In this document: in pieces, positions 1 to 64,000 of the stretch
Position numbering within the stretch: the stretch's first letter is position 1
Layout of the letters: each line of letters begins with the position of its first letter
Origin: Sphingobium sufflavum
GTDB taxonomy: Bacteria; Pseudomonadota; Alphaproteobacteria; Sphingomonadales; Sphingomonadaceae
Direction of reading: 5' to 3'
DNA length: 64,000 bases
Assembly (NCBI RefSeq): GCF_021403115.1
Contig: NZ_JAJSSH010000007.1
Location: 1-64,000 of the forward strand
Made by a program: the position numbers and the translations under genes
Notes under the pieces: generated by a model
Database searches by the model: none
The model's input: the letters and a program-made list of their open reading frames with translations, nothing else
What the model was told of the DNA's origin: nothing

Positions 1-186
1 GGCGGACAACCAGCCCTCCCGCTATCTCTACCGGGGGGACCTTAGTCCGTCGATGTTGGCGACCGTAGCAGAACCGGCGACCCGAAGGCCGCTGCACCGC
101 TGCGGTGAAACCCCTCTAGGCGGGGGGTTTGATTCGGTCAACAGCTTTTTCCAACAAAAATGGCAGAACCGCATTTTTCCTGCATT
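1..186. other. window edge, no gene called; hairpin at 108-130
   Basis: No convincing coding sequence. An open frame runs through on the + strand, but its codons (cta, gta, agg, cga) are unlike the neighbours. Bases 108-114 (aaacccc) pair with 124-130 (ggggttt) and a short T run follows, which looks like an intrinsic terminator read on +. The GC-rich, dyad-rich stretch before it could be the 3' end of a structured RNA whose start lies outside the window. I could not assign it to tRNA, tmRNA, SRP RNA or RNase P RNA. Confidence 0.3.
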
Positions 187-648
187 TCAGCCCGCCTCCA
201 CCCGGATACGGGTGATGCGGATGCTCTTGATGAGCCAGCGATCCCCGACCTTCTCATAGGTTTCATGATAATGGCCATGGCCGGTCATCAGCCCGAAGGG
301 ACTGCCCGGCGGAAACCACAGCCGGTCTGTCATCGACCAGATGGCCGCGGCGAACGTGGCGCTGGCGAAGTCGATCTCGACATTATGGCCCTGATGGACG
401 CTGACGATCCCGAACTTCGCCATGCCGTCCGACTGCCAGGATTCGCGGCCGCGCAGCACCACATTCATGGCGGGCAGGAAATCCCGGCCTGTCGCCGGGT
501 CGGTGCAGCAACCGCGATAGTCCAGCTCGCAATCCTCCGCGAGGATGCCCTTCACCAGATCCGCGTCACCCGTGTCCACGCCCCGGAAGTAGCGCGCCTT
601 GACCTGCCGGATGGCGTCGGCCGCGACCAGTCGCTCGCTCTCGGTCAT
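187..648 (-). CDS. SnoaL-like (NTF2 fold) protein
   Basis: Protein of 153 residues starting MTESERLVAADAIRQ and ending in the strand pattern typical of the nuclear transport factor 2 fold (GDRWLIKSIRITRIRVE). Small SnoaL-like proteins act as cyclases, dehydratases or isomerases, or as unknown binding proteins, often in aromatic or steroid catabolic clusters. The start at 648 is chosen because gggagagaga lies just upstream; an open frame continues to 711 without a better ribosome site. A second, longer SnoaL-like gene lies at 7636-8166. It diverges from the transglutaminase-like gene. The specific reaction is unknown. Confidence 0.8.
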   Translation of the reverse strand: MTESERLVAADAIRQVKARYFRGVDTGDADLVKGILAEDCELDYRGCCTDPATGRDFLPAMNVVLRGRESWQSDGMAKFGIVSVHQGHNVEIDFASATFAAAIWSMTDRLWFPPGSPFGLMTGHGHYHETYEKVGDRWLIKSIRITRIRVEAG

Positions 649-833
649 TCTCTCTCCCTGCCGAATAATAGCCCGCCCCGATTTTAGAGCATCGCACGCT
701 CCTTTGCGCAACGGGCGCTGCCCTCCGACCCTGCCCCGCCGTCCTTCAACGCTCTCCGCCGTGCATCAGGGATCGAATGATGCCGCCCACCGTTATACCG
801 TCCGACCCGACACCCATCAGAATTGAGGACTTC

Positions 834-1676
834 ATGCTGATCAAAGCCGGTTTCGACATTGAATTCGGATCGCATGCCGACACGCCAATGACAGCGCTGC
901 TCAGCATCCACCCCTCCCGCAATCGCGACCTGCGCACACCCCATCGGATCGTCATCGGCCAGGATGTACCGGCCTATGACTATCTGGATGCGTTCGGCAA
1001 TGTTGCGACCCGCTTCCTGTTGCCGGCGGGCGGAGCGCGCTTGCACGCCGAATTTCTGGTGGAGGACAGCGGACTGCCCGACCGGCCCGCGCCCGACGTG
1101 CCCGTGACGCCGGTGCAGGAATTGCCGGAAGACGCCCTGCCCTTCCTCCTCGCCAGCCGTTACTGCGAGACGGAGCGGCTGATGCAGACGGCATGGAACC
1201 TGTTCGGTGGCATCGCGTCCGCGCGGAGTCGGGTGGAGGCCATCGTCGGTTGGGTCCACAACCATATCCGGTTCGGATACCCCCATGCACGCAACACCCG
1301 CACCGCGTGGGAAGGCTATCAGGAGCGGGTCGGTGTCTGCCGCGATTTCGCGCATCTGGCGGTAACGCTGTGCCGCTGCATGAATATCCCGGCGCGCTAT
1401 TGCACCGGCTATCTGGGCGACATCGGCATTGCGCCCGTCGATGCCCCGATGGATTTCAGCGCATGGTTCGAGGTGTATGTCGATGGCGACTGGTACACCT
1501 ATGACGCGCGCCACAACCAGCCGCGCATCGGCCGCATCGTGATGGCGCGGGGGCGGGACGCGACCGACGTGGCGATCACCACCTCCTTTGGCGCGACGTG
1601 GCTGCGCAAGTTCGAGGTGGTGACGGAGGAGATCATCCCCGACCTTGCACAGGACAGTTTTCGACAGGCCGCCTGA
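834..1676 (+). CDS. transglutaminase-like cysteine protease family protein
   Basis: Protein of 280 residues. The N-terminal beta region starts MLIKAGFDIEF, the usual opening of this bacterial transglutaminase-like family. The core holds the catalytic Cys near residue 168 (GVCRDFAHLA), then the His/Asp part (WFEVYVDGDWYTYDARHNQP). Such cytoplasmic proteins are probably peptidases or amidases; substrates are unknown. An ATG at 777 is in frame, but 834 has a gagg ribosome site and matches the family start. A strong hairpin at 1692-1724 ends the gene. Confidence 0.85.
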   Translation: MLIKAGFDIEFGSHADTPMTALLSIHPSRNRDLRTPHRIVIGQDVPAYDYLDAFGNVATRFLLPAGGARLHAEFLVEDSGLPDRPAPDVPVTPVQELPEDALPFLLASRYCETERLMQTAWNLFGGIASARSRVEAIVGWVHNHIRFGYPHARNTRTAWEGYQERVGVCRDFAHLAVTLCRCMNIPARYCTGYLGDIGIAPVDAPMDFSAWFEVYVDGDWYTYDARHNQPRIGRIVMARGRDATDVAITTSFGATWLRKFEVVTEEIIPDLAQDSFRQAA

Positions 1677-1691
1677 CCGCACGCACTCCCG

Positions 1692-1724
1692 CATGGCCCG
1701 GCTCCACAAGGAGGCCGGGCCATG
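1692..1724. terminator. bidirectional hairpin between convergent genes
   Basis: Eleven-base arms CATGGCCCGGC (1692-1702) and GCCGGGCCATG (1714-1724) flank an 11-base loop. It lies between the ends of the transglutaminase-like gene (+) and the PHA-system gene (-). No long T run. Confidence 0.6.
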
Positions 1725-1765
1725 GTTCAGGCCATAATACTCAGGCCCGACGTTCGACTGGCCGT

Positions 1766-2086
1766 TCAGGCGGAAGGAGGCGTGAGCAACAGCTTTTCGC
1801 CGCTCCGCCGGATCACCGCCTCGATCGGCCCGGCCATCAGCGCCAGCAGGCCCGGCAGCATCACCTCCACCCGCACGGACCGATCGCCGACATCCAATAT
1901 GGTGGCGATCTCCTGCCCCATCGCCTGCACGTCCACCGTCATGCGGTCCTCGCTCGGCCAGGCGGAACGGACCGTCGCCGTGCCGCCCGGGATATGGCCG
2001 GGCAGCTTCGCCACCCCCGCCTGCATCCGGCGGCGCACCTCGGCCCGGTCCAGATCATGATGAATGTCGATGACGAGTGGTTTCAT
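1766..2086 (-). CDS. polyhydroxyalkanoic acid system family protein
   Basis: Protein of 106 residues beginning MKPLVIDIHHDLDRAEVRRR and ending LTPPSA. The pattern (N-terminal HxLDRAEAxRR-like helix, then VRVEVMLPGLLALMAGPIE) matches the small family annotated as putative polyhydroxyalkanoic acid (PHA) system protein, thought to be granule-associated or regulatory. No PHA synthase is in the window, so the role rests on family resemblance. The start at 2086 is the only ATG before the conserved region. Confidence 0.7.
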   Translation of the reverse strand: MKPLVIDIHHDLDRAEVRRRMQAGVAKLPGHIPGGTATVRSAWPSEDRMTVDVQAMGQEIATILDVGDRSVRVEVMLPGLLALMAGPIEAVIRRSGEKLLLTPPSA

Positions 2087-2249
2087 AGTCCATCCTTGAC
2101 GCATGACCGCGCTGCCGGTTCCGGCGCAGGGTCGCGCCCGGTGGGCAACGCCCTCCCGATACTCCGCCGCGCGCGGATCGTCGCATAGCATTACAATGGA
2201 CAATCCCTCCACCCCGTATAGAGAAGCGCATGTTGAGAGGGAGAGGCCC

Positions 2250-3521
2250 GTGAGCGAGACGACATCATCCACCGCCGCCGCCGAATGGAAGACAGGCTGG
2301 ACACTGGTCCTGGCCGCTTCGATGGGCTTTTCCTTCTTCTCGCTCCTGCTCGCGGCGATGGGCCTGTTCATTGAGCCGCTGACGAAGGAGTTCGGCTGGA
2401 CCCGGACGCTCCTGTCCTCCGGGCCGTCGATCGCGGTGACGATCACCGCCATCCTATCGCCCCCCTTTGGCATATTGATCGACCGCTTCGGATCGCGGCG
2501 GCTGGTCCTGCCCGGCCTCATCATCACCATAGCGGCCACCTGCGCGTTCAGCCTCATCGACGGTTCGCAGACCCAATGGTATATATTGTGGGCGATCTTC
2601 GGCGTGGTCGCCGTGACCATCAAATCGACCGCTTGGACGGCGGGCGTGCTGGGCTGTTTCAGCCAGGCGCGCGGCCTCGCCCTCGGCCTCACCCTGTCCG
2701 GCACGGCGGTCGCACAGATGGTGGTGCCGCCGCTGACCAACTGGCTGATCGACGGTTTCGGCTGGCGCGGCGCGTTCATCGGGCTGGGGCTTGGCTGGGG
2801 TGGCCTGACCTTCATCCTGTGCCTGCTCTTCTTCTTCGACGCGCATGACCGCGCCAAGGCGAAGAAGAAGGCGAACATCGTTCAGGACGAGGGCGCAAAG
2901 GTCGCCCTGACCGGCCTCACCCCCGGCCAGGCGCTGCGCGATTCCGCCCTGTGGCGGGTCGGTATTTCGAATTTCGTGGTGATGGTGCTGACCATCGGCC
3001 TGATGCTGCACATCTTCCCCATCCTGACCGAAGCGGGCGTGTCGCGCACCCATGCGGCATGGCTGGCCAGCCTGTCCGGCCTGGCGGGGATCATCGGCAA
3101 GCTGGTGACAGGCTTCCTGCTCGACCGCTATCGCCCCAACTGGATCGGCGGCATCACCCTCGCCATCATGTCCCTCGCCTTCCTGCTGCTGATGGACGGC
3201 ATCCGCTCGCCCGCGCTCATCATCTGCGCGATGATCGTGAACGGCTATGCGTTCGGCACCAAGACGCAGATCACCGGCTTCCTGACCGCGGGCTATGGCG
3301 GACTGAAGCATTTCGGCGTCATCTATGGCGTGATGGGCGCGCTGATGGCGCTGGCGTCGGGCCTCGGCCCCATGACGGCGGGCATCATCTACGATCAGGC
3401 GGGCGGTTATGGCCCGTTCCTGCTGGCGGGCGCGATCGGCTGCGCGCTGGGCGGGGTGCTGATGATGACCCTGCCCGCCTATCCGGTGTGGACGAAAAAG
3501 GAGGAGGGCGCGGTCGCCTGA
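2250..3521 (+). CDS. MFS transporter, monocarboxylate/OFA-like
   Basis: Protein of 423 residues with about twelve hydrophobic segments starting at GWTLVLAASMGFSFFSLLL. The loop after TM2 (GILIDRFGSRRLVL) carries the major facilitator motif D-R-x-G-x-R-R. The sequence resembles carriers for small carboxylates (oxalate/formate antiporter-like). It is the only transporter in the catabolic cluster, so it may import the substrate, but that is inference. The GTG at 2250 is preferred because gagagggagagg precedes it; ATG 2196 is an in-frame alternative giving 18 more residues. Confidence 0.85.
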   Translation: MSETTSSTAAAEWKTGWTLVLAASMGFSFFSLLLAAMGLFIEPLTKEFGWTRTLLSSGPSIAVTITAILSPPFGILIDRFGSRRLVLPGLIITIAATCAFSLIDGSQTQWYILWAIFGVVAVTIKSTAWTAGVLGCFSQARGLALGLTLSGTAVAQMVVPPLTNWLIDGFGWRGAFIGLGLGWGGLTFILCLLFFFDAHDRAKAKKKANIVQDEGAKVALTGLTPGQALRDSALWRVGISNFVVMVLTIGLMLHIFPILTEAGVSRTHAAWLASLSGLAGIIGKLVTGFLLDRYRPNWIGGITLAIMSLAFLLLMDGIRSPALIICAMIVNGYAFGTKTQITGFLTAGYGGLKHFGVIYGVMGALMALASGLGPMTAGIIYDQAGGYGPFLLAGAIGCALGGVLMMTLPAYPVWTKKEEGAVA

Positions 3522-3576
3522 CCCCGCCCTCCCCGTCTTTCTCCTGATGGTGGGTGGATCAGGCCGCCCGTCACCA

Positions 3577-3678
3577 GAGCATTTTCGAGCATTTTCGGGT
3601 TGGCCGTTGACAGTCAACGTCTCGGAAAATGCGGCATCAAGAGACAAGAGCGTTTTCGCTCAATGGAAAAAACGCTCT
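3577..3678. repeat. dispersed intergenic palindrome element, copy 1
   Basis: Contains gcattttc/gaaaatgc outer arms, the inner palindrome CGTTGACaGTCAACG (3605-3619), and the hairpin agagcgtttt (3647-3656) with aaaacgctct (3669-3678). Related sequence occurs at 4614-4718 and 35991-36038. It lies between convergent genes and may also end transcription. Confidence 0.6.
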
Positions 3679-4597
3679 AACCCCCGTTGCGCGCCATTGC
3701 GAAGCTGCGGCCGAGATGCTCCATATAGCCTTCGCGCGCCGGCAGCAGCCAAAGATTTTCGCTGGTGTCGCGGATCGCGTCGATATTCTCCGCAACATCG
3801 TCGATGCTCCACTCCGGGCGATAGATGCCCTGCGATTCCGCGATCAGCGCCCGCGCGACACGGCCACCGACCGACACATAGAGTTCGCCGGAGACGGAGC
3901 AGCTCTCATGGCTCAGCCAGCCGACGACCGGCGCCACCAGTTCCGGCCCCATCGGCGGATATTGCGACACGTCCAGCCCATCGGCCATGCGCGTCACCGC
4001 GCCGGGCAGGATGACGTTGGACTTCACGCCCCGCTCCGCCCCTTCGATGGCGATGACATTGTTGAGGCCGATCATGCCCGCCTTCGACATGCCATAGTTC
4101 ACGACCTGATGCGTGCCATAGAGGCCGCCGATGGAGCCGGTCAGCACCACCCGGCCATAGCCTGCCCCCGCCATGCGCGGAAATGCGGGCCGCACGACAT
4201 GGAAAGCGCCCATCAGATGGACGTCGATGACCGACTTGAAATCTTCGTCGCTGATCTCGTCCAGCGACCCGTAACGGACATTTCCCGCGTTATGGATCAA
4301 AATGTCGATCTGGCCATAGCTGTCGAGCGCGGCCTCGATGATCGCCTTGCCGCCCTCCGGCGTTGCCACGCTGTCGGTGTTGGCCACGGCCTCACCGCCC
4401 AGCGCCCTGATCTCGTCCACCACCTGCTGCGCGACGCTGGTGTCGGTGTCACTCTCGCCGCCGCGCATCGCGCCACCCAGATCGTTGACCACGACCTTCG
4501 CGCCCTTCGACGCCAGCAGCAGCGCATATTCACGGCCCAGCCCCCGGCCGGAGCCGGTGATGACGGCCACCCGGCCATCGAAGCGTCGTTCGGTCAT
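3677..4597 (-). CDS. SDR family oxidoreductase (MFE-2/hydroxyacyl-CoA dehydrogenase-like)
   Basis: Protein of 306 residues. The NAD(P)-binding motif TGSGRGLG lies at residues 14-21, the NAG motif at HNAGN, the catalytic Ser in VVLTGSIGG, and YxxxK in NYGMSKAG. The loop VVVNDLGG after the second strand and the overall length resemble the dehydrogenase domain of multifunctional enzyme type 2, which acts on 3-hydroxyacyl-CoA. A roughly 50-residue tail (YRPEWSIDDVAENIDAIRD) lies beyond the usual SDR core. Intergenic repeat elements flank it on both sides, so it is probably transcribed alone. The substrate is inferred only from family resemblance. Confidence 0.85.
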   Translation of the reverse strand: MTERRFDGRVAVITGSGRGLGREYALLLASKGAKVVVNDLGGAMRGGESDTDTSVAQQVVDEIRALGGEAVANTDSVATPEGGKAIIEAALDSYGQIDILIHNAGNVRYGSLDEISDEDFKSVIDVHLMGAFHVVRPAFPRMAGAGYGRVVLTGSIGGLYGTHQVVNYGMSKAGMIGLNNVIAIEGAERGVKSNVILPGAVTRMADGLDVSQYPPMGPELVAPVVGWLSHESCSVSGELYVSVGGRVARALIAESQGIYRPEWSIDDVAENIDAIRDTSENLWLLPAREGYMEHLGRSFAMARNGG

Positions 4598-4613
4598 TAA
4601 TAGTCTCCGTCAG

Positions 4614-4718
4614 CTAGAGCATTTTCGAAGCGGATGGCATCACCTGCTGGCTCGGAAAATGCGGAAAACAAAAGACGAATAGAGCGTGATCCGATTCAGC
4701 ATGATCGGATCACGCTCT
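4614..4718. repeat. dispersed intergenic palindrome element, copy 2
   Basis: Starts with agagcattttcg and gaaaatgcgg as in copy 1. It ends in a perfect 15-base inverted repeat: AGAGCGTGATCCGAT (4681-4695) and ATCGGATCACGCTCT (4704-4718) around an 8-base loop. It lies directly upstream of the SDR at 3677-4597. Confidence 0.65.
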
Positions 4719-4843
4719 ATATATCGCTATGGGGTGCAGGATCATCGTCCCGGCCTCTCCGTTCGTATCGCCCCGCCAGCCCCGGGACGGCAGGAGGCCA
4801 CAAGGTCTCCCGTCATCCGGGCTGCGGATAACAATAAAAAGGG

Positions 4844-5698
4844 TCAGACCGGCGCCCACAGCGGCGATCCCCGCTCCGCCCGCAACGACGGGATGGTGCG
4901 GCCGTCGATGTCGGTCACGCCATAATCGGCCGCCAGTTCGGCGTTGATGAAGGTTCCACCGGTCCGCGCCAGCACGTCCTCGTCCTTGGCCAGCGCCGCG
5001 ATCACCCGGCCCGGAAACTCCGGCGAGCTGCCTGCCGCGCTGTTGAGCTGCGCCGCCATGCCCGGCACCGTGCGCAGATTCTCCTGCGCCCGCTCCGTAT
5101 AGGTAAAGCCCTGCCACAGGGAGAGGGAGGCGACGCCATGCGGCTTCAACTCCACCGCCATGTCCCGCGCCATGCGGTCCGTCGCGGTCTTGGTCAGCCC
5201 GAATATGGTGTCATAAGTATAGGTCACGCCGACATAGCCGGACAGGGCGACGATCAGGCCCGACTTCTGCGGCGCCATGATCTGCGCCGCATACCATGCC
5301 GCGACGAAAGCCGCGCGAACGCCCGTGTCGAAGATTTCCCAGTTGGAGAGCGGCTTCTCCCAGAAACCGATGCGCTGCGTCATCTCCGGCGGGATCGCCA
5401 TCGCATTGTTGACGAGGATGTCGAGCCGACCCTGCTCCGCCTTCAACTGCGCGAACAGGGCGGCGATGGACGCATCGTCGTTCAGGTCCAGGGCGACGGC
5501 AATACCCTTGCCGCCGCGCCGGTTCACTTCGGCGACCGTCTCGCCGATGGTGCCGGGCAGAGGCCCCGCACCGGCGTCCACCGTGCGGCCCGTCACATAG
5601 ACGGTGGCCCCTTCCTCGCCGAGCACTGACGCTATGCCCTTGCCGATACCCCGGCTGGCACCGGTCACGACCGCTACCTTGCCCGTCAGTGCTCCCAT
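4844..5698 (-). CDS. SDR family protein, DHRS1-like, catalytic Tyr replaced by Phe
   Basis: Protein of 284 residues. The cofactor motif TGASRGIG is at 12-19, NNAM at 97-100 and Ser153 in ALSGYVG. The C-terminal half (RDMAVELKPHGVASLSLWQG) resembles the DHRS1 branch of SDRs. The usual YxxxK reads IFGLTK, so Phe166 stands where the catalytic Tyr should be and Lys170 is kept. The codon is ttc on the coding strand, so this is read directly. The gene starts 13 bases upstream of the map end of the monooxygenase gene and lies downstream of it on the same strand, so the two may be co-transcribed. It may be a non-catalytic or altered-mechanism SDR. Confidence 0.85.
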   Translation of the reverse strand: MGALTGKVAVVTGASRGIGKGIASVLGEEGATVYVTGRTVDAGAGPLPGTIGETVAEVNRRGGKGIAVALDLNDDASIAALFAQLKAEQGRLDILVNNAMAIPPEMTQRIGFWEKPLSNWEIFDTGVRAAFVAAWYAAQIMAPQKSGLIVALSGYVGVTYTYDTIFGLTKTATDRMARDMAVELKPHGVASLSLWQGFTYTERAQENLRTVPGMAAQLNSAAGSSPEFPGRVIAALAKDEDVLARTGGTFINAELAADYGVTDIDGRTIPSLRAERGSPLWAPV

Positions 5699-5711
5699 TC
5701 CATCCCTCTTG

Positions 5712-7568
5712 TTATTCCGCCGGTTCGGCCTCGGCCGATTTGCGGAGCGTCAGCCCCTCAAGATCGCCCTTGTTGCGCCAGTCACCGACCATCTGCTGGA
5801 AATTGGCCCAGCCATAACCCCAGCTGTGGAACAGCGCCCACTTGGGATTCTTGTCGCCTTCATTGTTGAAGTAGCTGGGCGTGCATTCGCTCTGGAACGC
5901 GGACAGGTCGACCGCGATCTCCTGGAACGTCTTCACATAGGCGTCCTGCGCCTCCTGCGTCGGCTCGACCGAGGTCAGGCCGCGCTTCAGGGCCTCCGCG
6001 ATGATATAGGCGGAGTGATAGCCCTGCTGGCCGAACTGTTCCGTGACGGAGGCATAGGCCGCGCCCTGGATATAGCCGATGAAGAACTGGTTCGGGAAAC
6101 CATGGGTCATCGTGCCGTGCAGCGTCTTAGGGCCTTCGCGCCAATGATCGTAGATGGACTCGCCGTTGCGGCCGACCACCGTGTCGATGCCCCAGCGACG
6201 CTCCAGATCCGACGTCACCTCGAAGCCGGAGGCGAAGATCATGCAATCGACCTCGACCTCTTCACCATTATGGATGAAGCCCTTCTCGGTCATCGCTTCC
6301 AGACCCTGCGTCGCCGACACGTCGATCAGCTTGACGTTGGGACGGTTGAAGGTCGGGTAATAATCGTCGTTGGACAGCGGACGTTTGCACAGGAAGCGAT
6401 AATAGGGCTTCATCGCCTCCGCCGTCGCCGGATCGTCGACGAGGGTTTCGACGCGCTGGCGCATGCGCTCCATCACCTGATAGTCGACCATCTCGCGCCG
6501 GGACATGAACTCCTCGACGGACATTTCGGGCCAGCCCTCGGCGTTCAGTTCGGCGGCCAGGTTGCGCGCGACTTCGGTCCAGATGTCGCAGATCTGATCC
6601 TTCTCGCCGGGCAGGAACATTTCCATCGCGGCGCGGTGGAAATTGTCCATGCGATCTTTCTGCCAACCCTTGGGCAGCGAGGCGACCCATTCAGGGTCGG
6701 TGTGCGGGTTCGGCCGCTCATCGACACTGGAGGGGGTGCGCTGGATCACATAGAGCTGCTTGGCATGCTTGCCCAGCGACGGAACCGCCTGCACCGACGT
6801 CGCGCCGGTACCCAGAATGGCCACCGTCTTGTCGCCCAGCTTGTCCAGTACGGGACTGCCATAGCTGCCGCCGGTATAGTCATATTCCCAGCGCGACGTA
6901 TGGAACATCTTGCCCTTGTAGCTGTGGATGCCGGGGATGGCGGGCAGCTTGGGCATGTTCATCACGCCGCAGGCCATGATGACGAACTTGGCGCGAATGT
7001 CATCGCCGCGGTTGGTCGTGACCTTCCACCGCTGCGCCGCGTCGTCCCATTCCAGATTGGTGATCTGGGTGTGGAACAGCGCGCGGTCGGCAAAGCCGGT
7101 CTTGTCCGCGATCAGGCGGCAATAGCCCTGAATCTCGCGCCCGTCGGAGAATTTCTGGCTGGGCATGAAGCCCATTTCTTCCAGCAGCGGCAGATAGATC
7201 AGCGCGTCATTGTCGCACTGCACGCCCGGATAGCGGTTCCAGTACCAAACGCCGCCGAAATCGCCCGAAATGTCGATGTTGCGGAAATTGGTTACGCCCG
7301 CATTGGTCAGGTGATAGGCCGCGATGGTTCCGCCCCAGCCCGCGCCCAGCACGATGACGTCGATCTCTTCCGAAATCGGGTCGCGCGGGGTGACCGGCAT
7401 GTGCGGATCGGCGGTATAATCCTTGACCGGCGACTCCTCGGTCGGGCGCACATATTGCGCCTGTCCCTTGGTGCTGACGCGCTTGTCGCGCTCCAGCAGA
7501 TATTTCTCGCGCAGCGCGGGGATGTTGATGGCGTCCTTGGGCGGGGTCTTGGTTGGCTGGCAGGTCAT
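5712..7568 (-). CDS. Baeyer-Villiger-type flavin monooxygenase (class B)
   Basis: Protein of 618 residues. After an N-terminal extension of about 65 residues comes the FAD-binding motif GAGWGG (75-80). The fingerprint YKGKMFHTSRW (217-227) matches FxGxxxHxxxW with Tyr for Phe, and is followed by Glu where Pro or Asp is usual. The NADPH-binding motif GTGATS is at 253-258, and the QRTP segment resembles the active-site Arg region. Such enzymes insert oxygen next to a ketone to give esters or lactones, using NADPH and O2. SDRs and SnoaL-like proteins around it fit oxidation of an alcohol to a ketone, then to a lactone. The substrate is unknown. Confidence 0.88.
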   Translation of the reverse strand: MTCQPTKTPPKDAINIPALREKYLLERDKRVSTKGQAQYVRPTEESPVKDYTADPHMPVTPRDPISEEIDVIVLGAGWGGTIAAYHLTNAGVTNFRNIDISGDFGGVWYWNRYPGVQCDNDALIYLPLLEEMGFMPSQKFSDGREIQGYCRLIADKTGFADRALFHTQITNLEWDDAAQRWKVTTNRGDDIRAKFVIMACGVMNMPKLPAIPGIHSYKGKMFHTSRWEYDYTGGSYGSPVLDKLGDKTVAILGTGATSVQAVPSLGKHAKQLYVIQRTPSSVDERPNPHTDPEWVASLPKGWQKDRMDNFHRAAMEMFLPGEKDQICDIWTEVARNLAAELNAEGWPEMSVEEFMSRREMVDYQVMERMRQRVETLVDDPATAEAMKPYYRFLCKRPLSNDDYYPTFNRPNVKLIDVSATQGLEAMTEKGFIHNGEEVEVDCMIFASGFEVTSDLERRWGIDTVVGRNGESIYDHWREGPKTLHGTMTHGFPNQFFIGYIQGAAYASVTEQFGQQGYHSAYIIAEALKRGLTSVEPTQEAQDAYVKTFQEIAVDLSAFQSECTPSYFNNEGDKNPKWALFHSWGYGWANFQQMVGDWRNKGDLEGLTLRKSAEAEPAE

Positions 7569-7614
7569 GTCGCTCTGATCTTCCCTCTCGATTCGCTAAG
7601 GTCTCTTATCAACA

Positions 7615-7637
7615 GACCTGTTGGATAGCGACAGGTC
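7615..7637. terminator. short hairpin upstream of the monooxygenase gene
   Basis: Arms GACCTGT (7615-7621) and ACAGGTC (7631-7637) with a 9-base loop lie between the SnoaL gene end and the monooxygenase start. It may be an attenuator, a weak terminator or an operator. No T run. Confidence 0.3.
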
Positions 7638-8166
7638 AGACGCCGAAGAAACGCTCGCTGTAATCCTTCACAGACCTACCGGAAAAATGCTCCTCGGAAA
7701 ATGGCATGGCCATCACGCCCTTCGACCAGTCGATGGCGTCGCCCCAGCCCTGATACCAGTCGTACAGCATCAGGCGGCTGGCGATGCCCCACCGGCCCTC
7801 GCGCCGTTCGAGGACATCGAGGTAGCGCCCGCCGATGCACGTGTCCTGCTCCCCCGCGCCCATGTCGACGCGGTGGTAGGAGATGACCTGCGTCTCCACT
7901 TTCGCCGTGTCGCCGGACAGTTCGATATAGCTTTGGCCCAGCACATGCTGCGTGTTGGTGATGGCGTCCGCGCCGGGCACGACCCAGGCGAGATAGTCGT
8001 CGAAACGGCCCTTGAAGACACCATAGTCGGTGACGCTGTCGGGCCAGTAGGCGCCCCGGATCAGGTCGGCGTTGCGGCGGTCCTCACCGCGCGCCAGCCG
8101 GGCGAGGCAGTCGCGGATATTTTCGCGATCGAGAAAATTCTGCAATTCGTCGCCGGTCGCGCCCAT
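7636..8166 (-). CDS. SnoaL-like (NTF2 fold) protein
   Basis: Protein of 176 residues. DELQNFLDRENIRDCLARLARGEDRR and the later GGRYLDVLERREGRWGIASR follow the SnoaL-like/ring-hydroxylating-dioxygenase-beta-like pattern with an NTF2 fold. Related proteins act as dehydratases or isomerases, or have unknown roles in catabolic clusters. Two ATGs are possible, at 8172 and 8166; 8166 is chosen because gagagg then sits six bases upstream. It is first in a probable operon with the monooxygenase and the DHRS1-like SDR, and diverges from the AraC regulator at 8350. Confidence 0.8.
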   Translation of the reverse strand: MGATGDELQNFLDRENIRDCLARLARGEDRRNADLIRGAYWPDSVTDYGVFKGRFDDYLAWVVPGADAITNTQHVLGQSYIELSGDTAKVETQVISYHRVDMGAGEQDTCIGGRYLDVLERREGRWGIASRLMLYDWYQGWGDAIDWSKGVMAMPFSEEHFSGRSVKDYSERFFGV

Positions 8167-8349
8167 GGTCATCCTCTCACCCCGACACGGATTGATCCCG
8201 GCGCCGGCTTGCCCCCCATTGTTACGCCTGCCGGGTGACAGATCGCTTGACCAATTCGGACAAATAGGTTCGACTGCGACGCGACAGGGACGGGCGGCGA
8301 CAACAGTCGGGCAGAGTCGATACCGGGGCCAGAACACAAGGAGAGCGAG

Positions 8350-9384
8350 ATGGCGCAACCGATCAACGGGGAGGACAGGTTCGACATCATCCACGCCCGG
8401 ACGCTGCACCTCTTTCCCGAACTGGTGACGACGCTGGGCGGCGATTCCGGCGCGCTGATGGACCGGGCCGGCATCGCACAGGACAGCACGCCGCGCGCCA
8501 CCTATCGCCAGGTCATCCAGTTGTTCGACCTTGCCGCGCACGACCTGAAATGCCCGGACTTCGGCATGCGGCTGGCCGGGATGCAGGGCGGCGGCGCTTT
8601 CGTGGGGCCGCTGGGCACCGCGATGCGCAATTCGCGCACCTTTGGCGAGGCGCTGGATTATGTCTGCACCCACACCTACGCCCATAGCCTGGCCGCGCGG
8701 ATCGCCCCCACCCACCGGGCGGAGGATGGCCGCATCTTCATCAGCCATGACATATTGCTGGACGGCATCGGCAGCCGCGCCCAATTGATCGAGCAGATCC
8801 TGCTGGTCGGGCATCTGCTGTCCATGGCGCTGACCGGCGGCCATGCCCGCGCATGGCAGGTGCATTTCCGGCACCAGCCCGTGTCCCCCCTGGCCACCTA
8901 TCGCCGCCATTTCGGGTGCGAGGTGCGCTTCGGCCAGCCGGAAGACGGCATCGTCTATGCTCGCAACAGCCTGGATGCGCCCATCATCGACCCGGATGCG
9001 GAGGCCTATCGCACCGTCACCGCCTTCATCGACGCCCGCTTCACCCGGCACCGGCCGCCGCTCCATGCGCAGGTGCGCGGCCTCGTGATGCGCTTCCTCG
9101 GCACGGAATGGTGCACCAACGACCGGATTGCGGAGGAACTGAACCTCCATCCCCGCACCCTCCACCGCCACCTGAAGGCGGAGGGCAGCGCCTTCCAGAA
9201 GATCAAGGATGAGGTCCGCAGCGACCTGATGCTCTATTACCTGCAACAAACAGCGCAGGATTTCGCCCATATCTCGGAACGGCTGGGCTTCGCGGAGCAA
9301 TCCGTCTTCACGCGCAGTTGCCATCGCTGGTTCTCCGCCTCCCCCACCGCCATCCGTGCGGAAGCCCGGCGCACCGCCGCCTGA
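8350..9384 (+). CDS. AraC family transcriptional regulator
   Basis: Protein of 344 residues. The N-terminal 200 residues resemble the OruR/arabinose-binding-like sensor domain of AraC proteins. The C-terminal double helix-turn-helix covers about 235-340 (TNDRIAEELNLHPRTLHRHL, then ISERLGFAEQSVFTRSCHRW). AAGGAG lies eight bases before the ATG. It diverges from the SnoaL/monooxygenase operon and precedes an SDR gene in the same direction, so it is the best candidate regulator of the catabolic cluster. The inducer is unknown. Confidence 0.88.
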   Translation: MAQPINGEDRFDIIHARTLHLFPELVTTLGGDSGALMDRAGIAQDSTPRATYRQVIQLFDLAAHDLKCPDFGMRLAGMQGGGAFVGPLGTAMRNSRTFGEALDYVCTHTYAHSLAARIAPTHRAEDGRIFISHDILLDGIGSRAQLIEQILLVGHLLSMALTGGHARAWQVHFRHQPVSPLATYRRHFGCEVRFGQPEDGIVYARNSLDAPIIDPDAEAYRTVTAFIDARFTRHRPPLHAQVRGLVMRFLGTEWCTNDRIAEELNLHPRTLHRHLKAEGSAFQKIKDEVRSDLMLYYLQQTAQDFAHISERLGFAEQSVFTRSCHRWFSASPTAIRAEARRTAA

Positions 9385-9475
9385 CCCCCTCATATTGTCG
9401 CCATCGGTCAAGTCGCGACCCGCCTCCCCTGTCCACAGAGGATACCATCAGGCAAAACCACTACAGGAGGACAGG

Positions 9476-10225
9476 ATGACGAAAACAGCATTGGTGACAG
9501 GCGCAGCGGCAGGCATCGGCCGTGCCTGCGCGCGGCAACTGGCGAAAGACGGCATGGCGGTCGGCGTGCTCGACCTGCTGATCGAGCAGGCGCAGAAGAC
9601 CGCCGACGAGATCAACGCCGACGGTGGCAGGGCCATCGCCCTCCAGGCCGACATTTCCGACCGGGCGCAGGTGGAAGCCGCGGTGCAGAAACTGCGCGAC
9701 GCCTTCGGCCCCGTCACCGTGCTGGTGAACAACGCGGGCATCACCAACACCACCCCCTTTCTGGAGGTGACGGACGAGCTTTGGGACAAGGTGTACCAGA
9801 TCAACGTCAAGGGCACCTTCATCGTCACCCAGACGGTGGTGCCGGACATGCAGGCCGCCAAATGGGGCCGCATCGTCAACATGTCCTCGTCCAGCGCGCA
9901 GACCGGACAGGCGGGCATGGTGCCCTACAGCTCGTCCAAGGGCGCGATCATCACCCTGACCCGCGCGCTGGCGGAGGAATTTGGCCCCCACGGCATCACG
10001 GTCAACAATATCCCGCCGGGCATCATCATGAACACCATCATGTCCGAGGCGAATCGCGCGAATTTCCCGATCCCCATCGAAACCGTGCGCGAGATGATCC
10101 CAGTGCGCCGCACCGGCGAGCCGGAGGACATTGCCAACGCCTGTTCATGGCTGTGCAGCGAAGGCAGCAGCTATGTGACGGGCCAGACCATCGGCGTGAA
10201 CGGCGGACGCCTGCGCACGACCTGA
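9476..10225 (+). CDS. SDR family oxidoreductase (3-oxoacyl-reductase-like)
   Basis: Protein of 249 residues and a textbook classical SDR: TGAAAGIG near residue 8, NNAG at 85-88, SSSSAQTG, then YSSSK near 152, and a VTGQTIGVNGG end. ACAGGAGG lies ahead of the ATG at 9476. The enzyme probably interconverts an alcohol and a ketone with NAD(P)H in the cytoplasm. It is a close paralogue of the convergent gene at 10526-11266; many stretches are identical, for example GKTALVTG-like starts, FGPVT and the GEPxDIANAC motif. It may be co-regulated with the AraC gene just upstream. Confidence 0.88.
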   Translation: MTKTALVTGAAAGIGRACARQLAKDGMAVGVLDLLIEQAQKTADEINADGGRAIALQADISDRAQVEAAVQKLRDAFGPVTVLVNNAGITNTTPFLEVTDELWDKVYQINVKGTFIVTQTVVPDMQAAKWGRIVNMSSSSAQTGQAGMVPYSSSKGAIITLTRALAEEFGPHGITVNNIPPGIIMNTIMSEANRANFPIPIETVREMIPVRRTGEPEDIANACSWLCSEGSSYVTGQTIGVNGGRLRTT

Positions 10226-10525
10226 TCGCTGTCGGTGGGGCGGCGGGGGAGAAGGGGTCAGGCGACACCCTCCTCCCCCCGCCGCCCGTGTCATCCGGGA
10301 AAAACCTTGGCGGCATCGTTCCCCGCTTCGGCGCGGTTTGCCATGAAGGGCGTTATATCGGACCTTCTGGCCAAACCTTCTTGCCGGATCACTCCTGGGT
10401 GGAACCCTCTGGCGAAATCCCCCCCCCCGTCCCGATCATTCCGGGACGACGCAGATGGGCGTCCACACCCCATGCCGTCCGCCGCACCGGCCCCGCCCAC
10501 CATGGACGCGGCCGGCCCCACGGGA
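10226..10525. other. gap between convergent SDR genes
   Basis: No gene seen in 300 bases. The only structure is a hairpin without a T run: CGTCCCG (10428-10434) and CGGGACG (10442-10448) around a 7-base loop. It may help separate the two convergent transcripts. Confidence 0.4.
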
Positions 10526-11266
10526 TCAGGACACCACGCGCCCGCCATTGACCCCGATGGTCTGGCCGGTGACATAGCCGCTATCCTCCAGACACAGCCA
10601 TGCACAGGCATTGGCGATGTCGTTCGGCTCGCCCACCCGGCGCACGGGCAGTGTCTGGTTGAGATTGTCGATGGTCGCCTTGCTGATGTTCTTGTCTGAC
10701 ATGATCGTGCCCAGCACCGATCCGGGCGGGATATTGTTGACCGTGATGCCCAGCGGTCCCAGCGCCTGCGCCAAACTGCGCGTCATGGTGATGACCGCGC
10801 CCTTGGACGCGGAATAATGCACCTGCTGGATGCTGCCGGTCTGCGCGCTGGAGGAGGAGATGTTGACGATGCGGCCCCATGTGGCGGCCTTCATGTCGGG
10901 CAGCACGACCTGCGTGACGATGAACGTCCCCTTGGCGTTGATGGTGAACTGCTCGTCCCACAGATCGTCGGTAATATCCTCGAAATCCACGAACTTGGAG
11001 ATACCGGCATTGTTGACGAGGATCGTGACCGGCCCGAATCCGGCGCGCAGCCTGTCCACCGCCGCCGTCACCTGCGCCCGGTCGGCGATGCTGGCCTGCA
11101 ACGCGAACGCCCTGCCGCCCGCCGCGACGATCTCCGCCGCCACCGCCTCCGCCCCGTTCAGGTCGAGGTCGAGCACGCCGACCGCATGTCCGTCCTTCGC
11201 CAGCCGTATCGCACAGGCCCTGCCGATACCGGCCGCCGCACCCGTCACCAATGCCGTCTTGCTCAT
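10526..11266 (-). CDS. SDR family oxidoreductase, paralogue of 9476-10225
   Basis: Protein of 246 residues with TGAAAGIG, NNAG, SSSSAQTG, YSASK and VTGQTIGVNGG in the usual order. It aligns with the convergent SDR along its whole length, without large gaps, and differs most between residues 190 and 215, the substrate-binding loop region (SDKNISKATIDNLNQ versus SEANRANFPIPIETV). An inverted duplication followed by substrate divergence is the simplest reading. The next upstream gene on this strand is the ThDP enzyme ending at 11529. Confidence 0.88.
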   Translation of the reverse strand: MSKTALVTGAAAGIGRACAIRLAKDGHAVGVLDLDLNGAEAVAAEIVAAGGRAFALQASIADRAQVTAAVDRLRAGFGPVTILVNNAGISKFVDFEDITDDLWDEQFTINAKGTFIVTQVVLPDMKAATWGRIVNISSSSAQTGSIQQVHYSASKGAVITMTRSLAQALGPLGITVNNIPPGSVLGTIMSDKNISKATIDNLNQTLPVRRVGEPNDIANACAWLCLEDSGYVTGQTIGVNGGRVVS

Positions 11267-11528
11267 CTCTGCTCCTGATCTTTTATGTACGTCGTCGCCC
11301 GTTCACCCACGGGTGTCCGTCGCAACCATGGAATGACCCTGCATAGGCTTGCAAGGGCGGGCGCGGATTTTTGCCCATCGGCTATGCGATGGCCCGACGG
11401 GACCACGCCCACGGCCCCTGTCCCGCGACTCCGTCCCTTGTGCCTGAAACCAAACCGCCCGCCGGGGCACAGGGCACGGCGGGCGATCGAATGGTTCAGC
11501 GGTGGCGCCGCAATCTTACGGAGCGCCC

Positions 11529-13262
11529 TTACTGGGTGCCCTCGGCATACCAGGTACGGAATTCGCTATACTGCGGCTTGTCCTCGGCATTGGCCTTGGG
11601 GTCGATGACCACATGGATCACCGCCGGGCCGCCATTGGCATAGGCGCGCTCGATGGCGGGCGCGATGTCCTCCGCCTTGGTCACATATTCGCCATAGGCG
11701 CCAAAGCCCTCCGCGATCTTGTCGAAGCGGACCTTGTTGCTCCAGTGGACGCCCGGCTCCGACGTGCCTTCACCGAAGGCGCCGCGATAGATGCCGACCT
11801 CCAGGCCCCACTGGTTGTCGACGGCGACGACGCAGACGAGGGGCAGGTTGAGGCGCACGGCCACTTCCAGTTCACCGATGTGGAACAGGAAGCTGCTGTC
11901 CGACGTCATCAGCATGCCCGGACGCTCCCGGCCATTGGTCGCGCGATCCGCGATCATCGCGCCGGTGGCATAGGGCAGACCGGTGCCGATATGGCCATAA
12001 TTCTGGTTCCACAGCACGTCGTGCGGCTTTGCCTGATTATAGGTCCAGGTGTAGATCACCGATGCGCCGCCGTCGCGGATCATGATGCCGTCCTTGGGGA
12101 AGGCGCGGCTCGCCTCGGTCACGAAGCGGGCGGTGTTGATCGCCACATTGCCGGTGCCGTCGCTGCGGGTCTTGGACTCCTCGTACAGCTCGTCGAGGGC
12201 CTCCTGTTCGCGCTGGATATATTCGGCGAGGCGCGGATGCTCGGCGCGGGGCGTGTCCTTCAGCGCGCGGACCAGCTGCGGCACGATACCGCGCAGGTCG
12301 CCGACGAGGGGCACGTCATAATGCCGGTTCACGCCGATGGCGGTTGGATCCTGCTGGACATAGATCCACTTGCGGTTGGCCTCATTGTCGACCCAATGGC
12401 GCCAGCGGCCATAATGGCTCGGCTCGCCCAGTTCGGTGCCCAGCGCGATGCACAGGTCGCTCTCCACCACCGCGTCGATCGACACTTCGGAGAAGCCATA
12501 GGGGAAGGTGCGGTCTTCCAGACCCTCGATGAAGCTGGTGCCGCCCGATGTCTGGATGACCGGACATTTGATAAGGTCGGCCAGTTCCTTGACCGCCTTG
12601 CCCGTCTGCGACGTGTGGACGGCGTGGCCGACCAGCAGGATGGGGTTCTTGGCGGTCTGGATCAGGCGGACGGCCTCGTTCAGCATGTCCACGTCCGCGC
12701 CCTGATTGACCAGGCGATACTGCGACGGCGCCAGGACCGGCGTGTCGTCAATCTCTTCCAGCGTGACGTTGTGCGGGAACTCGACATAGGTCGGGCCGGG
12801 CGTGCCGGTCATCGAACGGCGGATCGCCTCGCGGATCACCTCGTCCGTCTGGTCGGGATATTCGATGACGCCGGCGTACTTGACCGAATCCTCGATCAGC
12901 GGCTGCTGGCGCACGAACTGGATGCGGCCACGGCGCACGCGCTGTTCGGTGATGCGGGCGCGCTGGCCGCCCAGGAAGATGACCGGGCTGTTCTCGACCA
13001 GACAGCACTGGATGGCGGGCATCAGGTTGGCGAGGCCCGGCCCCAGCGTGCCGATGGCGACGGCGGGCTTGCCGGTGATGCGCGATGCGGCCTCGGCCAT
13101 GAAACCGCCGGCGGCCTCATGATGCGGCGACACCACGGTCCAGCCGCGCGACTCGGCCTCCAGGAAGAAATGCACGAAGTTCGGATCGGGGATACCGAAC
13201 AGCGTCTTGATACCCTCGGCTTCGAAGAGCTGAAGAATACGCTCGTAAACAGGTACTGCCAT
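11529..13262 (-). CDS. thiamine-diphosphate-dependent enzyme (decarboxylase/lyase-like), paralogue A
   Basis: Protein of 577 residues with three domains as in acetolactate synthase, benzoylformate decarboxylase and benzaldehyde lyase. The ThDP-activating Glu lies near residue 49 (SPHHEAAGGFMAEAAS). The central domain carries the LVGDL segment. The cofactor motif starts TSDSSFLFH instead of the usual GDG, and ends VVAVDNQWG instead of a clear NN pair. The family cleaves or joins C-C bonds next to a carbonyl. It diverges from paralogue B at 13655, and the two may be partners or successive enzymes. The start at 13262 follows gggag with slightly long spacing. Confidence 0.85.
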   Translation of the reverse strand: MAVPVYERILQLFEAEGIKTLFGIPDPNFVHFFLEAESRGWTVVSPHHEAAGGFMAEAASRITGKPAVAIGTLGPGLANLMPAIQCCLVENSPVIFLGGQRARITEQRVRRGRIQFVRQQPLIEDSVKYAGVIEYPDQTDEVIREAIRRSMTGTPGPTYVEFPHNVTLEEIDDTPVLAPSQYRLVNQGADVDMLNEAVRLIQTAKNPILLVGHAVHTSQTGKAVKELADLIKCPVIQTSGGTSFIEGLEDRTFPYGFSEVSIDAVVESDLCIALGTELGEPSHYGRWRHWVDNEANRKWIYVQQDPTAIGVNRHYDVPLVGDLRGIVPQLVRALKDTPRAEHPRLAEYIQREQEALDELYEESKTRSDGTGNVAINTARFVTEASRAFPKDGIMIRDGGASVIYTWTYNQAKPHDVLWNQNYGHIGTGLPYATGAMIADRATNGRERPGMLMTSDSSFLFHIGELEVAVRLNLPLVCVVAVDNQWGLEVGIYRGAFGEGTSEPGVHWSNKVRFDKIAEGFGAYGEYVTKAEDIAPAIERAYANGGPAVIHVVIDPKANAEDKPQYSEFRTWYAEGTQ

Positions 13263-13654
13263 GGGTGATCTTCTCCCTCTATCCATGTTCTGCGCGCGCC
13301 CGCAGATACCGACCCGGCCGCCTTGCGCGGTCGGAAGTGATTCTCCATCGCGCCATGCCCAGCTTCCAATTCATCGACCGGAAGGCAATGCCGCCCATCA
13401 GGCCGACCGTTCGCCGAAATCGCCGGAGCGGTACGCAGGGACGAACGGCACAGGCCAGAGCGCCCCTTTAGCCGGATATGGCGGCGACAACCACCCCTTT
13501 TCGACGCATATCAGTTCAACGGGCGCATTTCGGCACATTCAACGCCGGGGCGTCGCGGCTTGTCATCAACACTGTTGGCAATTGCGTTTGACCTGTGCCT
13601 GTCCCCGTGCTGAGAGCCATGGCATATAAGGAATATGACGAGAGACGCCTGCCC
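13263..13654. promoter_or_regulatory. divergent intergenic region between ThDP enzyme genes
   Basis: No gene in 392 bases, which must hold promoters for both ThDP genes. A TTGACC at 13588-13593 and a tataag at 13625-13630 are visible but do not form a standard spaced pair. No strong palindrome stands out, so the operator cannot be assigned. Confidence 0.35.
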
Positions 13655-15445
13655 ATGACAAATCAGACGATGCAAGACCGCATTCTCGACCTGCTTCAGG
13701 CCGAGGGTATCGATACGCTGTTCGGTATTCCCGATCCCAGCTTCTTTGGCCTGTTCATCGAGGCCGAGCGGCGCGGCATGAAGATTGTCTCGCCGCATCA
13801 TGAGGAAGCCATGGCGCTGATCGCCGACGGCTATTTCCGCATGACCGGCAAGCCGGTGGTGATGTGCGTCAACAAGGGGCCAGGCGTCGGCAACATCGCG
13901 GCAGGCGCCAACTTCCTGATGAAGGAAAATGTCCCCGCCATCTTCATCATGGCGCAGCGCCAGCGTTTTTACGAACAGCGCGTCCGCCGCGGCAAGATGC
14001 AGTATATGAGCCAGCCGCCGCTGTTCGAAAACGCCGTGAAATACACCGGCATCATCGAATATCCGCAGCAGACCGAGGAAATCTTCCACGAGGCGTTCCG
14101 TCAGGCGCTGACCGGCGTTCCCGGCCCGACCTATGTCGAAATCCCGCTGGGCGTGATGCAGTATAAGTTCGACGGCTCGCCCGTTCCTGCGCCGAACCGC
14201 TATCGCCTCGTCCGCCAGCGTGCCGACGACCTGTCGATCTCGGAAGCGGTCGAACTGCTGAAGAACGCCAAGAACCCGGCGCTGCTGCTCGGTCAGGGCG
14301 TGTTCGTGACCCGCCAGCATGTGGCGGCGACGGAACTGGCGGCAAAGCTGAACTGCCCCATCCTGCAATCCAACGCGGTCGAGGCCGTGCTGCCCGGCAT
14401 GGAGGATCGCACCTTCCCCTACAGCTCCGAGGCGGGCGGCCAGGTCGCCTCCACCTCCGACGTCGTGCTGGCCATCGGTACGGAACTGGGCGAGGCGCTC
14501 AACTATGGCCGCGGCCATGCGTGGAAGCAGGGCGATGCCGACCGCAAGTGGATCTATGTCGAGCGCGACGGCACCGCCATCGGCGTGAACCGCCCGATCG
14601 ACGTGCCGCTGGTCGGCGACCTTGTCGACATCATCCCGCAGTTGAACAAGGCGCTGGAAGGCGTGCAGCGCGAACTGCCCGCGCAACTGGCGGGCTGGAC
14701 CAAGATCCGCGACGACGCGAAGGCGGCGCTGGAAGCGACCGTCCCCACCGCATCGCAGCCGATCCACACCGGCCGCCTCGCCATCGAGGCAACGAAGCAT
14801 CTGCCCGACGACACCATCCTGGTGCGCGACGGCGGCGCCGCGAGCATGTGGTTCTCCGCCCTCCTCCAGTGGACGCCGCGCGATTCCATGTGGAGCAGCA
14901 ACTGGGGCGCAATCGGCAACGGCCTGCCCATGGCGCTGGGCGCGCAGCTGGCGGTGGGCGACAAGCGCCGCGTGGCGCTGCTGACCGGCGACTCCGCTTT
15001 CCTGTTCCACATCTCGGAACTGGAGACGGCGGCGCGCAAAAATCTGCCCCTGCTCTGCATCGTCGCGGTCGATCATGCCTGGGGCATCGAGGCAGCGTCG
15101 TACAAGGCGAACTTCGGTGAGGACACCAGCACGCCGGAGGCCCGCTGGGGCAATGAGGTGCGCCTCGACCTGACCGCGCAGAGCTTTGGCGCGCACGGCG
15201 AATATGTCGACAAGGTGGAAGACATCGGCCCGGCCATCGAACGCGCCATCGCGTCCGGCAAGCCCGCCGTCATCCATGTAGAGGTCGACAAGGCAGGCAA
15301 CAGCACGTTCAAGGGCATCCCCGGCTTCCTCGAATTCCGCAACTGGTTCGGCGAGGAGGGTGACTTCCTCGGCGTGCCCGGCGCGGCCCCGGCAGCGCCC
15401 AGCGCGGGCGGCGGCGGTTCGACTGAGAACAGCAGCGGCTACTGA
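13655..15445 (+). CDS. thiamine-diphosphate-dependent enzyme, paralogue B
   Basis: Protein of 596 residues, alignable with paralogue A over nearly its whole length (GIPDPSFFGLFIEAERRG matches GIPDPNFVHFFLEAESRG). The activating Glu is in SPHHEEAMALIADG. The cofactor motif reads TGDSAFLFH and ends VVAVDHAWG or close to it, with His where paralogue A has the likely Mg-binding Asn. It has an extra C-terminal tail rich in Gly, Ala and Ser. The start at 13655 follows gagag; a longer in-frame start at 13595 lacks a good site. A strong terminator follows at 15487. Confidence 0.85.
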   Translation: MTNQTMQDRILDLLQAEGIDTLFGIPDPSFFGLFIEAERRGMKIVSPHHEEAMALIADGYFRMTGKPVVMCVNKGPGVGNIAAGANFLMKENVPAIFIMAQRQRFYEQRVRRGKMQYMSQPPLFENAVKYTGIIEYPQQTEEIFHEAFRQALTGVPGPTYVEIPLGVMQYKFDGSPVPAPNRYRLVRQRADDLSISEAVELLKNAKNPALLLGQGVFVTRQHVAATELAAKLNCPILQSNAVEAVLPGMEDRTFPYSSEAGGQVASTSDVVLAIGTELGEALNYGRGHAWKQGDADRKWIYVERDGTAIGVNRPIDVPLVGDLVDIIPQLNKALEGVQRELPAQLAGWTKIRDDAKAALEATVPTASQPIHTGRLAIEATKHLPDDTILVRDGGAASMWFSALLQWTPRDSMWSSNWGAIGNGLPMALGAQLAVGDKRRVALLTGDSAFLFHISELETAARKNLPLLCIVAVDHAWGIEAASYKANFGEDTSTPEARWGNEVRLDLTAQSFGAHGEYVDKVEDIGPAIERAIASGKPAVIHVEVDKAGNSTFKGIPGFLEFRNWFGEEGDFLGVPGAAPAAPSAGGGGSTENSSGY

Positions 15446-15486
15446 TCCCGCCACCCATGGCCTGACGTCATCGTCTGACATCTTCG

Positions 15487-15525
15487 AAAACCCCGGCCTC
15501 TCATCGCGAGAAGCCGGGGCTTTTT
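15487..15525 (+). terminator. intrinsic terminator after ThDP paralogue B
   Basis: CCCCGGC (15491-15497) pairs with GCCGGGG (15513-15519), extended inward by ctctc/gaga. It is flanked by aaaa before and ttttt after. A textbook Rho-independent terminator. Confidence 0.9.
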
Positions 15526-15702
15526 GCAGGGTGGCCACCGCGTCCCTCTCACCCGACATCATGCCGCTCCGCGCTGTCAGGGGCGCGGGGCCGCCCACGG
15601 CAGAGCCACCCGCCATCCATATACCCCTCACCCAAAGCCCTCGCATCGGCGCAGGACCGCACCAGCCCCCCGCATTGCCCCCGCGCCGACAGACCGCAGA
15701 CG

Positions 15703-16146
15703 CTACCGCCGCTCATCCTTGGGCGAACTCATCACCACGAAGGTGCTAATCGCCGTCACCTGCGGCAGGGTGCCCAGCACCTCGGTATGAAAATGCTTGT
15801 AGGCGGCCAGATCGACCACCTCGACGCGCAGCAGATATTCGACGGCCCCCGTCACATTATGACATTCCGTCACCTCCGGCGCGCGGGCGATGGCGGCCTC
15901 GAAATCCTGTTGCGCCTGTTTGGTGTGGGTGGACAGGCCGATGGTGACATAGGCGACAAAGCCCACCCCGCGCTTTTCCGGGTCGAAGGTCGCGCGATAG
16001 CCGGTGATGACCCCGCTGCGCTCCAGTTCCTGCACCCGGCGCAGGCAGGCGGAGGGCGACAGGCCCACCCGGTCGGCCAGATCGACATTGGCGATTCGTC
16101 CGTCACGCGCCAGCTCGCGCAATATTTTCTGGTTTATCATATCCAT
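15703..16146 (-). CDS. Lrp/AsnC family transcriptional regulator
   Basis: Protein of 147 residues. The N-terminal helix-turn-helix (RIANVDLADRVGLSPSACLR) precedes the RAM ligand-binding domain (VECHNVTG-like TECHNVTGAVEYLLRV). It diverges from a LysE-type exporter 83 bases away, a common arrangement in which the regulator senses an amino acid and induces its exporter. Two ATGs (16146 and 16140) are equally possible. Confidence 0.9.
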   Translation of the reverse strand: MDMINQKILRELARDGRIANVDLADRVGLSPSACLRRVQELERSGVITGYRATFDPEKRGVGFVAYVTIGLSTHTKQAQQDFEAAIARAPEVTECHNVTGAVEYLLRVEVVDLAAYKHFHTEVLGTLPQVTAISTFVVMSSPKDERR

Positions 16147-16229
16147 GGGACTGGATTATTGCATGAATCGTCAAGTTAAAGGGGGCATTTCGCAACACAC
16201 CGCGCGTTATTCCGCACTATGTTGCGCCC

Positions 16230-16817
16230 ATGGAACCGCAAGCCCTCCTCGCCCTCACCAGCTTCGGCGTCGTATCCTCCTTCACGCCCGGCCCGAACAA
16301 CCTGATGCTGATGGCGTCGGGCGCGAATTTCGGCATCGTCCGATCTCTGCCCCATATGGCGGGCGTGGTCGTCGGCTTCTTCTTCATGCTGCTGATCGTC
16401 GGGCTGGGCCTGTTCGGCCTGTTCCACGCCTGGCCGCCCAGCTTCACCATCCTGAAGGTGGTGAGCGTCGCCTACACCCTCTGGCTGGCGTGGAAGATCG
16501 CCCGCGCCGACGCGCCCGGGGCGGAGAATATCAAGGGCCGCCCGATGAGCTTCCTGCAAGCCAGCGCCTTCCAATGGGTCAATCCCAAGGCATGGACGAT
16601 GGCGCTGAGCGCGATCACACTCTACGCGCCGGATGAGCATTTCGCCTCGATCCTGCTGATCTCGCTGGTCTTCGCGCTCATCGGCATCGCCTCGACGGGA
16701 AGCTGGATGCTGGCGGGCCTCAGCATCCGCGGCTGGCTCTCCAGCCGTCGCCGCCTGCTGGCCTTCAACTATGGCATGGCCGCTCTGCTCGTCGGCTCCA
16801 TCGCTATGGCACTCTAG
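16230..16817 (+). CDS. LysE/RhtB family amino-acid exporter
   Basis: Protein of 195 residues with five to six membrane segments and the family signature near the N terminus (SSFTPGPNNLMLMASG). The inner-membrane location and neighbouring Lrp gene suggest export of an amino acid or analogue. NPKAW in the middle (FQWVNPKAWTMALSA) is also characteristic. Which amino acid cannot be told. Confidence 0.9.
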   Translation: MEPQALLALTSFGVVSSFTPGPNNLMLMASGANFGIVRSLPHMAGVVVGFFFMLLIVGLGLFGLFHAWPPSFTILKVVSVAYTLWLAWKIARADAPGAENIKGRPMSFLQASAFQWVNPKAWTMALSAITLYAPDEHFASILLISLVFALIGIASTGSWMLAGLSIRGWLSSRRRLLAFNYGMAALLVGSIAMAL

Positions 16818-16840
16818 GGCGCGATGACTTTCCCGTGCAT

Positions 16841-16870
16841 CGTCATTGCGAGCGCAGCGAAGCGATGACG
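16841..16870. repeat. REP-like intergenic sequence, copy 1
   Basis: cgtcattgcgagcgcagcga at 16841-16860 recurs exactly at 60511-60530. Here it forms a hairpin (CGTCATTGC with GCGATGACG, one mismatch). It lies between convergent genes. Confidence 0.55.
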
Positions 16871-17032
16871 AGGTCGGTCAATCCAATGTCACCCCACTGC
16901 AGGGCCGCAGAGGGGGGGCGAGGCGAAAGCGTCCCGCCACTTCTCGCCCTCGCTCGACGCGGCGGGCAAGCTAATCCTTCCCCATGATACGTCACTGACG
17001 CCCGCTCGGCGAGGTGGCTGGACGGCTTAACC

Positions 17033-17815
17033 CTACGCCGTCCAGCCACCATCCACGCTGATATTCGCACCCGTGATGTTCGCCGCCTCGTCCCGGCACA
17101 GGAACAGCGCGATCGCCGCGACCTGCTCCGGCGTCACGAACTGCTTCGTCGGCTGCCCGGCCAACAGCACATCGTTGATGACCTGCTCGCGCGTCAGGCC
17201 ACGCGCCTGCATCGTGTCGGGTATCTGGTTCTCCACCAGCGGGGTCCATACATAGCCGGGCGAGATGCAGTTGGCCGTCACCCCGAATGTCGCCAGTTCC
17301 AGCGCCACCGTCTTGGTCAGGCCCGCCAGCCCATGCTTGGCGGTGACATAGGCGCTCTTGAACGGCGAGGCGGTCAGCGAATGGGCGGACGCGGTCTGGA
17401 TGATCCGCCCCCACTTCTTCTCCTTCATATAGGGTACGGCCAGCCGCGTGGTGTGGAACGCCGCCGTCAGGTTGAGCGCGAGGATCAGGTTCCATTTGTC
17501 GACCGGGAACTCCTCGACCGGCGCGACATGCTGCATCCCGGCATTGTTGATGAGGATGTCGATGCCTCCAAAGGCGCTGGCCGCCTCCGCCATCATCGCC
17601 TCGATCTGGTCCGCCTTGGTCAGGTCATGGCCGGAATAGAGCGCCTTCGCCCCGCTGGTCGCCTCCAGCGCCTTGCGCTCCGTCTCAATGGCGTCGGCGT
17701 CGCCGAAACCGTTGATGACGATGTTGACGCCCTCGCCCGCCAGCGCCCTGGCATAGGCCAGCCCGATGCCGGAGGTGGAGCCGGTGATAAGCGCCGTCTT
17801 GCCCGTCAAACTCAT
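17033..17815 (-). CDS. bdhA: 3-hydroxybutyrate dehydrogenase
   Basis: Protein of 260 residues. TGSTSGIG is the cofactor motif; NNAGMQHVAPVEEFP is characteristic of D-3-hydroxybutyrate dehydrogenase; the active site is TASAHSL with YVTAK; and ISPGYVWTPLVENQI is a conserved late motif. It oxidises 3-hydroxybutyrate to acetoacetate with NAD+ in poly-3-hydroxybutyrate and ketone-body use. Its ATG overlaps the TGA of the upstream patatin-like gene (ATGA at 17812-17815), so translation is probably coupled. Confidence 0.92.
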   Translation of the reverse strand: MSLTGKTALITGSTSGIGLAYARALAGEGVNIVINGFGDADAIETERKALEATSGAKALYSGHDLTKADQIEAMMAEAASAFGGIDILINNAGMQHVAPVEEFPVDKWNLILALNLTAAFHTTRLAVPYMKEKKWGRIIQTASAHSLTASPFKSAYVTAKHGLAGLTKTVALELATFGVTANCISPGYVWTPLVENQIPDTMQARGLTREQVINDVLLAGQPTKQFVTPEQVAAIALFLCRDEAANITGANISVDGGWTA

Positions 17816-19002
17816 GCCTGCTTCTCCTTGATGCTGCCCGGTGCCGACAGGTCGAACGAGGCGCTTTTGCCATCCAATATATTGCGCGCGATCAGCCGGT
17901 CGCCCGTCTCCACCGCCGTCGCCACCGCGCTGCGTCCCTGCTCCCAATGGTCCAGCATGGTCCGGCGGGAGAATTCGAAATCCTTCGCCCCACTCTCCCA
18001 TTCCCGCCCGCGATAGATGAGGTGGACGATGTTGATCGACCCCCGGTCGATCATGTCGCGCACCGCCTCCGCCTCGACCGACGCGGCGATCTCCGGCGGC
18101 AGCGTCGCCAGCAGCCGCTCGACCGCATGATGCTCCCGGCGCAGGCGCAGATACTGGTCCGTCACCTGCCGGGTCCGGCTGCTATATTGAATGTCCTTCT
18201 GCCGCGCCATCACGTCGGTCAGCGTACGGGGCAGCGGCCCTTCCGCCGGGAACAGATCGCACTGGAACAGCAGCATGTCGCCGTCCTGATGGTCGATGAC
18301 ATGGGCCAGCGGCGTGTTGCTGACGATGCCCCCGTCCCAATAATGGCGACCGTCTATCTCGACCGGCGGCAGGCCCGGCGGCAGTGCGCCCGACGCCATG
18401 ATGTGGCGCGCGTCGATCCGCCCCTTCCAGCGCGGATCGCCGGTGCAGAAATAATCGAAATTGCCGCTCTCCACATCGACCGCGCCGACCGACAGCCGTA
18501 CCGGCCCGTCATTCACCCGGTCCCAGTCGACCAGCCGGTCCAGCGTCTCGCGCAGCGGTGATGTGTCGTACAGGCTGACCGCCTCGCGCGATCCGCTGAC
18601 CGCGAACGGTCCCGCCAGCCCATGCGGGCGAAAGAAGCCCGGCACCCCGAACATCGCGACCGTAGCGGCGGCGGCCAGATGCGCGGCCTCCTCTATAGCG
18701 TGATTCTCCGGCAGCACGAAATTGGGCATACCGCCGCTCACCAGTTCCCAGAAACTGCGCAGCTTCGGCACCACCTGATCCGGCGTGTTGCCCGCGATGA
18801 TCGCCGCGTTGATCGCGCCGATGGAGATGCCCGCGACCCAGTTCACCCCGATGCCATGAGCGAACAGGCTTTCCACCACGCCCGCCTGGAAACTGCCCAG
18901 CGCGCCCCCGCCCTGAAGCACCAGCGCGACATGGGGCGGCAGCGGCAATGAACTGTTGCGGAGCGGGGCGCTGGTGCGAAGCGGAGAGAGCGGCATGTCC
19001 AT
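17812..19002 (-). CDS. patatin-like phospholipase (DUF3734 type)
   Basis: Protein of 396 residues. The oxyanion motif is GGGALGSFQAG, the nucleophile Ser lies in GISIG and the catalytic Asp in WDGG, giving the Ser-Asp dyad of patatins. The C-terminal part (SRTRQVTDQYLRLRREHHAV, then LIYRGREWESGAKDFEFS) matches the DUF3734 extension. Coupling to 3-hydroxybutyrate dehydrogenase suggests a role in mobilising polyhydroxybutyrate or its lipid shell. That is inference from context. Starts at 19002 and 18996 are both possible. Confidence 0.88.
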   Translation of the reverse strand: MDMPLSPLRTSAPLRNSSLPLPPHVALVLQGGGALGSFQAGVVESLFAHGIGVNWVAGISIGAINAAIIAGNTPDQVVPKLRSFWELVSGGMPNFVLPENHAIEEAAHLAAAATVAMFGVPGFFRPHGLAGPFAVSGSREAVSLYDTSPLRETLDRLVDWDRVNDGPVRLSVGAVDVESGNFDYFCTGDPRWKGRIDARHIMASGALPPGLPPVEIDGRHYWDGGIVSNTPLAHVIDHQDGDMLLFQCDLFPAEGPLPRTLTDVMARQKDIQYSSRTRQVTDQYLRLRREHHAVERLLATLPPEIAASVEAEAVRDMIDRGSINIVHLIYRGREWESGAKDFEFSRRTMLDHWEQGRSAVATAVETGDRLIARNILDGKSASFDLSAPGSIKEKQA

Positions 19003-19147
19003 GTTGCGCCGCAATAACCCACCGCGCACCTTTGTTCCACCGCCATGACCGGCGTACGCGAAAAAGCCGCCCCCATCCCTTTCCGTGCCCGCACCCGCTT
19101 CCCATCCCCGCCCCCATCTCATAGACAGGCAGGAAAGGAGTGACCCA

Positions 19148-20035
19148 ATGCGCCTCGACGACGAACAGGAAAGCAGCAATTTCGAGGTTCAGCAGGGCGG
19201 CGGAGGTGGCGGTTTCGGCGGCGGGGGCGGCGGCATGCTGGGCCTGCTGCTGCCGCTGATCGGTTCGCGCTTCGGCTGCGGCGGCATCGCGGTCGTGCTG
19301 TTGATCCTCGCCGTCACCGGCGGGCTGGGCAATCTCGGCTCCATGCTGGGCGGGGGCGGCACGGGCGGCTCCCCCGCGGTCGAGGGATCGCGCGACCCGG
19401 CACAGCTCACCCCGGTCCAGCACTGGTCGCTCAAGGTGCTGGGATCGACGGAGCGGACATGGGGCCGCCTCTTCCAGCAGTCGGGCGAGAAATATGAGCC
19501 GACCATTCTGGTCTTTTATAACCAGAGCGGTATGTCCGGCTGCGGCGCGGCGCAATCCGCGATGGGGCCATTCTACTGCCCGACCGACAAGAAGGTCTAT
19601 CTCGACACCAGCTTCTTCGACGAACTGACCCAGCGGTTCGGCGCGCCCGGCGATTTCGCGCAGGCCTATGTTATCGCGCATGAGGTCGGCCATCATATCC
19701 AGGACATCACCGGTGTGCTGGCCAAGGCGAACAGCGAGCAACGCCGGCTCGGCTCCGCAGAGGCCAATGCCGTGCAGGTGAAGGTGGAGTTGCAGGCGGA
19801 CTGCTACGCCGGGGTCTGGGGCCGGGAGACCGGCCTGATGGAGGCTGGCGACATAGAGGAAGGGTTGAAGGCCGCGCAGGCCATCGGCGACGATACGCTG
19901 CAAAAGGGCGCAGGCCGCACCCCCATGCCCGACAGCTTCACCCATGGCAGCAGCGAGCAAAGGATGCGCTGGCTGAAGAAAGGCCTCGAATCGGGCGACC
20001 CCAGCGCCTGCGACACGTTCAGCAGCGCCATCTGA
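19148..20035 (+). CDS. neutral zinc metallopeptidase (YpfJ family)
   Basis: Protein of 295 residues. It starts MRLDDEQESSNFEVQQ, has glycine-rich runs and one membrane segment (IAVVLLILAVTGGLG), then a domain with the zinc motif HEVGHH and a downstream Glu region (VELQADCYAGVWG). Family members are inner-membrane-anchored putative metalloproteases of unknown substrate. AAAGGAG precedes the ATG at 19148. A terminator-like stem follows at 20044-20090. Confidence 0.9.
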   Translation: MRLDDEQESSNFEVQQGGGGGGFGGGGGGMLGLLLPLIGSRFGCGGIAVVLLILAVTGGLGNLGSMLGGGGTGGSPAVEGSRDPAQLTPVQHWSLKVLGSTERTWGRLFQQSGEKYEPTILVFYNQSGMSGCGAAQSAMGPFYCPTDKKVYLDTSFFDELTQRFGAPGDFAQAYVIAHEVGHHIQDITGVLAKANSEQRRLGSAEANAVQVKVELQADCYAGVWGRETGLMEAGDIEEGLKAAQAIGDDTLQKGAGRTPMPDSFTHGSSEQRMRWLKKGLESGDPSACDTFSSAI

Positions 20036-20043
20036 TTCGAATC

Positions 20044-20090
20044 GCCGGGCCGACATTTCACGCCGAAACGGGTGGTCGACCCGGCATTTT
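20044..20090 (+). terminator. terminator candidate after ypfJ-like gene
   Basis: GCCGGG (20044-20049) pairs with CCCGGC (20080-20085), with the stem continuing inward past one mismatch. attttcg follows. Confidence 0.5.
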
Positions 20091-20285
20091 CGCGCTCCCG
20101 GCAAAAAATAACGCTGTCCGGGGCGGCGTAAAAATCACCCCATCCCTCCTCATCGGTCGCCCTCTTGTACCGCGCCGCAAAATACCAACCATGTTGACTA
20201 TTTCACCGGTCGCCACGGGTGCTGCGAAAAATAATAGCACCTTGTCAGTCTCTTGCAGCGTTGTTCAGGATCGAGACAGTCATGG

Positions 20286-20311
20286 CGCAATCTCTACCGA
20301 TTGCGTTTTTT
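20286..20311 (+). terminator. intrinsic terminator in gene-free region (1)
   Basis: CGCAATC (20286-20292) and GATTGCG (20299-20305) form a 7-base stem with a 6-base loop, followed by six T. There is no coding sequence immediately upstream. Confidence 0.7.
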
Positions 20312-20402
20312 GCAACCGAAAATGCTTGTTTCGCACTTGCCGAAAAACTGAGAGCATCTTATTTACGGCCATGCCTTTCAGGCATCCTCTCCTATAACTC
20401 GT

Positions 20403-20438
20403 GGGCCTGGCCGATTTCTCGGTTAGGCCCTTTTTTTT
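20403..20438 (+). terminator. intrinsic terminator in gene-free region (2)
   Basis: A 12-pair stem, gggcctggccga with tcggttaggccc (two G-U pairs), has a 4-base loop and is followed by eight T at 20431-20438. Very strong, and again with no gene before it. Confidence 0.85.
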
Positions 20439-20537
20439 GCCATTCATTCAAGGTAAAGGTCGCCTTCGTCGGACGGTAGAAAATATGTCAGGAGAGGACG
20501 CCGCCGGGAAAAACCGGCACCAACCGGACGACATAAT

Positions 20538-20592
20538 GCGGGGAAAGGTGCAGCTTGCACCTTGCGAGTACCCTTTCCCCGCCTGCTTTTTT
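20538..20592 (+). terminator. intrinsic terminator in gene-free region (3)
   Basis: Outer arms GCGGGGAAAG (20538-20547) and CTTTCCCCGC (20573-20582) enclose a second hairpin, aggtgca/tgcacct. tgc and six T follow at 20587-20592. Confidence 0.8.
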
Positions 20593-20928
20593 ATTCTCTG
20601 ACCTTTCGATACCGATTCGGCGTGACCTGCTCCGCCCGTCAATCGGATCAGCGCCAAAAAAGCACCTTCTCAACGCAGTCATAAAAAAGATTCCGCGCGC
20701 CGGAAATCCACGTCTTATGCGCTGTCATGGGCTGCCCCGTAGCCAAACCACTGTTAGCGCACCCTTTCCGTTCCGGCCCACTCCGCGCCCATTGTATCGC
20801 TGTGTCGTAATGGCGCGGAAATTAGGGATGATCTCCAGAACGAAACAAAATGTTACATTTTAGAAATCTGCAAATTCCGCCATGGCCTTCTAACGGGGGA
20901 TAGATTTAACCTATTTGGGGGTTTGGAC

Positions 20929-21738
20929 GTGAACAAACTATTTCTTGGATCGTCGCTTTTTCTGGCGTCGGCCGGGGCTGCAATGCCGGCTCATGCAGCC
21001 ATCATCTTCACCAATGTGGCCATGACGGCGGCCTCCGCGGCGAACACCAACGTCAAGAATGTGGTCGACACAAAGTCGAAGTCGTCGACCGTCAAATCGA
21101 AGACCCTCCCCGCCACGCTGTCGACCACCGCCACCGCGACGGCTTCTGGCAAGATCGGCGTCACCGCGGCGATCGACTCCTCATCTTCGACCCTGACGTC
21201 GGTGACGTTCGCATCGCCCGCGTCGGGCGTCTTCTCCGCCTCGTCGAACACCGGCATCGTGCAGGCGATCGGCTCCACCCGGACGAACCCGATCCTCAGC
21301 GCCGCGGCGGCGGGCGCTTACACCTTCACCTATAATTTCGGCAACATCGGCAAGACGCTGCTGACCATCAACTACAACCTGCTCGACCCCAACTCAGTCG
21401 CCACCAGCCTGAGCACGATCAGCCTGACCGGCGGCAGCGGCGCGTTCAGCCAGGCGGTCACGCCCAACGCATCGGGCAGCCTCACCGCGACCCTGCTGGG
21501 TGGCAACTACCAGCTCCGCATCGGCAGCACCTATATGGATCGCGTCCAGCGCAACGGTCTGGCCGCCGGTACCACGACGGGGTCGAGCTTCGACATCTTC
21601 TCCTTCTCCTTCGCCGCGGTTCCCGAACCGGCAACGTGGATGATGCTGATCCTGGGCTTCGGCGCCATCGGCACGGCCATGCGCCGCCGCCGGACCACGG
21701 ATCGGGTATCGCCCATTTCCGACATGCTGGCGGCCTAA
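20929..21738 (+). CDS. PEP-CTERM-type secreted surface protein
   Basis: Protein of 269 residues starting at GTG 20929 (MNKLFLGSSLFLASAGAAM), with a signal peptide cut likely after AHA. The middle is Thr/Ser/Ala-rich beta-type sequence. The C-terminal sorting signal is VPEPATWMMLILGFGAIG followed by an Arg cluster (AMRRRR), the PEP-CTERM pattern recognised by exosortase. It is probably exported and surface- or matrix-associated. No exosortase or polysaccharide cluster is in the window. A few residues follow the Arg cluster, slightly longer than usual. A strong terminator follows. Confidence 0.85.
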   Translation: MNKLFLGSSLFLASAGAAMPAHAAIIFTNVAMTAASAANTNVKNVVDTKSKSSTVKSKTLPATLSTTATATASGKIGVTAAIDSSSSTLTSVTFASPASGVFSASSNTGIVQAIGSTRTNPILSAAAAGAYTFTYNFGNIGKTLLTINYNLLDPNSVATSLSTISLTGGSGAFSQAVTPNASGSLTATLLGGNYQLRIGSTYMDRVQRNGLAAGTTTGSSFDIFSFSFAAVPEPATWMMLILGFGAIGTAMRRRRTTDRVSPISDMLAA

Positions 21739-21796
21739 CACCCCGCCCCCTTCGGGTCCAATCGGTCACGCTGCACAAGCCGCGGGCCACCGCCAA

Positions 21797-21836
21797 CAAA
21801 AGGCGCTCCGTTCCCGTGGGGACGGGGCGCCTTTTG
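21797..21836. terminator. strong hairpin after PEP-CTERM gene
   Basis: CAAAAGGCGC (21797-21806) pairs with GCGCCTTTTG (21827-21836), and an inner stem ccgttccc/ggggacgg continues it. A/T tails on both sides suit either strand. Confidence 0.85.
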
Positions 21837-22224
21837 CGTGGGATCGGGTGGGATGGCGCCTATCCGCGCCGCATCCGGCATCAACCATGGACGGAGGCAT
21901 AGGCGTAGAGTGCGGTGGAACAGCTTCAGGACGGAAAGATACAGGAAATCATGCCGTCCACTTTCCCATGCCGCCCATCGAGACGCAGACCGGGATCGCG
22001 GGAGGCTGCCCGCCCCCTGCCGACAAGCCCGCCTCCTGCCGACAAGGATGTCAGTCTCACCGGAATGACACAGGGCTGGACGCACCCCAAACGAATCCGG
22101 CCACCATGCAGCCTCCCCCCGCCCACAGCCTGAACCAGCGCCCTGTTGGGGGGGGAGGCTATCCCCGTGCAGCCCGGCCTCTCCATTACTCATGGAGCCA
22201 ATCCACCGCCCGCCGCCCGCACGC
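21837..22224. other. gene-free stretch before bfr terminator
   Basis: About 390 bases with no supported gene. Open frames exist on both strands but have no ribosome site or family resemblance. An 11-base direct repeat (ctgccgacaag) occurs twice near 22017-22046. Confidence 0.4.
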
Positions 22225-22255
22225 AAAGAAAAAGGCGGAGCCAAAGCCCCGCCTT
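22225..22255 (-). terminator. intrinsic terminator of the bacterioferritin operon
   Basis: Read on the minus strand: aaggcgg-type arms (22249-22255 with 22232-22238) are followed by TTTTTCTTT. It lies downstream of bfr on the same strand. Confidence 0.8.
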
Positions 22256-22336
22256 CCATCCACCTCACCGGCGGTTCAGGCCACCCATCCGCACCATCGC
22301 GGACAGGTCAGGCGCGGACAGGTCAGGCCCGGCCCA

Positions 22337-22819
22337 TCACTCGCCCTCGATCGCCTCCGACTGGAGCTGGATGTAGTTTTGCAGGCCCATGCGCTCGATC
22401 AGGTCGAACTGCCGTTCGATCGTGTCGACATGCTCTTCCTCGCTCGCCAGGATGTCCTTGAACAGGTCGCGCGTCACGAAATCGCGCACCTCTTCACAAT
22501 AGGCGATGGCCTCCTTGAGCTGGGGCAGCGCCTCCATCTCCAGCGCCAGATCGGCCTTCAGGATTTCCTCCACCGTCTCGCCGATGCGCAGACGACCGAG
22601 ATCCTGGAAATTGGGCAGGCCGTCGAGGAAGAAGATGCGGTCCGCGATGCGGTCGGCATGCTTCATTTCGTCGATGGATTCGGAATATTCATATTTCGCC
22701 AGTTTCTCGACGCCCCAATGCTTCAGCATACGATAATGCAGAAAATACTGGTTGATCGCGGTCAGCTCATTCTTGAGCGACTCGTTTAGGAACTGAACAA
22801 CACGAGCGTCGCCCTTCAT
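22337..22819 (-). CDS. bfr: bacterioferritin
   Basis: Protein of 160 residues, alignable end to end with classical bacterioferritin. The ferroxidase ligands are visible as Glu18 (KNELTAIN), Glu51/His54 with haem-ligand Met52 (IDEMKHAD), Glu94 (ALEMEAL), and Glu127/His130 (SEEEHVD). The 24-mer oxidises Fe(II) and stores iron, with haem at subunit interfaces. GGAGG precedes the ATG at 22819. The ferredoxin partner lies 84 bases upstream. Confidence 0.95.
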   Translation of the reverse strand: MKGDARVVQFLNESLKNELTAINQYFLHYRMLKHWGVEKLAKYEYSESIDEMKHADRIADRIFFLDGLPNFQDLGRLRIGETVEEILKADLALEMEALPQLKEAIAYCEEVRDFVTRDLFKDILASEEEHVDTIERQFDLIERMGLQNYIQLQSEAIEGE

Positions 22820-22903
22820 AACCAAACCTCCAAACAGACAGAGCGGCTGTTTAGCGGCTGGCGGCTATCTCGCCAATGCACAAAAGGGGAAAAGCCCGAA
22901 AAA

Positions 22904-23077
22904 TCAGGCCGCGACGCGACATTCCTCGTCGATTATCTGCTCTGCGAATGATAAACATTGGCAGCAATTCGGTTCACAGCCGAGGTGAGCATAGACGTCA
23001 CACACATCGGAAATGCCTTTTCGGGCGGTTTCCCGGATGTCTTTTTCCCGGATAACATTGCAAATGCAAACGACCAT
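22904..23077 (-). CDS. bfd: bacterioferritin-associated ferredoxin (BFD-like)
   Basis: Protein of 57 residues with four Cys in the BFD [2Fe-2S] arrangement: CIC near the N terminus and CEPNCCQC later. BFD proteins donate electrons to bacterioferritin to release stored iron. The neighbouring bfr on the same strand supports this. The start at 23077 follows gggaga. Confidence 0.9.
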   Translation of the reverse strand: MVVCICNVIREKDIRETARKGISDVCDVYAHLGCEPNCCQCLSFAEQIIDEECRVAA

Positions 23078-23108
23078 TCGAGTCTCTCCCAGAGACTCGA
23101 AATTTACG

Positions 23109-23333
23109 CTATTGCGACTTGATTGCAAGTGAAGTTTTTTGGTTAACGGACGAACCGTTTCGGGACGCCGCCCGTCCGAGTCGATCCGGCAGGGCGGCCA
23201 CGACCGTTGCCCGCCATGCGTCGCCCGCTCCACCCCACGCAGTAATCTCGGCCAATGTCCGCGCGCAACCGACGCACCAGCCGGTGTCCGGCGCGATCCG
23301 GCACGCGCCGATGCAGGGGGATCGGACGGTCAT
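23109..23333 (-). CDS. DUF1289 domain protein
   Basis: Protein of 74 residues. The N-terminal half carries the family pattern SPCIGACRIAPDTGWCVGC followed by RTLAEITAWG, with three or four Cys that could bind a metal or Fe-S cluster. The function of the family is unknown. It ends 31 bases before bfd and may share its transcript, which would fit an iron-linked role. Confidence 0.85.
   Translation of the reverse strand: MTVRSPCIGACRIAPDTGWCVGCARTLAEITAWGGAGDAWRATVVAALPDRLGRAASRNGSSVNQKTSLAIKSQ
23112..23128. promoter_or_regulatory. imperfect TTGC-N9-GCAA dyad upstream of bfd (possible iron operator)
   Basis: Seventeen bases with TTGC at one end and GCAA at the other, 35 bases upstream of the bfd start. 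They overlap the last codons of the DUF1289 gene. It vaguely resembles alphaproteobacterial Fur/Mur-type sites, but only about five of eight base pairs are symmetric. Weak evidence. Confidence 0.25.
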
Positions 23334-23406
23334 GCCGCCCTATCCCGGACGCAGCGCACCGGCACGGCCGACGTCGCGCCCATTCCCCGCCGCTCGCGCG
23401 CCATGG

Positions 23407-24861
23407 TCAGCGTCGTTCCGGCTGGCCCGCGCCTTCCCAGCCGCCGCCCAGCGCCTTGAACAACGCCACCTGCGCCTCCGCCAGATCCGCATCGGACTGG
23501 GCCAGCGCGCCCCGCGCCGTCGCCCGGTCACGCTCCGCATCCAGACGTTGCAGGAAGCTGTCGCGCCCTTCGTTGAAGCGCAGTTCCGCAATCCTCGCCG
23601 CGCTGCTCGCCGCCGCCTCCGCACGGCGCAGGCCGCCATTTGCCTCGATCGCGGCGGCATAGCGGGCCAACGCCTGCTCCACCTCTTTCAGCGCGGTCAG
23701 CACCGTGCCGTCGAACACCGCCAGCGACGCATCCGCGCTCGCCCGCGCCTGTTTGATCCGCGCCCGCGCGACGCCGATATTGGGAAAGCTCCAGCTTATC
23801 AGCGGCCCGGCCGAGAAGTTGAACGAGGACGCCTTGCCCAGATTGTCGATGTCGGTCGCGCCCAGCGAGACCGATCCCATCAATTTGATCGACGGGAACA
23901 GCGCCGCCGTGGCCACGCCGATGCGCGCCGTCTCCGCCGCCAATGTCCGTTCCGCCTCGCGCACGTCCGCGCGCCGCGCCAGCAGCGCCGCGCCATCACC
24001 GACCGGGATCAGCGTCGTGACGGCCGGCGGCGTCCTGCACTGGCTGGCGTCCGCATCGACCTCCGCCGGGGTGCGCCCCGTCAGCGTGGCCAGCGCGTAG
24101 AGGGCGGATCGCCTCTCCGCTTCATAGGTTGGCACGCTCGCCCGTGCCCGTTCCGCCAACACGACCGCCTGATCGACATCGCGCCGCGTGCCCCGGCCCG
24201 CTTCCGCCAGCCGCCGCGTCAGGTCCAGCGTGCGGTCCTGTAACCGCGCCGTCTCGCGCGCCACCTCCGCCTGCGCGGCAAAGCTGCACGCCTGCGCATA
24301 GGTGCGCGCCGTCTCCGCCGCCACCGCGACCCGCGCGCCGTCCAGCGCCGCCGCCGCCGCGCCCGCATCCGCCCGCGCCGCCTCGACCGACCGGCTCACC
24401 CGGCCGAACAGGTCGACCTCATAGGCGGCGTCCAGCCCGACGGTAAAATAGTCGAATTCAAAGCCCGTGATCCCGCCGGTGCCGCCCGATGCGCCGCCTT
24501 GCGTGCCCAGTTGCTCCGCCCCGACCCGCTGGCGCGTATAGCCCGCCGACAGGTTCGTGGTGGGCAGGCGCCCCGTGCGCGACTCCGACAATAACGCGCG
24601 CGCGCGGCGCAGATTGGCCGACGCCTGCCGCACGTCGGTGTTATAGGTCAGTGCGTCCCGCACCAGCCGGTCCAGCGCCGGGTCGCGGAACAGCCGCCAC
24701 CATTGCCCCTCCGCCGGGCCGGTCGCGACCTTGGTCACGCCGGGATCGACAAAGGCGACAGGCTTGCCCGCACCCTCGCCGGGCGCCTGCGGCCGTTCAT
24801 AGCGCGGGCCGACCGCACAACCGGTCAGCAGCATCGAGAGGATCAGCGCAACCCGCTTCAT
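23407..24861 (-). CDS. RND efflux outer-membrane factor (NodT/OprM family lipoprotein), pump 1
   Basis: Protein of 484 residues. The signal peptide ends in the lipobox LLTGCAVGP, and the usual start of the mature protein (GPRYERP) follows. Two repeats of the outer-membrane-efflux domain are visible (WWRLFRDPALDRLV; then AERTLAAETARIGVATAALFPS). It forms the trimeric TolC-like channel of the pump. The gene overlaps the permease gene by four bases (24858-24861) and is last in the operon, with an adaptor and permease ahead of it. Confidence 0.93.
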   Translation of the reverse strand: MKRVALILSMLLTGCAVGPRYERPQAPGEGAGKPVAFVDPGVTKVATGPAEGQWWRLFRDPALDRLVRDALTYNTDVRQASANLRRARALLSESRTGRLPTTNLSAGYTRQRVGAEQLGTQGGASGGTGGITGFEFDYFTVGLDAAYEVDLFGRVSRSVEAARADAGAAAAALDGARVAVAAETARTYAQACSFAAQAEVARETARLQDRTLDLTRRLAEAGRGTRRDVDQAVVLAERARASVPTYEAERRSALYALATLTGRTPAEVDADASQCRTPPAVTTLIPVGDGAALLARRADVREAERTLAAETARIGVATAALFPSIKLMGSVSLGATDIDNLGKASSFNFSAGPLISWSFPNIGVARARIKQARASADASLAVFDGTVLTALKEVEQALARYAAAIEANGGLRRAEAAASSAARIAELRFNEGRDSFLQRLDAERDRATARGALAQSDADLAEAQVALFKALGGGWEGAGQPERR

Positions 24862-27800
24862 TCGCCTGCCTCCGGCGCCACGGCCGCCCGCTTATATTTG
24901 CCCCGGTGGAACCGCTTCGCCAACCCTTCGCCCAGCGAGCGGCTGATGACGTAGAAGGCGGGCGTGAAGACCAGCCCGAATATGGTCACGCCGATCATGC
25001 CAAAGAAGACCGCCACGCCCAGCGCCTGCCGCATCTCCGACCCTGCGCCGCTGCTGATGACCAGCGGCAGCACGCCCAGGATGAAGGCGATGGAGGTCAT
25101 CAGGATCGGCCGCAGCCGCTGGTGCGCCGCCCGCACGGCGGCGTCGCGGATGCTCAGTCCCTCATCCTCGCCCTGTTTGGAAAATTCGACGATCAGGATC
25201 GCATTCTTCGCCGCCAGGCCGATCAGCACGACAAGGCCGATCTGGGTCAGGATATTATTGTCCATACCCATCACATTGACGCCCAATATCGCCGCCAGCA
25301 GGCACATCGGCACGATCAGGATCACCGCCAGCGGCAGCACCAGACTCTCGTACAGCGCCGCCAGCAGCAGGAAGACGAACACCACGGCCAGCGCAAAGGC
25401 GATCAGGCCCGTGTTGCCCGCCTGCTTCTGCTCGAACGCCAGCTCCGTCCATTCATAGGCGAAACCGGCGGGCAGCACGCGGTCGGCCAGCTGCTCCATC
25501 GCGCCCAATGTCTCGCCGGTGGAGAAGCCCGGCTTGGTGTCGCCCTGCAATTCCGCGGCGGGATGCAGGTTGTAACGCACGACACGATACGGCCCGGCGT
25601 CATTCTTCAGCGCCATCACGCTGCTCATCGGCACCATCGCGCCGGATGCAGAGCGGGTTTTCAGCACCTGAATATCCGACGGATCGTCGCGATAGGCTGC
25701 GTCCGCCTGCGCCGTCACGCGATAGGTGCGGCCCAGGAAGTTGAAGTCGTTGACATAGGCCGACCCCAGATAGGCGTTGAGGGTGGAGAAGATATTCTGC
25801 ACCGGAACGCCCATCCGCTCCGCCCGTTCGCGGTCGATGTCGGCCGACAGGCGCGGCGTGCCCGTGTTGAACAGCGCAAAGGCACCCGCGACCGGCTGGA
25901 GCTGGTTCGCCTCCATCATCATCTGGGTGGAGACGCGCGCCAGCTCGGCATAGCCCTTGCCGCCGCGATCCTCGATCATCATCTTGAAACCGCCGCCCGT
26001 GCCGATGCCGGCGACCGGCGGCGGGGCGATGACGAGGATGTCGCCGCCCTTGATCTCGCCAAAGGTGCCATAGAGCGCATTCTGCACGTCGGTCGCGGTC
26101 TGCTTGCGCTCGCCATGGGGGGACAGCACGAAGAAGATGACGCCTGCATTGGGCGCCGCGGCAAAGCTGGCCCCGTCGAGACCCGCAAAGCCCGCCGCAT
26201 TATGCACGCCCGGCACCTTCAGCGCACGGCTGATCGCGTCCTGCATCACCGCGTCGGTGCGCTGGAGCGAGGAGCCGGGCGGCAACTGCACCGCCCCGAT
26301 CAGATAGCCCTGGTCCTGCGGCGGGATGAAGCCCGTCGGCGTCGCCCAGAAACGCCAACCCGCCAGCGCGATCAGCAGCAGATAGACGATGCCGACCATC
26401 GCCAGCATCCGCACCAGCTTTGCCGTCACCCGGCCATACCGGTCGGACAGCCAGTCGAACCCGGCGTTGAAGCGATTGGCGAAGCGCGTGCCCCACCCGC
26501 GCCAGCCCGGCTTGACCACACCATGGCCATGCACATCGCCGCGCGGCCGCAGGATCATCGCCGACAGGGCGGGCGACAGGGTCAGCGACACGAAGGCGGA
26601 GATCAGCGTCGCGGACGAGATGGTGATCGCGAACTGCTGGTAGAATTGCCCCGAAATGCCGGGGATGAAGGCGGTGGGCAGGAACACGCCGACCAGCACC
26701 AGCGCGATGGCGATCAGCGCGCCCGACACCTCGTCCATCGTCTTGTGCGCGGCGTCGGCGGGGGAGAGCCCCTCCTCCTCCATCAGCCGCTCGACATTCT
26801 CGATCACGACGATGGCGTCGTCGACCACGATGCCGATGGCCAGCACCAGCCCGAACAGCGACAGATTGTTGAGCGAATAGCCGAACGCGGCCAGCGCGGC
26901 CAGCGCCCCGATCAGCGAGATCGGGATCGCCAGGATCGGAATGATCGCCGCGCGCCAGCTTTGCAGGAACAGCAACACGACCAGCGACACCAGGATGATC
27001 GCCTCGATCAGCGTGTGCTGCACGGCGGAGATGGACTCGCTGATATATTCGGTCGGGTCGTAATCGACGGAATAGACCAGTCCCGGCGGGAAATCCTTTG
27101 CCGCTTCCTTCAGCGCGGCGCGCACCGCGGACGCCGTCTCCAGCGCGTTGGAGCCGGGCAACTGCGACACGCCCATCGCAATGGCGTTCTCCTTGCCCAG
27201 ATAGCTGTTGATGCCATAATCCTGCGCGCCCAGCTCGACCCGCGCCACATCGCGCAGCCGCGTCAGCCGGCCCGTGTCGTCGCGCTTGATGATGACCTGC
27301 TCAAATTCCTTGGGCGTGCCCAGCCGTCCCTGCGTCTGCACGCCCAGTTCGAAGGCGGAGGCCCCGCCCTTGCCATAGGGCGGCGCGCCGACCGTACCGG
27401 CGGCGACCTGCACATTCTGCTGGCGGATGGCGTTCACCACCTCGTCCACCGTCATGTCGCGCGCGGCGGCCAGGCCGGGGTCGATCCACACCCGCATACT
27501 ATAATCGCGGCCACCGTTGAGCTGCGCCTGACCCACGCCCTGCACACGGGCCACCCGGTCCAGCACATTGACGTTCACATAATTGGAAATATAGCCCAGA
27601 TCCAAAGACTTGTCGGGCGATCGGAAGAAGGCGACGAGCAGCAGGTCGGGCGAGGATTTCTCCACCTTCACGCCGATGCGCCGCACTTCCTCCGGCAGTC
27701 GCGGTTCCGCGCTGGTCACGCGGTTCTGCACCAGCACCTGCGCCTGATCGACGTCGGTGCCCTGACCGAAACTGACCACCATCGTCACCGCGCCATTGGC

Positions 27801-28055
27801 GGTGGAGGAGGAGGACATATAGATCATGCCCTGCACGCCGTTGATCGCCTGCTCCAGCGGAGCGGCCACCGTCTCAGCCAGCGTTTCCGCCGATGCGCCG
27901 GGGTAGGAGGCGTTCACCGTCACCGTCGGCGGCGCGATGTCGGGATATTGCGCGACGGGCAGCGTGGGATAGGCCAGCGCGCCGACGATCGCGATCAGGA
28001 TCGACAGCACGGCGGCAAAGATCGGCCGCCGGATGAAAAAATGCGGCAGGTTCAT
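24858..28055 (-). CDS. RND efflux inner-membrane permease (HAE1/AcrB-MexB family), pump 1
   Basis: Protein of 1065 residues starting MNLPHFFIRRPIFAAVLSIL, the hallmark of HAE1 permeases. The proton-relay Asp pair is in GIVVDDAIVVIENVERLM. The porter-domain motifs and the second half (TQIGLVVLIGLAAKNAILIV) are intact, and the length is normal. It exports hydrophobic or amphiphilic compounds using proton-motive force. It lies four bases after the adaptor stop and overlaps the channel gene. Confidence 0.95.
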   Translation of the reverse strand: MNLPHFFIRRPIFAAVLSILIAIVGALAYPTLPVAQYPDIAPPTVTVNASYPGASAETLAETVAAPLEQAINGVQGMIYMSSSSTANGAVTMVVSFGQGTDVDQAQVLVQNRVTSAEPRLPEEVRRIGVKVEKSSPDLLLVAFFRSPDKSLDLGYISNYVNVNVLDRVARVQGVGQAQLNGGRDYSMRVWIDPGLAAARDMTVDEVVNAIRQQNVQVAAGTVGAPPYGKGGASAFELGVQTQGRLGTPKEFEQVIIKRDDTGRLTRLRDVARVELGAQDYGINSYLGKENAIAMGVSQLPGSNALETASAVRAALKEAAKDFPPGLVYSVDYDPTEYISESISAVQHTLIEAIILVSLVVLLFLQSWRAAIIPILAIPISLIGALAALAAFGYSLNNLSLFGLVLAIGIVVDDAIVVIENVERLMEEEGLSPADAAHKTMDEVSGALIAIALVLVGVFLPTAFIPGISGQFYQQFAITISSATLISAFVSLTLSPALSAMILRPRGDVHGHGVVKPGWRGWGTRFANRFNAGFDWLSDRYGRVTAKLVRMLAMVGIVYLLLIALAGWRFWATPTGFIPPQDQGYLIGAVQLPPGSSLQRTDAVMQDAISRALKVPGVHNAAGFAGLDGASFAAAPNAGVIFFVLSPHGERKQTATDVQNALYGTFGEIKGGDILVIAPPPVAGIGTGGGFKMMIEDRGGKGYAELARVSTQMMMEANQLQPVAGAFALFNTGTPRLSADIDRERAERMGVPVQNIFSTLNAYLGSAYVNDFNFLGRTYRVTAQADAAYRDDPSDIQVLKTRSASGAMVPMSSVMALKNDAGPYRVVRYNLHPAAELQGDTKPGFSTGETLGAMEQLADRVLPAGFAYEWTELAFEQKQAGNTGLIAFALAVVFVFLLLAALYESLVLPLAVILIVPMCLLAAILGVNVMGMDNNILTQIGLVVLIGLAAKNAILIVEFSKQGEDEGLSIRDAAVRAAHQRLRPILMTSIAFILGVLPLVISSGAGSEMRQALGVAVFFGMIGVTIFGLVFTPAFYVISRSLGEGLAKRFHRGKYKRAAVAPEAGE

Positions 28056-28059
28056 GGGA

Positions 28060-29262
28060 CTATTGCGCTCCTGCCGCGCCGGCGGTCGCCTGACCGGATG
28101 ATGGTTCCTGCAACGGCGATGTCGGCGCCGCCTGCGCCTCCGGCCGGGGCTTGATCTGGCCGCGCTTCGGCGTCACCGGCGCGCCGGGGCGCACCCGGCC
28201 GATGCCGTCCAGCACGATCAGGTCGGTGGGCGCCAGCCCGCCCCTGATGATTCGCAGGCCCTCGACGCTCGCGCCGACCTCCACCAGCCGGGTGGCAGCC
28301 TTGTTCTCGCGATTGACGACATAGATCAGCCGCCGCGTCTGGTCGGTCACGATCGCCTCGTCCGGCACCAGCAGCGCCTTGTACGTGCCCGACCCCAGCA
28401 GCCGCGCCCGGCCGAACATGCCGGGCGTCAGAAACCGCTTGGGATTGGGCAGCACCGCACGCGCGCGGATCGTGCCGCTGTTCGGGTCGATATTATTGTC
28501 GAGGAAGGTCATATGACCCCGCCAGCGATAGCCGCTCTCGTCGGCAAGCTGGATTTCGATGGGGTTGGCGGTGTTGCGAGACGATCCGCGCTCCCCCCGC
28601 GCGGCCTGCCGCAAATTCTTGAGATAAAAGGATTCCGCGCCTTCAAAGGTGAACCAGATCGGGTCGAGCGAGACGAGCCGGGTCAGCACCGTGTCCCCAT
28701 CCTTCACCGAATCGCCCAGGCTGACCCGCCGGTCCGAAATACGACCGCTGAACGGCGCGCGGACCGTGGTGAAACCGACATTCAGGCCGGCGCCGCTCAC
28801 CGCCGCGCGGGCGGCGGCCAGATCGGCCTCCGCACTGCGCTGCGTTGCAATATTGGCTTCCAGTTCCTCTTTGCTCACCGCCTGCGCAGCGGCCAGCGCG
28901 CGGCTGCGCTGCGTCACCTGCCGGGCGTTGGCGGCGGCCGCTTCCGCACGGGCGACCTGCGCGCGCGCCTGTTCCAGCGTGGCGCGATAGGGGCGCGGGT
29001 CGATGGTGAACAGCGCCTGCCCGGCCTGCACATCCTGCCCGTTGCTGAAATGAATGGCGGTGATGACGCCGTTGACGCGCGGGCGAATCTCCACATCCTG
29101 CGGCGCTTCGAACCGGCCGGTGTAGTCGTCCCAGTCCACCACGTCCCGCTGGAGCGGGGTCGCGACCGTCACCTGCGGCGGGGGCGGCGCGGGCGGGGCT
29201 TCGCCGCCACCGCATGCACTCAGGAGAAGCGCGCCACTCACAATTGTTGACCGGAACCGCAC
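28060..29262 (-). CDS. RND efflux periplasmic adaptor (MexA/AcrA family), pump 1
   Basis: Protein of 400 residues from a GTG start at 29262, preceded by gggag. The lipobox is LLSACGGG. It has a lipoyl/hairpin region (VRPRVNG-like IRPRVNGVITAIHFSNGQDV), a coiled alpha-hairpin rich in Ala/Gln, and a beta-barrel (APFSGRISDRRVSLGD). It joins permease and channel in the periplasm. It is first in the three-gene operon. No regulator is adjacent; the nearest gene upstream is the divergent ModE-like gene. Confidence 0.92.
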   Translation of the reverse strand: MRFRSTIVSGALLLSACGGGEAPPAPPPPQVTVATPLQRDVVDWDDYTGRFEAPQDVEIRPRVNGVITAIHFSNGQDVQAGQALFTIDPRPYRATLEQARAQVARAEAAAANARQVTQRSRALAAAQAVSKEELEANIATQRSAEADLAAARAAVSGAGLNVGFTTVRAPFSGRISDRRVSLGDSVKDGDTVLTRLVSLDPIWFTFEGAESFYLKNLRQAARGERGSSRNTANPIEIQLADESGYRWRGHMTFLDNNIDPNSGTIRARAVLPNPKRFLTPGMFGRARLLGSGTYKALLVPDEAIVTDQTRRLIYVVNRENKAATRLVEVGASVEGLRIIRGGLAPTDLIVLDGIGRVRPGAPVTPKRGQIKPRPEAQAAPTSPLQEPSSGQATAGAAGAQ

Positions 29263-29495
29263 GCCTTGATCTCCCTGTTGCGCTGCAACACCTACGCCCG
29301 GCCGCCGCCCGTTGCAACCCGCAACGGATCGTTGTTGCGAAGCAATCGCAGCATTGGCCATTCTGCGCGAATACCCCGCAACCCGCTTCCCTGCCTTGTT
29401 TCCCTGTCTCGCGTGATTACGGCCCGTCACGCTCCACTGTCACATCCTCCTGTCCCCGATGGCCTCCCCCCCGATCTTTCGGTAGGAGGAAAGCC

Positions 29496-29900
29496 ATGCC
29501 GACCGACCCCACCGATTCCAGCGATCCCGCGCCCACCCTCTCCATCCGCACCCGCCTTTATTGTGGCGAGGACATCGCGATGGGGCCGGGCAAGGTGGCC
29601 CTGCTGGAGGCGATCGCGCGGGAAGGCTCCATCTCCGCCGCCGGGCGCGCGCTGGGGATGAGCTATCGGCGGACATGGATGCTGGTCGACACGATGAACC
29701 GCTGCTGGGTCACGCCGCTGGTGGAAACGGCGGCGGGCGGCACGCAGGGCGGCGGGGCGCGGCTCACCGACCTTGGCCAGACTGTGGCGGCGCACTATCG
29801 CGACCTGGAAGCCCGCATCGCCGCCGCCGCGGAAGGCGCGGCATGGGACAGCCTGCGCGCAGCGATGCTGCCCCGGCCCAAACCGTCGCAGAAGGGTTGA
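29496..29900 (+). CDS. ModE-like HTH regulator without molybdate-binding domain
   Basis: Protein of 134 residues. The core (GPGKVALLEAIAREGSISAA, then GRALGMSYRRTWMLVDTMN) is the winged helix-turn-helix of ModE. It ends (RDLEARIAAAAEG) before any Mop/TOBE molybdate-binding domain, so it is a short ModE. AGGAGG precedes the ATG at 29496. It lies directly upstream of modABC in the same direction, separated by a ten-copy octamer repeat and an operator-like palindrome. It probably represses or activates molybdate uptake; how it senses molybdenum without the usual domain is unclear. Confidence 0.88.
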   Translation: MPTDPTDSSDPAPTLSIRTRLYCGEDIAMGPGKVALLEAIAREGSISAAGRALGMSYRRTWMLVDTMNRCWVTPLVETAAGGTQGGGARLTDLGQTVAAHYRDLEARIAAAAEGAAWDSLRAAMLPRPKPSQKG

Positions 29901-29920
29901 TCGGTCGGCTCTCTGCCCCT

Positions 29921-30000
29921 CCGTCATCCCGTCATCCCGTCATCCCGTCATCCCGTCATCCCGTCATCCCGTCATCCCGTCATCCCGTCATCCCGTCATC
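29921..30000. repeat. tandem repeat, 10 perfect copies of ccgtcatc
   Basis: Eighty bases made of exactly ten head-to-tail copies of an 8-base unit, with no variation. It starts 20 bases after the ModE-like stop and ends 26 bases before the palindrome at 30027. Unit length is not a multiple of three and it is non-coding. It is expected to change copy number by slippage. Confidence 0.97.
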
Positions 30001-30026
30001 CACGCCTCTGGCATCGTCGCCCATAC

Positions 30027-30048
30027 GCTGTATATAGCGAAAAACAGC
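30027..30048. promoter_or_regulatory. candidate ModE operator upstream of modA
   Basis: A 22-base dyad with arms GCTGT and ACAGC and centre ATATAGCGAAAA. Over 25 bases from 30027 it matches the site at 33784 at 19 positions without gaps. It lies 18 bases before the modA start, so a bound protein would block transcription or initiation. The TATA-rich arms resemble known ModE sites. Confidence 0.65.
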
Positions 30049-30065
30049 GACCCTTGGGGACCGAC

Positions 30066-30866
30066 ATGAACCGTATCGACATGCGCCACAGGGCCAGCCG
30101 CCTTTGCCTGTTCCTCCTGGTGCTGCTGGCGGGCGTCGCTCCCGCCGGGGCGCAGGGCGGTGCGGCGCCGTCGAAGGGGCCTCTGGTCCTCGCCGCCGCC
30201 AGCCTCCAGGAATCCCTGACCGCCGCGGCGGACGTCTGGACCGCCCGCCGCCATCCCCGTCCCATCCTCTCCTTCGCCGCCTCCTCCGCCCTCGCCCGGC
30301 AGATCGGGTCGGGCGCGCCCGCCGACCTCTTCATCTCCGCCGACGAACCGTGGATGGACGATGTCGCGGCCAAGGGACTGCTGCGCCCCGGCACGCGCCT
30401 GTCCTACATTTCCAACAGGCTCGTTTTAGTGGCTTCGGTTGGTCATCCTGTAAAATTGACCATCCGCCGCAAATTCCCCCTCGCCGCCGCGCTCGGCACC
30501 GGCCGCCTCGCCATGGCCGACCCGGACTCCGTTCCCGCGGGCAAATATGGCAAGGCCGCGCTCACCGCCCTCGGCGTCTGGTCCAGCGTCGAGCCGCGCG
30601 TCGCCCGCGCCGAGAATGTCCGCGCCGCCCTCGCCCTGGTCGAACGGGGAGAGGCACCACTCGGCATCGTCTATGCCACCGACGCGCTGGCGTCGAAGGG
30701 CGTCCGCGTCATCGGCACCTTCCCCGCCAGCAGCCACCCGCCGATCACCTATCCCATCGCCGTCCTGAAAAGCGCGACCAGCCGCGACGCCGAATCCTTT
30801 CGCCGCTTCCTGATCTCGCGCGAGGGTAAGGCGATCTTCGCCCGCTACGGCTTCACGCCCCGATAA
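30066..30866 (+). CDS. modA: molybdate ABC transporter substrate-binding protein
   Basis: Protein of 266 residues. The signal peptide (LCLFLLVLLAGVAPAGAQ) is followed by the mature protein with ModA features: VLAAASLQESLTAAA near the N terminus, FAASSALARQI with anion-binding Ser residues, PADLFISADEPWMD, and a late ITYPIAVLK segment. It binds molybdate or tungstate in the periplasm. One base separates its stop from the modB ATG. The start at 30066 is preferred over 30081 because of gggga upstream. Confidence 0.95.
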   Translation: MNRIDMRHRASRLCLFLLVLLAGVAPAGAQGGAAPSKGPLVLAAASLQESLTAAADVWTARRHPRPILSFAASSALARQIGSGAPADLFISADEPWMDDVAAKGLLRPGTRLSYISNRLVLVASVGHPVKLTIRRKFPLAAALGTGRLAMADPDSVPAGKYGKAALTALGVWSSVEPRVARAENVRAALALVERGEAPLGIVYATDALASKGVRVIGTFPASSHPPITYPIAVLKSATSRDAESFRRFLISREGKAIFARYGFTPR

Positions 30867-30867
30867 C

Positions 30868-31569
30868 ATGGCGCTGCTCAGTCCGGAGGAATGGGAGATC
30901 ATCACCCTGTCGCTCAAGGTCGGCGGGGTTGCTGTGGCGGGCACGATGCCGGTCGCCTTCCTCTTCGCCTGGCTGCTCGCCCGCGTCCGCTTTCCGGGCA
31001 AGCTGCTGCTCGACGGCATCGTCCACCTGCCGCTCGTCCTGCCGCCGGTGGTGACGGGCTGGCTGCTGCTGCTGGCGTTCGGCAATAACGGCCCGGCGGG
31101 GCGTTTCTTCGCCGAGACATTCGAACTCACCTTCATGTTCCGCTGGACCGGAGCCGCGCTCGCTGCCGCTATCATGGCGCTCCCCCTGATGGTTCGCGCC
31201 ATCCGCCTCTCCCTCGAAGCGGTCGACCGGCGGCTGGAGGGAGCGGCACGTACGCTGGGCGCAGGCCCAGTCCGCACCTTCCTGACCATCACCCTGCCGC
31301 TGTCCCTGCCCGGCGTGCTGGCCGGCGCGGTGCTGGGTTTCGCCCGCTCCATCGGTGAATTTGGCGCGACGATCACCTTCGTCTCCAATATCCCCGGCGA
31401 GACACGCACCCTGCCCCTCGCCATCTACAGCGCGCTCCAGATGCCCGGCGGCGAGCAGACCGTCACCCGTCTCGCCTTCATCGCGGCGCTGCTATCGCTC
31501 GCCGCGCTGATGATATCGGAGATACTGGCCCGCCGCGCCGGATCGGGACGGGGCGGCCATGTCCTCTGA
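30868..31569 (+). CDS. modB: molybdate ABC transporter permease
   Basis: Protein of 233 residues with about five membrane helices. PLVLPPVVTGWLLLL is typical of ModB, and the EAA loop reads EGAARTLGAGPVRTFLTITL. FARSIGEFGATITFVSNIPG is the ModB signature. It forms the inner-membrane channel with ModC. It overlaps modC by 11 bases. Confidence 0.96.
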   Translation: MALLSPEEWEIITLSLKVGGVAVAGTMPVAFLFAWLLARVRFPGKLLLDGIVHLPLVLPPVVTGWLLLLAFGNNGPAGRFFAETFELTFMFRWTGAALAAAIMALPLMVRAIRLSLEAVDRRLEGAARTLGAGPVRTFLTITLPLSLPGVLAGAVLGFARSIGEFGATITFVSNIPGETRTLPLAIYSALQMPGGEQTVTRLAFIAALLSLAALMISEILARRAGSGRGGHVL

Positions 31570-32209
31570 CCCCGCGCATCCCGCCCCCCTCGCGTTCGAC
31601 ATCGACGTCAGCCGCCGCCTCGGCGACGCCTCCATCCGCCTGACGCTGCGCGCGGATCCGGGCCTGACCGCGCTCTTTGGCCCATCGGGCGCGGGAAAGA
31701 CCAGCATCCTCAACATGGTCGCGGGCCTCCTCCGCCCGGACGAGGGGCATATCAGGGTCGCGGGCGAGACGCTGTTCGATGCCGCCCGCCGCGCCGACCT
31801 GCGCCCGGAACGCCGCCGCGCGGGCTATGTCTTTCAGGACGGCCGCCTTTTTCCCCACTGCCGTGTCCGGGCGAACCTCCTCTATGGCGTGCAGCGGGTC
31901 GCGCAGGGGGATCGCTGGATGACCCTGGACGAGGCGGTCGCCTTCCTCGGCATCGGCGCCCTCCTCGACCGCTTGCCCCACACCCTGTCCGGCGGCGAAG
32001 CGCAGCGCGTCGCCATCGGCCGCGCCCTCCTCTCCTCCCCCCGCTTCCTGCTGATGGACGAGCCGCTCGCCTCCCTCGACGCCGCCCGGCGGGAGGAGAT
32101 CATGACCGTCATCGAACGCATCCGTGACGAGTTAAAACTGCCCATCCTCTACGTCAGCCACGACCGGGCGGAGGTGGAGCGGCTGGCCACCACCATCGTG
32201 CCACTATAG
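31559..32209 (+). CDS. modC: molybdate ABC transporter ATP-binding protein, short form
   Basis: Protein of 216 residues. Walker A is GPSGAGKTS, the signature LSGGEAQRV, Walker B LLMDEPLASLD and the switch His is in YVSHD. It stops soon after the switch (RLATTIVPL), so the C-terminal Mop/TOBE domain of typical 350-residue ModC proteins is absent. It powers molybdate import. Its last six bases overlap the end of the convergent MauG-like gene. Confidence 0.95.
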   Translation: MSSDPAHPAPLAFDIDVSRRLGDASIRLTLRADPGLTALFGPSGAGKTSILNMVAGLLRPDEGHIRVAGETLFDAARRADLRPERRRAGYVFQDGRLFPHCRVRANLLYGVQRVAQGDRWMTLDEAVAFLGIGALLDRLPHTLSGGEAQRVAIGRALLSSPRFLLMDEPLASLDAARREEIMTVIERIRDELKLPILYVSHDRAEVERLATTIVPL

Positions 32210-33180
32210 CCGCCTTCCGCACGCCCGGTCCGGCATGGACAGGCGAGGATCGGTAACGAAATCCTGGTCGGTCAGCGCCTCCAAAAAGGAGATGATCGCG
32301 GCTCGATCGGTCCCGACAATGCCCAGACGATGGCGGTCGATCGCCTCCGCCAGCCCGCCTGACAGGCCATCATGGAAATAGGGGGCGGTCAGCGCCACAT
32401 TCCGCAGACCCGGCGTACGAAAACGACCGTCGTCCTCGACCCGTCCGGTCGCTTCGCCCAATCCCCGCTCCCCGGCAACGGGCGCTTCCAGACGATGGAA
32501 GGCCCCGTCGGTGAAATGTGGCCCGGCATGGCACCCGGCACAGGCTGGCGCGAACAGCGCCGCACCCCTGCGCGCTTCATCCGACAATGCGCCCCGGTCG
32601 TAGGGGCTGCCGAAGGAGATCAGCGTCCGCTCGAACGCTGCAATTGCCTTCGCCACCGTCGCCATGCCGATGGCGCCCCGCTCCTTGGGAAAGGCCTTCG
32701 CGAATTGCCTTACATAACAGGGATCGCGAGAGAGCCGGGCGGCGATCTCCGCCTCCTGCCCCTTCATCCCCATCTCGACCGGATGCTCGCCCAGCAAGGG
32801 GACCAGCAACTGCATCTCCAGCGTCGTCTGGCGCGGATCGGCCCAGGTCAGCGGGGCAAGCCAGCCGACATTGGCGAGGCCCTGCACATTGCGCCGCCCC
32901 GGATCGCCATGCACGCCGGGGCGCGTGCGGTTGCCGTCGGCAAAGGCGCGCTTCTGCTCATGGCAGGCCGAACAGGCCATAGTGCCGTCCACCGACAGGT
33001 CCGCATCATAGAAGAGCCGCCGCCCCAGTTCGACCCGCGCCGCCGTCATGCCATTGTCGGCGGGCACCGGCGGCGCAGTGATACCCACCGGCAATCCCAT
33101 CGCCATCCGGGCGCAGCCGCGCCACCGACGCCCGTCGTCAGCAGCAGCGCCGCGATCAGGCCCGCCCATTGTGCGTGCAT
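32204..33180 (-). CDS. MauG-family di-haem cytochrome c peroxidase-like protein, apparent frameshift after signal peptide
   Basis: The haem domain (downstream of about 33120) has two c-type haem sites, CSACHEQ and CAGCHAG, and the family start RVELGRRLFYDADLS. The only good start, ATG at 33180, is one base after the stop of the upstream gene and opens with a signal peptide (MHAQWAGLIAALLLTTG). That frame, however, stops soon after GVGGAAAPG. The haem domain is in another frame, open from 33169 without a secretion signal. A one-base difference between about 33130 and 33090 would join them. It is either a frameshift mutation or a sequencing error. Such proteins oxidise a partner protein or reduce peroxide in the periplasm. 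Confidence 0.75.
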
Positions 33181-33181
33181 G

Positions 33182-33757
33182 TCAGGGCAGTCGCGCGATC
33201 ATCACCGGCAAGCTTTCCGCGCCGTTCGCGGCCAGTTGCAGCACATGGCGGCCGGGGGTGAGCGGGAAGTCCACCATCTTGCGGACGCCCGAACACTCCG
33301 GGCCATGGCCATGGGCGGTGGAGGCAACCGCCTTGCCGTCGCGCAACAGGTCGATCCACGCACCGGACCCCAGCGCCACCCGGTAGAGGCCCGGCTGCTT
33401 CACGGTAAAGGTGAACAGGCCGCCATAGCTGACCGAGCCACCGGGCTTTTCCGGGCGCAGGAGATAGCGGACATCTGCGGTGCGGCGGAGCGTGGCATCC
33501 ACCGCCTGCCCGACGGTCAGCACCGCCCGGCCCAACCCCGCCCTGTCCTTCGCCGCCGGGGCGAGAGAGCGGTTCGACCAACCGGATAATTCGGGCGGCA
33601 AGGCGACCCGCACCAGCGCGCAGTCGGGCGCGGGGCGTTCCGCCGCGGGGGCCGCGGGCTGGGCCAAAACGGCGCCCGGCGTCAGGGCGGACATTACAAC
33701 TATACCAACCAAAAAGCCCTTTTTGCGCCGGCCCCAAATGCCCGTTTCCATGCCCAT
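33182..33757 (-). CDS. secreted protein of unknown function, partner of MauG-like gene
   Basis: Protein of 191 residues. The signal peptide after a basic start (GRRKKGFLVGIVVMSALTPG) probably ends at AQ. The mature part looks all-beta (LFTFTVKQPGLYRVALGSGA, TPGRHVLQLAANGAE). It has two Cys (PDCALV and PECSGV), an HGH motif (AHGHGPEC), and two exposed-type Trp (SGWSN, GAWID). I do not recognise a named family. It is first in an operon with the MauG-like gene and diverges from the TonB receptor across a ModE-like palindrome. The ATG at 33757 has aaggg upstream; GTG 33763 is poorer. Confidence 0.8.
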   Translation of the reverse strand: MGMETGIWGRRKKGFLVGIVVMSALTPGAVLAQPAAPAAERPAPDCALVRVALPPELSGWSNRSLAPAAKDRAGLGRAVLTVGQAVDATLRRTADVRYLLRPEKPGGSVSYGGLFTFTVKQPGLYRVALGSGAWIDLLRDGKAVASTAHGHGPECSGVRKMVDFPLTPGRHVLQLAANGAESLPVMIARLP

Positions 33758-33783
33758 TTTCACCCTTCCCTTCCAACATCATA

Positions 33784-33805
33784 GCTATATACGGCGAGAT
33801 ATAGC
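33784..33805. promoter_or_regulatory. candidate ModE operator in TonB receptor divergent promoter
   Basis: Perfect inverted repeat GCTATAT (33784-33790) and ATATAGC (33799-33805) with an 8-base centre ACGGCGAG. It is similar in sequence and length to the site before modA. It lies 26 bases from the minus-strand gene start and 44 bases before the TonB receptor start, so it could control both. Confidence 0.65.
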
Positions 33806-33849
33806 GACTCGCCAGACAATTGTGGGCGCGGACAAAAGGGGCTTTATCC

Positions 33850-35949
33850 ATGCGTTATTCGACCGCGCTCGCGGCCACGGCATCCTTCATCCTGTCGGTT
33901 CCCGCCGCCGCGCAAACGGCAGCGGCAGCGCCCGACACCGCCAGCGACGCCTTCACCCTGGGCCAGATCACCGTCGTCGGCGCGAAGACGAACGACCTCA
34001 CCATCGGCACCAGCAACCTGAACGCGGAGGCGATGCTGACCTTCAACCGGCCCACGCTGGACGAGGCGGTGAACCTGATCCCCGGCGTCACCGCATCCAA
34101 CAGCGGCGGATCGCGCAACGAGCGGCTGATCTTCGTGCGCGGTTTCGACCGGTTCCAGGTGCCCCTCTCCATCGACGGCATCCGCGTCTACCTGCCCGCC
34201 GACAACCGGCTGGACTTCGGGCGCTTCCTGACCGCCGACGTGTCAGAGGTGCAGGTGGCCAAGGGATACGCCTCCGTCCTGGACGGTCCGGGCGCGATGG
34301 GCGGTGCGATCAACCTCGTCACCCGCAAGCCGACCAAGGCGCTGGAAGCGGAAGTCGGCGGCACGCTGAACCTCGACCATGACGCCAATTATAGCGGCTA
34401 TAATGTCTTCGCGCTGCTCGGCACGAAGCATGACCAATGGTATGCGCAGGCCAGCTTCACCCGCAATTTCCGCGACCATTGGGATCTGGCCAGCGGCTTC
34501 CGCCCGACCGTCAACGAGGATGGCAGCCCGCGCGACTTCACCAGGACCGCCGACTGGCGCGCCAATGTGAAAGTCGGCTTCACCCCCAACGCCACCGACG
34601 AATATTCGCTGAGCTATACCCGGCAGGAAGGGTCGAAGAACGCGCCCCTGCACATCACGGAGACGAGCCAGCAGGTCCGCCGTTTCTGGAGCTGGCCGGA
34701 ATGGAATATCGACAGCGTCTATTTCCTGTCCACCACCGCGCTGGGCGAGAAGGCGACGCTCAAGACCCGCGTCTATTATAATGAATTCTACAACATGCTG
34801 CGGTCGTTCAACAACGCCAGCCAGACGACGCAGACGACCACCGGCGGCAGCAGCGGCGGCCCGGCGACGTTCGACAGCCCGTACAGCGACAATGCCTATG
34901 GCGGCGCCGTCCAGCTCGACGCCAAGCTGACCGGACGCGACACGCTCAGCGTCGCGGTGCATTACCGTCGCGACGAGCATAATGAGCGCCAGATTTCCGC
35001 GCCGGGCATCCCCACCAACGTCTATGAACCCAACCAGCGCAACGTGGAGACGACCTATAGCGTCGCGGTGGAAAATCGGCTGGACGTGTCCGACAGCCTG
35101 CGCCTGACGCTGGGCGCCAGCTATGACTGGCGCGACACCGCGCAGGCGGAGGAATATAGCGGCGCGCGCGGCCTCTACAGCTTCCCGCTCGTCAATGCCG
35201 ATGGCTGGAACGGACAGGGCCGGCTGGACTGGACGGGCGGCGATGGCACCAACGCCTATGCCAGCGTCTCCTCGCGCGTCCGTTTCCCCACCATCTTCGA
35301 ACGGTTCAGCAGCCAGTTCAACAACGCCGACCCCAACCCCTATCTGAAGCCGGAGCGGGCCACCAATTTCGAGGTCGGCGGCGGTCGCCAGTTCGGCCCC
35401 GCCCATGTCTCCGTCGCAGCCTTCTACAGCCGCCTGACCGACGCGCTGGTGTCCATCCGCAACGGTACGCTCAACCGCCGCGAGAATATCGGGTCCGCCG
35501 ACTATTATGGCGCGGAACTGTCGTTGGAGGCGCAGATCACACCCGCGCTGCGGATCGGCGGCAACTACAGCTATATCCACCGCACATTCGATGTGGGCGC
35601 GGCCCCCATCGGCGGCTTCATCCGCCAGTTCCAACTGACGGACGTGCCGGAGCACAAGGGTTTCGCCTATGTCTCCTGGCGGCCTGTCGAACGGCTGGAG
35701 ATCGTGCCCAGCCTAGAGGTGGCGTCCAGCCGCACGACCGTCACCGCCATCACCGCCAATGCGGACGCGCCGACCTATTATCCCACCGGCTCCTACGCCA
35801 ATGGCGCGATCCGGGTGGATTATGCGGTGCTGCCGCAGGTGACGCTGGGCGTGGGCGCGAAGAATCTGTTCGATCAGAATGTGGTGCTGACCGATGGTTT
35901 CCCGGAGCCGGGGCGCAGCTTCTTCCTGAGCGTCCGCGCGAAATATTGA
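33850..35949 (+). CDS. TonB-dependent outer-membrane receptor, candidate for molybdenum uptake
   Basis: Protein of 699 residues. The signal peptide ends in AAAQ. The plug domain runs about 45-160 (EAVNLIPGVTASNSG, IFVRGFDRFQVPLSIDG, GPGAMGGAINLVTRKP). The 22-strand barrel follows, ending in the outer-membrane signature FFLSVRAKY. No N-terminal signalling extension is seen, so it is not of the FecA sigma-regulated type. The substrate is not readable from the sequence. The ModE-like palindrome in its promoter and its place between modABC and a molybdoenzyme suggest a molybdenum or tungsten complex. A perfect hairpin ends it. Confidence 0.9.
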   Translation: MRYSTALAATASFILSVPAAAQTAAAAPDTASDAFTLGQITVVGAKTNDLTIGTSNLNAEAMLTFNRPTLDEAVNLIPGVTASNSGGSRNERLIFVRGFDRFQVPLSIDGIRVYLPADNRLDFGRFLTADVSEVQVAKGYASVLDGPGAMGGAINLVTRKPTKALEAEVGGTLNLDHDANYSGYNVFALLGTKHDQWYAQASFTRNFRDHWDLASGFRPTVNEDGSPRDFTRTADWRANVKVGFTPNATDEYSLSYTRQEGSKNAPLHITETSQQVRRFWSWPEWNIDSVYFLSTTALGEKATLKTRVYYNEFYNMLRSFNNASQTTQTTTGGSSGGPATFDSPYSDNAYGGAVQLDAKLTGRDTLSVAVHYRRDEHNERQISAPGIPTNVYEPNQRNVETTYSVAVENRLDVSDSLRLTLGASYDWRDTAQAEEYSGARGLYSFPLVNADGWNGQGRLDWTGGDGTNAYASVSSRVRFPTIFERFSSQFNNADPNPYLKPERATNFEVGGGRQFGPAHVSVAAFYSRLTDALVSIRNGTLNRRENIGSADYYGAELSLEAQITPALRIGGNYSYIHRTFDVGAAPIGGFIRQFQLTDVPEHKGFAYVSWRPVERLEIVPSLEVASSRTTVTAITANADAPTYYPTGSYANGAIRVDYAVLPQVTLGVGAKNLFDQNVVLTDGFPEPGRSFFLSVRAKY

Positions 35950-35952
35950 GGG

Positions 35953-35984
35953 GATGGGGCGTGGGTGATGGCCCACGCCCCATC
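35953..35984. terminator. hairpin after TonB receptor gene
   Basis: Perfect 13-base arms GATGGGGCGTGGG (35953-35965) and CCCACGCCCCATC (35972-35984) with a 6-base loop, between convergent genes. Confidence 0.8.
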
Positions 35985-35990
35985 GTCCTT

Positions 35991-36038
35991 CGGATATTTT
36001 CCAAGCCGTCGACCGTAAACGGTCAACCGGGAAATGCC
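35991..36038. repeat. dispersed intergenic palindrome element, copy 3 (diverged)
   Basis: Contains ttttcc, the palindrome GACCGTaaACGGTC flanked by gtc/aac, then gggaaatgc. It is related to the core of the element at 3577-3678. Confidence 0.4.
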
Positions 36039-38240
36039 CTAGACCGCCGGCAGTCCGCCGATCAGCTTGTCCAGCGTGATGGGATAGTCGCGCACCCGCA
36101 CCCCGCAAGCGTTGTAGATGGCGTTGGCCACCGCCGCGCCGACGCCGCAGATGCCCAGTTCGCCCACGCCCTTGGCCTTCATGGGGGAGGAGATGGGGTC
36201 CACCTCATCGAGGAAGATCACCTCCTGATGCGGGATGTCGGCATGGACCGGCACCTCATAGCCGGCGAGGTCGTGGTTGACGAAGAAGCCGAAGCGGCGG
36301 TCCACCACCAGTTCCTCCATGAGCGCCGCGCCGACTCCCATGACCATCGCGCCGATCACTTGGCTGCGCGCGGTCTTGGGGTTCAGGATGCGGCCCGCCG
36401 CGCACACCGCCAGCATCCGCCGCACCCGCACTTCGCCGGTCGCCGCATCCACCGCCGCCTCCACGAAATGCGCGCCGAAGGTGGACTGCTGATAGCGTTT
36501 GTCGAGGTCGCCATATTCGATGGCGTCGTCCACCGTCAGATCACCCTCCGCCGCCGCCTGCGCCAGCGGCACATGGCGGTTGCCCGCGCGGACCATGCCG
36601 TCCTCAAAGACCGTCTCGGCGGAGTTGAAGCCCAGTTTCAGCGCCACATCCTCCCGCAACTTCATACAGGCGGCAAAGACGCCGGAGGTGGCATTATGCG
36701 CGCCCCACTGGCCGCCCGACCCCGCCGACACGGGGAAACGGGAATCGCCCAGCAGCACCTCCACACTGTCCAGCGGCACGCCCATCGCTTCCGCTACGGT
36801 CTGAGCGATGATGGTGTAGCTGCCGGTGCCGATGTCGGTCATGTCGGTCATCACCGTCACCCGCCCATCGCGGTTCAGCACGACGCGCGCGGCGGACTTC
36901 ATCGGGACATTGTTGCGGAAGGCGGCGGCGACGCCCATCCCGACCAGCCAGCGCCCGTCCCGCACCGCGCCGGGTGCGCGGCGCCGGTCCCAGCCGAACG
37001 CCGCCGCCCCCTCCTCGAAACAGCGGGTCAGTTGCCGCAGGGAGTAAGGCCGTTCGGGATTTTCGGGGTCGACCTGCGTATCGTTCAGGATGCGAAAGGC
37101 GATGGGGTCCAGCCCCAGCCTCTCCGCCATCTCGTCCATCGCGATTTCCAGCGCCATCATGCCGGGGGCCTCGCCGGGCGCGCGCATTGCCCCGCCCTCC
37201 GGCAGGTCCAGCACCGCGAGCCGGGTGGTGGTCATGCGATCCGCCCCGGCATAGAGATAGCGCGTCTGCTGCACCGCCGCCTCCGCCGATCCGCCGGGCA
37301 GGTTGCCGGACCAGCCCTCATGCCCGATGGCGGTGATCCGCCCGTCCGCCGTCGCGCCGATGCGGATGCGCTGGAGGGTGGCGGGGCGGTGGGTGGTGTT
37401 GTTGATCGACTGGGGCCGGGTGAGCGCGACCTTGACCGGCCGCCCCACCGCCCGCGCGCCGACCGCCGCCAGCAAAGCATCCGCCCGCACGCCCAGTTTC
37501 GCCCCGAACCCGCCGCCGATATAGGGGGAGAGGATGCGGACATTCTGCGGGTCGAGGCCGAGAAGCATCGCCATGGCGCGCCGCGCGCCCGCGATCATCT
37601 GGCTGGAGGTCCACAGGGTCAGCGCCTCCCCTTCCCACAGGGCGAGCGAGGCGTGCGGCTCCATCATCACATGGCTATGATCGGGGGTGCTGTACTGCTG
37701 GTCGAACCGGACCGGGGCCGCCGCGAAGGCCGCATCGAAATCGCCCACCGCCGTGTCCGACTCCCCGCCGAAGATGGACGGGGGCATGACCGCGGCGTCC
37801 TTCTCCGCCGCGAGGTCGTAGCGGCCCTGTTCGCGGGCATAGTCGATGCGGATCAGCCGGGTGGCGGCGCGCGCCTCCTCGAAACTCTCCGCCACGACGA
37901 GGGCCACCGCCTGATCGTAGGAGCTGACGCGCGGCCCGGCGAGCAGCGCCAGCGGCGGCCCCTTGGGCTGCGCGATCTTGCCCGCATTCTCATACGTGAT
38001 GACCGCCAGCACGCCGGGCGCCGCCTCTGCCGCCGCCGTGTCGATGGACCGGATACGCCCGGTGGCGATGGCCGCGCCCAGTATGACGCCATAGGCCGGG
38101 TTCGGAACGGCCGCATGATGCTCATAGGCGTAGGGCGCGCGGCCGCTGGTCTTGAGCGGACCGTCGATGCGGTCGACGGGATGGCCGATGATCGTCAGCC
38201 GGTCGATGGCGTTGCCGGTGGCGGGCGTATCGAACTTCAT
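36039..38240 (-). CDS. xanthine dehydrogenase family molybdenum-binding subunit (PaoC-like)
   Basis: Protein of 733 residues. The aldehyde-oxidase alpha/beta hammerhead domain comes first ([13 protein letters not shown]), then the molybdopterin-binding domain with GGGFGAK and [10 protein letters not shown]. The catalytic Glu is in [12 protein letters not shown] near the C terminus. It carries the molybdenum cofactor and oxidises an aldehyde or heterocycle with water-derived oxygen. The start at 38240 overlaps the FAD-subunit gene by four bases. Residue order and the partners match the E. coli PaoABC periplasmic aldehyde oxidoreductase. Confidence 0.93.
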
Positions 38241-39190
38241 GGCCGCACCTCCGCCAGCGCGGAGACAAGCGTTCGCTCCACCAGTGGCAGCTTGAAGGCG
38301 TTTTCGCTCGTCGTCTTCGCCCCGGTCAGCAATGCCTCGACCGTCGCCCGCGCCCCGCGCGGGAGCAGCGCGTCGGCATCCTCCACGCGCCAGGGCCGGG
38401 GCGCGACCCCGCCCAGCGCCACCCGGCCGGAGCCATCCTCCTGCACCACCATGCCCACCGCGATCAGCGCGAAGGCATAGCTGCTGCGGTCGCGCACCTT
38501 GCGATAGACATGGGTGCCGCCGATGGGCGGCGGCAGGGTGACGGCGGTGATGAGTTCGCCCGGCTCCAGCCCATGTTCGACATGGGGCGTGTCGCCGGGG
38601 AGGGTCAGCAGGGTCGCGACCGGAATCGCATGGGTGCTGCCGTCCGCGCGCACCGTCTCCACTATTGCGTCCAGCAGGCGCATCGCCACCGCCATGTCGC
38701 TGGGGTGGGTGGCGATGCACACCTCGCTCGCGCCGACGACCGCATGGTTGCGGCTGAACCCGCCGATAGCCGCACAGCCGCTGCCCGCCATGCGCTTGTT
38801 GCACGGCTGGTTGCCATCGTAGAAATAGGGGCAACGGGTGCGCTGGAGCAGGTTGCCCGCCGTCGTCGCCTTGTTCCGCAACTGCCCGGATGCCCCGGCC
38901 AGCAGCGCACGGGCCAGCACCGCATAGTCGCGCCGCACCCGCCGGTCTGCGGCCAGGTCGCTGTTGCGGACCAGCGCGCCGATCCGCAGGCCACCCTCCG
39001 GCGTCTCCTCGATCCGGTCCAGCCCGGCCAGCCGGCTGATGTCCACCAGATGGGCCGGCGTCTCAATCTCCAGCTTCATCAGGTCGAGCAGGTTGGTGCC
39101 GCCCGCAATGAAGCGCGCGCCGGGCGTTCCCGCCACCCGCGCCGCCGCCGCCGCGGGCGAGGTCGCCCGTTCATAGTCGAACGTCCTCAT
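38237..39190 (-). CDS. xanthine dehydrogenase family FAD-binding subunit (PaoB-like)
   Basis: Protein of 317 residues with FAD-binding [15 protein letters not shown] and [15 protein letters not shown]. Cys residues in RCPYFYD, QPCNKR and GSGCAA match the extra [4Fe-4S] site known from PaoB. It passes electrons from the molybdenum subunit through Fe-S centres to FAD. Genes on both sides overlap by four bases, so the three subunits are translationally coupled. Confidence 0.93.
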
Positions 39191-39699
39191 ACCCGTTCCT
39201 CCGCCGCATCGGTGATGGCGTCCACGATATTGGAGTAAGCGCCGCAGCGGCACAGGTTGCCGCTCATCCGCTCGCGTATCTCCTCCCCGCTGAAGGTAGC
39301 GGGCGCGTCGAGGTCCGGGCTGACATGGCTGGGCATGTCGGCGCGTATCTCGTCCAGCGCCGCGACCGCCGAGCAGATCTGCCCCGGCGTGCAATAGCCG
39401 CATTGATAGCCGTCATGCTTGATGAAGGCCGCCTGCATCGGGTGCAGGTCGCCAGGCGCGCCCAGCCCCTCGATCGTGGTGATCGCGTCCCCGTCGTGCA
39501 TCACCGCCAGCGTCAGGCAACTGTTGATGCGCCGCCCCTCCACGATGACGGTGCAGGCCCCGCACTGGCCATGGTCGCACCCCTTCTTGGCCCCGGTCAG
39601 GTGAAGATGCTCGCGCAGCGCATCCAGCAGGGTCGTGCGCGTGTCCAGTTCCAGCGCATGATCCTGACCATTGACCGTGAGAGCGAGGCTATGACGCAC
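39187..39699 (-). CDS. xanthine dehydrogenase family [2Fe-2S] subunit (PaoA-like)
   Basis: Protein of 170 residues from GTG 39699. The plant-type [2Fe-2S] ligands are [10 protein letters not shown], and the second cluster ligands are QCGYC and CRC. The GTG has aagg upstream. The frame stays open to an ATG at 39879, adding 60 residues that include a twin Arg and a hydrophobic run (ARRWLWTVSALV). E. coli PaoA is exported by the Tat route, so the longer start is a possible Tat signal, but it lacks a clear ribosome site. The location of the enzyme is therefore open. Confidence 0.9.
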
Positions 39700-39936
39700 A
39701 GGCGATGACCTTATTCCAGAAAAACGCTGGCTTGCGGGATGCCGGGCCGCGTGGTCGCGTACCCCAAAGGAAACCGGAGCCAGCGGCGCGGCGACCCGGC
39801 CGATTGCCGCGCGGGAATAGGGCACAAGCGCCGATACTGTCCATAGCCACCTTCGCGCAGGAGGGATGATGCAGGGCATAGCGGGCGGAAGCGCCAGAGG
39901 TTCCGCCCGAACCGTCGCCAGCCCACCACGCCCCCC

Positions 39937-40827
39937 TCAGGCCGGATCGCCCCGGTCCAGCAGAAAATCGTCGAACGCCCGTGTCAGCCGGTTGCGCCAG
40001 ATCGCGCGGGGCCGGGCCAGGCTGAGCGCGCGGGACAGGGTGAAATCGCGCACGTCCAGCCGCACCAGCCGCCCAGCCTCCACGTCATTTTCCACCATCG
40101 TGCGCGACAGGCAGGCGATGCCCCCGCCCGCGATGGCGGCCAGCCGCACCGCCCAGTTGCTGGTGGATTCGAACGCCACGGGAAACTGACCCAACTCCTC
40201 ATGCAACCGATAGCGCGCCCGGCCCGCGATGTTGGACCCCGCCTCCCGCGAGCACCAGGCCATGCCCTTCATGTCCGCGACGGCCAGATTATGGCGGTCC
40301 GCCAGCGCATGGCCCGGCGCGACCACCAGCCACAGATCATCCATGCGCCATCTTACGACCTCCAGCCCCTCCACATCGGGGATCACCTCGACCAGCGCCG
40401 TCGCCAGGTCGAAACGGGCGAGCCGGTCGAACAGGTCGGTGGCGGTCGTCGCCTCGATCCTGATCTCCACGCCGGGATGGGTTCGCAGGAAATCGACGCA
40501 GATGGTCGGCAGCATGGTTTCCGCGATCATCGCGGTCGCCCCGATGACCAGCTTGCCCGCCAACGGCGCGGACTCGGCCCGCTCGATGTCGGACACTTCG
40601 GTCAGCAGGGAGCGAACCATCGGGTGCAGCCGCTTGCCCTCGTCGGTGATCTGGAGCGGCCGGCCCTTCGCATGGGCGAACAGCGACCGCTTGAGGATGA
40701 TCTGGAGGTCGGTGAGCGCGCTGGACGCCGCGCTCTGGCTCATGTGCAGCCGGTCGGCGGCGGCGGTGACGCTGCCCAGCGTCGCAACGGCATCGAAGAC
40801 TTCCAGCTGCCGGAGCGTGACTTTCAT
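39937..40827 (-). CDS. LysR family transcriptional regulator
   Basis: Protein of 296 residues. The N-terminal winged helix (LRQLEVFDAVATLGSVTAAA, then DRLHMSQSAASSALTDLQ) is followed by a LysR substrate-binding domain (GKLVIGATAMIAETMLP). It resembles the CysB/CbbR-like group broadly; the effector is unknown. It lies upstream of the molybdoenzyme operon on the same strand, 237 bases from its GTG, and downstream of an amidohydrolase gene. Confidence 0.9.
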   Translation of the reverse strand: MKVTLRQLEVFDAVATLGSVTAAADRLHMSQSAASSALTDLQIILKRSLFAHAKGRPLQITDEGKRLHPMVRSLLTEVSDIERAESAPLAGKLVIGATAMIAETMLPTICVDFLRTHPGVEIRIEATTATDLFDRLARFDLATALVEVIPDVEGLEVVRWRMDDLWLVVAPGHALADRHNLAVADMKGMAWCSREAGSNIAGRARYRLHEELGQFPVAFESTSNWAVRLAAIAGGGIACLSRTMVENDVEAGRLVRLDVRDFTLSRALSLARPRAIWRNRLTRAFDDFLLDRGDPA

Positions 40828-40911
40828 GCGGGCATCATAGGGGAAAGTTGAGGGAGGGGAAGATGCATCGCAGAAGGCCCCTCCCCTGAAGCGGAGGGGC
40901 CTTCCCGCCAA

Positions 40912-42111
40912 TCACAGCGCGATATTATACAGCCGGGCCGCGTTGCCGCCCAACACCTTGGTCTTCTCCGCATGGGTCAGGTCGCCCAGCCGCGCCTCCA
41001 GATTTTCGATCGGGAACAGGCTGGTCGGGTGCGGGAAGTCGGTTTCGAACAGGACATTGTCGATACCCACCTTGCGCAGCGTATCGGCCACGCCGTCCTT
41101 CTCGAACCAGAAGCAGGCGTGGAAATTGCTCCTGAAATATTCCGACGGCCTCTTCTGGAAGCTGCGGTTCTCCGCGATTTCCAGAAGCTGGTAATCCAGC
41201 GCCTCCATCAGGAAGGGCACCCAGCCCGCGCCGCTTTCCACCGACACGAATTGCAGGCCGGGATTGCGGTCCAGCATACCGGAATAGATGATGTTGGACA
41301 CGACCTTGCCATTGTTGAAGAACAGCATCGCCCCGCTGATGCCGGAGCGCAGTTCGCGGGGGAGAGAGGGCCAGCCCTGCTGCCCCATCCAGTCGATGGA
41401 CGTGTCCGACGCGCCGATATGGAAGTTCACGGGCAGCCTGCGGTCCACGCACACCTCCCACAACGGATCCCAGTGCGGACTGCCGAGGTCGGGGAGCGGC
41501 TGGCCGTCGGCATCCTTATGCTCATGCGGGTCGGAGTTGATGTTGATGCCGCGCAGGCCCATCGCCGCGCACCGCTCCGTCTCCCGGATCGCCGCCTTCA
41601 GATCCCACCAGGGCAGCAGCGCCATCGGGAACATCCGCTCGCCGGATTCCGCCTGCACCTCCGCCATGGCGTCATTATAGATTTCGACGCAAATCTGGCG
41701 CAGGTCCACGTCCACCTTGCCCGTCGCCTGCCCGCCAAAGCCCAGGATGTTGGGATAGACGATCTGCGCATGGATGCCCGCAGCGTCCATGATCTTCAGC
41801 CGCTCCGGCACGCTGGACGACGCATCATGCACGTCCGCGAATGTCAGCTTCAGAAAATCGTCGAGCACGCGAACCTTGCGGCCGTCCTTCAGGATGGAGC
41901 TGTTGGGATGCGCGCCGGTGCCGATGGACAGGCGATCGTCGATCACCCAGCTCATCTGTCCCTCGAACATGCGAACCTGCGGCACCCGGTCCTTCCACTG
42001 GGCGGGCGCGCGCTTGACCCACATGTCATGCGGTTCGGTATAATGGGTGTCGGCGTCGATCACCTTGATGGTCGATGGCGCGTCCGTGCGCTCCGGTGCC
42101 AGCGTGGCCAT
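40912..42111 (-). CDS. amidohydrolase family protein (ACMSD-like)
   Basis: Protein of 399 residues. IDADTHYTEP is the N-terminal metal-binding motif of amidohydrolase family 2 and NFHIGAS carries the next His. The late Asp lies in LFETDFPHP, followed by NAARLYNI. This branch includes 2-amino-3-carboxymuconate-semialdehyde decarboxylase and gamma-resorcylate decarboxylase, so it may decarboxylate or hydrolyse an aromatic acid. gggaga lies before the ATG at 42111. It lies just upstream of the LysR gene. Confidence 0.88.
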   Translation of the reverse strand: MATLAPERTDAPSTIKVIDADTHYTEPHDMWVKRAPAQWKDRVPQVRMFEGQMSWVIDDRLSIGTGAHPNSSILKDGRKVRVLDDFLKLTFADVHDASSSVPERLKIMDAAGIHAQIVYPNILGFGGQATGKVDVDLRQICVEIYNDAMAEVQAESGERMFPMALLPWWDLKAAIRETERCAAMGLRGININSDPHEHKDADGQPLPDLGSPHWDPLWEVCVDRRLPVNFHIGASDTSIDWMGQQGWPSLPRELRSGISGAMLFFNNGKVVSNIIYSGMLDRNPGLQFVSVESGAGWVPFLMEALDYQLLEIAENRSFQKRPSEYFRSNFHACFWFEKDGVADTLRKVGIDNVLFETDFPHPTSLFPIENLEARLGDLTHAEKTKVLGGNAARLYNIAL

Positions 42112-42292
42112 GCTCTCTTCTCCCAGACAATTTTGTTGCCGATGGGATACCCCCGCCCCGGTGTTCGGAGAACCCGCTGACTTTAGATGAGGGGGCATCG
42201 GAAACGCCGATGACTTTGATGCGCCGGACAAGGCAGGCGTCCCGCTTGGCGGCGGCTGGCGGGGACGGGGCACAAGCTGCTAAGGCGGCGGA

Positions 42293-43207
42293 GTGCTGCA
42301 TTTCGTCCACCATCCGCTCTATGTCGGCCCCGCCCCGCCGGGCAGCCGCTTTCCCCACGACAAATATGGTCTGGTGATGGAGGCGCTGGTGGAAAGCGGC
42401 GCGCCCCACATCGTGCATGTACCGGACCTGATGCCGGAGGCGTGGATCGCGGCGGTGCATGACCCCGCCTATGTCCGCGAAGTGCTGACCCAGAGCGTCC
42501 CGCGCGAGAAGGAGCGGCGGATCGGCTATGCGGTCACGCCCCACACCGCGCGCCGGTCGCAGCTATCGTGCGGCGGCACATGGCTGGCGGCGCGGCTGGC
42601 GCTGATCCATGGCTTTGCCGCCAATGGCGCGGGCGGCAGCCATCATGCGCTGGCGGACACGGGCGCAGGCTATTGCATCTTCAACGACCTGGCCATCGCC
42701 GCCCATAGGCTGATCGCGGAGGGGGACGTGCGCCGCATCCTGATCCTCGACCTCGACGTGCATCAGGGGGATGGCACCGCGTCGCTGACGGCGGGGCGGG
42801 ACGACATCTTCACTTTGTCGCTGCATGCGGAGAAGAATTTCCCGGTGCGCAAGGCGCGCTCCACCCGCGACATCGCTCTGCCCGACGACATGGCGGACGA
42901 TGCCTATATGGCCGCGCTGGCCGATGCCCTGCCCCCGATACTGGACGATTTCGCACCCGACCTGATCCTCTATCAGGCGGGGGTGGACCCGCATGGGGAG
43001 GATGCACTGGGCCGTCTGGCGCTGAGCGATGCGGGCCTCGTCCGGCGCGACCGCTTCGTGGCGCGGGAGGCCGGCAAAAGAGGCCTGCCGCTGGCCAGCG
43101 CACTCGGCGGAGGCTATGGGCCGGACCGGCTGGCGGTGGCGAAGCGCCATGTCCGAACCATTTTGACGGTTAGAGAAAATTATCATCAAAATGATTCAAC
43201 TGATTGA
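42293..43207 (+). CDS. histone deacetylase family (class IV/AcuC-like) deacetylase
   Basis: Protein of 304 residues from GTG 42293, preceded by AAGGCGG. The family motifs are present: GGSHHALADTGAGYCIFND with the catalytic His pair, DLDVHQGDGTA with zinc ligands Asp and His, and YQAGVDPHGED with the third zinc ligand. It probably removes acetyl groups from proteins or small molecules such as polyamines; the bacterial substrate is unknown. Its stop lies inside a terminator hairpin. Confidence 0.92.
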   Translation: MLHFVHHPLYVGPAPPGSRFPHDKYGLVMEALVESGAPHIVHVPDLMPEAWIAAVHDPAYVREVLTQSVPREKERRIGYAVTPHTARRSQLSCGGTWLAARLALIHGFAANGAGGSHHALADTGAGYCIFNDLAIAAHRLIAEGDVRRILILDLDVHQGDGTASLTAGRDDIFTLSLHAEKNFPVRKARSTRDIALPDDMADDAYMAALADALPPILDDFAPDLILYQAGVDPHGEDALGRLALSDAGLVRRDRFVAREAGKRGLPLASALGGGYGPDRLAVAKRHVRTILTVRENYHQNDSTD

Positions 43208-43221
43208 ATAATCAGTTTTTT
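43199..43221 (+). terminator. intrinsic terminator overlapping the HDAC-like stop
   Basis: ACTGATT (43199-43205) and AATCAGT (43210-43216) with a 4-base loop, followed directly by TTTTT. The left arm includes the last codons of the gene. Confidence 0.8.
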
Positions 43222-43247
43222 GACGAAATCCTGCGGCTTTCTGCATA

Positions 43248-43313
43248 CCCAAGAAATTCTTGGGCGATCCCAAAAAGGACTGGCTCGAAAATTCCTACTG
43301 TTTCTGTAGGAAT
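43248..43313. promoter_or_regulatory. two palindromes in leader of a small ORF
   Basis: CCCAAGAA-a-TTCTTGGG at 43248-43264 is perfect. ATTCCTAC (43291-43298) and GTAGGAAT (43306-43313) flank a 7-base loop. The region is AT-richer than its surroundings. A TTGACG at 43220 could be a promoter -35 element. They may be operator sites or leader structures. Confidence 0.5.
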
Positions 43314-43380
43314 AACGGTGAAATTTTCCTGGAACTTCCGCGACCTTGTGGTGTTCCCGCCCTGTCTTTGGGAGGATGAG

Positions 43381-43518
43381 ATGCCACAAACGCAACGCCA
43401 GACCGATCGCACGCCCGCGCCGCCGCCCGCCACCCAGTCGGCGGGGCATCGCACCAAATCGGCCCATGAGAAGAGCCGCCTCGACGCAAGCGAATTCTGG
43501 CGTCGCCTCGGCCTCTGA
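43381..43518 (+). CDS. small protein of unknown function, 45 residues
   Basis: Very short gene from ATG 43381 with a strong ribosome site (gggagga, seven bases upstream). The product starts MPQTQRQTDRTPAPPP, has a Pro/Ala-rich N-terminal half, and ends SRLDASEFWRRLGL. It has no signal peptide or membrane segment and matches no family I know. The structured leader and good ribosome site argue that it is real; length and composition argue for caution. Confidence 0.45.
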   Translation: MPQTQRQTDRTPAPPPATQSAGHRTKSAHEKSRLDASEFWRRLGL

Positions 43519-43753
43519 CGGCCCCTGTAACAGCCCCCCCTGTAACAGGCCCCGCATAACGGGCTTTCAGGATATACGGGGGGGCAGGCCGGCGCCGTCC
43601 CTTACCCGATTCGGCACCATCGCAGGTACTCACCGCAGGGGTCAGACACCGGTTACCAGGACACTGGGTTACCGGGACACGGGGTTACCAGAACACGCGC
43701 TAGCACCGGGCCATCACCAACCTCGGCAGATGTCCCATCCTCCGGACAATCGG
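43519..43753. repeat. direct repeats in gap: cctgtaacag x2 and 16-base ACAC-N-GGTTACC x3
   Basis: cctgtaacag occurs twice between 43524 and 43551. From 43646 to 43692 three degenerate copies of about 16 bases, each with acac followed by ggttacc, sit head to tail. No gene is seen. Confidence 0.6.
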
Positions 43754-44452
43754 TCAGCGCAGCCCCTCCAGCCATTCGGCGATCATCCGCCGCCCGGCCG
43801 CGACCGCACCCGGTCCCAGTTCGTCATGGATGGCGCTGAACGACGCCTCGTCCTGTCCCGCCTCCTGCACCGATTCCGGCCATTGGCGGACCCATTCGTG
43901 GAACCGCTCGTCCTCGCCCATCTCCGCATGGAATTGCAGCGCCAGCAGGTTGGAGCCACGCCGGAACGCCTGATGCGCGTAGAGGGCGCTGGACGCCAGC
44001 AACTCCACCCCTTCGGGCAGGGTGAAGGTGTCGCCATGCCAGTGCAGCACTGGCACGTCCGCGATATGACGCAGCGGAGTGGCCACCGCATCCGGGTGCA
44101 GTTCGACGGGGTGGAAGCCCACTTCCTTGTGCGGCCCGGCATAGACTTCCGCGCCGAGCGCCGCCGCCACCATCTGCGCGCCGAAGCATACGCCGATCGT
44201 CGGCCGGTCCGCCTCCAGCCGCTGCGCCAGCCGCTTGAGCTGGCAGCCGATCCACGGATACCGGTCCTTTTCATACACGCCCATCGGCCCGCCCATCATG
44301 ATGAGCAGGTCCGGTTCCCGCAGGTCCAGCGTCGCAAAGGCGGGATCGGCCACGTCGATCCGGTCGAGGTCATAGCCCGCCGCCTCGATCGGCGCGCGAT
44401 AGCCCGCGACGCCCTCATAGGGCACATGGCGAATGATAAGCGCGGATTTCAT
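43754..44452 (-). CDS. class I glutamine amidotransferase-like protein
   Basis: Protein of 232 residues. The nucleophile elbow is GVCFGAQM, and the His and Glu of the triad are in QFHAEMG. LLIMMGGPMGVYE is the oxyanion strand region. The family includes GMP-synthase-like amidotransferases, gamma-glutamyl hydrolases of polyamine use, and proteins of unknown role. There is no synthetase partner beside it. Small-molecule substrate unknown. Confidence 0.9.
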   Translation of the reverse strand: MKSALIIRHVPYEGVAGYRAPIEAAGYDLDRIDVADPAFATLDLREPDLLIMMGGPMGVYEKDRYPWIGCQLKRLAQRLEADRPTIGVCFGAQMVAAALGAEVYAGPHKEVGFHPVELHPDAVATPLRHIADVPVLHWHGDTFTLPEGVELLASSALYAHQAFRRGSNLLALQFHAEMGEDERFHEWVRQWPESVQEAGQDEASFSAIHDELGPGAVAAGRRMIAEWLEGLR

Positions 44453-44578
44453 GGCGTCAGCAATGCACCGCGATGCCGGTGGAGGGAAGGAAGAGCTTCT
44501 TGCACCCCTGCAACATGGCGTTCCTGCCCCCAGAAGGGAATATGCAATCGGAGCGGATCGCGATTTCCTGCATCGCGG

Positions 44579-45340
44579 TCACGGACCGGACGTGGCGGCC
44601 TCTATCGTCCGCTCCCTTTGCAGCCCCCGCGCGACCAGCGAACTGAGCGCCGCCCAGCTTGCGCCGACGCACCATCCCGCCATCACGTCGCTGGGCCAGT
44701 GCACGCCCAGATAGACGCGGGACAGGCCGATCAGCAGGGTCAGCGCCATCGCCGCGGAGAGGATATAGATACGCACCCGCCGGTCCCGCTGCGCGCGGGC
44801 GAGCAGAGCGCCGAGCGTGAGGTAGATGATCGCGCTGTTCATCGCATGGCCGCTGGGGAAACTGGACGATGTGACCTCCACCAGATGATCGACCAGATCG
44901 GGCCGGGGCCGGGCGAACAGCGTCTTGAGCAGGGTGCTGACCATGGCCCCGCCCGCAATCGCCGCCGTCATGAACAGAGCGATACGCAGCTTGCGCGCTG
45001 CCACCAGATAGCCCGCCGCCAGCGCGGTGATGAGCGTCAGCACGCTGACCCCGCCCAGCGCGGTGATGTCCACCATCGCCCGGCGCAGCCACAGCGGGCC
45101 GACGGGCACAGCCGGATCGCTGGCGCTGCGCATCGCGCGCAGCAACATGCGATCAATCGCCAGGCTATCCCCCTCCGTCACCTCCGACGCCAGTTTGAGG
45201 AAGGCGAATCCCCCGACCGCGACGATCAGGAAGACGACCAGCATCCGACTGTCGATGCGATGGGCATGGGGACTGAGGAGGGCGAGGAGACGATGACGCG
45301 GTGACGGCGTGCGGACTGCCGCGTCTTCAGGCGAGTGCAC
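44579..45340 (-). CDS. PAP2 family phosphatase
   Basis: Protein of 253 residues with about five to six membrane helices. The three phosphatase motifs are present: KTLFARPRP, SSSFPSGHAMNS and SRVYLGVHWPSD. It probably dephosphorylates a lipid (undecaprenyl diphosphate, phosphatidic acid or similar) at the inner membrane. The GTG at 45340 is chosen because gagg lies upstream, inside the stop of the preceding small gene. Confidence 0.9.
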   Translation of the reverse strand: MHSPEDAAVRTPSPRHRLLALLSPHAHRIDSRMLVVFLIVAVGGFAFLKLASEVTEGDSLAIDRMLLRAMRSASDPAVPVGPLWLRRAMVDITALGGVSVLTLITALAAGYLVAARKLRIALFMTAAIAGGAMVSTLLKTLFARPRPDLVDHLVEVTSSSFPSGHAMNSAIIYLTLGALLARAQRDRRVRIYILSAAMALTLLIGLSRVYLGVHWPSDVMAGWCVGASWAALSSLVARGLQRERTIEAATSGP

Positions 45341-45351
45341 TGTTCTGCGCC

Positions 45352-45645
45352 TCAATAGGTGCGGTCCCGGCCGCGCATGGCGTGGGTCCGCGCAGGGGAA
45401 CGACCGCAATAATAGAAATGCTGGACGAGGACGGGCGGTCCCTTGGGGGCGTCCGCCTCCTCATGCGCTGCAGGTGCGGGCTGCATGTCGTGCGTGGGAT
45501 CATCCGTCACGATGGGCGTCGCGGCTTCCGAAACCGTGCCTGTGCCGGTCGCGATGCCCGTGTCTGCGCCCGCGTCGTCACCTGAGCGCGCCAGTACGTC
45601 GGGCAGGTCGGTATGGTCGGCCAGGCTGATCTTCTCGTGGCGCAC
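45352..45645 (-). CDS. small protein of unknown function, upstream of PAP2 gene
   Basis: Protein of 97 residues from GTG 45645 with gagg upstream. It is acidic and Ala/Thr/Asp-rich (DDAGADTGIATGTGTVSEAA), with a basic Tyr/His-containing end (LVQHFYYCGRSPARTH). There is no signal peptide or membrane segment. Its TGA lies 11 bases before the PAP2 start and contributes to that ribosome site, so the two look co-transcribed. No family recognised. Confidence 0.5.
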   Translation of the reverse strand: MRHEKISLADHTDLPDVLARSGDDAGADTGIATGTGTVSEAATPIVTDDPTHDMQPAPAAHEEADAPKGPPVLVQHFYYCGRSPARTHAMRGRDRTY

Positions 45646-45913
45646 TGCTGTCCTCTTCCCATGCAGCGGTCCCGTCCGCTCCACGCGGACTAGACGCCCC
45701 GCACCGCCCCTCGGTTCCCACGGTTCGTCGCATAGCGGCGCGGCGGGAGCGGGCAGGCCCACACCCGGACCGGAACGGCGGAGCCGATGCCCGCACCATC
45801 GCGGGAAAAAGGCCGGACACGTCGCTTTTTTGCCGGATGGTCCGCCCGCCCCTTGCCATCGCCGCGCGCATAGTCAGGATGGTGCGATCATCTGTTCGCC
45901 GGAGTTCCCCGTC

Positions 45914-48091
45914 ATGCCCCGTATCGTGCTGCCCCCCCTGTCGCCGGGGCTGCCCCTCCGCTTCGCCCTCACCGCCTCCATCGCTGCCGCCACCCTCACC
46001 GCCATCGCGCCCGCCGGTGCGAACGAGGGCATGTGGATGCCGGGACAGGTGGCACAGATCGGCGCGGCGTTGCGCGCGGACGGGTTGCAGCTCGATCCCG
46101 CCGCGCTGGGCGACCTGAACGCCGCGCCACTCAACGCCATCGTCTCGCTGGGTGGCTGCTCTGCCGCTTTCCTCAGCCCGCAGGGGTTGGTCGCGACCAA
46201 CCATCATTGCGTGCTGGGTTCGGTGCAATATAACAGCAAGGAGGGGCAGGATTATCTGACCAACGGCTTCCTGGCCCCGGCGCTGACCGACGAACTGCCC
46301 GCCGCGCCCGGCAGCCGCATCTATGTGATAGAGGCTCTGCGCGACGTCACACCCGCGATGCTGAAGGGCGTCACCGCCACGCTGGGCGGCGCGGCCCGCT
46401 ACGCCCGCATCGACACCAACCGCAAGGCGCTGATCGCCGCCTGCGAGAAGCAGCCCAACCGCCGCTGCGACGTGCGCCCCTATTATGGCGGCGCCTCCTA
46501 TTATCTCCAGCAGCAGCTTGAGATTCAGGACGTGCGGCTGGTCTACGCCCCCGCGCTGGGCATCGGCAATTTCGGCGGGGAGACGGACAACTGGATGTGG
46601 CCGCGCCACACCGGCGATTTCGGCTTCTACCGCGCCTATGTCGGCCCCGACGGCAGCTCCCGCCCCTATGCAAAGGAGAATGTCCCCTATCGCCCCAAAA
46701 GCTGGCTGACGATCGCGAAGGAGGGGTTGAAGGAGAATGATTTCGTCATGGTGGCGGGCTTCCCCGGCACCACCAGCCGGCTGAAGACCTATGACGAAGT
46801 GCGCTTCAACTTCGCCGAATATGAACCGCTGTGGCAGCGCCTGTTCGCCGAATATGCGACCCAGATCCACAAGGCGACGGCGGGCAACCGGGAGGCGCAG
46901 ATCCGATACGCCTCCATCCTGCAAGGCGCGGAGAATTACGAGAAGAAGCTGTCCGGCGACATTGCGGGCGCGGACGCCATCGGGCTGGACGCGCGCAAGG
47001 CGGCGGAGGAGAAAGCCTATCGCGACTGGATCGCCGCCGATCCTGCGCGCACCGCCCGCTATGGCGTGGCGGCGCGGGCGCTGGACGCCGTGGTGACGGA
47101 GAATAATGCCGCTTGGCTCAAGGGCTTGCGGCAGGGACTTCTCGGCCGGGCACAGCTTCTCTCGTCCGCGCGGCAGCTCTATCGCTGGGCGCGGGAGCGG
47201 GCCAAGCCGGACGCCGCGCGGGAAAGCGGCTATCAGGATCGCGACCGCCGCGCGACCATCGACCGGCTGACGCAGGTCGAGCGCCGCTACCTCGCCCCCA
47301 TCGACCGGCAATTGTTCGAGGCGGCGCTGGCCGAATATCGCCAGCTTGCCCCCGCCGACCGCGATGCGGCGTTCGAGGCGACGCTGGCGCAGATCGGGCT
47401 GGACCGGCTCTACGCCGACACGAAACTGGGCGACACGGCCACGCGCCTCGGCTGGTTGGACAAGACGGCGGCGGAGTTCGAGGCGTCGAGCGATCCCTTC
47501 ATCCGGCTGGCGGTCGCGCTCAACCCCGGCGACATGGCGGGCGAGGCGAAGGAGAAGGACCGGGCGGGCCGGATACAGGCGGCGCGATCCCTCTATATGC
47601 AGGGGCTGCTGGACTATCGAAAGGCGGTGGGCCAGCCCATCTATCCCGACGCCAACGGATCGCTGCGCCTGACATGGGGCAAGGTGACGGGCCGCACCCG
47701 CGACGGGCAGATCTGGACGCCCTTCACGACGGCGGAGGGCCTTGTCGCCAAGCAGACCGGCAAGGGCGAGTTCGACGCGCCCGACGCCGCCATCGCCGCG
47801 ATCAGGGCCAGGGATTATGGTCCCTATGTCGCGCCCGCGCTGGGCACGCTGCCGGTGGATTTCATGTCCACAGTGGACATCACGAACGGCAACAGCGGAT
47901 CGTCGACGCTCAATGCAAAGGGGGAGTTCGTCGGCCTCGCCTTCGACGGGACGCTGGACGGGGTGATTTCCGACTGGGCCTATGCCGCCGACCGCAACCG
48001 AACCATCCATGTGGACAGCCGCTTCATGCTGTGGACCATGGACACTATCGACCATGCCGATCGGCTGCTCAAGGAAATGGGGGCGAAATAG
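45914..48091 (+). CDS. S46 family dipeptidyl-peptidase (DPP7-like)
   Basis: Protein of 725 residues. The signal peptide ends around APAGA and the mature protein starts NEGMWMP. The catalytic triad is His in VATNHHCV, Asp in GETDNWMWP and Ser in NGNSGSS. The residue that sets P1 preference lies in FDGTL; Gly there matches DPP7 (hydrophobic P1), whereas DPP11 has Arg. It probably releases dipeptides in the periplasm. The start at 45914 follows ccggag. Confidence 0.92.
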   Translation: MPRIVLPPLSPGLPLRFALTASIAAATLTAIAPAGANEGMWMPGQVAQIGAALRADGLQLDPAALGDLNAAPLNAIVSLGGCSAAFLSPQGLVATNHHCVLGSVQYNSKEGQDYLTNGFLAPALTDELPAAPGSRIYVIEALRDVTPAMLKGVTATLGGAARYARIDTNRKALIAACEKQPNRRCDVRPYYGGASYYLQQQLEIQDVRLVYAPALGIGNFGGETDNWMWPRHTGDFGFYRAYVGPDGSSRPYAKENVPYRPKSWLTIAKEGLKENDFVMVAGFPGTTSRLKTYDEVRFNFAEYEPLWQRLFAEYATQIHKATAGNREAQIRYASILQGAENYEKKLSGDIAGADAIGLDARKAAEEKAYRDWIAADPARTARYGVAARALDAVVTENNAAWLKGLRQGLLGRAQLLSSARQLYRWARERAKPDAARESGYQDRDRRATIDRLTQVERRYLAPIDRQLFEAALAEYRQLAPADRDAAFEATLAQIGLDRLYADTKLGDTATRLGWLDKTAAEFEASSDPFIRLAVALNPGDMAGEAKEKDRAGRIQAARSLYMQGLLDYRKAVGQPIYPDANGSLRLTWGKVTGRTRDGQIWTPFTTAEGLVAKQTGKGEFDAPDAAIAAIRARDYGPYVAPALGTLPVDFMSTVDITNGNSGSSTLNAKGEFVGLAFDGTLDGVISDWAYAADRNRTIHVDSRFMLWTMDTIDHADRLLKEMGAK

Positions 48092-48107
48092 CCCCCATCG
48101 TCGCTAT

Positions 48108-48204
48108 CCTGCGTCTTGAGCCACCCTGCGTCTTGAGAAGGACCGCACGAACCTGGGTTTGCAGTCCGAGAGGCAGGAACGGCCCTTCTCAAGCCGCAGG
48201 GTGG
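48108..48204. repeat. long inverted repeat with internal direct repeat
   Basis: ccaccctgcgtcttgagaag starts the left arm (48121-48141). It pairs with 48184-48204 over 21 bases with one mismatch, around a loop of about 42 bases. cctgcgtcttgag also occurs just before, at 48108-48120. It lies between convergent genes and has no T run. Confidence 0.75.
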
Positions 48205-48265
48205 TAGCCGCGTTTAAGACGAAGCGATATTAGCCTGCGATGAACGGAGTCTTATCGCGCGTTCA

Positions 48266-49702
48266 TTACCGTACCAAGGCAATCCGCTGCGGATCGCTCT
48301 GCCAGCCGCCGCCCAGCGCCCGAAACAGGTCGATCTGGCTGGCGGCAACAGCGGCGTCTGCCTCCGCCAGATCATTTTCCGCGCCCGCCAGCGTCCGTTC
48401 GGAATCTAGGACGATTAGCGAATCCACCCGCCCTTCGCGCAACTGCGCCCGGCTGATCTTCGCCGCAATGCGCGCCTGATCGGCGGCCTCCCGCAAGAAC
48501 TGCCGCCGCTGGAGCGTGTTGGCATAGGTGGACAGCGCCGTCTCCGTCTCCTGCAACGCGGTCAGCACCGTGCCGTCGAAGGTGGCGAGCGCCGCCCGCG
48601 TGGTGGCCTGCGCCTGTGCGATGCGCGCCCGGCCACTCTCGATATTGGGGAAGGCCCAGCTGAGCAACGGCCCTGCCAGCCAGCGCAACGGCCCCGCACC
48701 GAACAGGTCGGACAGGCCATTGCTGGTCGAACCGACCGACGCCCCCAGCGAAATCTTGGGATAGAGGTCGGCGGTGGCGATACCGATGCGCGCGGTTTCG
48801 GCGGCCAGCCGCCGTTCCGCCTCCCGCACATCGGGCCTGCGAGCAAGTAGCGCGCGGCCATCGCCCACCGGAACGGGGCGTTCCAGGCGAAGCGTGGCCG
48901 CGCGCATGCCGACCTGGGGGGGCAGGTCGGCCGGCACTCTTCCGGTCAGGAGGGCGAGACGGAAGAGTGCCGCATCGCGCTGGGCGCGAAGCGGGGAAAT
49001 CTGGGCGCGCTGCTGGCTTTGCAGCGCGGAGACACGGGCGACGTCGAGACGGCTGGTGCGTCCCGCCTCGAACCGCTTGGCGGTCAGTTCCACGGTCTTG
49101 TCGAGCAGGTCGAGCGTGCGCTGGGCGACACCGATCCGCTCCGCCGCCGACGACGCATCCGCATAGGCCCGCGCCGTCTCCGCCACGATACCGACACGCA
49201 CGGCGTCCGCCGCGGCGGCCGCGGCATCCGCGTCGCCGCGCGACGCCTCTATCGACCGCTTCACCCGGCCGAACAGGTCGACCTCATAGGTGACGCCGAG
49301 GCCACCATCGACCCGCCAGTCCTCCGCCGGCAGGCCCGGCGCGCGCTGGAGGGCGGACGTGCGGCCATATTGGCCGCTGCTGGTGATGCTGGTCTGCGGC
49401 AGGCGCAGCGCCCGGCTTTCGCGCAGCGAGGCGCGCGCCCGCTCCAGATTGGCGACCGCCACGCGCAGGTCCGTGTTGGACTTCAGCGCATCCGCCACCA
49501 ACTGGTCCAGCACCGGGTCTTCATACAGCCGCCACCAGTCGTCCTGCGGCGCGTCCGCCGTGACCAGCGAGGGCACCGCCGCCACGAAGGGCCGGTCCGC
49601 GTTCGCCGGGGTGGCGGGGCGCACATAGTTCGGCCCCGCCGCGCAGGCCGCCAGCGTCAGCGTGCCGACGCCCAGCAGCAGGATGGTCTTGATCGTCTTC
49701 AT
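48266..49702 (-). CDS. RND efflux outer-membrane factor (NodT/OprM family lipoprotein), pump 2
   Basis: Protein of 478 residues starting MKTIKTILLLGVGTLTLAAC with a lipobox (LAACAAGPNY). The two efflux repeats are WWRLYEDPVLDQLVADAL and AERRLAAETARIGIATADL. It resembles the channel of pump 1 in layout but is clearly divergent. ggag lies eight bases before the ATG at 49702. It is four bases after the permease stop and last in the operon. Confidence 0.93.
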   Translation of the reverse strand: MKTIKTILLLGVGTLTLAACAAGPNYVRPATPANADRPFVAAVPSLVTADAPQDDWWRLYEDPVLDQLVADALKSNTDLRVAVANLERARASLRESRALRLPQTSITSSGQYGRTSALQRAPGLPAEDWRVDGGLGVTYEVDLFGRVKRSIEASRGDADAAAAAADAVRVGIVAETARAYADASSAAERIGVAQRTLDLLDKTVELTAKRFEAGRTSRLDVARVSALQSQQRAQISPLRAQRDAALFRLALLTGRVPADLPPQVGMRAATLRLERPVPVGDGRALLARRPDVREAERRLAAETARIGIATADLYPKISLGASVGSTSNGLSDLFGAGPLRWLAGPLLSWAFPNIESGRARIAQAQATTRAALATFDGTVLTALQETETALSTYANTLQRRQFLREAADQARIAAKISRAQLREGRVDSLIVLDSERTLAGAENDLAEADAAVAASQIDLFRALGGGWQSDPQRIALVR

Positions 49703-49706
49703 GCGA

Positions 49707-52700
49707 TTACTCCGCAGCATCGAGGGCGGGACGGGCGGCGGACGAGGCGGCCCGGCGATCGCGCCAGCCCTTCATCCGCAGGGACAAGGCCCGCGTCGCG
49801 ACATAGAAGGTCGGCGTGAAGACGAGGCCGAAGAAGGTCACGCCCAACATGCCAAAGAACACCGCCGTCCCCAGCGCCTGCCGCAATTCCGCGCCCGGTC
49901 CCGTCGCGATCAGCAACGGCACCACGCCCAGGATGAAGGCGAAGCTGGTCATCAGGATCGGGCGCAGGCGGCTCTGCGCCGCACGAACCACGGCATCGAC
50001 GGGGTTCAGCCCCTCCTCCTCCGCCTGCTTGGCGAATTCCACGATCAGGATCGCATTCTTCGCGGCAAGGCCAATCAGGACGACAAGGCCGATCTGGGTC
50101 AGGATATTATTGTCCAGCCCCCGCATCAGCACGCCGGACATGGCGGCCAGCAACGTCATCGGCACGATCAGGATGATCGCCAGCGGCAGCATCAGGCTTT
50201 CGAACTGCGCCGCGAGGACGAGGAAGACGAACAACGTCGCCGCCGCGAAAACCCACACCGCCGCATTGCCCGCCATCTTCTGCTGATAGGCCACTTCCGT
50301 CCATTCGGTGGTGACACCGGCGGGCAGGTTGGCGGTCAGCCGCTCCATCGCCGCGATCGCCTGACCGGACGAATGGCCCGGCGCCGTGTCGCCCTCTATG
50401 TCGATGGACGGATAGAGGTTGTAGCGGACGGCCCGATACGGCCCGGTCTTGTCCTGAAGGGTCGCGACCGCGCTGACCGGCACCATCTCGCCGCTGTTGG
50501 AACGGGTCTTGAGCAGGGCGATGTCGCCGGTATCGTCACGGAACGGCAGGTCAGCCTGCGCGATCACGCGATAAGTGCGGCCGAGCAGGTTGAAGTCGTT
50601 GACGTACGCCGACCCCAGATAGACCTGCAACGTCTCGAACACCCGCGACGGCGACACGCCGATCATATCCGCCTTGGCCCGGTCAACATCCGCATAGACG
50701 CGCGGCGCCGAAGCCTCGAACTTGGTGTGGACCATAGCGAGGTTGGGATCCTTGTTCGCCTCGCCCGCAATGCCCCACACGATCTTGTTCAGCTCATCAT
50801 AGCCACGGCCGGACCGGTCCTGCACCATCAGCTTGAAACCGCCGCCGGTGCCGATGCCACGGATCAGCGGCGGCGGGATGACGAACACCCGGCCCTGATC
50901 CACCGTCTGCGCGATCTTGTTGGCCTCCATCAGGATCGACCCCTGGGTCTGCCCATGCTTCGCCCGTTCCGCAAAACTGTCGAAGACGAGGAAGGCGGCG
51001 GCCGCATTGGGCGCGGCGGTGCCGGTCGGGCCATGGAAGCCGGTCAGCATGACCGCACCCTTGACGCCGGGGATCTTCATCATCCGCGCCGATGTCTCGC
51101 GCAGCACCTTGTCGGTGGCGGTCAGCGAGGTGCCGGGCGGCGTGAAGGTGGCGGCCAGGACATAGCCCTGATCCTGGTTGGGCACGAAGCCCGCAGGGGT
51201 GACCGAGAAGACGAACGCCGTCAGCGCGATCAGCCCGCCATAGACCAGCAGCACCGGCCCGCGCACCGCCAGCATCCGGCGCGTCGTCGTCGCATACCAG
51301 TCGCTCAGCCTGTCGAAGGCGGCGTTGAACCGCCGTCCGCCACGATAGACCATCCGGGCATAGCGCCCCTCCGGCTCATCCTCCGCCTTGGGCTTGAGCA
51401 GCAGCGCGGCCAGCGCGGGCGACAAGGTGAGCGAGAGGACCAGCGAGATGATCGTCGCCGCCGATATGGTCACCGCGAACTGGCGATAGAATTCGCCGGT
51501 CAGCCCGGTCAGGAACATCGTCGGCACGAACACCGCGCACAGCACCAGCACGATGGCGACCAGCGCGGTCGACACCTCGTCCATGGAACGGTGGGAGGCG
51601 TCGCGTGGCGTCATGCCATGCTCCAGGTTCCGCTCGACATTCTCCACCACCACGATGGCGTCGTCGACCACGATGCCGATGGCCAGCACCAGCCCGAACA
51701 GCGACAGGTTGTTGAGTGAATAGCCGAACCCCGCCAGCACCGCGAAAGTGCCGATCAGCGACACCGGGATCGCCAGCACGGGGATGATCGCCGCGCGCCA
51801 GCTTTGCAGGAAGACGAGGATCACGATCACCACCAGCACCACCGCCTCCAGCAGCGTGTGCTGCACGGCGTTCACGGATTCGCGGATGAACTCGGTCGGG
51901 TTGTAGAAGACATTATGCTTCATGCCGGGCGGAAAGCTCTTCGCCATCTGGTTCAGTTCGGCCTGCACCTCGTCCGCCACGGCCAGCGCGTTGCTGCCGG
52001 GGCGCTGGAACACGCCGATGCCGACGGCAGGCTCGCCGGAGAAGTAGAAGTTGATGCCATAATCCTCCGCGCCCAGCTCCACGCGGGCGACGTCGGACAG
52101 GCGGGTCAGGCGGCCCTCCCCGTCGCTCTTGATGACGACATTGGCGAACTGGTCGGCGGTCTTGAAACGGCCCTGCGCCTCCAGATTGAGTTCATAGGCG
52201 GCGCCCGTGTCCTCCGGCGGCTTGCCGATGGAACCTGCCGCGACCTGCACATTCTGGCTGCGCAGCGCCTCGACCACCTCACCCGCCGTCATGTTGCGGG
52301 CGGCGGCGCGGCCGGGGTCGATCCACACGCGCATGGCGTAATCACGCGCGCCGAATATGCGGACTTCGCCCACGCCGTCGATGCGCGCGATGCGGTCCTT
52401 GATCTGGGTCAGTGCATAGTTGGACAGATAGGCGGTATCCAGCGACCGGTCGGGCGAGGTCAGGTTGGCGACCAGGATGAAATCCGGCGTGGACTTGCGC
52501 GTCACCACGCCCTGCCGCCGCACTTCCTCCGGCAGGCGAGGCTCGGCCAGCGCAACCCGGTTCTGCACCAGCACCTGCGCCTCGTCCAGGTCGATGCCCT
52601 GCTTGAAGGTCACGGTGATGGTCAGGCGGCCGTCGCCCGTCGACTGGCTCGACATATAGATCATGTTGTCGACGCCGTTGATTTCCTGCTCCAGCGGCGC

Positions 52701-52892
52701 GGCGACCGTGTCGGCCAGCGTTTCGGAGGACGCGCCCGGATAGGTCGCGCTGACCGTCACGGTCGGCGGCACCACGTCGGGATATTGCGCGACGGGCAGG
52801 CCGAAGAACGCCAGCGCGCCGACGATGGTGATGACCACCGCGATCACGCCCGCAAAGATCGGCCGTTCGATGAAGACATGGCTGAGACGCAT
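49707..52892 (-). CDS. RND efflux inner-membrane permease (HAE1/AcrB-MexB family), pump 2
   Basis: Protein of 1061 residues starting MRLSHVFIERPIFAGVIAVV. The proton-relay Asp pair is in GIVVDDAIVVVENVERNL, and TQIGLVVLIGLAAKNAILIV appears in the second half. Length and domain order are normal. The operon order (adaptor, permease, channel) is the same as pump 1. It is probably induced when the divergent TetR repressor releases its operator. Confidence 0.95.
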   Translation of the reverse strand: MRLSHVFIERPIFAGVIAVVITIVGALAFFGLPVAQYPDVVPPTVTVSATYPGASSETLADTVAAPLEQEINGVDNMIYMSSQSTGDGRLTITVTFKQGIDLDEAQVLVQNRVALAEPRLPEEVRRQGVVTRKSTPDFILVANLTSPDRSLDTAYLSNYALTQIKDRIARIDGVGEVRIFGARDYAMRVWIDPGRAAARNMTAGEVVEALRSQNVQVAAGSIGKPPEDTGAAYELNLEAQGRFKTADQFANVVIKSDGEGRLTRLSDVARVELGAEDYGINFYFSGEPAVGIGVFQRPGSNALAVADEVQAELNQMAKSFPPGMKHNVFYNPTEFIRESVNAVQHTLLEAVVLVVIVILVFLQSWRAAIIPVLAIPVSLIGTFAVLAGFGYSLNNLSLFGLVLAIGIVVDDAIVVVENVERNLEHGMTPRDASHRSMDEVSTALVAIVLVLCAVFVPTMFLTGLTGEFYRQFAVTISAATIISLVLSLTLSPALAALLLKPKAEDEPEGRYARMVYRGGRRFNAAFDRLSDWYATTTRRMLAVRGPVLLVYGGLIALTAFVFSVTPAGFVPNQDQGYVLAATFTPPGTSLTATDKVLRETSARMMKIPGVKGAVMLTGFHGPTGTAAPNAAAAFLVFDSFAERAKHGQTQGSILMEANKIAQTVDQGRVFVIPPPLIRGIGTGGGFKLMVQDRSGRGYDELNKIVWGIAGEANKDPNLAMVHTKFEASAPRVYADVDRAKADMIGVSPSRVFETLQVYLGSAYVNDFNLLGRTYRVIAQADLPFRDDTGDIALLKTRSNSGEMVPVSAVATLQDKTGPYRAVRYNLYPSIDIEGDTAPGHSSGQAIAAMERLTANLPAGVTTEWTEVAYQQKMAGNAAVWVFAAATLFVFLVLAAQFESLMLPLAIILIVPMTLLAAMSGVLMRGLDNNILTQIGLVVLIGLAAKNAILIVEFAKQAEEEGLNPVDAVVRAAQSRLRPILMTSFAFILGVVPLLIATGPGAELRQALGTAVFFGMLGVTFFGLVFTPTFYVATRALSLRMKGWRDRRAASSAARPALDAAE

Positions 52893-52996
52893 GGATCTCT
52901 TCCCTTATTCCCTGTACCCGGAAAGCCCGGTGATGAGCGCGCAAGGGACCGTTGCGCAGCGCCTGCGCGGCCAGCCCCCGACGGCCCGTGACATAA

Positions 52997-54247
52997 TCAG
53001 TTCGTTATGGTCGCCTGCGACGATGCGGGCGCGGCGACCGGGGCGACTGCCGCCACCTTTGCCGGGTCGATGCGCCCCGCGATCTTGTTCACCTTTGCCC
53101 CCGGCATCGCGAACTGGGTGCCCTGGATGACCACCTCGTCCTGCGCCGTGATGCCGGATCGGATGACGCGCAGGCCACCGGCCAGTGCACCGACCTCGAC
53201 CGGCCTGACCGCGACGGTCCCGTCCTTCGCCACGACATAGACGATCTTGCGCGCCTGATCGGTGACGACCGCGCCGTCCGGCACCAACAGCGCCCGGTGC
53301 GGCGCGCCGCCGTTCAGCCGCATGTTGCCGAACATGCCGGGAACCAGAAAGCCGCCCGCATTGGCGACCACCGCCCGGCCCCGGATCGTGCCGGACCCAT
53401 TGTCGATGGCGTTGTCGGTGAAGTCGACATGGCCCTTCCACTTATACTCCGCCTCGTCCTGAAGACGGATTTCGACCTGGCCGGCGGCGTCCTTCTGCCG
53501 CTGATGCTTCAGCAGCAGCGCCTCGGACCCGTTGAAGCTGAAATAGATCGGGTCGAGCGCGTTGATCGTCGTCATGACGGTCGCACCGGCGGCGGTATCG
53601 CCCGCCACCAGATTGCCGACATCGACGCGGCGGTCGGAGATGCGGCCCGTGATCGGCGCGCGGATATGGGCGAACTCGACGTTCAGCCGCTGCGCCCGCA
53701 CCGTCGCCTGCGCGGCGGCCAGTTGCGCCTGTCCCGACTGGACGCGCGCCCGCAGCGTGTCGATCTCCTCCGCGCTCACCGCCTGGTCGGCGATCAGGCG
53801 GCTGGCCCGCGCCAGTTCCGCCCGCGCCAGATTGACCGTGGTGGCGGCGGCGGCGGCCTGCGCCTGCGACTGGTCCAGCACGGCGGTGAAGGGGCGCGGG
53901 TCGATGGTGAAGAGCAATTGCCCCTTCTGCACCACGTCGCCGTCCTTGAAATGGATACCGACGAGCTGGCCGGAGACGCGCGGGCGCACCTCCACGGCCT
54001 TGCTCGCCTCGAACCGGCCGACATAATCGTCCCAATCGGTGACCATGCGCGACAGCGGGTGCGACACGGTGACCGATGCGGGCGGCGGCGCGGCCGGGGC
54101 AGGCGCCGCGCCGAACCAGCGCATCAACAGATAGACCAGCGCCAGCCCGATGACCGGCAGGATCAGATACGCCTTTTTCCACCGCGCCTGACCGGCCGCC
54201 GAGTCCTGCTCCGCGCTCGAATCGGCTTTCACCTTGGAAAGATACAT
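52997..54247 (-). CDS. RND efflux periplasmic adaptor (MexA/AcrA family), pump 2
   Basis: Protein of 416 residues. Unlike the adaptor of pump 1 it has no lipobox: an N-terminal charged stretch and one membrane anchor (AYLILPVIGLALVYLLMRWF) hold it to the inner membrane. It has a lipoyl region (VRPRVSGQLVGIHFKDGDVV), a long Ala/Gln-rich hairpin, and a beta-barrel (APITGRISDRRVDVGN). It is first gene of the pump operon, 104 bases before the permease. Confidence 0.92.
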   Translation of the reverse strand: MYLSKVKADSSAEQDSAAGQARWKKAYLILPVIGLALVYLLMRWFGAAPAPAAPPPASVTVSHPLSRMVTDWDDYVGRFEASKAVEVRPRVSGQLVGIHFKDGDVVQKGQLLFTIDPRPFTAVLDQSQAQAAAAATTVNLARAELARASRLIADQAVSAEEIDTLRARVQSGQAQLAAAQATVRAQRLNVEFAHIRAPITGRISDRRVDVGNLVAGDTAAGATVMTTINALDPIYFSFNGSEALLLKHQRQKDAAGQVEIRLQDEAEYKWKGHVDFTDNAIDNGSGTIRGRAVVANAGGFLVPGMFGNMRLNGGAPHRALLVPDGAVVTDQARKIVYVVAKDGTVAVRPVEVGALAGGLRVIRSGITAQDEVVIQGTQFAMPGAKVNKIAGRIDPAKVAAVAPVAAPASSQATITN

Positions 54248-54283
54248 GGAATCGCCCGCCTTTATGCTACGGTTATGTTACTA

Positions 54284-54315
54284 ACCGGTACGTCTCTTGC
54301 GGCCTACGTACCGAT
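54284..54315. promoter_or_regulatory. candidate TetR operator between pump 2 and its repressor
   Basis: ACCGGTACGT (54284-54293) and ACGTACCGAT (54306-54315) are 10-base arms with one mismatch, separated by 12 bases. On + a TTGCGG (54297-54302) with TACATC 17 bases later overlaps the site, giving a plausible tetR promoter blocked by the repressor. The pump operon starts 37 bases away on the other strand. Confidence 0.6.
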
Positions 54316-54358
54316 CTGTTACATCCTCGTCAAGCAATGAGGATATGGACGTCATGCA

Positions 54359-55024
54359 ATGGCGATAAAGATTGACTCCTTTTGTGATTGTGGACCCGGT
54401 TCTGTAAAGAAAACAGCGGCTTCGAAGATTTTCGAGACCGCCAAGGATCTGTTCTACAAACGCGGCGTGCGCGATGTGGGCGTTGACGAAATCGTCGCGG
54501 GCGCGGGCGTGACCAAGCCGAGTCTGTATCGCGCCTACCGGTCGAAGGACGATCTGGTCGCCGCCTGTCTTCAGGAAAGCGCCGACGACGGACGCGCCGC
54601 GGTCGACGCCGCCGTCAAGGCCGCCGGTCCCTGCCCCCGCGACAAGTTGCGCGCCATCGTCGCCCATTTCGCGGAAAAGATCGGCTGCGTCGAATTTCGC
54701 GGCTGCCTCATCAGCAATGTCGCGGTCGAACTGCCCGAACCCGATCATCCGGGCCGCATCATCCTGCGAAGCTGTAAGACGGACCTGCGCGGGCTGATGG
54801 TCGACATCTGCCGGGATCTGCACGTCGACGACCCGGATGCGCTGGCCAACGGCCTGATGCTGGTGATCGAGGGGGCGATGGCCAGCCATCATATCTTTGG
54901 CAGCCAGGGTCCGGCGCTGGCCCTTACCCCGACCTGCGAGACGCTGATCCGGGCGCACCTGCCCGACGGTTTCCCGCTCGGCGTCCCCCCGCGCGGGTCC
55001 GTGCGGATTGCTGCATCGCAATAG
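54359..55024 (+). CDS. TetR family transcriptional repressor
   Basis: Protein of 221 residues. The N-terminal helix-turn-helix is at about 20-65 (AKDLFYKRGVRDVGVDEIVA, GAGVTKPSLYRAYRSKDDLV). The C-terminal ligand domain follows, with Cys residues in IGCVEFRGCLIS. It diverges from the pump 2 operon with an inverted repeat between them, so it probably represses the pump and itself until a toxic ligand binds. Confidence 0.92.
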   Translation: MAIKIDSFCDCGPGSVKKTAASKIFETAKDLFYKRGVRDVGVDEIVAGAGVTKPSLYRAYRSKDDLVAACLQESADDGRAAVDAAVKAAGPCPRDKLRAIVAHFAEKIGCVEFRGCLISNVAVELPEPDHPGRIILRSCKTDLRGLMVDICRDLHVDDPDALANGLMLVIEGAMASHHIFGSQGPALALTPTCETLIRAHLPDGFPLGVPPRGSVRIAASQ

Positions 55025-55081
55025 GCCGCACGCGATAGGCCACCCCGCGCCGGGCAGGCGGTCCCGCTCCCACCCCGCGTG

Positions 55082-55129
55082 CCGGGCGGGCGACGGGGCT
55101 TGCGGACCGCCGCCCGCCCGGCCTAGAAT
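55082..55129 (+). promoter_or_regulatory. large hairpin overlapping a promoter for the LuxR-type gene
   Basis: CCGGGCGGGCG (55082-55092) and CGCCCGCCCGG (55111-55121) are perfect 11-base arms. TTGCGG (55100-55105) and TAGAAT (55124-55129), 18 bases apart, look like a promoter whose spacer is the right arm. It could instead be the terminator of tetR. Confidence 0.4.
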
Positions 55130-55238
55130 CCCCCGCCTGCACGCTGTTTCCGCCGGGAATTTTTCACCTCTACCGGCTCCGCGCCGCCGCCACTCGCGTT
55201 GTCTTTTCGCCGCCACCTGCCCTGGGGAATCCGATTTC

Positions 55239-56342
55239 TTGGACAGCCGCCTTCTTCAACTCGCGGATGGATTTGCGTCCGCCGCCATCGACCCATCCCA
55301 ATGGATGGGCGCGCTGCGGTTGCTGGCCGATGCGACCGGATCGGCGCGGGGTCAGTTGATCGGCGTGGGCGGCGATGCCTCCATCCCGTTCAACTGGGTC
55401 CATGATTTCCCGCCCGACGCCCATGACCTGTTTCGCGACATGGATGGCGGCAACCCGCACATCAATCCCCGCATCGCCGCCGCGATCGGCGCGCCGCTGC
55501 TGGAGGTGCGCAGCGAGGCGCATTACCAGCGGGCGCGACCCCTGCTGAAATCCGAAATCTATCTGGATTTCTGCCGCGACTATGACATTTCCCACGGTTG
55601 CCAGACCAAATTGTTCGAAGGGGACGGCGGGATCGTCGGCCTTGCCGTCCTGCGCACCGAACGGGACGGGCCCAGCACGGCGGAGCAGCGCGCGCTGTTC
55701 GCCGCCGTCGCCCCCTTCGTGCGCAGCGCCGTCCGCATGCAGATGGCGCTGGAGCGGGACGGGCCGAAACTGATGACGGGCGCGCTCGAAACCGTGTCCG
55801 CCGCCGCCTTCATCTGCAACCGCGCCGGGCGCGTGCTGGCCCATACGGCGGCGGCGGAGCAATTGCTGGACGGGGGCCGGATCGGCATCGGCGCCGGGCT
55901 GCTGCGCGTGCCAGGCCATGCGATGCAGGACCGGCTGGCGCGAGCGTTGGCGCGCCACGGCGGCCCGCTCCCCCTCCCGCTGGAATCGCTGGTGCTGGAG
56001 GACCGGGCGAACGGCGGACCGCCGCTGCTGCTCGACATCGTCGCCATGCCGCGCGGGCCATGGCGGTTCGATTTCGATACCCGCATCATGGTCGTCGTGC
56101 GCGGCGCGGACCGCTGGCACGGTTCGGCGTCGGCCGTGCTTCAGGGCATCTATGGCCTGTCCCCCGCGGAGGCGGACATCGCGCTGCGCCTCGCCCGTGG
56201 CCAGCCGCGCGAAACGGTGGCGGAGGAGCGGCGCGCCCGCCTCGAAACCATCCGCTCGCAGATCAAGGCGATCTTCGCCAAGCTGGGCGTGACGCGGGAG
56301 GTGGAACTGGTCGTCATGCTCGGCCAGTTGTTGCGCGACTGA
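55239..56342 (+). CDS. LuxR family transcriptional regulator
   Basis: Protein of 367 residues from a TTG start at 55239, preceded by gggga. The N-terminal 290 residues look like a PAS-like sensor region ([32 protein letters not shown]). The C-terminal LuxR helix-turn-helix is [18 protein letters not shown], followed by [17 protein letters not shown]. It has no autoinducer-binding signature and no receiver domain. fumC lies 85 bases downstream on the same strand. Target genes unknown. Confidence 0.85.
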
Positions 56343-56427
56343 GGCGGGAACCGCCCCGCCCCCTCCCGCCGGTCGTCCCCCGCGCCTATATGGGGAGCAG
56401 ACCTTTCCGCCAGTCCTGGAGAAGCGC

Positions 56428-57810
<1,383 letters not shown>

Positions 57811-57843
57811 GAAGTTTGGGGCGAGGCGGGTTTCGACCATTTC

Positions 57844-57864
57844 TCCCCTATGCAGGATAGGGGA
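57844..57864. terminator. hairpin between fumC and the response-regulator gene
   Basis: TCCCCTAT (57844-57851) and ATAGGGGA (57857-57864) with a 5-base loop, between convergent genes. No T run. Confidence 0.55.
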
Positions 57865-57906
57865 AGAAGAGCCAGCTGTCTGCCACCCATCCCGCCCCTC
57901 TCCCCC

Positions 57907-58440
57907 CTACCGCACGGGCCGTTTCTCCAGCTTGCGCGCCAATGTCCGCCGGTGCATGCCCAGCCGCCGCGCCGCCTCCGATATGTTGAAGTCCGTCTCC
58001 ACCAATGTCTGGTGGATATGCTCCCACTCCACCGTCTTGATGGAGGATTGCCGGCCGTCCAGCGGCGCATCCGGGTCGCCGTCCGCGCGGGCGAAGGCGG
58101 CCTCTATGTCGTCGGTGTTGGACGGCTTGGCCAGATAATAGCTGGCACCCAGCTTGATCGCCTCCACCGCCGTCGCGATGCTGGCGAAGCCAGTCAGGAC
58201 CACGATCTTCATCCCCGCGTCCAGCGCGCGCAACGTCTGGACGCAGGCGAGGCCCGACGCGCCGCCCAGTTTCAGGTCCACCACCGCATAGCCGGGCCGC
58301 TCCGTGCCCAGCAGCACGGCCAGATCGTCCGGGCTGGCCGCGGTCAGCACGCGATAGCCGCGCCGCTCGAACGAGCGTTTGAGCGTGCGGGCAAAGGCGG
58401 CGTCATCCTCCACGATGACCAGAAGGGGTTGGTCGCTCAT
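57907..58440 (-). CDS. regA: RegA/PrrA/ActR-type response regulator
   Basis: Protein of 177 residues. The receiver has acidic residues in IVEDDAAF, phospho-acceptor Asp in AVVDLKLG, Thr in VVLTGFA and Lys in LAKPSN. A Fis-type helix-turn-helix ends the protein (NISEAARRLGMHRRTLARKL), the characteristic C terminus of RegA. It controls redox-responsive genes such as respiration, nitrogen or photosynthesis in relatives. It overlaps the kinase gene by four bases. The symbol follows the family; actual targets are unknown. Confidence 0.9.
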   Translation of the reverse strand: MSDQPLLVIVEDDAAFARTLKRSFERRGYRVLTAASPDDLAVLLGTERPGYAVVDLKLGGASGLACVQTLRALDAGMKIVVLTGFASIATAVEAIKLGASYYLAKPSNTDDIEAAFARADGDPDAPLDGRQSSIKTVEWEHIHQTLVETDFNISEAARRLGMHRRTLARKLEKRPVR

Positions 58441-59762
58441 TGCGGGGCCTCCAGATGATAGGACAGGCTGTCGAGGGGGAGGGTCACGCGGACCATCGCG
58501 CCGCCCTCCGCCCGGTTGCTCGCGCTGGCCTCGCCGCCCAGCTTGCGCACCATGTTGACGAGGAGGAAGAGGCCGAGGCCCCCGCCCGGCTTGCCCTTGG
58601 TCGAACGATAGGGCTGGCCGAAACCCGCCAGTATCTCCGCCGCGAAGCCGGGGCCATGGTCGGTGATGGTCAGGATCAGTCGGTCCTGATCGCGCGATGC
58701 GGCGACCCCGATCCAGCCGGGCGAAACCTCCGCCGCATTGTCCAGCGCATTGGCGATCACCTGCCGCAGGGCGGGGTCGGAGACGATCGCGACATCCTCC
58801 CCAAAGTCGTCGTCCAGCACGGCGGCGGGCCAGCCCGCGACGAGGCTGTGCAGGAACCGGCGGACGGTGGTGAATTCGGGCGCGGTGCCGCGCGCCTCCC
58901 CCGCCGACATCAATATACCGCTGACGATGGTCTTGCACCGATGGACGGCGGCGGCCATGTCGGCCAGATCCTCCTGCATCTCCGGGTCGGCGTCGAACCG
59001 GTCCATGTCGCGCCAGTCGCCGATCAGCACGGAAAGGGAAGCGAGCGGCGTGCCCAGTTCATGCGCCGCGCCCGACGCGAGCAGGCCCATGCGGACGATA
59101 TGATCCTCCTCCACCGCGCGCTGGCGTATGGCGGCGAGGGCGGCGTCGCGCTCCTGCAAATTGCGGGCGATACGCGCGACGAACAGGACCAGCAGGACCG
59201 CGATCAGCGCAAAGCAGACGAGGCTGCCCCGGATATAAAGCCCCAGTGGATCGGCGGCATAGGCGGTGGGCAAGGCCAGCGGCCGGGACTCCACGGCGAG
59301 CAGCGCGAGCGCGGCCAGCGCGGCGGCGACGATGCCCCAGGAGGATCGCGGCCGCAGCAGGATCGCGCCGATCACCACCTGAAGCAGGAAGAGCGAGGCG
59401 AAGGGATTGGTCAGCCCGCCGCTGTGATAGAGTTGCCAGGCGAGCGCGGCCACATCCAGCAGCAGGGCGGCGGTCAGTTCGCCATTGGACACCGACCGGC
59501 GGCGGCGGCGCAGGATCAGCATGGTCGCGACATTGACCAGCGCCAGCACGGCGGGCGCGAGCATGAGCGGCAGCAGGCGCAGGTCGATCCGCATCCCCTC
59601 CTGCACCACGGCGATGGTGATGAGCTGCCCCCCGACCGCGATCCAGCGGAGCTGCACCAGCAATTCCATGTTCCGCCAGCCTGCGTCGGGCACGGACGGG
59701 GCGCGAAGGGACCGGGGGTTGCCCATGGCCGGGGTGGTGCCGGACGGGTGGATATTGTGCAT
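58437..59762 (-). CDS. regB: RegB/PrrB/ActS-type sensor histidine kinase
   Basis: Protein of 441 residues. Six membrane helices at about 35-215 include the quinone-sensing motif GGLTNPF. The phospho-acceptor His is in SGAAHELGTPLASL and the redox-active Cys is probably that in VHRCKTIVSG. The ATPase motifs are NALDNAAE, DHGPGF and GGGLGLF. It senses the redox state through quinones and the Cys, then phosphorylates the partner regulator. It may start later than 59762, since the first 30 residues are not conserved-looking. Confidence 0.92.
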   Translation of the reverse strand: MHNIHPSGTTPAMGNPRSLRAPSVPDAGWRNMELLVQLRWIAVGGQLITIAVVQEGMRIDLRLLPLMLAPAVLALVNVATMLILRRRRRSVSNGELTAALLLDVAALAWQLYHSGGLTNPFASLFLLQVVIGAILLRPRSSWGIVAAALAALALLAVESRPLALPTAYAADPLGLYIRGSLVCFALIAVLLVLFVARIARNLQERDAALAAIRQRAVEEDHIVRMGLLASGAAHELGTPLASLSVLIGDWRDMDRFDADPEMQEDLADMAAAVHRCKTIVSGILMSAGEARGTAPEFTTVRRFLHSLVAGWPAAVLDDDFGEDVAIVSDPALRQVIANALDNAAEVSPGWIGVAASRDQDRLILTITDHGPGFAAEILAGFGQPYRSTKGKPGGGLGLFLLVNMVRKLGGEASASNRAEGGAMVRVTLPLDSLSYHLEAPQ

Positions 59763-59891
59763 GGCCTGCCTGTTCCTGCCCCTGATCTTGCCGTGCGGCC
59801 GGGCTTAGGCCGGTTGGGCCGTGGGGGAAAGGGGGTGTAGACTGGGTATGCGCATCGGAGATTCGCGCGATGCTATTGGATTGCAGACATT

Positions 59892-60455
59892 GTGACGTCG
59901 GGGATATCGCCCCGCTTGAGAGAAGGGCAACGCAAGGATCGAACAATATTGGACGTGACCTATGAGAAAATGAGCGGCTCTCTGGGATCGTTACTGCTGC
60001 TCTGGGCGGCAATCGAGCGATCTGCGCGCGAGGAAATCATTCATGTCCATGGATGCCTGCCAAAGTCGGCCTATGGAATAGCCGCCGTCTTGCGCACTTG
60101 GGAAAGCATGGTGACTGCAAGGCAGCCGGTTGTCCCGCTGCGCCTGTTGCTGGCCGCGACGCTGCGCGCTCAACTCGAAGGGGCGCTCACCCTTCGTAAT
60201 GGCATATGCCACGGGTTGAATGGCATTTCCTCGGCGCATGGCGATACGCCTGCGACAGTGCAGTGGGAAATGAATGGGGCAAAACAGTCCATGTCCTGGG
60301 ATGACCTGCAGGCGTCCCTTGGCTGGCTGTCCAAAGTTCCCGCCGCCATCGCCATAATATCCGACCGATCGAGCCTGGAGACGGGGCTGTTGGATACTAT
60401 CGAAAACCGGCGTTGGTGGCGGGTGGAATTTGCCCTTGATGTGCCAGAAGGATGA
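59892..60455 (+). CDS. protein of unknown function
   Basis: Protein of up to 187 residues from GTG 59892; GTG 59955 and ATG 59970 are later possibilities and none has a strong ribosome site. It is mostly helical, with no membrane segment or signal peptide (GSLLLLWAAIERSAREEIIH, LRLLLAATLRAQLEGALTLR). RNGICHGLNGIS contains an Arg-Asn-x-x-x-His-like pattern seen in some nucleotidyl-transferase-partner (HEPN-like) proteins. Codon use is somewhat less GC-biased than the neighbours. No close family recognised. Confidence 0.55.
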   Translation: MTSGISPRLREGQRKDRTILDVTYEKMSGSLGSLLLLWAAIERSAREEIIHVHGCLPKSAYGIAAVLRTWESMVTARQPVVPLRLLLAATLRAQLEGALTLRNGICHGLNGISSAHGDTPATVQWEMNGAKQSMSWDDLQASLGWLSKVPAAIAIISDRSSLETGLLDTIENRRWWRVEFALDVPEG

Positions 60456-61063
60456 CTGTTTTCATGCCCTGATCCGCCAAGGATTCGCAACTTCACCTCC
60501 ATTCATATTCGTCATTGCGAGCGCAGCGAACCGCAAGCGCGCGAAACCCAACCCATCCACGAGCGCGACATGATTTCGCGCACCCAGAAGAGTCGAATTC
60601 CGATGGTCCGCTCCACCAGCCGGCATCGCGGCGAAGAGCGGCTATTTTCTATCCTTCCCCCAGAAAAATCTTTGCCCGGTCTATCCTGCCCCGGCGAACC
60701 CGCGCCGGTTGGCCCGCCATGCCTGCCGTTCGGCCACGTCGTGCCTTTTTCCGTGGCAATGCAGGCCATTGCGAGCGCCCCCCGCCCGCTGTCGAGAGAG
60801 GTTGCAGCCCAGTCTTTCATATGTCTATACTAATGGTAGAGATTTATGGCATGACCCGGTTCCCATGGGAATGGACCATTGTAATCGCACCGTAACATGT
60901 CTGGGCAACAGGCGGCCGGGCGATTGCGCGCACCGATGCATCCATGGACTCGATCCGGGCCGGATGCCGCAGCGCGGGGACTCTGGACAGGAGAGGCTTT
61001 GCCGGGACGGTTGCGTTCCGGTGCAATCATCATGTCATGGATCGCTGAAGGGGGCTCTCGCTT
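60456..61063. other. gene-free stretch with REP-like copy
   Basis: About 600 bases without a supported gene. A 20-base sequence identical to 16841-16860 lies at 60511-60530. A 12-base palindrome TTCCCATGGGAA is at 60860-60871. Open frames here lack ribosome sites. Confidence 0.45.
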
Positions 61064-61324
61064 ATGCAGGAAAATTACGGTCAATTCGGTGTGGCGACGC
61101 TGGTGCAGGGCAAGGGATGCCGGGAGGTCGATCCCCGGCTGGTGGACCGGATGCGCGCCATGGTCACATACCGCACGGACGAGGCGCTGAACGCCCGTTT
61201 CGGCATCAGCTACAACACCTGGCGCAAGCTGATCGCGGGGCAGCCAGTGCGGGCGTCGCTGCTTAACCGACTGGAGGCACGGCTGGACACGCTGGAAGCC
61301 GAAGTGGACGGGGCGCGGCTCTGA
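61064..61324 (+). CDS. small protein with helix-turn-helix-like region
   Basis: Protein of 86 residues from ATG 61064, with aaggggg upstream. The middle (LNARFGISYNTWRKLIAGQP) reads as a Cro/XRE-like helix-turn-helix: a helix, a turn at FGIS, then a recognition helix. RASLLNRLEARLDTLEAEV forms a C-terminal helix, possibly for pairing. A DNA-binding role is inferred from this alone. It stands alone, between gene-free stretches. Confidence 0.65.
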   Translation: MQENYGQFGVATLVQGKGCREVDPRLVDRMRAMVTYRTDEALNARFGISYNTWRKLIAGQPVRASLLNRLEARLDTLEAEVDGARL

Positions 61325-61418
61325 ATTGCGGCCGGAACAGCGGACGGGCACGCCGCGATCAGAGCGGGGGCGATGCAGGGACAGCTTTGTTTCGGGTCAG
61401 TAGCGAACAGTCCCCTGA

Positions 61419-61518
61419 CGTCACCCCGACTTGATTCGGAGTTCCACTTTGTCTTCCGATTTGAATCATTCGAGTGACCGCAAGAGGCAGCGGGCTCCGG
61501 ATCAAGTCCGGGGTGACG
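61419..61518. repeat. intergenic inverted repeat of sphingomonad type
   Basis: cgtcaccccgacttgattcg starts the left arm at 61419. ccggatcaagtccggggtga starts the right arm at 61497. The arms pair over about 21 bases with one mismatch and one bulge. A partial third piece (caagtccggcgtcac) follows. Non-coding. Confidence 0.65.
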
Positions 61519-61580
61519 GGCAAGTCCGGCGTCACAGGGCGGTCAAAGAGCAAACCGCCCGAAAGCCCTGACCAAACTCC

Positions 61581-61799
61581 TCAGTTCACCGGCCCGATCC
61601 GGTCCACGCACAGCAATTTCTTGGAATACATCGCCCCCTCGACCGACACCGCCCGGTCGATCAGATGGGCGGGCGCCATGTCGAGTTCCAGCCACATTTC
61701 CGCGCCATCGTCCTGACGCAGGGCATAGCAATGGTTCTTGAAGATGAGGGTACCGACGGCGTTGCACGGCATGGGCTGTGCAAACTTGGTATCTGTCAT
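61581..61799 (-). CDS. DUF5818-type small protein
   Basis: Protein of 72 residues. GTLIFKNHCYALRQDDGAEM, LIDRAVSVEGA and VDRIGPV follow the order of the small DUF5818-type family: a beta-rich fold with a YALR-D core and a C-terminal VEG...D.I strand pair. gggag precedes the ATG at 61799. Function unknown. It diverges from the riboswitch-controlled cobalt operon. Confidence 0.7.
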   Translation of the reverse strand: MTDTKFAQPMPCNAVGTLIFKNHCYALRQDDGAEMWLELDMAPAHLIDRAVSVEGAMYSKKLLCVDRIGPVN

Positions 61800-62035
61800 G
61801 GACGACTCCCTCGTTGGTCAGTCATCCCCTCCCGTTTGCCCGATCATATGCGCCTTGCGCGCGCTGGCAAGCCCGGCGAGGGGCAGCCTGTCGCCATAGT
61901 GTCATCTTTACCGCCCGGAACCGCAGATAGGCGCGCGACTGTTGCCCCCGTGCATCATCATTCGACCTTGGCAGCGGTCCGCCAAGTCCCTACACAGGCC
62001 GCTGAAGGCAGGCTCCATGGCCCGCCTTCGCTGAT

Positions 62036-62269
62036 CGCGCCGGTGCCCCGCAAGGGGCTTCGAAAGGGAATGTGGTGCGGATGCCCCTCGACAGGTCGGG
62101 GGCGCGTCCCAATCCACGGCTGTCCCTGCAACTGTAAGCGGTGAGTGAGATGCATATCGACCCTGCCATAGCGGCGGGGTCAGCCACTGGGTCGGACGCT
62201 AAATCATGCGAGGCCTGGGAAGGCCGTGCATCGAGCGACGACCCGTGAGCCAGGAGACCTGCCGGCGTC
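62036..62269 (+). ncRNA. cobalamin (B12) riboswitch
   Basis: The conserved cores are present in order: ggtgccccgcaaggggctt, then gaaagggaatgtggtgcgg, then ctgtccctgcaactgtaagc, gccactgggtcgg, and the B12 box agccaggagacctgcc at 62248-62263. cgccgg near the start and ccggcg at 62262-62267 can close the outer stem. It should lower expression of the cobalt-uptake genes downstream when adenosylcobalamin is abundant. Confidence 0.93.
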
Positions 62270-62551
62270 TGGTCGCTCTTGCTCTGGCCCAGGGGTTGGC
62301 CAAGGCACGGTGAAATCCGTCTGGGCGACGAAGGAGCGGCGGGGGCCGCTGTCCCTGTGCGCGCGATGCGTTGCGGCGTCGTGCGGGCATGGAATATCCG
62401 CGTGCGCGGCCCGGCCATCCCGCCGGTCGGCATCGCGGCGGCAGGCCCCGCTTTCGTCACGCCGCAACGGGAGCGCCATCATGATCCCCCATAGCCTGCC
62501 CCGATGCCATCTTTCCCTGACCTCCCCTTCCCGCCACGGAATTTGGCGCGC
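62270..62551. other. leader between riboswitch and cobalt transporter
   Basis: About 280 bases that I cannot assign. Short open frames (for example one ending RERHHDPP) have no ribosome site or known family. It may hold the riboswitch expression platform. A TTGGCA and CTACAC pair at about 61968-61995, upstream of the riboswitch, could be the promoter. Confidence 0.35.
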
Positions 62552-63631
62552 ATGAGCCGCCTCGCCTCCTGGCTCGCCCATCCGCTGGGCCGGCGGATCG
62601 CCGTCCTGAAACTGTTGCTGATCGCCGCCAATGTCGCGGCATGGGCATGGGCCTTCGCGCTGTTCCGCGACCAGCCGCTGATGCTGGGCACCGCCACGCT
62701 CGCCTGGGGCCTCGGCCTGCGCCATGCGGTCGATGCGGACCATATCGCGGCGATCGACAATGTGACGCGCAAGCTGATGCAGGAAGGCCAGCGCCCGATC
62801 ACCGTCGGTTTCTGGTTCGCCATCGGCCATAGCGGCATCGTGCTGATCGCCGCCATGACCATCGCGCTGGCCAGCAGCGCGCTGACCGACGTGGAGGCCG
62901 TGGGCGACATCGGCGGCGTCATCGCCACCGCCGTCTCCGCGCTGTTCCTCTTCGCCATCGCGGGCATGAACCTCGTCATCCTCCGCTCCGTCTGGCGACG
63001 GTTCGACCATGTCCGCCGCGGCGGCGCCTATGTGGAGGAGGATCTCGACCTGTTGCTGGGCAATCGCGGCCTGCTCTCGCGCATCTTCAAACCCCTGTTC
63101 CGGCTGGTCAGCCGCCCGTGGCACATGGCCCCGCTCGGCTTCCTCTTCGGGCTGGGTTTCGACACCGCGACGGAGGTCGCGATCCTCGGCCTCTCCGCCA
63201 GCCAGGCGGCCGACGGCCTCTCCATCGGTACGGTGCTGATCTTCCCGCTGCTGTTCGCCACCGGCATGGCGCTGGTCGACACGCTCGACGGGGTGCTGAT
63301 GCTGGGCGCCTATGAATGGGCGTTCGTGAAGCCCGTGCGCAAACTCTATTACAACATCACCATCACGCTGGTATCGGCCCTTGTCGCCATCGTGATCGGC
63401 GGGATCGAGACGGTCGCCCTGCTCGCCGACAAGCTCGACCTGCACGGCGGCATCTGGTCCGTCGCCACCAACCTTGGCGAGCATTTCAACAGCCTCGGCT
63501 TCGCCATCATCGGCCTGTTCGCGGCCTGCTGGCTGATAAGCTGGTTCATCTATCGCTGGAAACGGTTCGACGAGATAGAAGTCGCGCTGCCCGGCCAGCC
63601 CATCCCCTCCATCGAAGGACAGATTTCATGA
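62552..63631 (+). CDS. NiCoT family nickel/cobalt transporter
   Basis: Protein of 359 residues with about eight membrane helices. The family signature is RHAVDADHIAAIDN (the HAVDADH metal-selectivity motif) and LGFDTATEVAILG. It imports Co2+ or Ni2+; the B12 riboswitch and CobW next door favour cobalt. The ATG at 62552 is preferred to the in-frame ATG at 62504, which has no ribosome site. Its stop overlaps the CobW start (ATGA at 63628). Confidence 0.93.
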   Translation: MSRLASWLAHPLGRRIAVLKLLLIAANVAAWAWAFALFRDQPLMLGTATLAWGLGLRHAVDADHIAAIDNVTRKLMQEGQRPITVGFWFAIGHSGIVLIAAMTIALASSALTDVEAVGDIGGVIATAVSALFLFAIAGMNLVILRSVWRRFDHVRRGGAYVEEDLDLLLGNRGLLSRIFKPLFRLVSRPWHMAPLGFLFGLGFDTATEVAILGLSASQAADGLSIGTVLIFPLLFATGMALVDTLDGVLMLGAYEWAFVKPVRKLYYNITITLVSALVAIVIGGIETVALLADKLDLHGGIWSVATNLGEHFNSLGFAIIGLFAACWLISWFIYRWKRFDEIEVALPGQPIPSIEGQIS

Positions 63632-64000
63632 GCAAGGTTCCCGCAACGGTCATCACCGGCTTCCTCGGCGCGGGCAAGACGACCCTGATCCGCCACCTGA
63701 TCGAAAACGCCAACGGCCGCCGCATCGCCCTCATCATCAACGAGTTCGGCGACATTGGCATCGACGGCGAACTGGTGAAGGGCTGCGGGGACGAGGCGTG
63801 CCCGGACGACGACATCATCGAACTGGCGAACGGCTGCATCTGCTGCACCGTGGCGGACGATTTCCTGCCGACCATGGAAAAACTGCTCGACCGCCCCACC
63901 CCACCCGACCATATCATCATCGAAACCAGCGGCCTCGCCCTGCCCAAGCCTCTCATCAAGGCCTTCCAATGGCCCAGCATCCGCACCCGCGCGACGGTGG
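63628..64000 (+). CDS. cobW: CobW-type GTPase, runs past window end
   Basis: The first 124 residues are visible. Walker A is GFLGAGKTTLI, the metal-binding CxCC motif GCICCT, and INEFGDIGIDG the switch region. The gene is still open at 64000. CobW proteins are metal-chaperone GTPases needed with cobaltochelatase in aerobic cobalamin synthesis. Overlap with the transporter stop shows one transcript. The rest of the cobalamin operon presumably follows. Confidence 0.9.
   Translation, partial: MSKVPATVITGFLGAGKTTLIRHLIENANGRRIALIINEFGDIGIDGELVKGCGDEACPDDDIIELANGCICCTVADDFLPTMEKLLDRPTPPDHIIIETSGLALPKPLIKAFQWPSIRTRATV

What the first reader, a model, noticed from the sequence alone, without database searches (positions are those of the whole stretch)
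29496..35949. Possible TonB-dependent molybdenum uptake system under a ModE-like regulator
Seen: a ModE-like regulator, modABC, and a divergent pair made of a TonB receptor (+) and a secreted-protein/MauG operon (-) sit together. Matching palindromes lie before modA and in the divergent promoter. Known: molybdate normally crosses the outer membrane by porins, and TonB receptors are known mainly for iron, B12, nickel, copper and sugars. Inference: the receptor imports a molybdenum or tungsten complex, perhaps a siderophore-bound one, and the MauG/secreted pair helps in its release or capture.
Basis: partly seen in the sequence, partly recalled or inferred. Interest (0 to 1): 0.85.

Follow-up and report, generated by a model that had tools for sequence, protein, structure and literature searches.

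The report
TonB receptor family controlled by molybdenum
A bacterial outer-membrane import gate, usually labelled an iron-siderophore receptor, often sits beside molybdenum genes and behind the molybdenum regulator's DNA site, from soil sphingomonads to many E. coli, which suggests that bacteria may actively pull molybdenum through their outer membrane.

Summary
In detail: a ModE-type HTH gene, modABC, a di-haem enzyme plus secreted protein (-), and a divergent TonB-dependent receptor (TBDT, +). Their shared promoter has a perfect ModE-geometry palindrome, the only exact copy in the 4.43 Mb genome; modA's is weaker. A paoABC molybdoenzyme operon follows.

Comparison goes further. ModE lies within 10 kb of the receptor in 29 of 80 named loci. 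ModE-type boxes precede 64 of 86 receptors, against 35 of 4003 control stretches. The receptor's clade (100/99), apart from FhuA, BtuB, FepA and CirA, reaches Gammaproteobacteria, with modE, modABC, modD, Mop, XdhC/YqeC or moaA-nar beside part of its members. In E. coli it ends an operon found in 2102 of 5426 genomes, with a 17-19/20 ModE site centred 36 bp upstream in 5 of 5 read; K-12 modA scores 16.

Best reading: a ModE-regulon TBDT family importing a molybdenum (or tungsten) species. The substrate is not shown. The di-haem/secreted pair is a lineage-specific accessory resembling MbnH/MbnP but under or outside those models; the window's enzyme gene looks frameshifted. The HTH-only ModE lacks a sensor domain. 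No expression or transport data.

The parts
29496..29900 (+). ModE-type HTH regulator, 134 aa, no Mop/TOBE domain
   Evidence: TIGR00637 86 bits, under cut-off 98.5; HTH_1; no Mop match found in this genome
30024..30051 (.). weak ModE-type box before modA (GCTGTAT-N8-AAACAGC)
   Evidence: 13 of 20 informative positions; 12 of 13 Sphingomonadales modA promoters, this one included, score 12 or more against 61 of 790 control stretches
30066..30866 (+). modA
   Evidence: TIGR01256 184 bits, cut-off 62.5
30868..31569 (+). modB, the only modB over the cut-off in this genome
   Evidence: TIGR02141 216 bits; genome search
31559..32209 (+). modC, short form
   Evidence: TIGR02142 274 bits, cut-off 285, matches positions 3-203 of 353
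32204..33169 (-). MbnH/MauG-type di-haem enzyme gene; signal peptide is in another frame (break near 33095)
   Evidence: CCP_MauG 149 bits, TIGR04039 286 bits below cut-off; frames
33182..33763 (-). secreted beta-sandwich partner (SecP) with the KPGGSVS loop
   Evidence: model pLDDT 88.9; best fold matches collagenase C-terminal domains, Z about 10; loop goes with presence of the di-haem gene
33784..33805 (.). ModE-type operator in the divergent promoter, GCTATAT-N8-ATATAGC
   Evidence: only exact copy in 4.43 Mb; 17 of 20 of the ModE consensus
33850..35949 (+). TonB-dependent receptor of the ModE-linked clade
   Evidence: Plug and barrel; clade support 100/99
36039..39879 (-). paoABC-type molybdenum hydroxylase operon downstream (genomic context)
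   Evidence: PaoC 1281 bits over cut-off 1180, PaoA 340 over 322; FAD subunit best match 4-hydroxybenzoyl-CoA reductase beta, 131 bits under cut-off

Best explanation
The receptor is the outer-membrane step of molybdenum (or tungsten) acquisition. A ModE-family protein binds the palindrome between the receptor and secP and shuts both off when molybdenum is plentiful. When molybdenum is scarce the receptor is made, and TonB drives a molybdenum species, free oxyanion or more likely a chelate, into the periplasm. ModABC, or in other lineages a BtuCDF/MolABC-type ABC system, takes it over the inner membrane to feed molybdoenzymes such as the neighbouring PaoABC. In sphingomonads, some Caulobacter and Methylorubrum a MauG/MbnH-type enzyme probably oxidises a residue in or near the KPGGSVS loop of SecP, making a periplasmic or surface binding or relay protein. 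Shown here: gene linkage, operator-like sequences, phylogeny, and co-occurrence of the loop with the enzyme. Inferred: ModE binding, direction of control, TonB dependence, substrate, SecP modification.
For: ModE within 10 kb of the receptor in 29 of 80 named loci, 26 of them under 2.2 kb. In 296 order genomes, 8 of the 9 with the receptor have a ModE hit of 45 bits or more, against 43 of 296 overall (my count from the lists; hypergeometric P 9e-7). Box score 13 or more of 20 in 64 of 86 receptor promoters, against 35 of 4003 control stretches. The best consensus match of the whole 12-22 kb locus lies in the receptor or operon promoter in 13 of 22 loci chosen for diversity. E. coli operon: 17-19 of 20 in 5 of 5 sequences read, K-12 modA 16. 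P. aeruginosa and M. extorquens: 17. Independent molybdenum contexts: full-length ModE with two TOBE domains (L151, L156, L160; L214), modBA (L156), modCBA (L212), ModD (L160, L217, E. coli annotation), Mop (L039, L179), XdhC with YqeB or YqeC (L181, L182), moaA-narIJHG (P. aeruginosa annotation). The clade is monophyletic against 9 other receptors in each of two trees.
Against: No expression, binding or transport data. 51 of 80 loci show no ModE within the DNA held (some contigs are short). 22 of 86 receptor promoters score 12 or less. 9 of 22 diverse loci do not have their best box in the promoter; Bartonella (L223), G744 (L215) and L180-L183 lack a convincing one, although L180 has a site of 11 of 20 at 220 bp. 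Of 13 distant loci from the class and phylum searches 6 (L178, L180, L183, L213, L215, L216) show no ModE, mod, Mop or XdhC/YqeB-type gene in the stretch read, and ModE is next to the receptor in only 3 (L211, L212, L214). The window's ModE and all order-level ModE hits are under the model's cut-off, and G000 has no Mop match, so molybdenum sensing is unexplained here. The strict order search finds the receptor in only 9 of 296 genomes. Molybdate is small enough for porins. Deposited annotations say siderophore transport.
Confidence: 0.74

Rival explanations
1. The receptor imports iron (siderophore or haem), and ModE control only adjusts iron supply to molybdoenzymes or nitrate respiration.
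For: Annotators call it siderophore transport. Nearest solved structures and models are siderophore, haem and B12 receptors. The linked ABC systems are FecCD/Peripla_BP_2 type. A partial Fur-like match (13 of 19; cirA promoter 14) overlaps the E. coli promoter (Fur consensus recalled).
Against: No Fur-like site in the window promoter (best 9 of 19), though this crude scan also gave only 11 for the fepA stretch held. Linked genes are molybdenum-specific at many loci (modABC, modD, Mop, XdhC, YqeB). The haem and siderophore NCBIfam models are far below cut-off, and the haem-receptor His between the FRAP-like and NPNL-like boxes is absent in 6 of 6 aligned receptors (motif recalled). HI_1472 (MolA, recalled as a molybdate binder) is Peripla_BP_2-like and is one of 8 PDB hits, not the best, of a linked binding protein.
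Confidence: 0.12
2. Copper acquisition: the MbnH-like enzyme and SecP make a copper protein as in MbnH/MbnP or CorB/CorA, and the receptor brings copper or a copper chelate.
For: MbnH-family similarity. MbnT-like receptors neighbour MbnP/MbnH (section read). OprC is a distant relative. CorA appears in the fold list at Z 5.8. In one genome (L042, 3232-6002) genes that read by eye like copper-resistance copB and copA lie about 2.6 kb from modE.
Against: SecP matches no NCBIfam model, so not MbnP, and Z 5.8 is in the range of chance arrangements. The enzyme and SecP are absent from many clade members that keep the ModE box. Apart from L042 I noticed no copper genes beside the receptor, but neighbours were mostly read by eye.
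Confidence: 0.07
3. The imported ligand is not a molybdenum ion but a pterin or molybdenum cofactor fragment, as PqqU imports PQQ.
For: A small Oxidored_molyb-type protein follows the receptor in Pseudomonas (53 bits, cut-off 24); one in Phenylobacterium and Caulobacter resembles it below cut-off. ModD, a phosphoribosyltransferase relative, and a methyltransferase lie in the E. coli operon.
Against: ModABC-type systems carry oxyanions (established knowledge). I saw no cofactor-salvage genes, but did not search for them.
Confidence: 0.06

Closest known systems
E. coli ModE regulon (ModE, modABC operator)
   Same: Palindrome of the same sequence type and spacing; modABC target (PMC545781 passages; K-12 modA site scored)
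   Different: In the passages I read (PMC545781, PMC2700814) no TonB receptor is named as a ModE target; the window's ModE lacks Mop domains
TonB-dependent metal-ion receptors with a protein partner (OprC-azurin Cu, MnoT-TseM Mn, HmuR-TseZ Zn; PMC8602904 passages)
   Same: TonB receptor induced by shortage of one metal, with a secreted metal-binding partner
   Different: Metal, regulator and partner family differ; no type VI link was noticed at the loci read
Pseudomonas H2-T6SS ModA-IcmP molybdate delivery (PMC8602904 passages)
   Same: An active outer-membrane route for molybdate has been proposed
MbnH/MbnP and MopE/CorA pairs (PMC3621798 section 12)
   Same: Di-haem MauG-like enzyme with a secreted partner, often next to a TBDT
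   Different: SecP is another sequence family; the linked regulator is ModE-type
MolABC (HI_1472) type molybdate ABC importer
   Same: Related Peripla_BP_2 binding protein beside distant clade members (function of HI_1472 recalled)
   Different: The window uses ModABC

Membership tests
TonB-dependent receptor | Plug domain plus TonB-dependent beta-barrel | tested here: met
   PF07715 60 bits and PF00593 115 bits, both over cut-off
ModE (E. coli type) | ModE HTH domain | tested here: inconclusive
   TIGR00637 86 bits, cut-off 98.5; HTH_1 over cut-off
ModE (E. coli type) | two Mop/TOBE molybdate-binding domains | tested here: not met
   134 aa, no TOBE match; present in ModE of clade relatives L151, L156, L160 and L214
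ModE (E. coli type) | operator of ModE sequence and spacing at target genes | tested here: met
   (sequence only; binding not tested)
ModABC | ModA, ModB, ModC models | tested here: inconclusive
   ModA and ModB over cut-off; ModC 274 against 285, C-terminal part of the model not matched
MbnH/MbnP pair | TIGR04039 over cut-off | tested here: not met
   286 bits, cut-off 362.85; the N-terminal frame break may lower the score
MbnH/MbnP pair | MbnP partner of TIGR04052 | tested here: not met
   secreted protein matches no NCBIfam model at E 0.1
MbnH/MbnP pair | oxidation of a partner residue | not testable with these tools
   only co-occurrence of the loop and the enzyme was tested: 47 of 53 against 2 of 37
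haem receptor (TIGR01785) | model over cut-off; His between FRAP and NPNL boxes | tested here: not met
   132 bits, cut-off 317; no His there in 6 of 6 (motif recalled)
molybdenum importer | TonB-dependent molybdenum uptake | not testable with these tools
   needs experiments

The most novel reading that the evidence does not exclude
A widespread proteobacterial TonB-dependent receptor family is dedicated to a molybdenum chelate. In several lineages it works with a MauG-type enzyme that oxidises a residue of a small secreted beta-sandwich protein to create a molybdenum-binding site: a molybdenum counterpart of the copper MbnH/MbnP pair. Some operons (modD plus methyltransferase in E. coli) process the incoming ligand.
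Probability: 0.22. Interest if true: 0.92.

Novelty: new variant of a known kind. Interest (0 to 1): 0.8.

Why it matters
Molybdate is thought to reach the periplasm through porins. It could relabel a widespread receptor group, give ModD a pathway, and give a MauG-type enzyme a new context. E. coli K-12 has a well-studied ModE and lacks the operon at the treA-ymgE site where other strains carry it, so the idea is directly testable in a standard host.

Tried and rejected
The first palindrome search used a wrong spacing and gave nothing useful (8+5 matches, control 9+9); repeated with the right spacing. Loose matching (up to 3 mismatches) in the own genome is not informative: 84 sites against 79 for the control pattern. 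The Caulobacter/Phenylobacterium palindrome (GTTATGTA-N7-TACATAAC, L161) has one more spacer base and scores low with the printed consensus; it was seen by eye and not tested. modA promoters of four Caulobacterales loci have no consensus box (9-10 of 20). 25 of 90 aligned SecPs had neither enzyme nor receptor within 1.5 kb (many of these loci held only about 3.5 kb), so SecP alone is not a molybdenum marker. SecP fold matches other than the collagenase-domain type were not read as function. In the trees the non-clade receptors were whatever lay in the loci plus, four K-12 receptors; some are long branches.

Literature: ten paper searches were made; five of them combined TonB and molybdenum terms. 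In the listings shown (for example 25 of 93, 15 of 142) I saw no paper proposing a TonB receptor for molybdenum. The library lacks most subscription papers, and RegPrecise could not be searched, so a prior prediction is possible. Zymomonas raises ModD, TonB receptors and ExbBD when fixing nitrogen (PMC8600466, passages); which receptors is not told there.
Full report
OBSERVATION. The window carries, in order, a ModE-type HTH gene, modABC, a di-haem gene and a secreted-protein gene on the minus strand, and a TonB-dependent receptor on the plus strand. The palindrome GCTATAT-N8-ATATAGC at 33784-33805 between the secreted-protein gene and the receptor is the only exact copy in the 4.43 Mb genome. 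The E. coli ModE consensus printed in PMC545781 (passages) is ATCGNTATATA-N6-TATATANCGAT, which has the same spacing; the window site matches 17 of its 20 informative positions, and the modA site 13. One unrelated place in the window also reaches 13, so the modA box alone is weak. In Sphingomonadales loci 12 of 13 modA promoters (the window's included) score 12 or more, against 61 of 790 control stretches, while 4 of 4 Caulobacterales modA promoters do not. The receptor is followed by a paoABC molybdenum hydroxylase operon.

LINKAGE. The secreted protein (SecP) was found in 38 of 296 genomes of the order and the receptor, with a strict limit, in 9 of 296. A scan of named genomes gave 80 receptor loci (the best 80 of 135). 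A ModE gene lies within 10 kb in 29 of 80, SecP within 3 kb in 62 and the di-haem enzyme in 50; modA or modB within 10 kb in 5. With about one ModE per 4 Mb genome the chance for one receptor is near 0.5% (an assumption), though related loci are not independent. Of the 9 order genomes with the receptor, 8 have a ModE hit of 45 bits or more, against 43 of 296 overall (my count from the lists; P 9e-7). So ModE, more than modABC, is the usual partner; the window's modABC is the less common arrangement. 51 of 80 loci show no ModE in the DNA held.

OPERATORS. The lowest scores (9-10) are 4 of the 4 Caulobacter loci of known genus, the 3 Phenylobacterium loci, an uncultured Caulobacterales and a Xanthobacteraceae locus. 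In 22 loci chosen for diversity the single best match in the whole locus is in the receptor or operon promoter in 13.

WIDER FAMILY. Class and phylum searches found relatives in 5 of 384 and 8 of 397 other genomes (one genome is in both; 12 genomes and 13 loci in all, unnamed). 7 of the 13 loci hold a molybdenum-specific gene in the stretch read: full-length ModE divergent from receptor-DUF2478-binding protein-ABC (L214); modCBA divergent from ModE-receptor (L212); ModE-receptor-SecP (L211); binding protein-FecCD-ATPase-methyltransferase-ModD-receptor (L217); receptor with Mop and a binding protein whose PDB relatives include HI_1472 (L179); receptor with XdhC and YqeB or YqeC (L181, L182). 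6 of 13 do not (L178, L180, L183, L213, L215, L216), though L216 has DUF2478 and L215 and L216 the same type of binding protein. 10 of the 12 genomes have a ModE hit of 74 bits or more somewhere, next to the receptor in 3; the two without (G367, G577) also have no convincing box. Phenylobacterium and Caulobacter sp. AP07 have receptor-modE (two TOBE domains) with modA or modBA. Two trees put all clade rows (32 and 22) on one side of a fully supported branch, apart from 9 other receptors in each; the second set includes FhuA, BtuB, FepA and CirA. Clade rows were chosen by sequence similarity, not by context.

E. COLI AND PSEUDOMONAS. A plasmid search (23 records) led to an E. coli operon annotated as iron ABC transporter, methyltransferase, ModD and TonB-dependent receptor. 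It has a match in 2102, and 80% or more of the query in 2094, of 5426 complete E. coli genomes; 2097 places are on chromosomes and 8 on plasmids. Its promoter has 19 of 20 consensus positions centred 36 bp before the first gene, next best in 19.8 kb 13; four further strains give 18, 17, 17 and 17, and K-12 modA gives 16. K-12 has ycgY in place of the operon between treA and ymgE (compare 83972). In P. aeruginosa the receptor precedes a molybdopterin-type small protein and converges on moaA and narIJHG, with a box of 17 centred 26 bp before it. In M. extorquens CM4 the receptor is followed, beyond an IS, by SecP and an MbnH-like enzyme, with a box of 17 before it.

THE DI-HAEM/SecP PAIR. The enzyme is nearest to MbnH (TIGR04039) but under its cut-off; SecP is not MbnP. 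SecP is modelled at pLDDT 88.9 as a beta-sandwich; the best fold matches are collagenase C-terminal domains (Z about 10), with copper protein CorA at Z 5.8, too low to weigh. The loop PxKPGGSVS (K or R) occurs in 47 of 53 SecPs next to the enzyme and in 2 of 37 others (related sequences, not independent; one of the 2, L162, has a weak trace of the enzyme beside it). This suggests, without proof, that the enzyme acts on SecP there. A different di-haem family, DHOR, lies next to clade receptors in L155 and L213 by Pfam and in L221 by annotation. In the window the enzyme's signal peptide is out of frame with its haem domain. PGAP labels a SecP homogentisate 1,2-dioxygenase, for which I saw no support. 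In L042 genes that read by eye like copA and copB lie some 2.6 kb from modE, which is the one copper hint I noticed.

MECHANISM AND LIMITS. The simplest account is de-repression of receptor and SecP under molybdenum shortage, TonB-driven import, and hand-over to ModABC or a MolABC-like system. Not shown: ModE binding, response to molybdenum, TonB dependence, ligand. A plain oxyanion should pass porins, so a chelate or extreme scarcity is the likelier reason for a receptor; this is inference. The window's ModE has no sensor domain and the genome no Mop match, while G273 has Mop directly before modE, the only one of 10 genomes searched; how the others sense molybdenum is open. An iron role is the main rival, and a Fur-like partial match in the E. 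coli promoter (13 of 19) is not excluded.

KNOWN OR NEW. Five paper searches that combined TonB and molybdenum terms, seen as partial listings, showed no TonB receptor proposed for molybdenum. The nearest print is ModA-IcmP secretion in P. aeruginosa and TonB receptors for copper, manganese and zinc (PMC8602904, passages). Subscription papers and RegPrecise could not be searched.

Noticed in passing
window 33060-33200: The di-haem enzyme's signal peptide and haem domain are in different frames: a frame break or sequencing error.
   Followed up: partly
window 62026-62280: Cobalamin riboswitch at 90 bits before an ORF on the plus strand.
   Followed up: no
window 20366-20445: suhB/mmgR-type sRNA just over its gathering score.
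   Followed up: no
window 29920-30000: Tandem copies of an 8-base unit (CGTCATCC) between modE and modA, seen by eye.
   Followed up: no
L039 8120-8746: A separate Mop (molbindin) gene directly before an HTH-only modE, on what looks by eye like a mobile element: a split ModE.
   Followed up: partly
L224 8262-8780: SecP is annotated homogentisate 1,2-dioxygenase by PGAP, probably a wrong name.
   Followed up: partly
L047 6077-6098, L048 6598-6619: A GCTATAT-N8-ATATAGC box precedes a SecP relative that follows what read by eye like FecR and an STN-type TonB receptor, so the box may serve a second receptor type.
   Followed up: partly
L155, L213, L221, L180: A DHOR di-haem enzyme (Pfam in L155 and L213, annotation in L221, only a weak match in L180) and an extracellular solute-binding protein lie beside clade receptors, with TonB in L155, L180 and L221: a second di-haem partner family.
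   Followed up: partly
L220 15045, 16215, 18802: Three more ModE-type boxes (15-16 of 20) near DUF2478 and glp genes on plasmid pCMU01.
   Followed up: no
L051 and L186: ModE next to SecP and (L051) a TauE/SafE-type membrane protein, with no receptor found in the stretch.
   Followed up: no
L042 3232-6002: Genes that read by eye like copper-resistance copB and copA about 2.6 kb from modE.
   Followed up: no
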